A stretch of 41,580 nucleotides of DNA from Pirellulales bacterium (GTDB lineage Bacteria > Planctomycetota > Planctomycetia > Pirellulales > DATAWG01). Positions 1 to 41,580 of this stretch are shown here, piece after piece. The notes under the pieces are model-generated. The model was given only the letters and a program-made list of their open reading frames with translations. It searched no databases and was not told where the DNA came from. Position 1 is the stretch's first letter; every line of letters begins with the position of its first letter. The stretch is taken from assembly GCA_035939775.1 (NCBI GenBank), contig DASZFO010000318.1, positions 1 through 41,580 on the forward strand. Reading direction: 5' to 3'. Both the position numbers and the translations under genes were made by a program.

Positions 1-729
1 GACCTGTAGCAGGTGATTCTGCACCATGTCGCGGAGCGCGCCGACGCCCTCGTAATAACCGACGCGCGAGCCGACGCCCTCCTCCTCGGCCACGGTGATC
101 TGCACGTGGTCGATGTAGTTGCGGTTCCAAATCGGCTCGAAGATCGTATTGGCAAACCGAAGCACAAGCACGTTCTGCACGGTTCCCTTGCCGAGATAGT
201 GGTCGATGCGATAGACCTGCCGCTCGGAGAAGACCTTGTGCACGGCCGCGTTGAGACGTTGGGCGGTGGCCAGGTCGGTGCCGAACGGCTTTTCGATGAC
301 GATTCGCCGCGTGCCGCGCGATTCGTCGGCCAGCCCGGTCGCGCCGAGCTGCTCGGCGGCCGGTTCGTAGAATTGCGGCGCCGTGGCCAGATAGTAGACT
401 CGCGTGCTCTCGGCCCCTTGTTCCAATTCGTCGAGCAGCTTCTTCAGTCCGACGAAGTCATCGCGATGGCCAATGTCGCCCGCGTGATAGAAGATCGACT
501 GGGCGAACTGCTGCCAACTTCCCGCGTCGAATTCCGAGCCGGCGAATTCCTTAGTTGAATCGGTGAGCTTTGCCCGCCACTGGTCGTGCGAAAATGACGA
601 GCGGGCAAAGCCGACGATTCGCGTCCCCTCCGGCAGCCGCTTCTTGCGGAACAAGCCGTACAGGGCGGGGATCAGCTTGCGGCTGGTCAAGTCGCCGGAG
701 GCGCCGAAGATAACGAGCGTGTGCGACAT
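1..729 (-). CDS. zwf: Glucose-6-phosphate 1-dehydrogenase, N-terminal part (cut by window edge)
   Basis: Oxidises glucose 6-phosphate to 6-phosphogluconolactone with NAD(P)+, the entry step of the oxidative pentose phosphate pathway, in the cytosol. The translation begins MSHTLVIFGASGDLTSRKL, with the family's GASGDLT dinucleotide-binding loop at residues 9-15. Further on it has VIEKPFGTDL and the active-site signature RIDHYLGKGT, whose His and Lys are the usual catalytic and substrate-binding residues. The ATG at 727-729 starts only 4 bases after the stop of the upstream dehydrogenase gene, so the two are very likely co-transcribed with gnd. 243 codons are visible, about half of the usual length; the C-terminal half lies beyond position 1. 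The identification is secure. Confidence 0.96.
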   Translation of the reverse strand, partial: MSHTLVIFGASGDLTSRKLIPALYGLFRKKRLPEGTRIVGFARSSFSHDQWRAKLTDSTKEFAGSEFDAGSWQQFAQSIFYHAGDIGHRDDFVGLKKLLDELEQGAESTRVYYLATAPQFYEPAAEQLGATGLADESRGTRRIVIEKPFGTDLATAQRLNAAVHKVFSERQVYRIDHYLGKGTVQNVLVLRFANTIFEPIWNRNYIDHVQITVAEEEGVGSRVGYYEGVGALRDMVQNHLLQV

Positions 730-733
730 GATT

Positions 734-1536
734 TCATAGCCTCATCGCGGTGAAACCGCCGTCAACATAATATGCCGCGCCGGTGATGAAGCTCCCCGCC
801 GCGCGGGACACGAGCAACAAAGCCGCGCCGATCAGCTCTTCCGGCGCCCCGAATCGGGCCAGCGGAGTTTGGGCGATGATCTTTGCCGTTCGCTCGACGT
901 CAAGAATCTTGCGATTCTGTTCGGCCGGAAAAAAACCGGGGCACAGCGCGTTTACGCGGATATTGTGCGGCGCCAGCTCCCGGGCAATATTCTCCGTCAG
1001 ATTGACCACTGCCGCTTTTGACGCCGAATAGGCGAACACCCGCGACAGCGGCAGATGGGCCGTGACGCTGCCGATATTCAAAATCGCCCCGCCGTTGCCG
1101 GCCGCGATCATCTGGCGAGCGAAGATCTGGCAGGCCAGATGCGTGCTCGTGAGGTTCGTCTGGAGGACCCGGTTCCAGTCGTCGTCGCTAACCTCAAGAT
1201 AGACCGAAGCCGAATTGACGCCGGCGCAATTGACCAGGATATCAACGCGCCCGCGTAGGGCGAGGGTCGCTGCGAGCAAAGCCTCGATCGACTGGCGGCT
1301 GGTGACATCGCAGGCGACAAACCTGGCCTCGCTGCCGAGTTCTTCAATCGCCCGAACCCGCGCCTCACCCCGCTCCGCTCCGCGCCCCGCGACAACGACA
1401 AACGCCCCAGCCTGCGCCAGCCCATCGCAAAGCGCACCACCAAGCACCCCGGTGCCGCCGATCACCACGGCGACCTGGCCCTTAAGACCGAACAGTTTTT
1501 CGACGTAGCCTCCCGCCATGCCTAAATCCGTTGGCC

Positions 1537-1540
<4 letters not shown>
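734..1540 (-). CDS. Short-chain dehydrogenase/reductase between gnd and zwf
   Basis: A classical SDR of 268 residues, a normal length for the family. Visible motifs: GGTGVLGG cofactor-binding turn at about residues 28-35, NCAG at 105-108, catalytic Ser near 159 and YSASK at 172-176, and a C-terminal VDGG. The start was taken at the ATG at 1538-1540, whose bases overlap the gnd stop codon as ATGA; a second ATG lies 7 codons downstream at 1519. The overlap suggests translational coupling to gnd. Closest in feel to gluconate 5-dehydrogenase, mannonate oxidoreductase or KduD-type enzymes, so a role in reducing or oxidising a sugar acid that feeds the 6-phosphogluconate pool is a reasonable inference. 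The true substrate cannot be read from the sequence. Confidence 0.9.
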
Positions 1541-2988
<1,448 letters not shown>

Positions 2989-3032
2989 GCAGATTTCGCT
3001 CCTAAAGATTGCAGGCGCGCTCTCGAATACCT

Positions 3033-3186
3033 TTACCACGAAGGTCACAAAGGACACGAAGAGAGGATTGTATCACAAGCTGATACGGAAGCGATGAATG
3101 ACAAAACCAGAATCAGCAGAAATCGGCCGATCGCGCTGAACATCCACCCTCATTTTCCTTGGTGCTCTTTGTGTCCTTCGTGGTAA
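3033..3186. repeat. Inverted repeat pair (ACCACGAAGG-type) between HAD gene and gnd
   Basis: The left arm at about 3033-3061 starts TTACCACGAAGG and continues with CACAAAGGACACGAAG. The right arm at about 3161-3186 is its inverted counterpart, ending CCTTCGTGGTAA, with roughly 22 of 26 positions able to pair. The right arm begins directly after the HAD stop codon and the left arm lies about 45 bases before the gnd start. Translations of such arms (HEGHKGHEE on one strand, FVTFVV on the other) are often mis-annotated as small proteins. It may serve as a transcript-end hairpin between the two genes, but the loop of about 100 bases makes this uncertain. Confidence 0.7.
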
Positions 3187-4056
3187 TCAGTCTTCCACGA
3201 CCGGCCAGGGTGGCCGCTCGGGGAGGCAACGGTCGAATTCGTCGAGCAATTGTCGTTGGTAGTCGCCGGCGAAACTCCGCGACAGGAATCGATCGATCCC
3301 TTCGTCGCGGAATCGTCGCCAGCTTGCTTCTTCCGCACCCGGATTGATCGGAAAGAACAGCGCGCTGTTCGCCACCGCAGCGCTATAATCGCCCGGGGCA
3401 TCACCCACCATGAGTGCATGATTTGCCGGATACTTGCGGGCGACCGCGAGCGATTCCTTCTTGGCGCCGATTTCCTGGCCGCAGATCGCGCGAACGTAGC
3501 GCAGCAAGTCATGCTCCTCCCATTCGCGGGTCAACGCTTCATTCGGCGTGGCCGAGATCACGATCAGATCGGCGCGCGGCGCGAGCTTTTCCAGGCTCTC
3601 GCGAAGGAACGGAAATGGCGGCACGCCGCGGACGATCCGGGCGACCGCCTCGTTGACCGCGACCGACCATTCGAGCGCCTGCTTTAGATGCGGATCGCCC
3701 GTCGCCGCCACGGCCGCCTTGAGCGCCGGATTCGCCAGTTTCGTCTCCGTCTCGATCCAGCGCACCAGACCAGCGGGGACCGTAATCTCGACGCCGCGAC
3801 CGCGAACCTCCGGGCGTTTGCGGAGCCACTCAAGCGTTTCGATCAGGGCCGGAAAGCGATTGATCCCTCGGCTCTTCGAATACAGATTGACGAATTCCGC
3901 CGCCTCGCGGGCATATTTGCTGATCCCCTGCAACTCGTAGCTATTGATGATGTTCGGGATGAAGCACTCCTTGTGCTTCACCTCCATCGTGTCGAACGCG
4001 CAGCCATCGGAATCGATGCCGACAAGAAAATCGTGTTGCGGATCGAGGTCGAACAT
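3187..4056 (-). CDS. HAD-superfamily phosphatase-like hydrolase
   Basis: A 289-residue HAD hydrolase. Motif I is LVGIDSDGCAFDTM with the nucleophile Asp15 and acid/base Asp17; motif II is the Ser/Thr of VISAT near 168-170; a Lys at about 199-200 (GAKK) suits motif III; motif IV is MVGDAPGDY with Asp219 and Asp223. A long helical cap of about 130 residues follows motif I, as in C1-capped phosphatases such as phosphoglycolate phosphatase. The substrate is unknown; its place between phosphofructokinase and gnd suggests a sugar phosphate or a damaged metabolite of this pathway, which is only inference. The ATG at 4054-4056 fits the start of the fold. The gene shares the strand of its neighbours and lies 105 bases after the pfk stop. 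Confidence 0.82.
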   Translation of the reverse strand: MFDLDPQHDFLVGIDSDGCAFDTMEVKHKECFIPNIINSYELQGISKYAREAAEFVNLYSKSRGINRFPALIETLEWLRKRPEVRGRGVEITVPAGLVRWIETETKLANPALKAAVAATGDPHLKQALEWSVAVNEAVARIVRGVPPFPFLRESLEKLAPRADLIVISATPNEALTREWEEHDLLRYVRAICGQEIGAKKESLAVARKYPANHALMVGDAPGDYSAAVANSALFFPINPGAEEASWRRFRDEGIDRFLSRSFAGDYQRQLLDEFDRCLPERPPWPVVED

Positions 4057-4061
4057 GAATC

Positions 4062-4138
4062 GGAGGTCGGCGGTCGGAAGTCAGATGTCGGAAGTCGGAG
4101 CCCGGAGATCGAACGGTAGCCGGTTCGCTTGCGAACCG
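4062..4138. repeat. GTCGGAAG-type short direct repeats and a perfect hairpin
   Basis: In the gap between pfk and the HAD gene, positions 4062-4112 carry degenerate tandem copies of GTCGG(A/C)(A/G)GTC. They are followed at 4121-4138 by the perfect stem CGGTTCGC / GCGAACCG with a 2-base loop. No T-tract follows on either strand, so it is not a standard intrinsic terminator; it may be a REP-like sequence or an mRNA processing or stability element in the pfk-HAD transcript. Confidence 0.5.
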
Positions 4139-4161
4139 AAGTCAGCGGCGGTCCTCCAACC

Positions 4162-5460
4162 TCACACGTTCCGCTCGCGGTCGGCTTGCGGAATATATTT
4201 TTGCAGTTTTTGGTCCGCGTAGATAGGTGACAGACGAGCAAGACGTTGACGGCCGCCGACCAGGGGCAGGCTGACCATGTCTTCACCCACGAGCGGTTGG
4301 GCATAGTGCACGAATTCGTCCGTCACATCGTAACCGTTTGCTGCAATCCAGGCCGCCGGAAAACTCCGCTCGCTTGCCGCAACTTGCGCGAGCGGCACTT
4401 TGTCGTACCGCGCGCGATAGATCGGTCCCGGATCGCGGAGGATCGTCGCCATGAACCCGCTTTTGCCACGGGCCGCTAAGAGCGCCGCCATCTGGCCGCT
4501 CCGGTAGGCCTCCTCCAGATCGACGGTCGAAGCCAGCGCCATCGCGTGGCGCTGATCGGTGCCGGACACATTACCCCGAGCGGCCCCTTTGCAGGCCAGG
4601 CCGACGTGATTCAGATAGTTTACGACGATCTGGCAGACGGTCGTCTGGCTGGAGCTGAACGCCACGTGCCCGAAAGAATCGCGGGCCTCCCCGAGACTGC
4701 CAACATCGAACCCTTCGCTTACTACGACCAGGCAGCGGCCGGAGCGGCGCAGCTCGTCGTTCACTCGATCGGCGAACTGCTCGAGCGAACAGGGACTTTC
4801 GGCCAGGTAAATCTGCAGCGGCATCTCGCGGTCAGGATCGGCTAGCCGCGCCGCGGCGGGGATGAAGCCGATCCGCCGCCCCATCGCTTGCATCACGAGC
4901 ACCGGATCGGCGGGCGAGGAGCCGGCGTTCTCCTCGTTGGCGTTCTGGACCATGTGCATCCAGTATTTGGCGACCGAACCGTAGCCGGGCGTGTGATCGA
5001 TCAGCTTGAATTCGCTGTCTCCCACGTCGTTGTCGATCGTCTTCGGTACGCCGATGCCGACCAGATCCAGTCCTCGATCGTGGGCCAGCGCGACCACTTT
5101 GTTGGCCGTGTCCATCGAATCGTTGCCGCCGATATAGAGAAAATAGCCGACGTCGTGGGTCTTGAAGACCTCGATGACCCGCTCGAAATCCTTTGCCTGC
5201 GATGGCTTGAGCTTGTAGCGGCAAGTGCCGATCGATCCGGCCGCTGGCGTGAATCGCAAGAGCGCGATTTCCTCGGCCGGTTGAGCGGTGAGATCGAGCA
5301 ACTCTTCTTTCAGCACCCCTTCGATCCCGTGCCGCGCGCCGTAAACCGTGCCGATCTCGCTCAGCTCGCGCGCCGTTTCGACGATGCCGCGAAGACTATT
5401 GTTGATCACCGGGCTCGGCCCGCCGCTCTGCGCGACGACCATGTTGCGAGGGCGAGGCAT
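4162..5460 (-). CDS. 6-phosphofructokinase, probably pyrophosphate-dependent
   Basis: Phosphorylates fructose 6-phosphate to fructose 1,6-bisphosphate in glycolysis. The 432-residue protein shows SGGPSPVINNS near the N-terminus, the phosphoryl-donor loop IGGNDSMDTANK (GGND at 111-114) and PKTIDND at 139-145. ATP enzymes have GGDGS here; the Asp in the fourth position and the Lys in PKTIDND are marks of the PPi-dependent class, in which the reaction is reversible. Asn in place of the first Asp is unusual against E. coli PfkA but known in some long PPi-type clades. The start chosen is the ATG at 5458-5460; a TTG 13 codons upstream is possible. PPi specificity is inferred from these residues only. 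Confidence 0.9.
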   Translation of the reverse strand: MPRPRNMVVAQSGGPSPVINNSLRGIVETARELSEIGTVYGARHGIEGVLKEELLDLTAQPAEEIALLRFTPAAGSIGTCRYKLKPSQAKDFERVIEVFKTHDVGYFLYIGGNDSMDTANKVVALAHDRGLDLVGIGVPKTIDNDVGDSEFKLIDHTPGYGSVAKYWMHMVQNANEENAGSSPADPVLVMQAMGRRIGFIPAAARLADPDREMPLQIYLAESPCSLEQFADRVNDELRRSGRCLVVVSEGFDVGSLGEARDSFGHVAFSSSQTTVCQIVVNYLNHVGLACKGAARGNVSGTDQRHAMALASTVDLEEAYRSGQMAALLAARGKSGFMATILRDPGPIYRARYDKVPLAQVAASERSFPAAWIAANGYDVTDEFVHYAQPLVGEDMVSLPLVGGRQRLARLSPIYADQKLQKYIPQADRERNV

Positions 5461-5506
5461 GGAACGAGGATTCCGGGGTAAACGAAGGGCGACCGACAAA
5501 GAGTGC

Positions 5507-5555
5507 CTTACATATCCGGCGGGGACTGTCCCCTTCTCCCAGCCGGATTCGTAAG
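5507..5555. repeat. Palindromic element with GGGGACTGTCCCC core (copy 1)
   Basis: Upstream of pfk. Outer arms CTTACATATCCGGC and GCCGGATTCGTAAG can pair over 12 of 14 positions and flank the palindrome GGGGACTGTCCCC. The same core occurs in the elements at 6141-6210, 27652-27757 and 34932-35037. It looks like a member of a dispersed, non-coding palindromic family. It does not contain an obvious promoter for pfk. Confidence 0.7.
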
Positions 5556-5746
5556 ACGCTCAAAGTACAAAGTAACGACAATTTCCGCCGCCCACAAGGA
5601 CGATCTAACGTGGCGGGCGCACGGTATGAATTACGATCACCGCGTCGTCGCCGAAGATGCACACACGTTCGGTGCGCAGGCGTCGGAAGGAGTAGTCGAT
5701 GCCGCGCCGGGCTTCGACAAGTCGTGTCCCGAGAAAGAATTGGCAA

Positions 5747-5926
5747 CTAGCTTCCCGAAAGGGAATTTGCCGCATTGCTAAACGTCGTGCTCGCGTTCGA
5801 GCCGACGCGCTTGATGGCGACAAGGCAGACCATCACGATCATCGTGAGCAGAATGGCGTATTCGACGGCGGTCGGGCCATCCTCCCTGCGAAGCAAGTCT
5901 CGAATGAATTGCCATCCGCACCGCAT
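5747..5926 (-). CDS. Flp/Fap-type class IVb pilin subunit
   Basis: A 59-residue protein with a short basic leader, then the hydrophobic pilin helix: the motif GPTAVEYAILLTMIVM spans about residues 17-32, with the Glu at position 22 expected at +5 after prepilin cleavage at Gly17, as in Flp pilins processed by TadV-type peptidase. It would form the shaft of a Tad (tight adherence) pilus after export to the inner membrane. The ATG at 5924-5926 has an AAGGGA ribosome-binding site about 7 bases upstream. No tad assembly genes are visible nearby, so the machinery must be encoded elsewhere. Flp pilins are often orphan genes in planctomycetes. Confidence 0.88.
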   Translation of the reverse strand: MRCGWQFIRDLLRREDGPTAVEYAILLTMIVMVCLVAIKRVGSNASTTFSNAANSLSGS

Positions 5927-6056
5927 GTTCGCATCCCTTGACGTGCTGAATTGGGCTGCAATCCGTCCACGTAAGCCTAGCTCACGACAGCCGGTTGGCA
6001 AGAAAACTCGCCCCGAGCGGTTGCGAAAACGCCTTGTAATTTCCAGCCAATCCAAG

Positions 6057-6129
<73 letters not shown>

Positions 6130-6140
6130 GCCACGCGGCC

Positions 6141-6210
6141 CTTAGATCGCCTGACCAATCCGACTGGAAAAAGGAGACAGTCCCCGCCGGGTTTATCGGG
6201 CGATCTCAAG
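6141..6210. repeat. Palindromic element with GGAGACAGTCCCC core (copy 2)
   Basis: Begins about 12 bases upstream of the tRNA-Phe gene (in its transcription direction). The ends CTTAGATCGCC and the inverted GGCGATCTCAAG form arms of about 27 bases with several mismatches, and near the middle lies GGAGACAGTCCCC, one base off the palindrome seen at 5521. The inner part next to the core (CCAATCCGACTGG read inward) also resembles copy 1, where CCAGCCGGATT follows the core, so the two are relatives. Positions 6211-6414 downstream hold no convincing gene. Confidence 0.65.
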
Positions 6211-6414
6211 CGGTGCGAAGCAACCAATTGTGCTGCAAACGGTTGAACGTTTCAAGGGCCGAGCGGCGGCCAGAAAACGGCGGTTGCCGATTTCGGATGC
6301 CGGACTGCGCTTTGCTTGGAGACGCGGAAGCGCGAACTTTCCGACAAACAATCGGGGCCGCGATCCTGGCCACCCTCTGGCCAATGGATCGGCATGCGGG
6401 ATGCTCGGCGAAAC

Positions 6415-8094
6415 TTAGTTCCAAGCTGAATTCAATTCATGGACCTGAAGCAACTTGATCCGCGCCGCGCCTCCCCGCGCATAGACCTCGACCGACTTGG
6501 AATCCGCGGCGGGTACTACGCCAATCGGCATGTAAACCAGTCCGTCATTCGCATAAACCTCGAGCGACGAGTGATCGACGAGAATCCGCAGCCGGATGCG
6601 GCCCTCCTGCGGCGAAAGCGCGGCGGCGCTTTTGACTGCCGTCAGCTCTTTCTTTCCAACGTCGTAACGCACTGCGATGCCGCGGACCACGAGTCCCAGT
6701 TCCTGGGCGCTGCCGATCTCCAAGTCGGCGCGGATGTCGAGCAACTCCCCGCGAATATCCACGATTGTTGGTTGGGCGGGGGCCAACGGCTCGTCGCGGC
6801 GAGTCAAGCTGCTTGTATAGAGGCGTTCGATCTCCTTGACCGGCTCGGCGAACATGCGAACACCCTCGTCCGTGTCGCGGAGCTTCAATTCGTTCGGAAA
6901 GAGCATCATCTGGTTGAAGGGCATGCCGGGCATCGCGACTCGACCCCAAGCAATTTGGATCCTACGGCCATCGTTGGTGGGAATGTCGTTGAATGTCTGC
7001 GAAGCATAGAAGCTGTTGCCACGGTTGAAACGGTGTTTGCCCGATTCGACTTCAAACCGCTTCCCGTCGAACCGGCCGATTGAATAATCGCCGTCTCCAG
7101 CATAAATGACCCATTTCAGTTGATTCGGCTTACCGGTCACCGGAAGTTCGAACAGCTCGGGGCACTCGAAGAAGCCCTCAATCCGGCTCTGGTAGGTCCA
7201 GTGCTTCAGATCCACCGAGGTGTGGAAGGCAATGAAACGCTTGCCGTCCGACTCGTCGTAAACCGCCATCACCCAGGTCTGTCCTGGCGCGTACCAGATC
7301 AACTTCGGGTCCCGGCCGTTATGGCGCACGACCGGGTTCTCGGCGTAGTCGGTAAACGTCCTCCCGCGATCGTTGCTGAAGGCGATGCACTCGCCGCGGC
7401 CGGTGCTGGTATAAGCGGCAACGATCACGTCGTCGGCACCCGATTTGAAGCCGGCGGTGTTCTCCTTGTCCACCACCGCGCTCCCCGAGAAGCACCAATC
7501 GCCGAATGCATGGGGATAGAGCGCGATCGGGAGTTGCTTCCAATGGACGAGATCGGAGCTGACCGCGTGGCCCCAGTGTATGTTGCCCCAATCCCAGCCA
7601 TAGGGATTGTGCTGAAAGAAGAGATGATACTCGCCGCGATAATACACCAGGCCGATCGGATCGTTGTTCCAGCCACGGAGCGGGGAAAAATGGAACTGCG
7701 GGCGGAGTTTTTCGTTGTAGGCCGTGGCGGGATCAGCCGGTTGATCGTCCTGGCGGACGGCGTTTAGCTCTGAATCGGCGGCGGGTTGGAGTTGGAGCGT
7801 CGCTTTCTTTCCGCGAATATCGGCCAGATCGAGAAACGCCCAGAAATCCGGATTCGCCGCGGACAATTCAATCTCGAACTCGCGATAGACCTTACCCTCC
7901 AGCAGAACGGTCATCCGTCGCCGCGGCGCGCCGCGCTTCACCGGCAAGAGCAGATAGCGCTTCTCGATCGTCAGCTCGCGGGTGGCGCCGTCAGGCTCGG
8001 CGGCCGAAATCATCGTGGATTCCAACGCCGCCAGCACGAGGACGAAGCCGGCGATTGCGGACAACGCAGTTCGGAAGCCGAGAGTCCGTTTCAT
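6415..8094 (-). CDS. GH32 glycoside hydrolase: secreted levanase/fructan beta-fructosidase-like
   Basis: Cleaves beta-fructosidic bonds of fructans or sucrose outside the cytoplasm. The 559-residue protein starts with a signal peptide (MKRTLGFRTA then a hydrophobic stretch ending near Ala31-Ala32). Residues about 40-120 form a separate beta-domain seen in some secreted GH32 enzymes. The catalytic five-blade propeller follows: GWNNDPIG at 141-148 with nucleophile Asp145, GRDPK at 260-264 with the transition-state Asp, and FECPELF at 309-315 with acid/base Glu310. A C-terminal beta-sandwich follows, with the segment DHSSLEVYAND typical of GH32. The ATG at 8092-8094 overlaps the stop of the upstream DUF4432 gene (ATGA), so the two are translationally coupled. 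Exact substrate (levan, inulin, sucrose) is not decided. Confidence 0.95.
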   Translation of the reverse strand: MKRTLGFRTALSAIAGFVLVLAALESTMISAAEPDGATRELTIEKRYLLLPVKRGAPRRRMTVLLEGKVYREFEIELSAANPDFWAFLDLADIRGKKATLQLQPAADSELNAVRQDDQPADPATAYNEKLRPQFHFSPLRGWNNDPIGLVYYRGEYHLFFQHNPYGWDWGNIHWGHAVSSDLVHWKQLPIALYPHAFGDWCFSGSAVVDKENTAGFKSGADDVIVAAYTSTGRGECIAFSNDRGRTFTDYAENPVVRHNGRDPKLIWYAPGQTWVMAVYDESDGKRFIAFHTSVDLKHWTYQSRIEGFFECPELFELPVTGKPNQLKWVIYAGDGDYSIGRFDGKRFEVESGKHRFNRGNSFYASQTFNDIPTNDGRRIQIAWGRVAMPGMPFNQMMLFPNELKLRDTDEGVRMFAEPVKEIERLYTSSLTRRDEPLAPAQPTIVDIRGELLDIRADLEIGSAQELGLVVRGIAVRYDVGKKELTAVKSAAALSPQEGRIRLRILVDHSSLEVYANDGLVYMPIGVVPAADSKSVEVYARGGAARIKLLQVHELNSAWN

Positions 8095-9374
8095 GGAGTT
8101 TTCGGACTTTCCGCCGACTCGGGCGGGCGTGGCGGTTTGGAATCGACTTCCATTCGAGAGCCGTTTTGCAGCTTGGCGATTTCGGCGGCCTCGGCGGAGA
8201 CGGCCGGCTTGCCGACGTGGATGCCGACATCGAGGCGGAAGTCGCGGGTGTCGCCTGCCGCCAGCTTTGGAACGCGCCCCGCGATTCGCTCGATTCGGCG
8301 GTTGTAGGGGAAGCCGGTCCCTGGTTCAAGCCCCGTGACGTAGCCATCTTCGGTGGCAGCCGTGTTCTTCCAGACGGTCAGATACGGGAGCTGGTCGGTC
8401 TTCCAGCGAATCGTTACCGCCCGATCGGCCGCGTTATTCTCCAGCATCACTAGTCCTCGACCGTCTGCCATCGCGATCGGAACAAAGCAATAGACTTGCT
8501 CAATGAACCCCTTTGTCGGCCCGTCGTAGGCGTCCCAGTTCGACAGTCCCTCGGCCGCATGGTCGTTGAACGGGGCAATTCGTCGGGCGGCCGTCAATAC
8601 TCGCGAACCTTTTCCCAATAACGGCGGACCGAAGTTGCAGTGGTAAATGACCTGATACTCCTGCTCGAACGCCCCGTGATTCGTCACATGGTCTTCGATG
8701 CGGAAGGTATCGGCGCCCGGTTCGGTCGAGATCTCGGTTGCCAATTCCAGCTTCGGCCCGTAGAAGGCCTGTTCGTACACGGTCCCTTTGACACGAATTC
8801 GATGCGGCGCATCGCGATCGACAACCACCGAGACCTCCGACGCCGGGATGTTGCCGATTTTGCCGTGCAACGTAAGGTCCATCGTCGCCTTCTCACCGAC
8901 GTTGTTGACGAATTCATCCTTGCCGGGGTGTCCGGCAAATTCCAATCCGCAGCGGACCATCCATTCGTTGAATCCTTCAAGCCAGCCGAGTCCATCGCGA
9001 CTTTCTAGCCGCATGAACTGTGGATGCACGACTTGCTTGACGGGCGAATTCCAACCCAGCCGCACATCGCCGCTCTTGACTTCAAGCACGCTCATCCCAC
9101 GGGTGGGAATAATCGTGATTTGCAGCTTGCCGTTGTCCAGTACGATTAACTCGCACCCTTCTTGTTTGCCGCCATGAAGCTGGAAGCGCTTGACGGACCA
9201 CGGCATGGCGGATTCATACCTCGCATCGCGGCTCGTCATCTGCCAATTCGGCTGCGAATCGCCCGCCTTGATGGTCGTTAAGACATGCTCGCCACGATTC
9301 AGCGAATCTGTATCGCTCGGCCCGAAGCCGCCAGCGCTCATCGCCCCCAGCAAGCAGATGATCGTTTTACGCAC
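8091..9374 (-). CDS. DUF4432 family (aldose 1-epimerase-like) protein, exported
   Basis: 427 residues starting at a GTG (9372-9374), with GGAG about 10 bases upstream. Segments characteristic of the DUF4432 galactose-mutarotase-like fold are present: IIPTRGMSVLEVKSGDVRLG near residues 90-110, then GLGWLEGFNEWMVRCGLEFAG and VIYHCNFGPPLLGKGSR. The N-terminus (RKTIICLLGAMSAGG) looks like a short export signal. The family is related to aldose epimerases that interconvert sugar anomers, but catalytic function is not established. Coupling by a 4-base overlap with the GH32 gene implies it acts on the products of fructan breakdown or binds the freed sugar; this is inference. Confidence 0.85.
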   Translation of the reverse strand: MRKTIICLLGAMSAGGFGPSDTDSLNRGEHVLTTIKAGDSQPNWQMTSRDARYESAMPWSVKRFQLHGGKQEGCELIVLDNGKLQITIIPTRGMSVLEVKSGDVRLGWNSPVKQVVHPQFMRLESRDGLGWLEGFNEWMVRCGLEFAGHPGKDEFVNNVGEKATMDLTLHGKIGNIPASEVSVVVDRDAPHRIRVKGTVYEQAFYGPKLELATEISTEPGADTFRIEDHVTNHGAFEQEYQVIYHCNFGPPLLGKGSRVLTAARRIAPFNDHAAEGLSNWDAYDGPTKGFIEQVYCFVPIAMADGRGLVMLENNAADRAVTIRWKTDQLPYLTVWKNTAATEDGYVTGLEPGTGFPYNRRIERIAGRVPKLAAGDTRDFRLDVGIHVGKPAVSAEAAEIAKLQNGSRMEVDSKPPRPPESAESPKTP

Positions 9375-9419
9375 GGAAGGTTCTCCAGAAGTGTGATCTT
9401 TATGTCGGCAGGCCGTATT

Positions 9420-9848
9420 TCAGCTACGATCTTCTCGTTGTCCAATTCGAGCCGTCGTTGTTCGAGCCAAGTGACTTCCCTGTCGCAATTGCAAACTGGT
9501 ATTTGCCAATTCGGTTGAGCCTGGAAGAAACCCCGCTTCGAACGGTCGCCATTTTAACATCGCGTCCGACTCTCGCATGTACCGCATATTGGATTTGGAA
9601 GTGTCTCGAGATCGTGGTGGTCGGCGGCTAAGCGATCTTGCCTGCTCAATCGTTCGATAACGGTGCCGATCCAATTTGTTCGCCTTGTCAAGCTCTGACT
9701 GTCGCTCACGCCAGAATCGCGCGACCCCTGCGCTGAGCGAACAGGCCAGCGCCACAAGGGCGACTGCGATCAGCAACGTCCGCAGGCTGAATTGGAAGCA
9801 GCGGCGTTTGCGCTTAGGCGGATCAGCATTTGGCGGCTCGACATGCAT
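9420..9848 (-). CDS. Small membrane protein of the planctomycete FQFSLRTLL type
   Basis: 142 residues. After a basic leader (PPKRKRR) comes CFQFSLRTLLIAVALVALAC, a signature that starts very many small planctomycete proteins, with a single membrane helix at about residues 23-45. The remainder is polar and basic with no recognised domain. The ATG at 9846-9848 was chosen since it sits exactly 6 bases after a GATAAT box (see the promoter entry), which would make a leaderless transcript; the reading frame remains open upstream into that box. Function unknown. The C-terminal half has the compositional look of a degraded or fast-evolving gene, so partial pseudogene status is possible. Confidence 0.6.
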   Translation of the reverse strand: MHVEPPNADPPKRKRRCFQFSLRTLLIAVALVALACSLSAGVARFWRERQSELDKANKLDRHRYRTIEQARSLSRRPPRSRDTSKSNMRYMRESDAMLKWRPFEAGFLPGSTELANTSLQLRQGSHLARTTTARIGQREDRS

Positions 9849-9884
9849 GGCCGCATTATCCCCGACCGCGGGCAGCCGGAGCAA
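9849..9884 (-). promoter_or_regulatory. Repeated promoter-like cassette (copy a), likely leaderless start
   Basis: Read on the minus strand: TTGCTC at 9884-9879, an 18-base spacer, GATAAT at 9860-9855, then GCGGCC and the ATG at 9848. The -10 to ATG distance of 6 bases puts the expected transcription start at or next to the A of the ATG. Five further copies in the window keep the same spacing. Confidence 0.65.
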
Positions 9885-10080
9885 GCGACTCAGGAAGTCG
9901 GGCATAGCAGTTCCATTGACAATGGCTGTCGGTCACTGCACCGGCGTGGTTTGGGCCGCTCATTAGTCCGCGCGCTGCAAGACACTTAACGGTCAATTGG
10001 GCGCCGGTTACCGTTCTGTCTCCTGTCGCGACGAAACTTCTAGGCGTGAACCCACGATCGCCGAGCCAATTCATTTTTTC

Positions 10081-13000
10081 TCACGGCATCGCGGCCAGGA
10101 CGGCCAGCGCATCGGCACGGACTGGTGCAAAAAGCAATGGCCTATCGCAACGTGACTCCACAGAATTCACCGCACCTGAGAACACCTGAAGGCGCCACGG
10201 ACCGTTACGAGACAGCAAAACGCTCGCCGAGGTCGACAAACCGCGGACTGGCCGCGGCGTTGTCAACATCGCCGCGTTCAGAAGCACATTGCCCAACGTG
10301 TCGATGACGATGACAGTGGCCGCCTGGTGAGTCGCCGTAAACACCATGTGTCCCCCGGCGCCAACCGGCGGCACGAGCCATCCCTGCGTGCAGCCCCAGG
10401 ACGCGATCGAGCGAGCGGGGATCAGCGCCGCTTCCTGCCAGTGTGACTTCCCGTCGGCCCGAATGCTGAGCGGAGCGAGCATCGCGCATGGTCCGCCACC
10501 CCAGATAACTTTATACACACCGGTCTCGCGGTCCGCGGGGATCGTATGTGCGCGACGATACCCTGCGAACCTCGGACGGCAGTAGGGGACATTGCCCTCT
10601 CCAGCGACGCCATGATCGTAAAAGTCGATCCGATGCCGGCCGGGCTGGGCAGGAGTCGTCAGCGTGATTTGCTTCGGCGAATCGACTGACGCCACGGTGT
10701 AGTTAGCGGCTCTCGCATATGCGTCATCCACGCACAACGCGGTCGCTCGATAGACCCAGGGCGAATCGAATTTCGGCCCAGAAATCCAAGACAGGATGGT
10801 CCCGTCACCCATTGCGGCGGCGATCGTCGTGTAGGGACTGATTGGCCGACCGCGCGGGCTAAAGATTTGCAGCACGCCGCCGGAATCCTGCTCTCGACCG
10901 TCGTTGTCGAAATTGATGGTCCAAGCTTCGTCGGTCGTCTTGAGAATGTAGACGACGACCCGGCGCGGATCATTGAATCCGTAGCTGCTATCCACCACCG
11001 GGTAGCAACCGTATATCAAGTTTGGCGGCGATTTCACGCCGAGCGTCCGCAGGCTGTGGAGAAGATAAGGCCAGATCAACGTTCGCAGTCCCTCGCCCGA
11101 TTGGCCGGCTAGCGCTCCAAAACCGTCGTAGGCTGAATCGGGCGCTGCGACGGTGGCGTAGCGCAGTTGATCGTAAAAGGGCAAATGCCTTGTGGCATAT
11201 GAGGGATCTCCCGTGATCTCCTGGCAGGCCAGATGCCAGTGCGCCGCCGTGGTAGCCCCAGGGCACAATCCCTGGCGGTGCTCGGCGCCCAACCCGTCTT
11301 CACGGCCCGAATTGAAAACCGACGTGTTGGCCACAAGGTAGACGGACATCGCTGGATCGCGAGTGAACCGCCAATAGTCGCTCATCCAAGTCGGATGCCA
11401 AGTCGCCGTCGACTGCTTGGCGATCGGTATCTCCATCAGATTTGCAGCCAGCGCCCGCATCGCCGGAAGCATTCGCAAGTCCCATTCTTGTTGAAAGAGA
11501 TGCACGAGGCGAACCAGATCGCAGTGCGCATCGCGCTCGCGGCCGGCCAACTCGCAATAGAGTACGTTCCAGAAATACTTCAGCCACAGTTGATAGTTGT
11601 CCAGTGCGTAGCGATCGTCGGCGACCATGTAGCCGAGCAGAATCCCTTCCAGATCGACATGATGCCCGTTCGGCTCCGTTGGTCCCGCCCAGTGATAAAT
11701 GCCCTTGTGGTAGAAGCCGGCGTATCCCGCGTAGCGGATTGCATCCACGCTGACGGCATGATCGAGCACGCGTCGGCCCAACGCCAGCAGGTCGGAATCG
11801 CCGCTTCGCAAATACAGCGTGAAGATCGTCATCAGCGAATAGTAGTGATTCGAGTAGCACGTGCGGTATTCGCTCGGCCTGTCCTCCGGCAGCACCCAAT
11901 TGTGATGCGTGTCGCCGTAGTTGAACTTGCCGGTAAAGTTGGACAGCCGACCGAGATTGTAGAAGCCGACCACCGCTCTCTTAACCGCCGCCTCAATCTC
12001 CGGAAAGTCGGTGCCTTTTGCGGCAATCGGCCCGCTCGGCATCGGCTGAACAGCCTCGAGCCAAGTCGCGGGCGGCGTGGCCAATGGGTTTTGTAGGAAG
12101 AGCGCATTCCAGTTTGCCTGATTGTCGGCTGCCGGCATGATGGCGAACTCGGTTGTGAACGAAAGATAAGGAACTTTCGCGGCCAGCATCTGCGCGGTCG
12201 CGTTCCAACCAGGATCGGTTTCGTTTCTGTACTTGGCGTTGAACTGGTCCGCGTAGGCCTGTGGCCACTTTAGGGCCAGCAGATGTCCAGAATGGAAACA
12301 CAGGCCGCGATGGAAATTCTGTGGCGAGAGCTGCTCGGCTTGCGAGTAGGTATTGTCTCGGCCATGCAATGGCCACGAATGGAGCACAATGCGGTCGCGG
12401 CCCCATTCGACTTCTTGCGGAAAGCGTTGCCAAAACTCTTTGACGAACAAGGTCATCGCGCGAGTTTCCGGCAGCACAAGGCTGAACCAGCCGTCGCACT
12501 TCCGCCCGGATACGCTGCCCGTGACAACGTCGTCGCGCTCTTGATGAGCAAAGACGGAGGCGGTGGCAGAAAGCGGGCCGCCAGCCGATTTGCCGTCTAG
12601 CCCAAGCGAGTATTGCGATGCTCCGGCAAATGGAATGTCGAACGCAAGGTCGGCGATCCGCGGCGCCTCCACGGCATTCCCATTCCACTGGAACGAATGT
12701 TGAAACCTGATCGCCGGCGAGTCCGCGGCGATGCGGATTCGCGTCGTAAACTGCCAAGGGCCGGCAGCTCCGGCGGCGTCACGAAATGTCCCCGTGATCT
12801 TGACGACCGCCAGTGCGGCGCCTCGCGACTCGATAACTACCGATGCATCATGGCCCATCATCCAGCGCTTGCCGTGCTCATCGACAATGCGCTGGGATGC
12901 CGGTTCTGCGCCGTTGATGCTAATTCCTCTGAAGGGATGCGCGATCGCGACTCGAGCCTGCGAACAAGTAATTGTGATTCCTGCTGGTGTTTCGTCTATC

Positions 13001-13662
13001 ACGATGTCATTTGCGAGTTGCGGCGCCCCCGTATCTCGCAGACGGTAGAGTCGCGGAATTCCGTTGTCCCACTTGGCCGTGAAGAATGCGTGCAGCCATT
13101 TCGGCATTCCGATCCCGTCCCACGTCCCGACCACGGCGATCTGACTCGGGACCAACTCGTCGTTTTCGTAGATGCGCAAATCCGCGACATGGGCTCGAAG
13201 CATCTCGCGCGGAACCGGCACGAGAGCGTGTGTGCCGTACGCCGTGACGCCGTTGTTCGGCGGGCGGATTTCCGCAATACGCAGTGGGATTCCAGCATTC
13301 GGAAATGGATCAGATTTGTTGTTGGGGTTTCCGCTAGCCGCGAGCTTAGTAAACGAGGCCGTCTGCGCAGCGTTGCCATCCAGTTGGCAACGGATCGTAT
13401 AGCCGCCCGGCGCAAGCGAAGAGATGTCGAGGATGAAGCCAAGCTTATTGCTGGCGACCGCCAAGGTCAGCGCGGAGTCCGCAACAGTGACGACGAGGTT
13501 CCCACCGGCCACCGGACCGGCGAGATTCGCGTAGATGTGTACGTACCGCTCGTCGGAGGCGTACTGAATGCGATCGCAAAGAAGCTGGTTGATACCGGCG
13601 ATCGAAGCCAGCGCCGGCGAAGAAAGATCGAGCGACTGACTATTCAGAATGGTGACGGGCAT
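10081..13662 (-). CDS. PcRGLX/YetA-like (exo-rhamnogalacturonan lyase-like) large protein
   Basis: A 1193-residue protein that resembles the PcRGLX/YetA family: N-terminal RIFT-type and central beta-sandwich domains followed by an alpha/alpha toroid. The central part has WDGIGMPKWLHAFFTAKWDN and the family-like MTLFVKEFWQRFPQEVEW (about residues 420-440), then a Trp-Pro segment. The toroid part has YSNHYYSLMTIFTLYLRSGD and GFYHKGIYHWAGPTEPNGHH, rich in conserved His and Tyr of the putative active site. Known members cleave rhamnogalacturonan from its end by beta-elimination. The first 130 residues look like an extra Ig-like domain, and a C-terminal domain of about 200 residues follows the toroid. 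No clear signal peptide is seen at the ATG chosen (13660-13662) nor at an upstream TTG (13719). Family assignment is from motif memory and moderately sure. Confidence 0.65.
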   Translation of the reverse strand: MPVTILNSQSLDLSSPALASIAGINQLLCDRIQYASDERYVHIYANLAGPVAGGNLVVTVADSALTLAVASNKLGFILDISSLAPGGYTIRCQLDGNAAQTASFTKLAASGNPNNKSDPFPNAGIPLRIAEIRPPNNGVTAYGTHALVPVPREMLRAHVADLRIYENDELVPSQIAVVGTWDGIGMPKWLHAFFTAKWDNGIPRLYRLRDTGAPQLANDIVIDETPAGITITCSQARVAIAHPFRGISINGAEPASQRIVDEHGKRWMMGHDASVVIESRGAALAVVKITGTFRDAAGAAGPWQFTTRIRIAADSPAIRFQHSFQWNGNAVEAPRIADLAFDIPFAGASQYSLGLDGKSAGGPLSATASVFAHQERDDVVTGSVSGRKCDGWFSLVLPETRAMTLFVKEFWQRFPQEVEWGRDRIVLHSWPLHGRDNTYSQAEQLSPQNFHRGLCFHSGHLLALKWPQAYADQFNAKYRNETDPGWNATAQMLAAKVPYLSFTTEFAIMPAADNQANWNALFLQNPLATPPATWLEAVQPMPSGPIAAKGTDFPEIEAAVKRAVVGFYNLGRLSNFTGKFNYGDTHHNWVLPEDRPSEYRTCYSNHYYSLMTIFTLYLRSGDSDLLALGRRVLDHAVSVDAIRYAGYAGFYHKGIYHWAGPTEPNGHHVDLEGILLGYMVADDRYALDNYQLWLKYFWNVLYCELAGRERDAHCDLVRLVHLFQQEWDLRMLPAMRALAANLMEIPIAKQSTATWHPTWMSDYWRFTRDPAMSVYLVANTSVFNSGREDGLGAEHRQGLCPGATTAAHWHLACQEITGDPSYATRHLPFYDQLRYATVAAPDSAYDGFGALAGQSGEGLRTLIWPYLLHSLRTLGVKSPPNLIYGCYPVVDSSYGFNDPRRVVVYILKTTDEAWTINFDNDGREQDSGGVLQIFSPRGRPISPYTTIAAAMGDGTILSWISGPKFDSPWVYRATALCVDDAYARAANYTVASVDSPKQITLTTPAQPGRHRIDFYDHGVAGEGNVPYCRPRFAGYRRAHTIPADRETGVYKVIWGGGPCAMLAPLSIRADGKSHWQEAALIPARSIASWGCTQGWLVPPVGAGGHMVFTATHQAATVIVIDTLGNVLLNAAMLTTPRPVRGLSTSASVLLSRNGPWRLQVFSGAVNSVESRCDRPLLFAPVRADALAVLAAMP

Positions 13663-13810
13663 CGATATCACTCTGGTTTGTCGGTCGCGGAAATCTTTTT
13701 TCGCCGGCCGCTGGACCAACTGTTGACGTGGGAGTTATAGAATTAGGACGAAGGCAAGGAAAAGGAAGCACGCGTTGAGTTGGCGCCGGCATGGGCGGCA
13801 ATAAAGGTCG

Positions 13811-13954
13811 CTAATCTCGCGCCGCAGAGCACTTGATTTGAGCAGGAAGGGCGGCAACCAGGCACTGCGGGCACCCGCAGAACAAGTGATGGGCGCCGCA
13901 GATCGACTCGATCAAAACCCTGCCACAACGCTTGCAAGTGCCTTGCTCATCCAT
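13811..13954 (-). CDS. 47-residue Cys-rich (zinc-ribbon-like) protein
   Basis: Short open frame on the minus strand: ATG at 13952-13954, stop TAG at 13811-13813. The product contains CKRCGRVL, then ICGAHHLFCGCPQCL: two CxxC-type knuckles (CKRC and CPQC) plus two further Cys and a His-His pair, a layout suited to binding one zinc ion. A GGCGGG stretch precedes the ATG and could serve as a weak ribosome-binding site. It lies 148 bases upstream of the large lyase-like gene on the same strand. No family is recognised. The regular Cys spacing argues for a real gene, but the short length leaves doubt. Confidence 0.5.
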   Translation of the reverse strand: MDEQGTCKRCGRVLIESICGAHHLFCGCPQCLVAALPAQIKCSAARD

Positions 13955-13993
13955 ATGCCCGCCAGGTGCCACTCGGCGTCAGAAGCCGCGACA

Positions 13994-14476
13994 CTATTCT
14001 CGCTCACGACCGGCGGCAAAGCGGGCGATCATGCCGCCGATTGTAGCGAGAATCAGTGCCCAAAGACACTGGCCGATAAGGCGGAAGTCTCCCGTCATCC
14101 GAGCGTAGTCCGTGCCGCCTGGCGCGTAACCTGTCAATGGGTGAAATCTGTTTTGCAAGAACCAAACGGATTGCGTCGTGACTAGACAACTGAACAATTC
14201 CGACGCCAATGGCGTCACCATGAGGGCTAGGTAGCCCCACACACAAATGGAGAATCCGACCCAAAACGGTCGTCCGTATACAGCCTGCACAACGGAGAAG
14301 AGCAATAGGAACACCGCAATGCTAACAGTCGCAAACGCCCAGCCATCCGTTGCGAAGCGCATCGCTGCTAATGCGAAGGAAAAGGCGACGACGGCGATAA
14401 GCAGCGTCCGCAAGCTGAATTGGAACCAGCGGCGCTTGCGCTTGTGCGGGTCAGCTTTCGGCGGCTCGGTTTGCAT
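13994..14476 (-). CDS. FQFSLRTLL-type multi-pass membrane protein
   Basis: 160 residues: basic leader MQTEPPKADPHKRKRR, then WFQFSLRTLLIAVVAFSFAL and further hydrophobic segments (WAFATVSIAVFLLLFSVVQA; PFWVGFSICVWGYLALMVT; LIGQCLWALILATIGGMIA), so about four membrane helices. Function unknown; the N-terminal signature is shared with the proteins at 9420-9848 and 22137-22469. The start at the ATG 14474-14476 lies 6 bases after a GATAAT box in a second copy of the promoter cassette. The first 17 codons closely match those of the gene at 9420-9848 and of the truncated gene at 29099-29212, as if promoter and gene start had moved together. Confidence 0.75.
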   Translation of the reverse strand: MQTEPPKADPHKRKRRWFQFSLRTLLIAVVAFSFALAAMRFATDGWAFATVSIAVFLLLFSVVQAVYGRPFWVGFSICVWGYLALMVTPLASELFSCLVTTQSVWFLQNRFHPLTGYAPGGTDYARMTGDFRLIGQCLWALILATIGGMIARFAAGRERE

Positions 14477-14512
14477 GCCCGCATTATCCCGGACCTCGGA
14501 CAGCCGGTGCAG
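14477..14512 (-). promoter_or_regulatory. Repeated promoter-like cassette (copy b)
   Basis: GATAAT at 14488-14483 followed by GCGGGC and ATG; the -35 position 18 bases upstream has diverged to CTGCAC. The intervening bases still match the other copies (CGGCTG...). Spacing is identical to copy a. Confidence 0.55.
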
Positions 14513-14651
14513 GGGATACGCGGGGCTAAGAAAGCCGCGATCGTGGCCGCCCTCTGGCCGACGCATCGTTCAAGTCCCACAGTTGACGCGGCCGGACGCG
14601 GGCGGTTGGATAGCGGGCGGCGTTGGCACGCGGGGAATGACACGCGTATCG

Positions 14652-15677
14652 TTATTGATTCTCTGACAGTGATTCCCCGCCGGCGCGCGTGGCCAATGCT
14701 TCCCATAGCGACTGATTGACCAAATCCGACACCCAGGTCACGCTCCCGTCGCCCATCAATATGTTACATCCGGCCGGATGATCGGAATGGGTATTATCCA
14801 CGTCCCCTGACGGATCATTAGGTGGCTTAATCAAGGGAGGGTTTCCATGCGGTTCTGGTCCCGTATGAAAATTGATCTGCGGTGCCGCTACATCACAAAT
14901 CGCGGCGGAATATCGGGGGGTCGGACACGTCGCGGCACCGGGGACAATTCCCACCCAAGTCGAGTCGCTGTGCGTCGGTGTCTGTTCGGCGGCGAACATC
15001 GTATGGCTTACGCCGTCGCGGATGTCTTTGACGCGAATGCGGCTGTTGCGAAAGAACACACCGTCCGCCACGCCGCTCAAATCCGGACGCGGATCGGTCC
15101 AGATGTCGTTCCGGCCGGCGCAGAGCACATAATGAGACCGAGAAAACTCCAATGGGAGGCCGTTCCGCTTCAGCGGAATGCCATTGTCATCCTTAATCAC
15201 GTAAGTGACCGACTGATCGCCCACTGAGGGGCAACGGTAAATCGAAATGATCGTCTCAGCCAAAGTGGCGTTCCTCGCGTCCCACGACGGCAGATTTCGA
15301 CTGAAACTCTTCAGCTTCGCCGTTTCTTCAATGTAGGGAAGCAACTGAAATAGGCCGGTGAAGCCGGGGCCGGAATCCCCATTGACATTAGTCGGTCCCA
15401 TTGCGCCGCCGGGCGTTGCAAGATAGGCTGACGGGAATACATGTAGCGCCGATTCGTGGTTGTGCATCGCGAAGCCAATCTGACGGAGATTGCTGCTGCA
15501 CTGCACCTTGCGCGCGGATTCGCGCGCCGCCTGGATCGCCGGCAACAGGATCGCGATTAAGATGCCGATGATCGTGATGACCACCAGCAACTCCACCAGA
15601 GTGAAGCCTCGCCCCTGTCGGAACCGATTTTGACTGAGTCTGCCGGAAGGCGAGCGCACGCTGAATTGATGTTGCAT
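14652..15677 (-). CDS. DUF1559 domain protein with prepilin-type N-terminus
   Basis: 341 residues, one of the pseudopilin-like proteins found in large numbers in planctomycetes. The type IV prepilin motif [19 protein letters not shown] is at about residues 24-42, with cleavage expected after Gly24 and Glu29 as the +5 residue; the segment [20 protein letters not shown] follows, as is usual. The C-terminal end has [19 protein letters not shown], the family's H-x9-DG signature. It is expected to be processed by a prepilin peptidase and to sit in the inner membrane; its job is unknown. The ATG at 15675-15677 lies 6 bases after the GATAAT box of a promoter cassette, so a leaderless transcript is likely. 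Confidence 0.9.
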
Positions 15678-15713
15678 CGCCCCATTATCATCGACCGCGG
15701 GCAGCGGGAGCAA
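15678..15713 (-). promoter_or_regulatory. Repeated promoter-like cassette (copy c)
   Basis: TTGCTC at 15713-15708, 18-base spacer, GATAAT at 15689-15684, 6 bases, then the ATG of the DUF1559 gene. The same cassette as upstream of the FQFSLRTLL genes, although the gene it drives is unrelated. Confidence 0.65.
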
Positions 15714-16326
15714 GGAAGACGCGGGGCCGCGGGAGCCGCGATCACAGCCGGCCGAGACTCGAATGCGTCACGGCGATCCTGGGCCTATCAACGGCGATTC
15801 GCCCCCGACCGGGTCGGGGGGGATAAGGGCCGGCTCGTTGAAAGCGTTGCTTTAGTCCTCGGGGTGTTTCCCGATGCAAGGCGAACGCCCGCTCGAGCGT
15901 TCGTGCTAGCAAATCTACTCTACAAATTGGAATTGCTCCGAGAGAGCGGGTTTCTGCAGGACCCCATCGGTACGCTTCCCCAAAATGGCGATTTGCTTTC
16001 GATCATGCTGCGCTGTGCGATTCTCGCCCACATCGCACCAAGTGGGCGCGGACATGCAGCGCCCCGGGGACCGAACTACTCCAAAGGTACTTTGCCATGT
16101 TGGCCAAATCGGCCGCGGCCGTGCTGTTGTTGAATACGTTCACGCGATTGGCGCCGGAAGAAAGTGCGGAGACATAGCCGGCCAGCCGGCATTCTCGCCG
16201 TGAGCGGCGATGATTGCCCAGGTTCGGTCGCCTCAATTCTCGACGCTACCGATTAGGCTGCCTTCAACGTCGCGGGATTCGCGGTCGATCGAGCCAGAAA
16301 ACCTTTGTCTTGAAGCTAATCCGAAT
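15714..16326. other. Gene-free stretch with a 19-bp palindrome
   Basis: No convincing gene. At 15802-15820 CCCCCGACC and GGTCGGGGG form a perfect 9-bp dyad around one base, probably a dispersed palindromic repeat. A short minus-strand frame at 16003-16236 has coding-like segments (NVFNNSTAAADLANMAKY) but no recognisable family or start site and may be a gene remnant. Confidence 0.5.
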
Positions 16327-17310
16327 CTATAAAGCGCTCGGAGGAGATTGTAGCAATTCTTTGATCTCGGGCCGCTCCATGTTCTCCGGTGACACTAAGA
16401 TAACACCGGTATCAATGCGTTTCTCAACCTTTTCGCCCCGCAAATGCTTGACCATTGTCATGATGGCGAGATAGCCCATGAGCACCGGGTTCTGCACCGC
16501 CAGACCCTGCACGTCACCACTTCTCATGTCGAGCACCGATTGCGAGCCGGCGTCGAATCCGATCATCTTCACCTTGCCGCCGGCCTTGCCAATGTCGCGG
16601 AGCGCCTTGGTCATGGCGATGGTTGAGAGTTCGGTCACGCAGAACACGCCGTTCACTTCGTTGCCGTACCGGTTCAACATGTTCTGCGAAGTCTGGTACG
16701 CCGTCTCGACGGTCGCACCAGCGTATTGATCGGTCGAGATCAATTTGATCCCGGGAAACTTGCCCATCGCGTCCAGAAATCCCTTCTCACGCTCCTCCGT
16801 GCTGTCCGAGCCGACGGCGTAGCGCAATAGGATGACGTTGCCCTTTCCGTCGAGCAACTTCGCCAAATACCCGCCCGCCAACTGCCCGCCCTTGAAATTA
16901 TCCGTCGCCACGAAGCTGAGGTGCTTGTCCGACTTCAACCCCGAATCAATCACGACGACGGGAATCCCAGACTGCACGGCGCTGGCGACCGGATTCACCA
17001 GGGCCTGCGAATCGAGCGGGGCGACTACGATGCCGCTCACCTTGCGACTGGTGAAATTCTCGACCACCTGGATTTGCTGGTCGCGATCATCTTCGCGGAG
17101 CGGCCCTTTCCAGATTACGTCGATCTTGATCCGTTCGGCGGCCAGCTCCTGCTGGGCTTTCAGCGCGCCCGCGTGGACGGATTTCCAGAACTCGTGCGTT
17201 GTGCCTTTGGGAACGACGGCGATCGTGTAGGTTGTTTCGTCGGTCTTTTTCCCGCAACCGGCGAGCGCGATGAATGCAAGCGCCAGCCCGAGGTGGATCA
17301 GAGATTTCAT
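16327..17310 (-). CDS. Sugar ABC transporter substrate-binding lipoprotein (ribose/inositol type)
   Basis: Periplasmic binding protein of the type I (RbsB, Peripla_BP_4) fold, 327 residues. It has a lipoprotein signal with lipobox LAGC and the lipidated Cys at residue 19. After it comes YTIAVVPKGTTHEFWKSV, typical of the first strand and ligand loop of this family, then the segments GIVVAPLDSQALV, IPVVVIDSG, FVATDNFKGGQLAG and VKMIGFDAG. It would capture a sugar or polyol and deliver it to the permease at 18344-19333. Because the gene between them is myo-inositol oxygenase, myo-inositol is the most likely ligand; this is inference from context. It is the last gene of the apparent operon. Confidence 0.92.
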   Translation of the reverse strand: MKSLIHLGLALAFIALAGCGKKTDETTYTIAVVPKGTTHEFWKSVHAGALKAQQELAAERIKIDVIWKGPLREDDRDQQIQVVENFTSRKVSGIVVAPLDSQALVNPVASAVQSGIPVVVIDSGLKSDKHLSFVATDNFKGGQLAGGYLAKLLDGKGNVILLRYAVGSDSTEEREKGFLDAMGKFPGIKLISTDQYAGATVETAYQTSQNMLNRYGNEVNGVFCVTELSTIAMTKALRDIGKAGGKVKMIGFDAGSQSVLDMRSGDVQGLAVQNPVLMGYLAIMTMVKHLRGEKVEKRIDTGVILVSPENMERPEIKELLQSPPSAL

Positions 17311-17348
17311 GTCAGATTGTCAGTGTCGGACTTGGCCGGAGGTGCTAA

Positions 17349-18281
17349 TCACCAGTTCAACGTCGCGGGAAAGTATTCCGCAATCAGATCTTCGTAGAAC
17401 GGGCGCAGGGCCTTCACGTCCGGCCTGGCATGGCTCTTGGTGTAGAGATCGTAGAGGTTGAATTCTTGCACCCATGGGAGCATGGCGCGGTCGCGCGCAT
17501 TGGTGAGGTGATTGTATTCACCCTCCCGATGCCACGGATAGAACGAATGGTACCGCAACATGTAGAGCGCTTCGTCCGGTAGATGATCCTTGGTGACATG
17601 ATAAATGTATTCGTCGTGTCCCCATGAGATTTGGACGTTGTCCAAGCCGCAGCCTTCCTCGTAAACGCCGAGTGGCGTCTGGTACCGGGGATTCTCACTG
17701 TCCGGATTCTCAGCGAAGAATTGCGGGAACACGATTCTTTCGGAATGACGGCAGCCGGTCGGGAACGTGTCGCCCACAACAGCCCATTGCGGTTCGCCCC
17801 AAAGACAAAGGACCTTGCCGAGATCGTGGACCAAGCCCGCAAGTATGAACCAGCGCGGGTGGCCATCGGCGCGAATGTGCTCGGACGTTTGCAATAGATG
17901 CTCCAGTTGCGAGAGATCCGTGTCCGGGTCGCTGTCGTCCACGAGCGTGTTCAGGTATTCCATCGCCTCCCAGACGCTCATCTTGCGCCGGTCCAGGCCG
18001 AGGAATTCCTTCCGCTTCGCCTGTGCGAATTCATAGGTCTGGTGACGATGATTCTGACGGTAGAATTCCCGCACAGTCGGCCGCGCGTCGGTTTCGTAAT
18101 CTCGGAACTGCTCCCGATTCTTGTTCGGGTCGACCGCTTGAAACGGTTTGCAGGGCGCTGAAGCGGGCTCGGGATACCGAATCTTCAGAAAACCTTCCCA
18201 CTCATCCAAGCTTTGGAGAGGAGAATGACTGCTCGTTTGAGTTTCGCTCTTGATCGTGTTCATAGCATTCTTGCCTTTCAT
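17349..18281 (-). CDS. miox: myo-Inositol oxygenase
   Basis: Non-haem di-iron enzyme that opens myo-inositol with O2 to give D-glucuronate. 310 residues, close to the eukaryotic enzyme. All six iron ligands known from the mouse enzyme can be matched: His128 (EHLLQTSE), His152 and Asp153 (LVHDLGK), His222 (SWGHDEYIYH), His245 (RYHSFYPWH) and Asp278 (FNLYDLYTK). The C-terminal run MLPWVQEFNLYDLYTK and the end PATLNW are strikingly like animal MIOX. The start could be the ATG at 18281 or another 6 codons in; neither has a strong ribosome-binding site. It lies between the permease and the binding protein genes on the same strand, so uptake and first catabolic step form one unit. Cytosolic. Confidence 0.96.
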   Translation of the reverse strand: MKGKNAMNTIKSETQTSSHSPLQSLDEWEGFLKIRYPEPASAPCKPFQAVDPNKNREQFRDYETDARPTVREFYRQNHRHQTYEFAQAKRKEFLGLDRRKMSVWEAMEYLNTLVDDSDPDTDLSQLEHLLQTSEHIRADGHPRWFILAGLVHDLGKVLCLWGEPQWAVVGDTFPTGCRHSERIVFPQFFAENPDSENPRYQTPLGVYEEGCGLDNVQISWGHDEYIYHVTKDHLPDEALYMLRYHSFYPWHREGEYNHLTNARDRAMLPWVQEFNLYDLYTKSHARPDVKALRPFYEDLIAEYFPATLNW

Positions 18282-18343
18282 CGCGTTCTCATTTTACACT
18301 GACGCGTCGCTTCCACCCCGTTAATTTCGTCGGCCGATTCGAA

Positions 18344-19333
18344 TCATTTCGCAAACTGGCTCTGGCGGAACATGTCGAGTCCCACGGCAACGATGATTAC
18401 AACGCCGATAACGATTTCCTGCGTGAAATTCTGCCAACCCATTTGGTTTGATCCGTTGCGCAACACCGTCATGATCAACGCCCCGATCATCGAGCCGAGG
18501 ATGCTCCCCGTGCCGCCGCTCAAACTCGCGCCGCCAATCACTACCGCCGCAATGATGTCCAGTTCCAGGCCGATCGCCACGGTTGGATCGCCCTGCGTGA
18601 GCCGCGACAATTGCATCAATCCCGCCAGTCCAAAGAACAATCCAGCAAGCGCATAAATCAGCACCTTTTGGAGAGGCACGTTAATGCCGCAGAGGCGCGC
18701 CGTCGCCTCGTTTGAGCCGATCGCAAAAATGTAATGCCCGAAAACGGACTGCCGCATAACCACCGCGACGATGATCGCCAGTCCGATAGCGATCCACACT
18801 CCGGGTGGCAGCGGGAACAACTCCGTCGGCGACATCCGCGCCATCAGGTTGTTGAGCGGCGAGTCGAGCGGATTGTTGACGGTTTGATTTCCGGCAAGCC
18901 ATTTGGCCAAGCCGCGCACCACGCCCATCATCCCGAGCGTGACGATAAACGGCATCATCCGAAAGCCGGCGATGACCAGACCGTTGACCAGTCCTATCGC
19001 CCCCCCGGCCAGCACGGTCAACCCAACAGCGGCGACCGTTGAATAGCCCTTCACCAGCAACGTCGCGCCCAGTACGCTCGTCAACGCAACCACCGAGCCG
19101 ACACTCAAGTCAATTCCGCCGCTGACGATGATCATCGTCATTCCCAGCGCGCCAATGGCAACGATCACGGTCTGGATCAAAATGATTTTTAGATTGCCGC
19201 CGGTGAAAAGATAAGGGCGCACCTCGGAACTGAGCGAAAACATGCCGAGCACCAGCAGCAGGCCGATGAATGGCCCAGCGACGTTGATCGCATGAAAGAG
19301 ATTGACGACCCTGGCTTGGGCGGACTTCTTCAT
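18344..19333 (-). CDS. Sugar ABC transporter permease (RbsC family)
   Basis: 329-residue inner-membrane permease with about eight to ten hydrophobic helices. Family segments seen: MIIVSGGIDLSVGSVVALTS, GLVNGLVIAGFRMMPFIVTLG (the coupling region), FAIGSNEATARLCGI and AAVVIGGASLSGGTGSI, all hallmarks of the ribose/xylose/inositol group. The ATG at 19331-19333 was chosen because the permease homology starts just after it; an upstream extension would be out of the family. A stop codon of a partly lost gene ends 5 bases before it. The cognate ATP-binding subunit is not in the window, so the transporter must borrow an ATPase or its gene has been lost. Confidence 0.93.
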   Translation of the reverse strand: MKKSAQARVVNLFHAINVAGPFIGLLLVLGMFSLSSEVRPYLFTGGNLKIILIQTVIVAIGALGMTMIIVSGGIDLSVGSVVALTSVLGATLLVKGYSTVAAVGLTVLAGGAIGLVNGLVIAGFRMMPFIVTLGMMGVVRGLAKWLAGNQTVNNPLDSPLNNLMARMSPTELFPLPPGVWIAIGLAIIVAVVMRQSVFGHYIFAIGSNEATARLCGINVPLQKVLIYALAGLFFGLAGLMQLSRLTQGDPTVAIGLELDIIAAVVIGGASLSGGTGSILGSMIGALIMTVLRNGSNQMGWQNFTQEIVIGVVIIVAVGLDMFRQSQFAK

Positions 19334-19338
19334 AGGCT

Positions 19339-19437
19339 TTATGCGATGGAGGCGGCGTCCCGTCCGAGGGCCACGGCGATGATCCCGCGTTTGGTCCATT
19401 CGCCGCCGAGGTCGAGGAACGCACGGCGAATCGTAAG
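19339..19437 (-). pseudogene. 3'-end remnant of an unidentified gene before the permease
   Basis: A 32-codon open stretch ending with TAA at 19339-19341, 5 bases before the permease ATG, encodes LDLGGEWTKRGIIAVALGRD near its end. Its codon choice is GC-rich in third positions, as in real genes here, and its distance to the next start is that of an operon neighbour. A TGA closes the frame upstream and no start is present. It looks like the tail of a gene whose body has been deleted. It does not resemble the C-terminus of a sugar ABC ATPase that I can recall. Confidence 0.4.
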
Positions 19438-19448
19438 TCACTCGAGAT

Positions 19449-20021
19449 TTAGCTGCGCCTGTGTTTCGCGGGTGACATTATACCGACTGGCGCCTCGAAA
19501 AGCTGTCGGCGAGGCCGGCCGAAATCGAGCGTCGACCGAGCGTTCTTGCTTTCGGGCATCCAGGACTGCGGCCCCGAATACGGGCTATAAAATCGGCCCG
19601 CACATCGCAATCGGGACCTGACCGGTTTCAAAGTCGGCTGACAGACTATCTGCCGCACTTTCATCCGGCAGGTCTCAGTGATTTCTTTGAAGTTGGTGCC
19701 CAACGCCTCGGTCCGAGCTACCAACGTGATGAGGCTTTCATCGAAGGCAAAAATAACCGCATGTTCACCGCGAGCGGCCGCTGCCGCAGCGTATTGCACT
19801 GCAATGGTCGATTTTCTTGATCCGGCTGGCCCCATGAGCAGCGTGATGCTGCCGCGATCGGGCCCAGCACCCAATAGTGAATCGAGTGCCGTGACACCGC
19901 TCTTGATTCGCTCGCGCGTGAACGGGCTCGCTATGCTCGGATGCGATAAGGCGGGGAAATACGAAGAGTCCTCCTCCTCGAATCGCGAAATCATGGTAGC
20001 CGCCGCGAAAACTGGATCCAC
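19449..20021 (-). pseudogene. Truncated KaiC/RadA-like ATPase gene
   Basis: The first about 125 residues follow the KaiC-like pattern: [20 protein letters not shown], a Walker A-like [29 protein letters not shown] and LVARTEALGTNF. The Walker A Gly before Lys is replaced by Arg (usual form GPAGSGKST), which would hinder nucleotide binding. After MKVRQI the match stops and a low-complexity basic tail runs to the stop. Full members have about 450 or more residues with a second Walker box. The frame opens with GTG at 20021 or ATG at 19994. It is best read as a 5' fragment of a dead gene. Confidence 0.7.
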
Positions 20022-20689
20022 GAAACTTCACGACCCGCAGCCTGCATCGTTCAGCGCCCACGCGATCTGGTCCGCCACGCCAACAGGTCGCAATGCGCGT
20101 GCCAACAAACGAATGGGGAGTGGAACAGGCATTCGCGGGTTATCGGACTTGACCGATTGGCGTCGAGTTCAATTGCCTGTAGTGCGGACGACCCATCATG
20201 GTCGCCAAACGATCATCGTTCGTCGGGCGGAGATTTCCATTGAGCAATCGGCGGAAGCGCGCCACGGCAAGTGAATCGAACAAAATGCGCCTTCGCCGGA
20301 TCGCCATCATTGCGGCATTGACATAGTTTGCGGCGGGCCGGGCGAATCAGTTTCCTTCTTTGTAAAGGCAGAGTCGTTGTGCAGCCGTTTATCTTTCCGT
20401 CTGGGATCGGCCAATCAGCCGGGCGGATACCGCGTTTTGCTGAAATTTCTGGTCCGCGCTTTGGGCCGAGTGAACTACGGTGACCGCCCCGAAACTCGCG
20501 ATGCAAAAAAGGATAAGAGGCCCTGGCAGCTTTCGCCGCTTACCGAGTCTTTCCCCTGGATCGTTCCGTCGCGGAACAAAGGGCAAACAAAATCGCCAGG
20601 TAGCCGATGGTATGCGCTTTGCATACTCGCTACTTCCGAAGTTCAAAGGCGGCTACTTTCAACCCCAAAGCAGGAAGGTGATCTACGAA
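20022..20689. other. Stretch without a recognisable gene
   Basis: Both strands were read. Several short open frames exist but none has family-like motifs, a ribosome-binding site with a plausible start, or consistent codon use. Together with the truncated genes at both ends it looks like a decayed segment. Confidence 0.5.
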
Positions 20690-20842
20690 ATGAAACGAAT
20701 CATCGTCATCACGCTTTGCGCGGTCGGCGTGCATTCCGAAGAGAGCAAGGAGACTTCGCGCGCCAAGAAAATCTTCCAAGAGGCCGGCGCGGAGGATATC
20801 TCATCGTCCGGCGAAGCCGCCGTGGCGAAGAAAGATCGTTGA
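20690..20842 (+). CDS. 50-residue stress-protein-like C-terminal domain, possibly a remnant
   Basis: The ATG at 20690 opens a 50-residue frame with a short hydrophobic start (MKRIIVITLCAVGVHSEE) and then SRAKKIFQEAGAEDISSSGE. Endings of the form A-K-x-I-F-x-x-A-G-A-E-D-I-S-S-x-G-E-A are found in longer bacterial general-stress and membrane-associated proteins, where this is the final helix-strand. Here the domain is nearly alone, so the gene may be a 3' remnant that happens to retain a start. An AGGAAGG sequence lies about 12 bases before the ATG. Next to the CsbD gene, which fits a stress cluster. Confidence 0.45.
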   Translation: MKRIIVITLCAVGVHSEESKETSRAKKIFQEAGAEDISSSGEAAVAKKDR

Positions 20843-20901
20843 TCTAGCCGTCGATTTATGGCCAAGTTCTTATGGAAATTCGAAAAACGAAGGAGATTAT
20901 C

Positions 20902-21324
20902 ATGGTCAGCCAACAAACTTTGAAAGGCGATTGGAATGAGGTTGCCGGCAAGCTCCGCTCGAAATGGGGCCAGCTTAATAACGACGAGATGCAGGAGTTC
21001 AAGGGAAATGCAACGCAGTTGGTAGGCTATATCCAACGCAAGACCGGCGAGGCGAAGGACAAAATCGAACGGTTCTTAAACAATTTGACGGAAGATGGCG
21101 CGGATTCTGTCAGTCGCATGGCTGGGGCTGCGAAGGATTTCGCGTCCCAAGCTGTCCAGTCAGCGAAAGACGGCGCGGAGACGGTCGTCGATCAGGCCCG
21201 AGCTGGCTACGCCGCGGCGGAGCGCATCGTCCAAGAGCGGCCGGCCACGTCGATAGCCGCCGCACTCGGTGGCGGCTTTGTTATCGGCATCCTACTCAGC
21301 CTTCTGCTCCGGTCCGAACGTTAG
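20902..21324 (+). CDS. CsbD-like protein fused to a DUF883-like membrane tail
   Basis: 140 residues. The N-terminal about 60 residues match CsbD stress proteins: QQTLKGDWNEVAGKLRSKWG then FKGNATQLVGYIQRKTGEA. A helical Ala-rich middle part follows (about 65-105), and the C-terminus VQERPATSIAAALGGGFVIG with a membrane helix and terminal Arg matches DUF883/ElaB-type ribosome- or membrane-associated proteins. CsbD in Bacillus belongs to the general stress regulon; the fusion would anchor it to the membrane. The ATG at 20902 is set by a perfect AGGAG 6 bases upstream (20891-20895), which outweighs an in-frame start 10 codons earlier. Confidence 0.88.
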   Translation: MVSQQTLKGDWNEVAGKLRSKWGQLNNDEMQEFKGNATQLVGYIQRKTGEAKDKIERFLNNLTEDGADSVSRMAGAAKDFASQAVQSAKDGAETVVDQARAGYAAAERIVQERPATSIAAALGGGFVIGILLSLLLRSER

Positions 21325-21389
21325 GAACGGAAGTCCGTGTCGATCAACGTGCTTTCGATAGATTATCGGAAGCTAAATAGGGGGATCCA

Positions 21390-21593
21390 ATGTCTGCCAT
21401 TGCGAGCGATCACTCAAAACCCGTTAGGCCAGCCTCCGCTGAGAATGACTCCCCATCCGCCAAGAACGAATGCCATCCGGTGAACGATCTAGTCGAATAC
21501 TTGATTGCCTATAGCCGCGAAAAGCCGGAAGTAGCCGCCCTCTGGTGTCTGGGCGTTGGCTTCGTGTTGGGGTGGAAGCTGAAGCTTTGGTAA
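21390..21593 (+). CDS. Small single-helix membrane protein
   Basis: 67 residues; a polar N-terminal half and a C-terminal segment REKPEVAALWCLGVGFVLGW followed by KLKLW. The final segment has the pattern of DUF883-like tails (R-x-K-P x x A ... G x G F x L G), as in the preceding gene. A GGGGG run about 6 bases before the ATG can act as ribosome-binding site. Probably a small stress-related inner-membrane protein. No defined family or function. Confidence 0.7.
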   Translation: MSAIASDHSKPVRPASAENDSPSAKNECHPVNDLVEYLIAYSREKPEVAALWCLGVGFVLGWKLKLW

Positions 21594-21599
21594 GCCAAT

Positions 21600-21776
21600 T
21601 TCGAATTACGTGGACTGAGACCTACCAAAAAAACGCTCAATGAGGAAGGGAGAGCTGACAAGAAGCTCACGCAATTGGCCGAGAAAATCAATGTCGAAGC
21701 CGAGCCGGACGATGCCAACGCCAATGGCTCGGGACAGCCGAAGCGGAAGAGGCGGTCAGTTGGCGCCCGGACGTGA
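21600..21776 (+). pseudogene. 3' remnant of a DUF892 (YciE-like) ferritin-fold gene
   Basis: An open frame without a start codon of its own that ends at TGA 21774-21776. It contains KKTLNEEGRADKKLTQLAEK, which matches the last helix of DUF892/YciE proteins (pattern T-L-x-E-E-x-x-A-D-x-K-L-T-x-L-A-E). YciE proteins form ferritin-like four-helix bundles induced by stress, and often neighbour CsbD and DUF883 genes. Everything upstream of this helix is missing, so the gene was truncated, probably by deletion next to the gene at 21390-21593. Confidence 0.55.
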
Positions 21777-21929
21777 CAGCGGGACGAGCATATGAGCCGG
21801 CCCTCGCAATGTCTTGCTACTGGGCCATGCGGGAGGGATTGGTTCGACGATCGTGAGTATTGCGACCTGAATTCGATTTGATGGCGACCGAACGTTTTTG
21901 ACAATCAAACACACCGCAGGGGGATTCGA

Positions 21930-22091
21930 ATGATCAGTCTGCCAACGATCTTACTCATCGTTCTAATCCTGATATTGCTCGGCGCTCTGCCGACGTGGCC
22001 GCATAGCCGGAATTGGGGCTACTACCCAAGCGGCGGCATTGGGTTGGTTGTGATCATTCTCGTCATCTTGTTGTTGATGGGACGAATCTGA
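21930..22091 (+). CDS. DUF3309 family small membrane protein
   Basis: 53 residues with two hydrophobic helices around GALPTWPHSRNWGYYPSGG: the segment PTWPHSRNWGYYPSGG is the hallmark of DUF3309 proteins. Helix 1 is about residues 5-20 and helix 2 about 38-51; the protein ends MGRI. A GGGGGAT stretch precedes the ATG by about 5 bases. These very small membrane proteins are common beside CsbD and DUF883 genes in stress clusters; their function is not known. The length is normal for the family. Confidence 0.88.
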   Translation: MISLPTILLIVLILILLGALPTWPHSRNWGYYPSGGIGLVVIILVILLLMGRI

Positions 22092-22136
22092 AGCCCCTCC
22101 AACGGGCAGGTTGTTTTCGACAGCAAGTTCCAAGGC

Positions 22137-22469
22137 ATGAATCGAAATCATTTTCACCGCTTTCAATTCCACCTGCGGACGCTGCTGATCGTGGTCACGC
22201 TCCTGACAATTCCATGCGCTTACATCGGCGCGCAGGCCGAGATCGTGAGGGAGCGGAAGGCGATGCTCGAAAATGGGCATCTCACCTTATCCGAGGCGAC
22301 CCCCGCCAGGAACAGACTCCCCCGTTTACGAGTTTGGCTTGGCGACGTGGACTGCTTCATCCTGTATTTCGACCCGATCGTGAGCGACTCCGACCTCGAA
22401 CGCTATCGAGTTGCGTTCCCGGAAGCGCAAGTGACGCGCTTTACCGATGGCCGCATGATTCGACGATGA
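22137..22469 (+). CDS. FQFSLRTLL-type small membrane protein with C-terminal domain
   Basis: 110 residues. N-terminus HFHRFQFHLRTLLIVVTLLT gives one membrane helix and the planctomycete signature, here with His in place of Ser. The rest, AEIVRERKAMLE followed by LPRLRVWLGDVDCFILYFDP and DLERYRVAFPEAQVTRF, matches a pattern I associate with many planctomycete paralogues: a leucine-rich-like region in which a replacement of W-L-G-D leads to a strand and a last helix x-x-x-R-x-x-F-P-x-A-x-V. Function unknown. Unlike the minus-strand relatives it lacks the TTGCTC/GATAAT cassette; the ATG follows AAGTTCCAAGGC. Confidence 0.75.
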   Translation: MNRNHFHRFQFHLRTLLIVVTLLTIPCAYIGAQAEIVRERKAMLENGHLTLSEATPARNRLPRLRVWLGDVDCFILYFDPIVSDSDLERYRVAFPEAQVTRFTDGRMIRR

Positions 22470-22534
22470 TGGCCAACGTGAGATATGCTCTTGCTGCGAC
22501 TCGGGAGGACCTGATGCCGGAACCTAACTGCGCA

Positions 22535-22575
22535 ATAAAAAGGGCGGGCCAGTTCAATTGGAAACGGCCTGCCCC
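22535..22575 (-). terminator. Intrinsic terminator of the small lipoprotein gene
   Basis: On the minus strand GGGCAGGCC and GGCCCGCCC form a 9-bp stem with one mismatch around a 15-base loop, followed directly by TTTTTATT. It lies 36 bases after the stop of the lipoprotein gene at 22612. Confidence 0.85.
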
Positions 22576-22611
22576 ATTCTTTGGTTTGTGGGCACGTCCC
22601 ACTGTGAATTG

Positions 22612-22800
22612 CTATTTATCAGTCCCTGGAGCTGGGACGGTCTTGGTCTCGGTGGTGGTCTTTTGCTCGCCCGTGACCTTGCCGTCGACGGTCTCCGTCT
22701 TCTTCGTCTCGGTTGTGGTCGTCTGTTCCCCTTTCTTATCGCAACCGACGGTGAACAGGCCGATCGATGCAATCACGGGGAATGCTAGCCAGCGTTTCAT
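22612..22800 (-). CDS. Small Thr/Glu-rich lipoprotein
   Basis: 62 residues. Signal peptide with lipobox FTVGC and the lipidated Cys at residue 20; the mature part is a disordered, Thr, Lys and Glu-rich repeat (GEQTTTTETKKTET and GEQKTTTETKT are two copies of one unit). It has no fold that can be recognised; such short lipoproteins are common in planctomycete envelopes. GGAACTTG lies just before the ATG at 22798-22800. A convincing intrinsic terminator follows, so it is an independent, single-gene transcript. Confidence 0.8.
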   Translation of the reverse strand: MKRWLAFPVIASIGLFTVGCDKKGEQTTTTETKKTETVDGKVTGEQKTTTETKTVPAPGTDK

Positions 22801-22937
22801 TGCAAGTTCCTTTCTGTGAATTTCTAGTCGGCGTCTTCATGGCCCGAACAATCGCGGTGCCAATCCCGCCCGAACCCTACTGGGCGCGCTCGGCGGAGCG
22901 CGATTCGAACAGACCCCAAAGGCCAAAGAACGATGCG

Positions 22938-23066
22938 CTATTTTCCAAGCAACTTAGCGACGACGAAGATGACAAGGGCCCCAAGCAGCCCTCCTCCACC
23001 GAGCAAATAGACCAAAGAATATCCCGCCGCTGCGATCGGACCGATTGTGATTGCGAAGATGTCCAT
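22938..23066 (-). CDS. 42-residue membrane protein
   Basis: The ATG at 23064-23066, preceded by GGAGAG at about 8 bases, opens a short frame to TAG at 22938. The product starts MDIFAITIGPIAAAGYSLVY, then a Gly-rich turn (LLGGGGLLG) and a second hydrophobic stretch ALVIFVVAKLLGK. Two short helices with a glycine hinge are likely. No named family. The good ribosome-binding site and hydrophobic pattern support a real gene. Confidence 0.6.
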   Translation of the reverse strand: MDIFAITIGPIAAAGYSLVYLLGGGGLLGALVIFVVAKLLGK

Positions 23067-23575
23067 GAGTCGTTCTCTCCAAATAGGGACCATCGCCCGT
23101 CAAGCCTCGGCAAACATGGCACTCAGGCCCATTGGCGAATTCGTTACCATGACTGCATGACATGCGACCCGAGCAGTCATACGCTCCGTCATGCGTAGCA
23201 ATATGCGTGCCGCGCCGAAGAAGTAGAGAAAGATTGACGCGTGCTATTGAATGAACCGCAGCAACCCGACAGGAATCCGAACCGAGTTGGCAAAACCGGT
23301 TCGGGCCGAACCAGATTGATTCCAATTCCTGCATCCATTTCTAGTGCCATCCTCCTCCCAATTCCACGAGTACCTCCAACGCCATCCGAAATGGCGACCC
23401 GCATGAGTTCACGCGAGTACATCTAGCTCGGCATACGAGTTGCGTAACACGGACCCATCAAGCGACATGAAATCGCGGCCTTTTCGCAAGGCCGCGAAGC
23501 TTCGCCGAAAACGTCCAACCGATCGAACTCGCAGCGACGATCAGCGCCCGGGCTAACCGAATAGTACCGTGACTC
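23067..23575. other. Intergenic region with a strong hairpin at 23474-23496
   Basis: No supported gene. At 23474-23496 CGCGGCCTT and AAGGCCGCG form a perfect 9-bp stem with a 5-base loop TTCGC. No T-tract follows on the plus strand; the element lies about 80 bases upstream of the AI-2E gene and could be a leader structure, a REP-like repeat or a terminator of plus-strand transcripts. Confidence 0.6.
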
Positions 23576-25369
23576 ATGACGATCAAGAATCAATTGAGTA
23601 GTCTGCCGCGCGGTTTGCCCGTACTGTTGACGTTGGTGCTCGCCGTCGGTGCATTACATTTTGGGCGCGAGATTCTGATTCCGTTGGCCATGGCCATACT
23701 TTTGGCGTTCTTACTCACACCATTAGTTAAGGCTTTGGAACGTCGCAAGCTTGCCCGCGTTCCGGCGGTTCTGGCCGCGATACTGGGGGTGTTCCTGATC
23801 GCCGCTTGCGCTACCTGGGAGATTGGTTCACAGTTGAACGACCTGGTTTACCGACTGCCCACCTACCGGGAAAACCTGAAAGCAAAACTTGAGAGCATGC
23901 GCCCTTCCAGCGGTGTGATCGGCAATGTTGAGGCCACATTTAGCGATGTGAGCCAGAAACTGGAGGACAAGCAGGATCCACCGCAACCCGTCCGGATTGT
24001 CGGCACGGAGGCCAATCCTCTCGACCGCTTGCAGATCATCCTTTCGACCGCCATGGCCCCAATCGCCAATGCGGGGATTGTGTTGGTGCTCGTCATTTTC
24101 ATGCTCATCAGCCGGGAGGACTTGCGGAATCGACTCGTTCGACTTTGTGGGACGAGGCTCGCGTTGACGACCCGAGCCCTCGACGACGTTGGAAGCCGGG
24201 TGAGCAGATATCTGTTGATGAATGCAATGGTCAACGGCGGATTCGGCGTTGCCATCGCAATCGGATTGAAGCTCATTGGAATTGAATATGCGTTGACCTG
24301 GGGGTTCCTTGCCGGCATTCTGCGGTTCATACCCTACATTGGGACGATCTTGGCCTCCGCCCTGCCGATCGGAATGGCTTTCATACAGTTTCCGGGGCAC
24401 GATTGGTGGCATCTTGCTCTCGTGGCATCGTTATTCATTATTCTTGAACTGATCACAAACAACATCATCGAGCCGCTGGCATACGGCTCGCGGACCGGGG
24501 TATCGACGGTCGCCATATTGGTCGCTGCGATGTTCTGGACATGGGTTTGGGGGCCGGTGGGATTGGTAGTCGCCGTTCCGCTGACCGTCGTCATGGCTGT
24601 GCTCGGGGAGCATGTCGCTGCGTTAGAGCCGCTCTCGATACTCTTGAGCGACAAACCGCCGCTCGCAAATCACATCAGCTATTATCAGCGACTTCTGGCC
24701 GGAGATACCGACGAAGGGTACGAGATCTTGGAATCCGAAGCGAAGGCTTCGTCGCCGATGGAAGCCTACGATTCAGTGGTGATCCCCGCCTTGATTCTTG
24801 CCGAGCGCGATCGGGCCTCGGGCGAGCTTGGGGAGGGGGAACAGCAGGCCATTTGGCAGACAACTCGCGAACTGATGGACGAACTCATCCCCGAAAATGC
24901 CGTGATTGATGATGCGGCGCTCGATAGTCCGCCGAGCATCAAGGCACGCGTCGTGGGCTGTCCGGCGCATGACATGGCGGATGAGATGGTCTTACTGACA
25001 TTCAAGCAAACGTTTAAAATTGCCGCCGGCGCTCGATTTGACGTCCTACCCGCCACAATGTTAGTTGCCGAGGTGGTGGCGCGCATTGATGACGAGCGCC
25101 CTGATGTCGTATGCATCTCGTCTGTCGGGCCGCTTGGAGTTCGTCAAACTCGCCATTTGTGTTTGCGTCTTCGACAAGCACTTCCGAATATGCGGATCGT
25201 CATCGGCCGATGGGGATGCGCAAACGATCGCGATAAAGTCGTCAACAGCTTCAAGAAGCGCGGGGCCGACCAGGTCGTGTTTTCGCTCGCGGAAGGTCGA
25301 GACTATCTGCAGAGGCTGATACCGCTTGTCGCAGCGGATGGCAAGGCTTCAGTGCTCTCAGTTGCATGA
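23576..25369 (+). CDS. AI-2E family transporter with extra C-terminal domain
   Basis: 597 residues, while ordinary AI-2E (PerM/YdiK-like) transporters have about 350. Residues about 15-350 carry the usual layout: two N-terminal helices (GREILIPLAMAILLAFLLTP), a soluble insert, and a C-terminal helical block with the segment FLAGILRFIPYIGTILASAL and NNIIEPLAYGSRTGVS typical of the family. The added 240 residues are soluble: a helical part, then an alpha/beta segment DEMVLLTFKQTFKIAAGARF ... PDVVCISSVGPLG ... MRIVIGRWG that looks like a Rossmann-type or cobalamin-binding-like fold, although the cobalamin motif DxHxxG is absent. Family members move small molecules or ions (autoinducer-2, K+/H+, Na+(Li+)/H+) and the substrate here is unknown. 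The ATG at 23576 is followed closely by the first helix. Confidence 0.88.
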   Translation: MTIKNQLSSLPRGLPVLLTLVLAVGALHFGREILIPLAMAILLAFLLTPLVKALERRKLARVPAVLAAILGVFLIAACATWEIGSQLNDLVYRLPTYRENLKAKLESMRPSSGVIGNVEATFSDVSQKLEDKQDPPQPVRIVGTEANPLDRLQIILSTAMAPIANAGIVLVLVIFMLISREDLRNRLVRLCGTRLALTTRALDDVGSRVSRYLLMNAMVNGGFGVAIAIGLKLIGIEYALTWGFLAGILRFIPYIGTILASALPIGMAFIQFPGHDWWHLALVASLFIILELITNNIIEPLAYGSRTGVSTVAILVAAMFWTWVWGPVGLVVAVPLTVVMAVLGEHVAALEPLSILLSDKPPLANHISYYQRLLAGDTDEGYEILESEAKASSPMEAYDSVVIPALILAERDRASGELGEGEQQAIWQTTRELMDELIPENAVIDDAALDSPPSIKARVVGCPAHDMADEMVLLTFKQTFKIAAGARFDVLPATMLVAEVVARIDDERPDVVCISSVGPLGVRQTRHLCLRLRQALPNMRIVIGRWGCANDRDKVVNSFKKRGADQVVFSLAEGRDYLQRLIPLVAADGKASVLSVA

Positions 25370-25474
25370 CAAGGACGAGCCCGAGATTTTCCAGTCCCAG
25401 TCGCCCTGTGGCCTATCGCTAATCTTGGCCGCTAGCCGACGGTTTCAGGGCAGAGAAACACGCTCGGAATTCAC

Positions 25475-25510
25475 GGCCGCATTATCCTCGACCGCCGGCA
25501 GCCGGAGCAA
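25475..25510 (-). promoter_or_regulatory. Orphan copy of the promoter-like cassette (copy d)
   Basis: TTGCTC at 25510-25505, 18-base spacer, GATAAT at 25486-25481, 6 bases, then GTG (25474-25472) instead of ATG. The frame that follows ends after nine codons, so no protein of use is encoded. It lies between the AI-2E gene and the secreted protein gene at 25562. Confidence 0.55.
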
Positions 25511-25561
25511 GAGATTCCGAACGCGATTATCGCCATAGCGCGCCTCGCCTGACGCACCGTC

Positions 25562-26368
25562 TCACGGATCCGGAAACTCAAGCCGCGTCGTTCGTTCGCC
25601 CACGATCTTCGAGGTAGTTGCCTGTTTGCCGTTCAGACGGATACGGCAAAAATACGAGCCGATCAGTGGAACGGTCTCGCCCGACTGGTAGCTGGTCCAA
25701 GGATAATCCTGCTCCGCCTTGCCGGCGTCTTTGAGCACCCAAGCGGTCGTTTGGCGAACGAGATCAATCGTCGCGCCTTGGGTGGCTAGAAGCTGAACGT
25801 CGTGCGCCTCCGACGCGGCCCCCGCGAGAAACTCGGCTTTTGCAAGCCCGAGCGACTTAGCGACCGCTTGCATGCCCTCGTCGTAGATCTTCTGCAGTTG
25901 CTCAGACAGATCCTGCAATTTCGTGTTTCGATCTTCATCGCTCAGCTTCTTGTCTTCAATCACGGCGAGCTTATTTGCGACGATGCCTTCCATTTTCACG
26001 TAGTATCGTTCAATCGTTTGCTTCGAACGTTGCCGCTGAAGCAAGTGCTTCCGTCGGAACTCGATCGCCACCTGATCGAAAAAAGCGCCAACATAAGGGT
26101 CGGCGAGATCAGCGTCCATCATTTCCGTAGCGTAGGCGTCGTTGACCATGAGCGAGTTCCCCTCGATGTGCGTTCGTCCTGGCACTTCCGTCACGGCGCC
26201 TGTTGTGATCGAATGCGCGACGAGTTCCTTAAGTCGCGCGTACGATAAACCGGGCTTCTCGGCGGCGCGCGAGTCGCTCGAAGCGCCCAGCAGCAATCCA
26301 AACAGCAACATCGAACTCGTCATCAGGTTCGCGTCGAATCGGCTGCTAAGCGGGCAAGGTCGGATCAT
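25562..26368 (-). CDS. Secreted protein of unknown function
   Basis: 268 residues. After a basic start there is a hydrophobic segment (LMTSSMLLFGLLLGA) and an alanine-type cleavage site near SRAAEKP, so it should be exported. The mature part is mostly helical and charged: QRQRSKQTIERYYVKMEGIV and KKLSDEDRNTKLQDLSEQLQ suggest a coiled coil in the middle. A late part, WTSYQSGETVPLIGSYFCRI, may form a small beta-domain. No family is recognised. Its ATG lies inside the 3' end of the upstream membrane-protein gene (23-base overlap), so the two are probably translated from one message. Confidence 0.7.
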   Translation of the reverse strand: MIRPCPLSSRFDANLMTSSMLLFGLLLGASSDSRAAEKPGLSYARLKELVAHSITTGAVTEVPGRTHIEGNSLMVNDAYATEMMDADLADPYVGAFFDQVAIEFRRKHLLQRQRSKQTIERYYVKMEGIVANKLAVIEDKKLSDEDRNTKLQDLSEQLQKIYDEGMQAVAKSLGLAKAEFLAGAASEAHDVQLLATQGATIDLVRQTTAWVLKDAGKAEQDYPWTSYQSGETVPLIGSYFCRIRLNGKQATTSKIVGERTTRLEFPDP

Positions 26369-27422
26369 AGCGAGACTCCTGGATAAGCCACCACAGACGA
26401 TCGGCCAGCGCGGCCAACCCGGCCATTGTCGCCAGCCACGATAAGAGCATGATGCTGCGCACCAGGGCCACTGTCCAGGGGACCCAAATCGCCATCGGGT
26501 TGTAGCCTACTCCTTGGAATTCGTCTTCCACGGTCCTTCCGGGCGTTTGGTCCAGATTTCGAGCGATCGCAGCTTGAAGCCACAGCCCGCGGGTTTCGAG
26601 ATTTGGCCAATCGGGGGCCGGGATTGTGAAGAACGCGAGCATGATGAGAAATGAGGTGAGGCAACTCGCCGTCACGATCAGCAGCCGGCGGGGCGCGCGG
26701 CGAGGAAGCACATCGCGTTCGACTCCAACATCGCTGGCGAACCACGCCATGACCATAACGAGCCAGCTCGCCACTGCTGTCGCTGCGGGGGGCGGCCACG
26801 GCGGACCGATTCCGACCACTCGGTGCAGCACTCCCAGCGCGACGGCTAACAGCGAGACCGCGGCCAGGCCGCCGTAGCGCCGCCAATGCTGTGCGGTCTG
26901 ACGATTCGTATCGGCTTGGCGTACGCGGCCGCGGTAGGCCAGCACGGTCGCCTCATCGACGTTTACTTCCCTGCGAAGCAGATCGATATCGCCGATTTGT
27001 TCTTTCTTGAAGTACCAATCGAGCACGACCAATAGGGCGTCGAGCGCACGATAGGCATCGGCCTCCGAAAAATCCTTGCTCAGATCGCCGTGAGTTGCTG
27101 CATTGCCCAACTCGCGGATGTGATCGACGTAGGCCTTGATGTGCAGATCGAGGACGCCTTCCTGAACCAACCGCGTCACCAGATTGTCGAGCGGGCGGGT
27201 GCCGGCCTTTTCGGGCACATGCCGCCGAAACAGATCGCGGACCACATATTCCAGCACCCGCCGGGCACGGACCAGCGCCATTGCCGGATCGGGCTGGGCG
27301 ATTCGCTTGAACTGCTCCAGCGATTTCTTGATATCCTCGAATGCCCGCGAGAGGCGATCGATCTGTGCCTGCGCGTCGCCTGCTTCGAGGTTCGGCGGTT
27401 CGGGAATTGGTTCGGACGACAT
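26346..27422 (-). CDS. Membrane protein with a DUF4145-like N-terminal domain
   Basis: 358 residues from the ATG at 27420-27422; an upstream extension would read through a gene-free region. Residues about 45-130 (ALVRARRVLEYVVRDLFRRH, LDNLVTRLVQEGVL, HIRELGNAATHGD) match the DUF4145/HEPN-like pattern, in which N-x-x-x-H near the end is the typical feature. Then come four hydrophobic segments: two before and two after a basic stretch, DVLPRRAPRRLLIVTASCLT; the last has IWVPWTVALVRSIMLLSWLA. DUF4145 domains are found in restriction and defence proteins as well as in unrelated cases. Here the function is unknown. It overlaps the gene for the secreted protein at 25562-26368. Confidence 0.72.
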   Translation of the reverse strand: MSSEPIPEPPNLEAGDAQAQIDRLSRAFEDIKKSLEQFKRIAQPDPAMALVRARRVLEYVVRDLFRRHVPEKAGTRPLDNLVTRLVQEGVLDLHIKAYVDHIRELGNAATHGDLSKDFSEADAYRALDALLVVLDWYFKKEQIGDIDLLRREVNVDEATVLAYRGRVRQADTNRQTAQHWRRYGGLAAVSLLAVALGVLHRVVGIGPPWPPPAATAVASWLVMVMAWFASDVGVERDVLPRRAPRRLLIVTASCLTSFLIMLAFFTIPAPDWPNLETRGLWLQAAIARNLDQTPGRTVEDEFQGVGYNPMAIWVPWTVALVRSIMLLSWLATMAGLAALADRLWWLIQESRYDPTLPA

Positions 27423-27651
27423 GGCAAAACTTTGAGCCGGTGCGGGCGAATGTTGATCGAGAAATTCTACCTCAAATTGCGTCTTGGCTGTCGCCGCCGG
27501 CCGGATATGATCTTGGAGTTGTTGGCCGTTGGGTGGCCGGGGCAGGACCGAAGGGAAGCCCCAGTGCGCCGCCGTCGACCGTCGCGCCACCGGGCCTCGG
27601 CAGTGCCTCCAGCTCCGCCCATCGAAATACGTCATAATGGAAAAAGCCGGC

Positions 27652-27757
27652 TAAGAGCCGATCCGAGAGCCGCCGGGGACTGTCCCCCTTTTGCGCAGTC
27701 CGCGGAGCAAAACGGGGATTGTCCCCTTTGCCCACGCGGTTCTAGGATAGGCTCTCA
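27652..27757 (+). mobile_element. MITE-like element, copy A (106 bp, terminal inverted repeats)
   Basis: Starts TAAGAGCC and ends GGCTCTCA; the terminal arms of about 23 bp (GAGCCGATCCGAGAGCCGCC and the inverted GCGGTTCTAGGATAGGCTC) can pair with few mismatches. Inside are two copies of the GGGGA(C/T)TGTCCCC palindrome around TTTTGCGCAGTCCGCGGAGC. Positions 34932-35037 hold the same element in the opposite orientation with only scattered differences. It encodes no transposase; its in-frame translation (AYPRTAWAKGT) is accidental. Confidence 0.8.
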
Positions 27758-27769
27758 GGAAACTCCGCC

Positions 27770-29029
27770 ATGCATCGCGCCCAATATCCGAACCGAAGGC
27801 GCTATTTGCGGTGCAGCTTGATTTGTGGCGTCGCACTGCTGATGCTCTTCGGAGTCCACCCGGCCAGCGGTCAAGAGGCGCCGCCCCAGCGGGTCAACCT
27901 TATCGCCGAGTTCCAAAAACTCGGCCTGACGCCGCTGGCCCAGGGGGACCGCGACGTTTGCTCGTTGTTTGCCATCACCGCACTGGCCGAGTTTGAAAGC
28001 AACCGCCATTCGGCCAGCCCGAAGGGCCGGCTCTCGGAAGAATACTTGATCTGGGCCGCCACCAACGCTTGCCGAAAGGACCACGATCAGGCGATGTTCT
28101 ACGAGGCGGTCCAGGGACTGAACGCGCTCGGGATCTGCGCCGCCGACCGGATGCCGTACACGAGCAAGCCCGATCCCAACCGCAAGCCATCCGCCGCCGC
28201 GATCGCCGACTCCGAACCGCTCCGCCAGCGCTGGCAGGTCGAATGGATTAAACGCTGGTCTGTTGATCGGAAGTTGACCGAGTCCGAGTTGCTGGAGATC
28301 AAACGGGCGCTGGCTGCCGGGCATCCGGTCGCTTGCGGGCTGCGCTGGCCGAATACGCTGCACGGTTACAAACTTCTCGATGTGCCGCCGCCGAGCCAGG
28401 TGTTCGATGGTCACAGCATCGCCCTGGTCGGTTACGAAGACGATCCAGCGAAGAAGGGCGGCGGCGTGTTTCAGTTTCGCAACAGCGATGGCCCGGACTG
28501 GGGCGCTAAGGGGTACGGCGAGATGTCCTATGCTTATGTCCGGACATACGCTAACGATGCCCTCTGGCTGCATTGCGGACCGCCGAGTTCCGAAGTGCCG
28601 CGGGTGCGATACGAAGCGGAGTCGCTGCCGGTACTGGCCGCAGAACGGTGCCGCACGAATCCGCAGTCGATGGATGATTTTGGCGCCGCGATGTGGAGCC
28701 ATGGTAAGCAGCTCTTTTGCGGGGCGGAACGCGGCGGGTGGGTTGAGTTGGGCTTTGATGTTCCCAAGCCTGGACGCTACCGCCTTCGTGTTCTAGCCAC
28801 CGCCGCCCCAGACTTTGGCATCGTCCGCGTCGCCCTCGACGAAAACCATCTGGCCCCGCAGTTTGATCTTTACTCCGGCCGGGTGTGCCCATCGGGTTCA
28901 CTTGAATTGGGCACCCACGAGCTAGCTGCCGGTAAGCATCGGCTCCGCTTCACGGCCATGAATAAGAGTGCGGCTTCAAAGAACTATTCATTTGGACTCG
29001 ATGCCGTCGACCTTCTGGTCGCGAAATGA
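27770..29029 (+). CDS. Secreted papain-like (C1) cysteine protease with C-terminal beta domain
   Basis: 419 residues. Signal peptide: basic start, then SLICGVALLMLFGVHPASG, cleaved near residues 34-35. The catalytic domain (about 40-260) shows the papain pattern with Gln58 (oxyanion hole) and Cys64 in LAQGDRDVCSLFA, His215 in VFDGHSIALVGYEDD and Asn238 in FQFRNSDGPDWG. From about residue 278 (VRYEAESLPVL) to the end lies a beta-sandwich domain like carbohydrate-binding or DUF5010-type modules, with RYRLRVLATAAPDFG and HRLRFTAMNKS. So a protein or glycoprotein is the likely target outside the cell. Start ATG at 27770, just 12 bases after the MITE-like element, which may carry or disturb the promoter. 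Confidence 0.85.
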   Translation: MHRAQYPNRRRYLRCSLICGVALLMLFGVHPASGQEAPPQRVNLIAEFQKLGLTPLAQGDRDVCSLFAITALAEFESNRHSASPKGRLSEEYLIWAATNACRKDHDQAMFYEAVQGLNALGICAADRMPYTSKPDPNRKPSAAAIADSEPLRQRWQVEWIKRWSVDRKLTESELLEIKRALAAGHPVACGLRWPNTLHGYKLLDVPPPSQVFDGHSIALVGYEDDPAKKGGGVFQFRNSDGPDWGAKGYGEMSYAYVRTYANDALWLHCGPPSSEVPRVRYEAESLPVLAAERCRTNPQSMDDFGAAMWSHGKQLFCGAERGGWVELGFDVPKPGRYRLRVLATAAPDFGIVRVALDENHLAPQFDLYSGRVCPSGSLELGTHELAAGKHRLRFTAMNKSAASKNYSFGLDAVDLLVAK

Positions 29030-29098
29030 ATTGTGTGCGGGCGCCGACGTGCTTCTTCGCGGGCGAAGCGACGGATGGTTTGTTTAGTAGGTCCGTGC

Positions 29099-29212
29099 TT
29101 ACGCGGCCGCTCCATTCAGGGCATCGCCCGACTTGATCGTGCCGGTCTTGAGGCTCTTGAACCAGCGGCGTTTGCGTTTTGGCGGCTCGGCTTTGGGCGA
29201 CTCGGTCTGCAT
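29099..29212 (-). pseudogene. Truncated FQFSLRTLL-type gene start
   Basis: A 37-codon frame headed by a perfect promoter cassette. The first 17 residues (MQTESPKAEPPKRKRRW) match the start of the gene at 13994-14476, then F-K-S-L-K replaces the FQFSLRTLL signature and the frame ends after TGTIKSGDALNGAAA. No membrane helix is left. It is either a truncated copy or a very small protein of its own; the sister tail (AGTVKLDEALNG) at 30031-30069 suggests the ending is itself a repeated piece. Confidence 0.5.
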
Positions 29213-29248
29213 GGCCGCATTATCCTTGACCGCGGGCAGCCGGAGCAA
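29213..29248 (-). promoter_or_regulatory. Repeated promoter-like cassette (copy e)
   Basis: TTGCTC at 29248-29243, 18-base spacer, GATAAT at 29224-29219, GCGGCC, then ATG at 29212. It lies 15 bases after the stop of the LysE gene. Confidence 0.6.
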
Positions 29249-29263
29249 GCGAGACTGGCGTAG

Positions 29264-29890
29264 TCACTTACTAACCGCCAGTTTCACTCCGAGCGCGACA
29301 AAAACGGCGCCGGTTACCCGCCGGATCCAGATTGCGAACGATCCACAGTCTCGCAAGCGGCGACCGATGGCCGAAGCCGACCAGGCCAGGACCAGGCACC
29401 AAATTGTGCCAGTGCAAATGAACACGGCGCCCAAGAAGAGGAACGTACCAATTTTGGAGGCTGCCGAGGGATCGACGAACTGTGGCAGAAACGACATGAA
29501 GAAGAGCGCCACCTTGGGGTTGAGCAGATTGGTGAGCAGGCCGGCGCGGTAGATCGCCCAGGATCGCGTCTTCCCGAACTCGGGCGTCAATGTCGTGCTA
29601 TTCGGGTTTTGAAACAAGATCCGCGCGCCCAGGTAAACCAAGTACGCTGCACCGACGAACTTTACCATGAGGAACGCCGTACCGGACGTGGCTAGTATCG
29701 CCGACAGGCCAAGCGAAGCCGCGATCGTGTGAACTAGACAACCCGAGATGATTCCAAGCACCGAAACCAGTCCGGCGCGACGCCCTTGGGCGATGCTTCG
29801 ACCGAGAATATAGAACGTGTCCTGCCCCGGCGTGAGATTCAGCAGAATCGCGCTCACCAAGAACAAGCCGAAGTTCTGGGTGCCGAGCAT
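29264..29890 (-). CDS. LysE/RhtB family amino-acid exporter
   Basis: 208 residues, six predicted membrane helices, the normal size of the family. The N-terminal hallmark ILLNLTPGQDTFYILGRSI (family pattern x-x-P-G-P-x-x-x-x-x-x-x) is at about residues 16-34, followed by GRRAGLVSVLGIISGCLVH. Then AAYLVYLGARILF and AGLLTNLLNPKVALFFMSFL with the conserved L-N-P-K. Such proteins export amino acids, homoserine lactones or related compounds by proton exchange in the inner membrane; the substrate here is unknown. ATG at 29888-29890. Gene stands alone between repeated sequences. Confidence 0.92.
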   Translation of the reverse strand: MLGTQNFGLFLVSAILLNLTPGQDTFYILGRSIAQGRRAGLVSVLGIISGCLVHTIAASLGLSAILATSGTAFLMVKFVGAAYLVYLGARILFQNPNSTTLTPEFGKTRSWAIYRAGLLTNLLNPKVALFFMSFLPQFVDPSAASKIGTFLFLGAVFICTGTIWCLVLAWSASAIGRRLRDCGSFAIWIRRVTGAVFVALGVKLAVSK

Positions 29891-30030
29891 AGGATGGTCC
29901 CGCCGCTGTAGAATTCAATGATTGGCCGCGGACGAATGAACCGCCAAGCGAGCTGGAACCGTTCGAGCGAACGATGGACGCTGCCAAGATTAGACCAGAC
30001 AGCGGCCGACCCCGCTACGATAGCTCGACA

Positions 30031-30069
30031 TCCATTCAGGGCCTCGTCCAGCTTGACCGTGCCGGCTTG
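30031..30069 (-). repeat. Second copy of the AGTVKLDEALNG-coding fragment
   Basis: The 39 bases match 29111-29149 at roughly four of five positions and, on the minus strand, encode AGTVKLDEALNG against TGTIKSGDALNG there. Differences are partly in third codon positions. No start or promoter precedes it; it is a gene scrap or a short dispersed repeat. Confidence 0.45.
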
Positions 30070-30085
30070 AACTTGACGCGATCAC

Positions 30086-30107
30086 CCGCGAGAATCACTC
30101 GCGGAGG
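30086..30107 (+). promoter_or_regulatory. Hairpin abutting the ribosome-binding site of the chitinase gene
   Basis: CCGCGAG (30086-30092) and CTCGCGG (30098-30104) form a perfect 7-bp stem with loop AATCA; the last two G bases of the stem are also the first bases of the GGAGG ribosome-binding site (30103-30107), which lies 8 bases before the ATG at 30116. The stem could modulate translation start. Confidence 0.45.
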
Positions 30108-30115
30108 ACTAAACC

Positions 30116-31233
30116 ATGATTCCACGAGCGATTGTCCTGTTGTTTGTTGGCACAACCGTGCTGCTGGGCAATGGCGCGCCCAATTCGGCTTGGCCCGACG
30201 ATCACCGTGTGGCGCTGTCCCGAGTGTTCGTCGGCTATGTGTACCAGCAGCCGCAGAACATCAACTATTCCCTCTATACGCACCTCTGCCACGCATTTCT
30301 GGATGCAAACGAGGATGGCAGCATTCGACCGAACAAGTCATGTCCGAATCAGCAACTTGTGACCGACGCCCACAAGTCAGGCGTCAAAGTCATTCTTTCT
30401 CTCGGAGGTTGGGGCTGGGACAAACAATTCACGGCGATCGTCAGCGAGCAGGAATCGCTTAACCGCTTCATCAACGCCGTGATGACCATCATTGAAAAGT
30501 TCGATTATGACGGCATGGATGTGGATTGGGAGTACCCTGATACCACAGCAAAGGCGGCCGGATTCGATCGGCTCTGTCGGCGGCTGCGCAGCGAATTGGA
30601 TGCGCTCGGAAAAAGAAGGGACGGCAGTTGGTCCTGACGATGGCCGCGTCCGCCAGTCCGTCGACGCTCAAATCGGTTGAGAATGCCACGCTGCTGGACA
30701 CGATGGATTGGATCAACGTGATGACCTACGACTACACGGGCGATTGGTCGTCTCAGGCCGGACATCATTCGCCATTATTCGCTTCGTCGAAACAGAGGGG
30801 GACGCCTTATTCGACCGAATTGTCGATGAAATCCCTCGTCGATCGCGGCATCCCGGCCAGCCGGCTGGCGATGGGCTTGCCGCTCTATGGGCGAACCTTT
30901 GCCGTCTCTGAGCCGTACGCCCCGACGAAGAACCCAGCCCCGCGACCGGCCGTGCGCGGCGGCAGCTATAGCAACATCGTCAAGCTCATCAAAGACAAAG
31001 GCTGGGTCCGCAGATGGGACGACGAGACCAAAAGTCCTTGGGCGCTTGCTCCCGATGGCTCGGCCATTATCGCCTACGACGACGCCGAATCACTGTCGAT
31101 GAAAACCGAGTGGGCCATTAAACAAGGCTTCCGCGGCGTCTTCTTCTGGCAAATCCGCGACGATCAGATGCCCGATGGACGTTTTCCTTTGCAAGAGGCG
31201 GCGCATAAGAAATGGGAGCAAGCCGGACTTTGA
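30116..31233 (+). pseudogene. GH18 chitinase-like gene interrupted by a frameshift
   Basis: Two frames make one GH18 enzyme of about 372 residues. Frame 1 (30116-30637) has a signal peptide, VILSLGGWGWDKQF (SxGG motif) and YDGMDVDWEYP with the catalytic Glu139 preceded by Asp135 and Asp137. After KAAGFDRLCRRLRSELDALG the frame shifts by -1 near the A/G-rich run 30609-30620, and the second frame (to 31233) continues with QLVLTMAASAS, LLDTMDWINVMTYDYTGDW (with the substrate-assisting Tyr), GLPLYGRTF and GFRGVFFWQIRDD, all expected chitinase segments in order. One missing base explains it. Strong GGAGG ribosome-binding site before the ATG. Either a recent null mutation or a sequencing error; the rest looks intact. 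Confidence 0.88.
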
Positions 31234-31351
31234 GAGACGATCCTGGAGCTGTCCTGGACCGGCATGACGAGAGGAAATCAAGGCGGCAATTTGGAATCAA
31301 CTTCGGTACGAGGCCCCTCGTTGCAACCAATGGATCGCCAGAAGCATCAAC

Positions 31352-32542
31352 TCATCGCGGTTCAACGGCTGCCACGACACGTTTTACTAGTTCGGACTCG
31401 AAGTCCTGGGGATACTGATCGCCGACCCCGACGCGGACAAACACCAAATCTAGACTCGGAACTACGTAGCCATGATTGTTGCGGAAGCCAGCCGTTTGCA
31501 CGAGGTCATGGGGCGCGTCCTTGTGATGCGGATAAATCCACCACTGGGCGCCATAGTCGGGCTTCGCCGAGATTGCGGCCCAAGCGAAGTCGTAGTAGCT
31601 GGCCGGCACGATCCGTTTGCCGGCCCACTCGCCCCGATGTAGGGCCAGGTAGCAGAAGCGGGCGTGTTCGCGCGCCGTCGTCGTGATTCCGCTGTAGCCT
31701 TGGCTGTAGGGTCCGATCGCGCCGTCGCCGCCATTCGTGACCCACCGCACCTGCCGCATACCGATCGGTTCGAATAGGTGCTCCTTCAGGAACGGGTAGA
31801 GGTCGACCCCGGTTGTTCGGTGGAACAGGAGGACGAGATGCGCGACCCCAGCATTGCTGTAGTGGAAGACCTTGCCAGGGTCGTTTTTCAACTTTGCCAT
31901 CGGCGAGCCTTCGACATGCCCCAGGAACCACTCAAAGGGTTTCTCCTTCGGCTCGAACGGCTTGCCACCGGGCGGATCCGGCGGATTCTCTTCGCCGAGA
32001 CCCGAAACCATGTTCAGCAGATGTCGGACAGTGACGTCTGCCTTACGCGGGTCCGGTAGTGGAAGAGATTCAGGGATCCACTCGGCATTGCAGACCTTAA
32101 TGTCGAGCGCGAGCGGCTTGCCTGCGGTGCCGGCTGATGCGCCAAAGTCGGTGAGGATCATGCCGAAGGCGGTGCTGGTGTATGCCTTCGAGCAGGAGTA
32201 GATGTTGAAGTCGGTCCGGCGATCACAATCCTTGTACCACTCGCCGACGATATGACCGCGGCGGATCACGAGAAGGCCGGAAGCGCCATCGGCGGCCGCA
32301 TTATGGCGCCAGGCTTCCCGCAGCTTATCCCAATCGACGCCGGCGACCTCGCGGATCCTGGCCTTCTGTTCGCGGTCGGGTTAGCCCTGCTCTGGCAGCA
32401 GGCTACGCCAGCCGCCCTGTTCCTCGGCCGGCGGAAAGTAATCGACGAGCGCGGGACGATCCCGCGGTTTCTCGTCGGCCGCAAACGAAACCGACATCAA
32501 GCCAGGCAGACATCCGATCACGACGCAGATGCAGTATCGCAT
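31352..32542 (-). pseudogene. Serine hydrolase (beta-lactamase family, class C-like) with in-frame stop
   Basis: The ATG at 32540-32542, with AAAGGA upstream, starts a signal peptide (CVVIGCLPGLMSVSFAADE) and 53 residues to LLPEQG. A TAA at 32381-32383 interrupts the frame; the same frame then goes on as PDREQKARIREVAGVDWDKL to the stop at 31352. The downstream part holds the beta-lactamase-type active site: Ser116-x-x-Lys119 (YSCSKAYTS), Tyr228-Ser-Asn230 (FHYSNAGVAH) and the region RNNHGYVV. Total length would be 396 residues, normal for secreted esterase/penicillin-binding-like members. A single base change (for example GAA to TAA) would explain the stop. A GTG at 32267-32269 could restart but without a signal peptide. 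Confidence 0.82.
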
Positions 32543-32764
32543 CACTCGTATTTCCTTTCTCCATCGGTGGCGGCGGATCAATCTCAGAAAGTCGGAATTG
32601 GAACCAGCCACGGCCCGGCTTCTTCCTCGGAGCGAGCGGATCGGCGCTGGCTGGGTTTTCAAACGTGCCCGCATTTTAGCGGCAGACGATCGGGATTTCC
32701 CCTTTATTTCAGGCGCGACCGCGAATCATTGGAACGGGCCCCGCGGCCAAAAACTCATAAAAAA

Positions 32765-32798
32765 CCTGTTGACAGGCTAAGACGTTTTGGATTATAAA
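32765..32798 (+). promoter_or_regulatory. Sigma-70-like promoter of the blaI/blaR-like pair with a dyad over the -35
   Basis: A consensus TTGACA at 32769-32774 is followed after 17 bases by TTATAA (32792-32797). The arms CCTGT and ACAGG (32765-32776) form a dyad across the -35 box and GCTAAG/CTTAG flank the -10 region more loosely; a binding site for the BlaI-like repressor coded just downstream is plausible. Start of transcription is expected near 32804, giving a leader of about 32 bases. Confidence 0.65.
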
Positions 32799-32835
32799 TA
32801 AGCTTTAATGGCTTAGAATGAGGAGGCGGCCCTGT

Positions 32836-33300
32836 ATGTCCGCCCCGCGATCGCCGCCTAATTCAACGGAAGCAATCACACCGATGGCTCGGCCAAGACA
32901 AGATGTGACCCCCGCGGAACTGGCGATTCTGGAGTTGCTCTGGGACCGCGCAAAGGCGAGCACGCGGCAGATCGTCGATGCCCTCGATCCGGGCGGCGGC
33001 GCCGGACGCTATGCCACGGTGCAGAAGCAGCTCGAACGCATGGAGGCAAAGGGCTTGATCCTTCGTGACCGCAGCTATTTTCAGCACCTCTTCTCTCCGG
33101 CGGTCGATCGCGAGGAGTTGGCTGGCCAGCGATTGCGGACCGTCTTGGACAAATTGTGCGAAGGCTCGCTCGTACCGCTACTCAGCCATATCGTGCGCAC
33201 CAGACCGCTTACGCCCGACGAGCGCGAGGCGCTGCGTGAGTTGATCGATCAGCCCAACGAGCGCAAGCGGAGCACGCCCCGCAAACCAAAGAAGGAGTGA
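32836..33300 (+). CDS. BlaI/MecI/CopY family transcriptional repressor
   Basis: A winged-helix repressor. The family domain begins at residue 17 (MARPRQDVTPAELAILELLW), followed by ASTRQIVDALDP, YATVQKQLERMEAKGLI (recognition helix region) and the wing, then a dimerisation helix bundle. The start at the ATG 32836 is supported by a perfect AGGAGG 9 bases upstream; the next ATG at 32884 fits the family start exactly but lacks a good ribosome-binding site, so a protein of 138 or 154 residues is possible. Such repressors are released by cleavage after a partner BlaR-type sensor protease is activated; that partner is the next gene, 3 bases downstream. Target genes are not visible here beyond self-regulation. 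Confidence 0.93.
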   Translation: MSAPRSPPNSTEAITPMARPRQDVTPAELAILELLWDRAKASTRQIVDALDPGGGAGRYATVQKQLERMEAKGLILRDRSYFQHLFSPAVDREELAGQRLRTVLDKLCEGSLVPLLSHIVRTRPLTPDEREALRELIDQPNERKRSTPRKPKKE

Positions 33301-33303
33301 GCG

Positions 33304-34869
33304 ATGCTGCCTACCCTCCTGCGAATCGCCGCGAGCAATGCGCTATCAGCCGTCGTGTTGGCCGTCGTCGTGGCAGGGGTCAGTCGGCTCTGCGCGCGGC
33401 CGGCACTCACGCGGGCACTCTGGGTGCTGGTGTTGCTTAAGTTGCTCATGCCGCCGCTATGGACGATCCCGGTTGACGATTTTTTCGGCCACCAGCCGAC
33501 CAGCACCGACGGCGTCCGGACGCTCACCGTCCGAGATGATGGATTGGCCCGAACCGGCGACGTCGCCGGCGTCGGACAAGCCAGTTCCGCTGGCGCGGCC
33601 GACAACAACAAGCCGGAATCGGGGCTCGACTCGCGCGTTGAGCCGCCAACCGCAATGCCCGCCGCGAGCCGCAGTCCGATTCCACGCCTCATCCCGCCGG
33701 CCGAATGGATTGCCGCGGCCTGGATTGCCGGCACGCTCGGTGGATTGATTGCGCTGGTCGCTCGTGTCCGGCAATTCTTGCGATCGCTGCGACACGCCGC
33801 GCGGGCACCGGCCCGAGTCCAAGGGCGATGCTCGGCGCTGGCGGCACAGCTCGGCTTGCGGCAATCGCCAGGAGTGTGGTTTGTGCGCACGTCATTTTGC
33901 CCGAGCCTTTGGGCATTCAGTCGGCCGGCGCGGGTTTTGGTGCCGCAACAGTTGTGGGACCGGCTCGAGCCGGCGCAACAAGACGCGCTGTTGGTTCACG
34001 AGCTGGCGCATCTGCGACGGCGCGATCATTGGGTGCGCCTCCTGGAAGTGGCGGCCACTCTCGTTTACTGGTGGCATCCGGTGGTTTGGTACGGACGGCG
34101 GCGGCTGCACGAGGCTGAGGAACAATGCTGCGACGCCTGGGTGCTCGGGATCCTGCCCTCCGTGGGTAACAGTTATGCGGCGGCACTTTTGGACACCGTG
34201 GATTTCATTTCGTCGGCCCATCCCGCCACGCCGGCGCTGGCCAGCGGGTTGGGCGAGTTCTCTCACCTGAAAAGGAGAATCATCATGATTCAGAATGGAA
34301 GTGTGCGCAAGGCATTGACGTGGACCGGCGCGATGATCGTCTTCGGCCTGGCCGGAATTGTCCTGCCAGTGGCCCCCGGCTTCGGGCAAGATAATTCGGC
34401 AAAGGAAAAGCCCAAGCCCGAACTCAAGGAAATCGAAATCGACGTCGATGCTGACAAGGCCCGCGCCGGCAAGGCTGAGGCCACCCAGGGCGAGGCTGCG
34501 CGGACCGAGGCCGAAAGGTCGATCATGCATGCGAAGCTCGAAATCCAGCAGCTCTCCGCCGAGATGCAGAGAATCCAGGCCACGCTCGCGCAAGCCAAAG
34601 CGAGGCTGCGCGCGTTAGAAGTGGCTCGAAGCAATGAAGCCGGGACCTCAAACCGATTCTTCGTGTCGGACACGACAAACAGTAATAACGATCGGCCTGC
34701 CAATGTTTACACTCAGTTGGGCAACAAGTTCGATAATCAACCTCAGACCGAGAAACATGACCCACGCTCGCGGGCCGACCGGCTCGACCAATTGGAGCGA
34801 GAAGTCAAACGGATCCTTGGCGAGATCCATGAGATGAAGGGAGACCAGAGCGGGCAACCGAAACAGTAG
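33304..34869 (+). CDS. M56 (BlaR1/MecR1-like) membrane metalloprotease
   Basis: 521 residues. Membrane helices near residues 5-30 and 35-55, a Ser/Ala-rich loop, another helix near 135-155, then the gluzincin zinc site VHELAHLRRRDHW (HELAH at about 231-235) with the downstream Glu in HEAEEQCCDAWVL, as in BlaR1. A last helix (about 345-365) is followed by a periplasmic coiled coil (TEAERSIMHAKLEIQQLSAE, QRIQATLAQAKARLRALEV) and a Lys/Glu/Gln-rich tail, instead of the penicillin-binding domain of BlaR1. So the sensed signal is not a beta-lactam by this route. It forms a tight operon with the BlaI-like gene (3-base gap, GGAG ribosome-binding site in GGAGTGAGCG). Confidence 0.9.
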   Translation: MLPTLLRIAASNALSAVVLAVVVAGVSRLCARPALTRALWVLVLLKLLMPPLWTIPVDDFFGHQPTSTDGVRTLTVRDDGLARTGDVAGVGQASSAGAADNNKPESGLDSRVEPPTAMPAASRSPIPRLIPPAEWIAAAWIAGTLGGLIALVARVRQFLRSLRHAARAPARVQGRCSALAAQLGLRQSPGVWFVRTSFCPSLWAFSRPARVLVPQQLWDRLEPAQQDALLVHELAHLRRRDHWVRLLEVAATLVYWWHPVVWYGRRRLHEAEEQCCDAWVLGILPSVGNSYAAALLDTVDFISSAHPATPALASGLGEFSHLKRRIIMIQNGSVRKALTWTGAMIVFGLAGIVLPVAPGFGQDNSAKEKPKPELKEIEIDVDADKARAGKAEATQGEAARTEAERSIMHAKLEIQQLSAEMQRIQATLAQAKARLRALEVARSNEAGTSNRFFVSDTTNSNNDRPANVYTQLGNKFDNQPQTEKHDPRSRADRLDQLEREVKRILGEIHEMKGDQSGQPKQ

Positions 34870-34872
34870 CTT

Positions 34873-34908
34873 GGCCGCATTATCCCTGGCCGCGGGCAGC
34901 CGGAGCAA
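34873..34908 (-). promoter_or_regulatory. Orphan copy of the promoter-like cassette (copy f)
   Basis: TTGCTC at 34908-34903, 18-base spacer, GATAAT at 34884-34879, GCGGCC, then AAG where other copies have ATG. It lies 3 bases after the stop of the M56 protease gene and points into it, so any transcript would be antisense to that gene. Confidence 0.55.
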
Positions 34909-34931
34909 ACGTCAATCGGTCCGCGTGATTC

Positions 34932-35037
34932 TAAGAGCCTATCCGAGAACCGCCTGGGCAAAGGGGACAGTCCCCGTCTTGCTCCGCGGACTGCGCAAAA
35001 AGGGGACAGTCCCCGGCGGTTCTCGGATAGGCTCTAA
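34932..35037 (-). mobile_element. MITE-like element, copy B (106 bp, terminal inverted repeats)
   Basis: Opposite orientation to copy A at 27652-27757. The terminal arms GAGCCTATCCGAGAACCGCC and its exact inverse are perfect 20-mers here, against several mismatches in copy A, so copy B is the better preserved. Two GGGGACAGTCCCC palindromes flank GCTCCGCGGACTGCGCAAAA. It is bounded by TAA on both sides, a possible target duplication. Confidence 0.82.
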
Positions 35038-35409
35038 ATGGTCAGGCGGTGATTCGGCTCCAGCAAGGTGAGCGGCAAATCGCCGCGACAGTTTTGTCAT
35101 CGGAATTGCCTGCCACGAGGATTCGTGGCGCCCCGGACACCCGCTCCGCGCTCCACTGTTCTGGCCTTCGCTTTTCCGAAAAAATGTGATGATCATGTCG
35201 CCCCTATTGGTTCCGTACGTGAAGCAGCGCGACACCGATACTTCCCGACTTGCGAAAGGGAACTATGAAAACTCCTGTCGCGCGAGCCCGAGCCGCGTCT
35301 TCCCCACCGGGGAGCGCGTAAATTCAATGCATGAGAAGCGGACATCGCATTGAAGCCTCGTTCCGATGGCCTGTCCCGATTACAATGGGCTGCGTCAAGG
35401 AGTCCGCGC
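35038..35409. other. Intergenic region before the Tat-exported hydrolase
   Basis: No supported gene. A few short frames on both strands lack motifs. The upstream region of the hydrolase gene carries the ribosome-binding site AAGGAG at 35397-35402. No convincing sigma-70 box was picked out. Confidence 0.5.
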
Positions 35410-37578
35410 ATGCCCGATTCGCCATGGTCTCTTTCCCGCCGTGAGGTTCTCGCCGCCCTTGCCGCCGCCGGCCTGGCGCCCCTTGTCGCGGCCGCGCCGC
35501 TAATGCCCGCGAGCCGTCCGGTTCCCAAAATGATTGACCGGGCGATGAGGTGGGTGCAGCTCGCACTGGTCGAGAAGGATCCCGCGACGTTCGATCCGGA
35601 CTGGTGGCTCGATCTCTTCCAGCGCGTTCACGCCGATGGCGCGTGCATCTCCGCCGGCGGCATGTGTGCGTTTTATCCGACCGACGTGCCGTTCCATCAC
35701 CGCAGCGAATGGCTCGGTGATAAGGACACCTTCGGCTACCTCGTACGCGGCTGCCGCAAGCTGAACATGACCGTCATCGCGCGCGTCGACCCGCATTGCA
35801 TCCGCGACGACGCGGCCAAAGCGCATCCCGAATGGGTGGCTGTCAATGCGAATGGTCAAAAGGCGCGGCACATGGTCATCCCCGACCGCTGGCTCAGTTG
35901 CGCGCTGGGGCCATGCAACTTCGAGTTTATGCCGCAGGTGCTCACCGAGATCGTTACGCGCTACGGCGTTGACGCCATCTTCGCCAACCGCTGGGCCGGC
36001 CACATCACGTGCTATTGCGATTCGTGCAAGAGCATGTTCAAGCAGGCGACTGGATTGGATGCACCGCGCACATCGCAGGAGCGCGGCTGGGAAGAGTTCC
36101 AGCGCTGGCGCGCGAATCGATTATTCGAAGTGTGGGACGTTTGGGACGCCGCGGTCAGCAAGGTGAATCCCGAGGCGTGCTGCCTGATGAACATGGGCGG
36201 CGTTCACAGCACTGACATGCCGCGGATCGGCGGGCGGGCCGGCATGGTTGCCGCGGATCGCCAGGGGCGGAATGCTGCCGTCATGCCACCGTGGGCCGCC
36301 GGTTGGAACGCAAAGGTGTTCCGCAGCGTGATGGCTGGAAAACCGGTCGCCGGGATCTCCAGCATCGGCAACGACGACGCTCACCGTTGGAAAGATTCAG
36401 TGCAGAGCGCTGCAGAGATTCGCCTCTGGCTGCTGGAGTGCATCGCCAACGGCATGCGCCCGTGGGTGGTGAAGTTCTGCGGCACGCTCTATGACCGGCG
36501 TTGGGTTCCGCCGGTCGAATCGGTGTATCAATGGCATTTCGAGAACCAACGATTCATGCGCCACACGCGGAACATGGCGCGCGTCGCGCTGCTCTGGTCG
36601 CCGCAGACCTCGTCAGCAATCGGCAACGCGAAGACCGAAGCCAGCCAGCTCGGTTTCTATCATGCCCTGGTCGAAGCGCGGATTCCCTTCGAGATGGTCA
36701 ACGAAAGTTTCCTCGAACCCGAGAACCTCGACCGCTTCAAGCTGCTGATCCTGCCGGGGATCGCGGCGGTGTCCGACGCCCAGTGCGACCAAATCCGCCG
36801 GTTCGTCAAGCGCGGCGGCAGCGTCGTGGCCACGTTTGAGACGTCGCTCTTCGACGAAATGGGACGGAAGCGAAAGGATTTCGGCTTAGCAGATCTGTTC
36901 GGCGTCGAGGTCGCCGGAAGGACAGAACCGTATATCAAGAACTCCTACATCCATCTGGAGCACGAGACGCGTCATTCCATTCTGCAGGGCTTCGACGACG
37001 CGGGCCGAATCATCAACACCATTGGCCGCGTTGACGTGAGGCCGACGGCCAAATTCGCCGCGCCACCCCTGACGCGCGTGCCATCGTATCCCGATCTGCC
37101 GATGGAGGACGTTTACCCGCGCCAACCGACGACGGATACGCCGGAAATCTTTCTTCGCGAGTTAGATAGCGGCCGCGTCGCGTATTTCCCGGGCGACATC
37201 GACCGTACGTTCTGGGAAGTGCTCGATCCGGACCACGGTCGGCTCTTGGCCAACGCCGTGCGCTGGGCGTTGAACGAGCCGGACGTGGTGAGCGTTACCG
37301 GGCCGGGTGTGGTGGATCTTGCAGTGTGGGAGCAGGACGGCTCGATGACCGTACACCTCGTGAACCTCACGAACCCGATGATGATGAAAGGCCCGATCCG
37401 CGAGTTGTACGCAGTCGGTCCGCAACAGGTCCGCGTTCGCCTGCCGGCCGGCCGCCGCGCCCGCGAGGTGCGACTGCTGGTCAGCAAGGCCGACCCACGG
37501 CCACATGATGCGGGCGGCGTGTTGAGTCTGACGGTGCCGTCAATCCTCGACCATGAGGTGGTGGCGATCATGTATTGA
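35410..37578 (+). CDS. Tat-exported glycoside hydrolase (GHL6/GH42-like) with beta-galactosidase trimerisation domain
   Basis: 722 residues from the ATG at 35410, set by AAGGAG 7 bases upstream; an earlier GTG/ATG-type start would bury the signal. The N-terminus has a twin-arginine signal (SLSRREVLAALAAAGLAPL, Arg10-Arg11). The catalytic half, with WWLDLFQRVHADGACISAGG, VIARVDPHCIRDDAAKAHPEW and GVDAIFANRWAGHITCYC, follows the TIM-barrel pattern of the putative GHL6/GH42 clan. The Cys-Tyr-Cys and Cys-x-x-Cys parts (CYCDSCKSMF) recall a structural metal site. From about residue 400 comes the GATase-like trimerisation fold (LLILPGIAAVSDAQCDQIRR, FVKRGGSVVATFET). Probably cleaves a galactoside or fucoside-type glycan in the periplasm; substrate unknown. 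Confidence 0.8.
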   Translation: MPDSPWSLSRREVLAALAAAGLAPLVAAAPLMPASRPVPKMIDRAMRWVQLALVEKDPATFDPDWWLDLFQRVHADGACISAGGMCAFYPTDVPFHHRSEWLGDKDTFGYLVRGCRKLNMTVIARVDPHCIRDDAAKAHPEWVAVNANGQKARHMVIPDRWLSCALGPCNFEFMPQVLTEIVTRYGVDAIFANRWAGHITCYCDSCKSMFKQATGLDAPRTSQERGWEEFQRWRANRLFEVWDVWDAAVSKVNPEACCLMNMGGVHSTDMPRIGGRAGMVAADRQGRNAAVMPPWAAGWNAKVFRSVMAGKPVAGISSIGNDDAHRWKDSVQSAAEIRLWLLECIANGMRPWVVKFCGTLYDRRWVPPVESVYQWHFENQRFMRHTRNMARVALLWSPQTSSAIGNAKTEASQLGFYHALVEARIPFEMVNESFLEPENLDRFKLLILPGIAAVSDAQCDQIRRFVKRGGSVVATFETSLFDEMGRKRKDFGLADLFGVEVAGRTEPYIKNSYIHLEHETRHSILQGFDDAGRIINTIGRVDVRPTAKFAAPPLTRVPSYPDLPMEDVYPRQPTTDTPEIFLRELDSGRVAYFPGDIDRTFWEVLDPDHGRLLANAVRWALNEPDVVSVTGPGVVDLAVWEQDGSMTVHLVNLTNPMMMKGPIRELYAVGPQQVRVRLPAGRRAREVRLLVSKADPRPHDAGGVLSLTVPSILDHEVVAIMY

Positions 37579-37840
37579 ACGGGGCCGCAGCCGCGCTTCG
37601 ATCGACTTGCGAACAGCGAGACGAGAAAAGCGACCGCATTCTTGGGATTGCCAAGAAACCACCGATTCTTCGGTGCTCCGGCGGACCGCCGCAGATTAGG
37701 AATGCCTCAGAATCTTGACTTTGGCAATCTGGCGATGAAACTTTTCGGCAAATTTCGGACGCTGGCGCTGGCGAACGACTCTACGCCGCTGGAATCTGGC
37801 AGCCCCTCAATCAATGTCCTGTACGAGGGTGAACTTGGCG
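37579..37840 (+). other. Intergenic segment with two tandem hairpins
   Basis: TTCTTGG/CCAAGAA (37639-37657, loop of 5) and CACCGA/TCGGTG (37660-37675, loop of 4) are perfect stems one after another, 60 to 95 bases after the hydrolase stop. They have no T-tract, so they may be 3'-end stabilising structures or REP-like sequences. No gene is supported in the segment. Confidence 0.5.
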
Positions 37841-37872
37841 CAAAAAGAAACCCGCGCCAAGAATGACGCGGG
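37841..37872 (-). terminator. Intrinsic terminator of the PEP-CTERM protein gene
   Basis: On the minus strand CCCGCG (37872-37867) and CGCGGG (37856-37851) form the stem around a 10-base loop, followed by TTTCTTTTTG (37850-37841), about 30 bases after the stop of the gene at 37901. A competing stem CTTGGCGC/GCGCCAAG (37834-37860) overlaps it. Confidence 0.85.
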
Positions 37873-37900
37873 CGTGTGTTCTTTGACAATTTGAAATCAG

Positions 37901-38590
37901 CTACGCAGTTCGGCGGCGATGCCAAGTCAAGCCGATCAGGCCGATGCCAACGAAGCCGAGCAGGATGACAATGCTGGAGGGCTCGGGAACGCCGACATCA
38001 GACCGCACCTGGACCCCAAAACCGGGGAATGTCGACCCAATCAGCCCGGAGACGTCTTCAAGTAAACCCGTCTCGGGCAGAATAGGCACAGGTGCTGTGG
38101 GCGGGATCTTGCTCAAAATGGACGCCAAGTCGGGATTGTTATCCGAGACGAGGGCGATGAATGGGGTATTCGGATTGGCAAGACCACTGACGAGCAAATC
38201 GCTCACAACCACGGGTCCGTTCGGGCCGGAAAACGTGACGGGTGGTAGCGCGGTTGGATCGATCGGCTCTCCCGGAGGCTCAGCAAAAATCACGAAAGAA
38301 GCCCCGGGGACCCCTGCCGGCGGGATCAAGCCGGCCAACCCGCCCGGCGCCACCAGCCCAGTAAGGGTCGTCGTCGGAGCGAATAACGCTGAGGGCTGAG
38401 TTCCAGCGCCAGCCGTTTCTGGGATCACGATGTCGGCGGCCGGAGGGCCGCCTACGGGAGGGGTAACGACAAGTTCGTCACTAGCAATAGGCGCGCCCAG
38501 CACGTTACTGTCGTTGGCAAGAAAAGTGAGGCCAGACAATACAACAGTCACACCGAGCATTCGAGCGGAGGATTTTACAGTTGTCTTCAC
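37901..38590 (-). CDS. PEP-CTERM sorting-domain protein, function unknown
   Basis: 229 residues with an N-terminal signal (LGVTVVLSGLTFLANDSNVL), a Pro, Gly and Ala-rich low-complexity body, and a C-terminal sorting signal VPEPSSIVILLGFVGIGLIG followed by a basic tail (HRRRTA). Such tails are recognised by an EpsH/XrtA-type exosortase and the protein is then released or attached to the cell surface. No enzymatic fold is recognised in the body. The start is the GTG at 38588-38590, preceded by AAAGGAG at about 8 bases. A strong intrinsic terminator follows. The exosortase gene is not in this window. Confidence 0.88.
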   Translation of the reverse strand: MKTTVKSSARMLGVTVVLSGLTFLANDSNVLGAPIASDELVVTPPVGGPPAADIVIPETAGAGTQPSALFAPTTTLTGLVAPGGLAGLIPPAGVPGASFVIFAEPPGEPIDPTALPPVTFSGPNGPVVVSDLLVSGLANPNTPFIALVSDNNPDLASILSKIPPTAPVPILPETGLLEDVSGLIGSTFPGFGVQVRSDVGVPEPSSIVILLGFVGIGLIGLTWHRRRTA

Positions 38591-39186
38591 GAGCGGGCTC
38601 CTTTGCGAGAAAAACTCTGTTGTGCGGCGATCACCCTAGTAAAAAAAACAGCTACCCAATCCAAGGCGGGTTGAGAATCGCTACCTCTCCACTCTCCCAA
38701 TAGCCGCGATTGTAACCCCACCTCTCCTCCCGGTCGAGAATTCTTTCGGTTTTTTTCTGGCCAAACCCCAAACTTTGACCGGCCGCTCGACGAGCTGCTC
38801 GACGCCGTCGACGTCGAGGCGATCGCTGACCACCGGCTAGCGCGGTTTAGCGGGTATCGGTGACGCGAAAACAATGCGACCGAAAGCGGTAGCGAATGAA
38901 AGCGCCTGGTGAACCAACGGCGCCGCGTCGTCGCCCACGTTCGCTTCTCGCGGGCCGTTCTTCCTCCCCTTTTTCCATTGACCAACCCGCCTCCGCCAGC
39001 CGCGACACGACGCAACGTGCGCGAAACTGGGGCGGGAACACGGTTGGCGTCTCCTCCGACACGAGAGGCGCCAAAGCGCGTCGGTTTGATCGACCGAAGT
39101 TTTTGCCAACGTCGGTCGGGCGGACCGCTGCGCTTTTCCGCTGGGGCGGGCGAGAGTCTGGCTATTCACGTAAATGTCGCAATCGC
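38591..39186. other. Long intergenic region between two PEP-CTERM genes
   Basis: No supported gene. Short frames on both strands lack motifs; a plus-strand frame ending near 38865 (FDRPLDELLDAVDVEAIADH) has a gene-like composition but no start and may be a scrap of a lost gene. The region is divergent upstream sequence for both the PEP-CTERM gene (minus) and the GH76 gene (plus), so both promoters should lie here or in 39187-39472. Confidence 0.45.
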
Positions 39187-39360
39187 TTGACACCTGGCGC
39201 GTCGTGGAATAGCTTCACCCCTACTGCCCTAACAGGGGAATTCGCCAACAACCACCCAGCGCCGCTACTGAAAAGAAAAGCTGTCTGGATTCTCTTCTCG
39301 GCCCTGCCGTAATGCGGCATCGTCGCAATTAGAGATTCCTGGCAGCTTTTCTTTTTTTTG
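39187..39360 (+). ncRNA. Candidate small RNA or leader ending in a long hairpin and T-tract
   Basis: A consensus -35 box TTGACA lies at 39187-39192, with only a weak -10 (TAGCTT, 39210-39215, 17-base spacer). The region ends in a large hairpin: arms 39271-39294 and 39332-39355, 24 bases each, pair with 21 Watson-Crick pairs, one G-U and two U-U mismatches. The outer part is AAAAGAAAAGCTG/CAGCTTTTCTTTT, and the hairpin runs into a stretch of T (to 39359). Inside its 37-base loop TGCCG/CGGCA (39305-39319) forms a second stem. It may terminate a small RNA of about 140 bases or act as an attenuator in the leader of the GH76 gene at 39473. Symmetry also allows bidirectional termination. Confidence 0.5.
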
Positions 39361-39472
39361 ACCAGCAACGACCACGACGACGCAACCTGAGGTCCACGGC
39401 AGCGCGTTGCCAAATAAACGGCTACCGATTCAAGACATCACAATTGCTTTCCTGGGTTGCCAGAAGGCCAAA

Positions 39473-40684
39473 ATGGCACGTTGGATTACCGCTTTGTTTT
39501 TGGTCGTGATCTGCGCATCGAACGCCGTCGCCCAGCTTGCGACTCCCCAGCAACTGCTCACTTGGGGCCAGACCACGTATCAGTCGACTGTCTCTACCCT
39601 GCAAGTTCCGGGCACGGCTCTCTATGCCGAGAATGCGTCCCTTGGAGGCGGACATTCGGGAGGCGACAGCGGATTCTCCTACGTTTGGGACGCGAGCGTG
39701 CAAATCCGCGTGCTCGACACGCTGACCCAGATCAACCCCGCAACCGACGCTCCCATATTGCAGAGTTTTTCCACACAGCTCTACGACAAGTACTGGAATG
39801 CCTCAACCGGCGGCTATCGTTCGGGAGTCAGCGCCGGCGCCACCGAATTCTACGACGATAACGGACACCTCGCCGTTGCATTGGCCACCGCTTATAACGT
39901 CACCGGCAATCCGACCTATCTCAACCAAGCCAAAGCCACCTACAGCTTCGTGCGCCAAGGCATGGATAATGTTGGCGGCGGCGGTATCTACTTCAAGGTT
40001 GGTGACTTCAGCTCCAAAGACACGGCTACGACGCTGCAGGGCGCCCATGCCGCGCTGCTGCTCTATCAAGACACAGGCGTGCAATCCTATCTCACTGACG
40101 CGACGTCGCTCTATAGCTGGTCATGGAACACGACTCAGCGGAACGATTTGTTCTATGAACGACTCTATTTGACTGGCTCGAAAGCTGGAACTATTGGTGA
40201 TTATCAACTCATCAACTCCGCCGGCTTTGCACTAGACGACGCCATGTTACTTTTCAAGGCCACCGGCCAAGCGACTTACCTCACCGAAGCCGAGAACATC
40301 GCAGCCGCTTCGATCCCGCGTTACTTCAACGCCACGACTGGCGCTATAAACGATGAAGGTTATTGGGACTTCGAGCTAGCCAACGCACTCGACGATCTTT
40401 ACAAGCTGGATCGTAACAAAACCTGGCTGAATGACGTCAACCGCGCTCTCGATTGGCTAGACGCAAATCGGCAGGACCCCAATGGCCACTACGGCACGCT
40501 TTGGGGCCGCGGCGGAACACAAGTCGGCGACCTCAGTTCCTGGGATCTGATCGATCAGGCGGCAGTGACGCAGAGCTACCTCTATGCTTATACATTCGCG
40601 GTGCCGGAGCCGTCGTCGATTGTGCTCTGCTGCGTGGGAGTGGTCGGATTATTCGTGGTGGGCAACCGCCGTCGCCAAGCGTAG
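39473..40684 (+). CDS. GH76 alpha-1,6-mannanase-like enzyme with PEP-CTERM signal
   Basis: 403 residues. Signal peptide to about residue 20 (ITALFLVVICASNAVAQ). The body is an (alpha/alpha)6 barrel: repeated helical pairs with the catalytic-type Asp pair Asp128-Asp129 in TEFYDDNGHLAVALATAY, matching GH76; WDASVQIRVLDTLTQ, YFKVGDFSSKDTATTLQGAH and WNTTQRNDLFYERLYLTG fit helix starts. The C-terminus VPEPSSIVLCCVGVVGLFVV with a basic end (NRRRQA) is a PEP-CTERM sorting signal, so it is surface-sorted by an exosortase. GH76 cleaves alpha-1,6-mannan; exact specificity is not shown. The ATG at 39473 has AAGG shortly upstream and starts the signal; an in-frame earlier start at 39407 is less likely. 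Confidence 0.85.
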   Translation: MARWITALFLVVICASNAVAQLATPQQLLTWGQTTYQSTVSTLQVPGTALYAENASLGGGHSGGDSGFSYVWDASVQIRVLDTLTQINPATDAPILQSFSTQLYDKYWNASTGGYRSGVSAGATEFYDDNGHLAVALATAYNVTGNPTYLNQAKATYSFVRQGMDNVGGGGIYFKVGDFSSKDTATTLQGAHAALLLYQDTGVQSYLTDATSLYSWSWNTTQRNDLFYERLYLTGSKAGTIGDYQLINSAGFALDDAMLLFKATGQATYLTEAENIAAASIPRYFNATTGAINDEGYWDFELANALDDLYKLDRNKTWLNDVNRALDWLDANRQDPNGHYGTLWGRGGTQVGDLSSWDLIDQAAVTQSYLYAYTFAVPEPSSIVLCCVGVVGLFVVGNRRRQA

Positions 40685-40935
40685 GCCTCGGTCACGTTTG
40701 CGAAGCGCGTAACGGCTGGTTCGGCATCACGCTGACACCGCGCCGCCCCGACCAGCATCCTCCAATACAAGAATCGACCGTTTTATGGTTTCTGAGACGA
40801 CCCAGAGAGCCGTCGACTCGCCAAGCTCGGAATTCAATGAACAAGATGCGCCAATGCCATTTGGTGCGTACGCACCTGCCGTTCAGACAGGCAATCTTCT
40901 TGTTCGCGAAGCAGTTCAGAGAGAAAGACAGGAAG

Positions 40936-41457
40936 TCACTCTCGCAGAATGAATCGGTATGGAACCCGCGACCAGTCGCCACTGTATTCTACCCCGATGC
41001 GCGGAGTCGTCTCTATCCGCTCATCGGGAATGACGATCGAGCGATTCTCGAACCAGAGACCACTCGACTTCTTTGCTGGTTTGCCATTCAATGATTTGTC
41101 AATCTGGAGGCGAGCCGTAATCCGGCCGGGGCCGTTAATGTTCGTCGTCCCGCGAATGAGCACGGCCGCTGGATATCCCGGCTCTCCGGTGACGACATTG
41201 AGCATCCAGTGCATGCCGTAAATCAAGTAGACGTAGAAGACGCCAGCGGGCCCGAACATTACTTCGGTGCGCGGCGTCCGGCCTTTCGAGGCGTGAGAGG
41301 CCAAGTCTTCAGGGCCATCATAGGCTTCGACCTCGGTCAGCGTCGAAGAGATTATGTTGCCATCGGGACTTCGCCTGACCAACGAAGCGCCGATGAGTCC
41401 TTTGGCGACCTCGAGTACTGGCCGCTCGAAGAATTTTATGGGCAAAATTCCGGGCAT
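40936..41457 (-). CDS. mpg: 3-methyladenine DNA glycosylase (Mpg/AAG type)
   Basis: Base-excision repair enzyme that removes alkylated purines from DNA. The 173-residue protein shows the AAG-family order: FFERPVLEVAKGLIGASLVR near the N-terminus, the catalytic Glu segment TEVEAYDGPEDLASHASKG (about residues 41-59), RTEVMFGPAGVFYVYLIYG with the intercalating Tyr-containing loop, and LNVVTGEPGYPAAVLIRG, then GPGRITARLQID. It is slightly shorter than many relatives (about 190-200) but has the whole core. The ATG at 41455-41457 overlaps the 3' end of the upstream unknown gene by 22 bases, which suggests a shared transcript. Confidence 0.95.
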   Translation of the reverse strand: MPGILPIKFFERPVLEVAKGLIGASLVRRSPDGNIISSTLTEVEAYDGPEDLASHASKGRTPRTEVMFGPAGVFYVYLIYGMHWMLNVVTGEPGYPAAVLIRGTTNINGPGRITARLQIDKSLNGKPAKKSSGLWFENRSIVIPDERIETTPRIGVEYSGDWSRVPYRFILRE

Positions 41458-41580
41458 GCCTGAAATGTAACCGATGCCTCGCCGAAATGCAGGGCGGCCA
41501 CCGCCAGATAGGCAATGAAGTCCCCGGTCGGAATGGTCGCGGAAAAGTATCGCGACATCGCGGTAAGCAATGTGGGATCA
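41436..41580 (-). CDS. 3' end of an unknown gene overlapping mpg (cut by window edge)
   Basis: An open frame from the right edge to TAA at 41436-41438 encodes SRYFSATIPTGDFIAYLAVA then ALHFGEASVTFQACPEFCP. Codon use is GC-rich in third positions like the neighbours. A soluble or peripheral protein is likely; no family can be named from 47 residues. Its last codons overlap the start of mpg, suggesting translational coupling. Confidence 0.45.
   Translation of the reverse strand, partial: DPTLLTAMSRYFSATIPTGDFIAYLAVAALHFGEASVTFQACPEFCP

Follow-up and report, generated by a model that had tools for sequence, protein, structure and literature searches.

A promoter-like sequence ending in a start codon is dispersed ahead of unrelated genes in a Pirellulales genome

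The window analysed here is the whole of contig DASZFO010000318.1 (C318; 41,580 nt) of a Pirellulales MAG (6.39 Mb in 384 contigs, 96% complete). By one of its housekeeping proteins, this genome falls close to Pirellulales MAGs. It carries six copies of a sequence designated CORE, defined as TTGCTC-N18-GATAAT followed by 6 nt and a start codon, and scored by its mismatches to a 31-nt consensus. Features of the window are summarized in Table 1. Three of the cores lead into genes (two of the FSLRTLL family and one encoding a DUF1559 protein), and the frame behind the other three is very short or dead. Copies 4 and 6, both among the latter, face a convergent gene, copy 4 lying 51 nt past the stop codon of a 268-aa gene. 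An Rfam search of the window and of five array loci returned nothing beyond one tRNA.

Table 1. Coordinates of the CORE copies and other features in the window (TAIL, a second repeat described in the text).
Feature	Position	Strand	Remarks
Weak TAIL-like stretch	6354..6411	-	34 bits; 3 nt past stop of a 559-aa gene; no CORE
tRNA gene	6057-6129	-	
FSLRTLL-family small membrane protein, MHVEPPNADPPKRKRRCFQFSLRTLLIAV..., 142 aa	9420..9848	-	No Pfam family
CORE copy 1	9849..9884	-	0 mismatches to 31-nt consensus; ATG 9846-9848 opens the 142-aa FSLRTLL-family gene
FSLRTLL-family gene, 160 aa, MQTEPPKADPHKRKRRWFQFSLRTLL...	13994..14476	-	
CORE copy 2	14477..14512	-	5 mismatches; -35 is CTGCAC; ATG 14474-14476
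TAIL repeat	14516..14625	-	Begins 26 nt past the DUF1559 stop; abuts CORE copy 2
DUF1559 (PF07596) pilin-like gene, 341 aa	14652..15677	-	First codon is the ATG of CORE copy 3; unrelated to FSLRTLL genes
CORE copy 3	15678..15713	-	3 mismatches; ATG 15675-15677
CORE copy 4	25475..25510	-	2 mismatches; GTG start, 9-codon frame; orphan
37-codon frame after CORE copy 5	29099..29212	-	Family N-terminus MQTESPKAEPPKRKRRWF, then unrelated residues
CORE copy 5	29213..29248	-	2 mismatches; 15 nt past stop of a 208-aa gene, LysE-like (by eye)
CORE copy 6	34873..34908	-	2 mismatches; start codon lost (AAG); faces convergent 521-aa gene; orphan

The six sites of the preliminary description are all present on the minus strand, and the 18- and 6-base spacings are indeed the same in every one. 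At up to 3 mismatches, 6 pattern matches were found in the window against 0.78 expected by shuffling, and 6 were reached in none of 100 shuffles. The full pattern, which had been given as identical at the six sites, is less uniform: TTGCTC-N18-GATAAT is exact at five of them, but together with N6-ATG it is exact only at three (9849, 15678 and 29213), the departures being a GTG start (25475), AAG (34873) and CTGCAC replacing TTGCTC (14477). The conserved block comprises about 42 nt and is thus longer than first reported, its 18-nt “spacer” being almost as invariant as the boxes.

Other features of the window were also recorded. The DUF1559 gene (14652-15677) has a 22-residue extension ahead of the pilin-like motif, starting exactly at the CORE ATG. 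A 105-nt repeat occurs at 27654-27758 and, inverted, at 34931-35035 (92% identity, with GGGGACAGTCCCC-type palindromes), and a similar sequence adjoins a core in locus L003 near position 10230. A 29-nt inverted repeat (TTACCACGAAGGTCACAAAGGACACGAAG) is located at 3033-3061 and 3158-3186, its arms being 86% complementary and 96 nt apart. No inverted repeat was found at the window cores themselves when these were examined for a MITE/REP-type structure.

A genome-wide count of TTGCTC-N18-GATAAT, proposed in the preliminary description, gave 47 exact sites and none for the reversed control. A profile built from the copies yielded 70 genome matches at E<1e-6, followed by a gap. The histogram of mismatches to the 31-nt consensus, based on 763 kb of own-genome DNA containing nearly all copies, likewise shows 70 copies at 0-6 mismatches, none at 7-9, and then a chance tail which the reversed pattern also gives. 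A single orientation of the copies holds per contig or array (one direction in 11 of the 12 contigs with at least two copies), but not across the whole genome; GC skew, examined for a replication-strand bias of copy orientation, is weak. CORE was not found at up to 3 mismatches in 145 relatives, all outside the genus, and a profile search of these genomes gave nothing credible; the best match (G011, E 4e-5) was discarded because it sits within an unrelated reading frame. The exact degenerate pattern is also absent from GTDB r220 (84,980 species) and from IMG/VR viral contigs. The amplification is therefore lineage-specific.

Dispersal ahead of unrelated genes was borne out by the downstream proteins: 62 candidates, whose starts were chosen mechanically so that some will be wrong, fall into 36 blastp clusters. 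The largest cluster (22 of the 62) is the FSLRTLL family, while others comprise DUF1559 pilin-like, LRR and NusG-KOW-like proteins. Inspection by eye added zinc-ribbon proteins, lipoproteins, and acetyltransferase- and glyoxalase-like proteins. Whether or not a gene follows, the cores are equally intact (3.06 mismatches without a gene versus 3.31 with one, p=0.73), so selection for expression of the adjacent gene fails to explain the conservation, which calls for recent copying or homogenisation instead. The copies thus seem to be young or homogenised, and not to have been maintained one by one.

Further genes were noted at two loci outside the window. A chimeric gene, L003:16514-17086, joins a segment that by eye resembles a TatA N-terminus (METMDVAIVVTVVLLLNGNSL) to an FSLRTLL segment, and has a truncated relative at L003:12230. 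A core-bearing contig carries a gene for a 313-aa tyrosine recombinase (L005:2175-3116), whose neighbours encode two very long repeat-rich proteins of secreted type (1562 and 945 aa).

Variation within the copies is distributed unevenly, with 5.8% in the boxes and 11.5% in the spacer (Fisher p=5e-6). Copies that retain the family N-terminus vary least in the -10 box (2%) and in the start codon (2.7%). Even a family member diverged by 11 mismatches retains TTGCT, GATAAT, the spacing and the ATG. Members of the family in other genomes have TANNNT 5-8 nt ahead of the start; in genome G019, which belongs to another family of the same order, a -10 box lies 5-8 nt before the start in 26% of the family genes, compared with 1.8% in the background. 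Among non-core genes of the Pirellulales genome itself a -10 box at 6-8 nt was found in 18 of 512 (4.5 expected), and about 21% of first ATGs have a Shine-Dalgarno-like 4-mer ahead of them. Leaderless and/or S1-mediated initiation was inferred for Planctomycetes in a study of nucleotide bias (PMC5397173).

The conservation of the boxes, their spacing and the start codon supports CORE as a putative sigma70-type leaderless promoter. The leaderless geometry put forward in the preliminary description thus agrees with the best-kept elements and with the -10-to-ATG spacing of the relatives' genes, but many copies start no leaderless gene: behind them comes either a frame that is short or dead or, at a distance of 40-300 nt, a gene that has a Shine-Dalgarno site of its own. 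Leaderless use may therefore suit only a subset of the copies, and some “orphan” cores, in which a dead frame is followed by such a gene, may serve as ordinary promoters with a leader. Two other readings of the element were rejected. A hairpin (TATCCC...GGGATA) is not accompanied by covariation, since position -2 varies between C, G and T and its partner stays G, and a dif-like Xer site (GATAATGCGGCCATG) loses its would-be right arm in copies that lack the family N-terminus.

Homology between copies usually ends at the left edge of CORE. For 187 pairs with at least 72% identity downstream, upstream identity averages 57%, against 55±5% for unrelated DNA, and in one 97%-identical pair similarity begins 2 nt before CORE, the DNA upstream being unrelated. 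The position of the edge can shift, one pair breaking at the -10 box. Two paralogous genes share 87% identity across the 262 nt that begin at the -10 box and are wholly different upstream, one having CORE and the other an unrelated upstream region with TATAAT-GCGGCC-ATG; this pair likely reflects a recent promoter exchange. The word “mobile”, used in the preliminary description, is apt in that a near-identical promoter-like sequence lies ahead of non-homologous genes, but movement itself is inferred from the independent flanks and sharp edges.

The reading that we favour, and hold to be rather probable, is that CORE represents a lineage-specific family of leaderless mobile promoters or 5' modules spread by duplication and recombination. 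CORE would combine a sigma70-type promoter (TTGCTC, 18 nt, GATAAT) with a start codon placed 6 nt after the -10 box, a distance at which the transcript would start on the ATG or immediately beside it. Probably it derives from a family of planctomycete small membrane proteins (MQTEPPKADPPKRKRRWFQFSLRTLL...), whose promoter and start region it would originally have been. Duplication, together with ectopic recombination between copies, would then have carried it through arrays of equally oriented genes, with CORE and a companion 3' repeat, TAIL, serving as the short homologies, and recombination through these sequences would have brought unrelated genes to lie behind CORE.

The main rival to a mobile 5' module is ordinary paralogue expansion with decay. 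On this view, tandem duplication multiplied an FSLRTLL gene along with its promoter, most of the copies decayed into pseudogenes and the core is their remnant, the promoter itself being immobile. The array and pseudogene pattern could also have arisen by such tandem duplication and decay, and the size of the FSLRTLL cluster and the approximately 25 copies that keep the family N-terminus fit it. G019 offers a parallel, as it contains an array in a similar state of decay whose conserved start is another one (ATGCCCCCAGCYCCCAAG..., MPPAPKHTRRWFQF), namely ATG plus 14 codons (MPPAPKHTRRWFQF). Its 31 copies lie in three stretches (L134-L136, on C10, C109 and C59, respectively), all in one orientation, and half of the array frames are shorter than 60 aa. 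Gene arrays with a shared 5' end and a fast-changing remainder are therefore not unique to the Pirellulales MAG; what stands out in the latter is the apparent inclusion of the promoter within the copied piece. We nevertheless consider this rival unlikely: unrelated intact genes (DUF1559, KOW, LRR) start at or just past cores, upstream DNA is unrelated even between recent pairs, and a continuum of decayed cores is missing.

Integron cassette arrays consist of small unrelated genes in one orientation, separated by a repeated junction sequence. The arrays described here resemble them in these respects, and opposite-strand genes are interspersed. The second repeat, TAIL (about 75-120 nt, GAATCCAGCCGCCCGCGTCCGGCCGCGTCAACCGTGGGACGTTGAGAATCCCGCCC...), is found at stop codons of array genes, starting at the stop codon in 12 of 22 cases (11% in the background, p=7e-7), and often directly precedes the next core, which produces an integron-like layout of core-gene-TAIL units in one orientation. 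CORE and TAIL have GCYGCCCGCG in common, and half-site hybrids of both kinds exist, with one clear case each: CORE-left/TAIL-right (L009:1278) and TAIL-left/CORE-right (L003:15215). Together with the sharp left edge at CORE, these observations would suit an undescribed system, analogous to integrons and with built-in promoters, in which a dedicated site-specific recombinase moves CORE-gene-TAIL units by cut and paste, its target being the CORE edge or GCYGCCCGCG, without an integron integrase or attC. Such a system is doubtful to a greater degree than paralogue decay, given that the clear chimeras number only two and that break points do not fall on a single base. In the 96%-complete MAG the integron integrase model (TIGR02249) reached at best 82 bits against a cut-off of 265, its two best matches looking like XerC/XerD. 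Fold tests of TAIL revealed nothing unusual or conserved (z-scores from -1.9 to 0.07, 5 consensus pairs), and no attC-type GTTRRRY boxes were seen by eye in CORE or TAIL. An integron proper was rejected on the integrase and fold results.

The spacer is 13.6% variable, compared with 25.6% at third codon positions (p=2e-5), and its position 13 is G in 71 of 71 copies; this constraint exceeds what a plain promoter needs. Together with the fixed spacing it might indicate a regulon, in which a specialised sigma factor or regulator binds the core and selection acts on every base, including the spacer. This we regard as very unlikely, because copies lacking a gene or a start codon are equally conserved, the approximately 36-42 conserved bases exceed a promoter's need and the sequence is absent from all 145 relatives.

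The proposal that conservation acts on DNA rather than on protein is upheld by the substitutions in the core, which amount to 7.5, 12.7 and 11.5% at codon positions 1, 2 and 3, without a third-position excess. Changes in the ATG frame are non-synonymous in 115 cases and synonymous in 66, an in-frame upstream start is missing in 38 of 70 copies, and the nearest in-frame stop lies within 120 nt in 44 of 69. Where the family N-terminus is present, the segment behind the ATG varies as a translated segment is expected to, with 25.6% at position 3 versus about 12% at positions 1 and 2. Translation of the conserved stretch (LLRLPAVGDNAAM...) and its maintenance as protein, i.e. the RLLRLPAV-type frame named in the preliminary description as the counter-reading, is scarcely credible in view of the codon-position and upstream-start counts, even though the frame is open across the core in many copies and ORF callers extend there; the core itself appears to be untranslated.

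Surface-protein arrays of Mycoplasma (vlhA, vsp) contain paralogues with a common promoter and N-terminal segment, many of them truncated. The CORE arrays share both traits, but include unrelated genes too. They differ from integrons, besides the lack of IntI above cut-off and of an attC-like fold, in that the promoter-bearing repeat lies 5' of the gene. Leaderless genes of bacteria that do not rely on Shine-Dalgarno sites (PMC5397173) likewise carry a -10 box within a few bases upstream of the start and no Shine-Dalgarno sequence, but there the promoters are single and unrelated, whereas CORE is one copied sequence. The dispersed copies also resemble mobile promoters and promoter propagation (Matus-Garcia et al. 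2012; van Passel et al. 2014), which, as represented in the papers citing them (PMC8049555, PMC9208149), are short near-identical promoter sequences ahead of unrelated genes in one genome, without a transposase of their own. As judged from these accounts, CORE is distinguished by its approximately 70 copies in a single genome, by the inclusion of a start codon and sometimes of an N-terminal coding piece, and by its one-orientation arrays with a companion 3' repeat.

Where dispersed promoters bring a start codon with them, whatever DNA comes to lie behind one could be expressed immediately, both as transcript and as protein, with no need for a ribosome-binding site. Rewiring, gene capture or the birth of new small genes could be achieved easily in this manner. 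Planctomycetes possess large families of small membrane proteins that are unexplained. Here, the expansion of one such family would be tied to a defined DNA module, a relationship that is testable by mapping of start sites.
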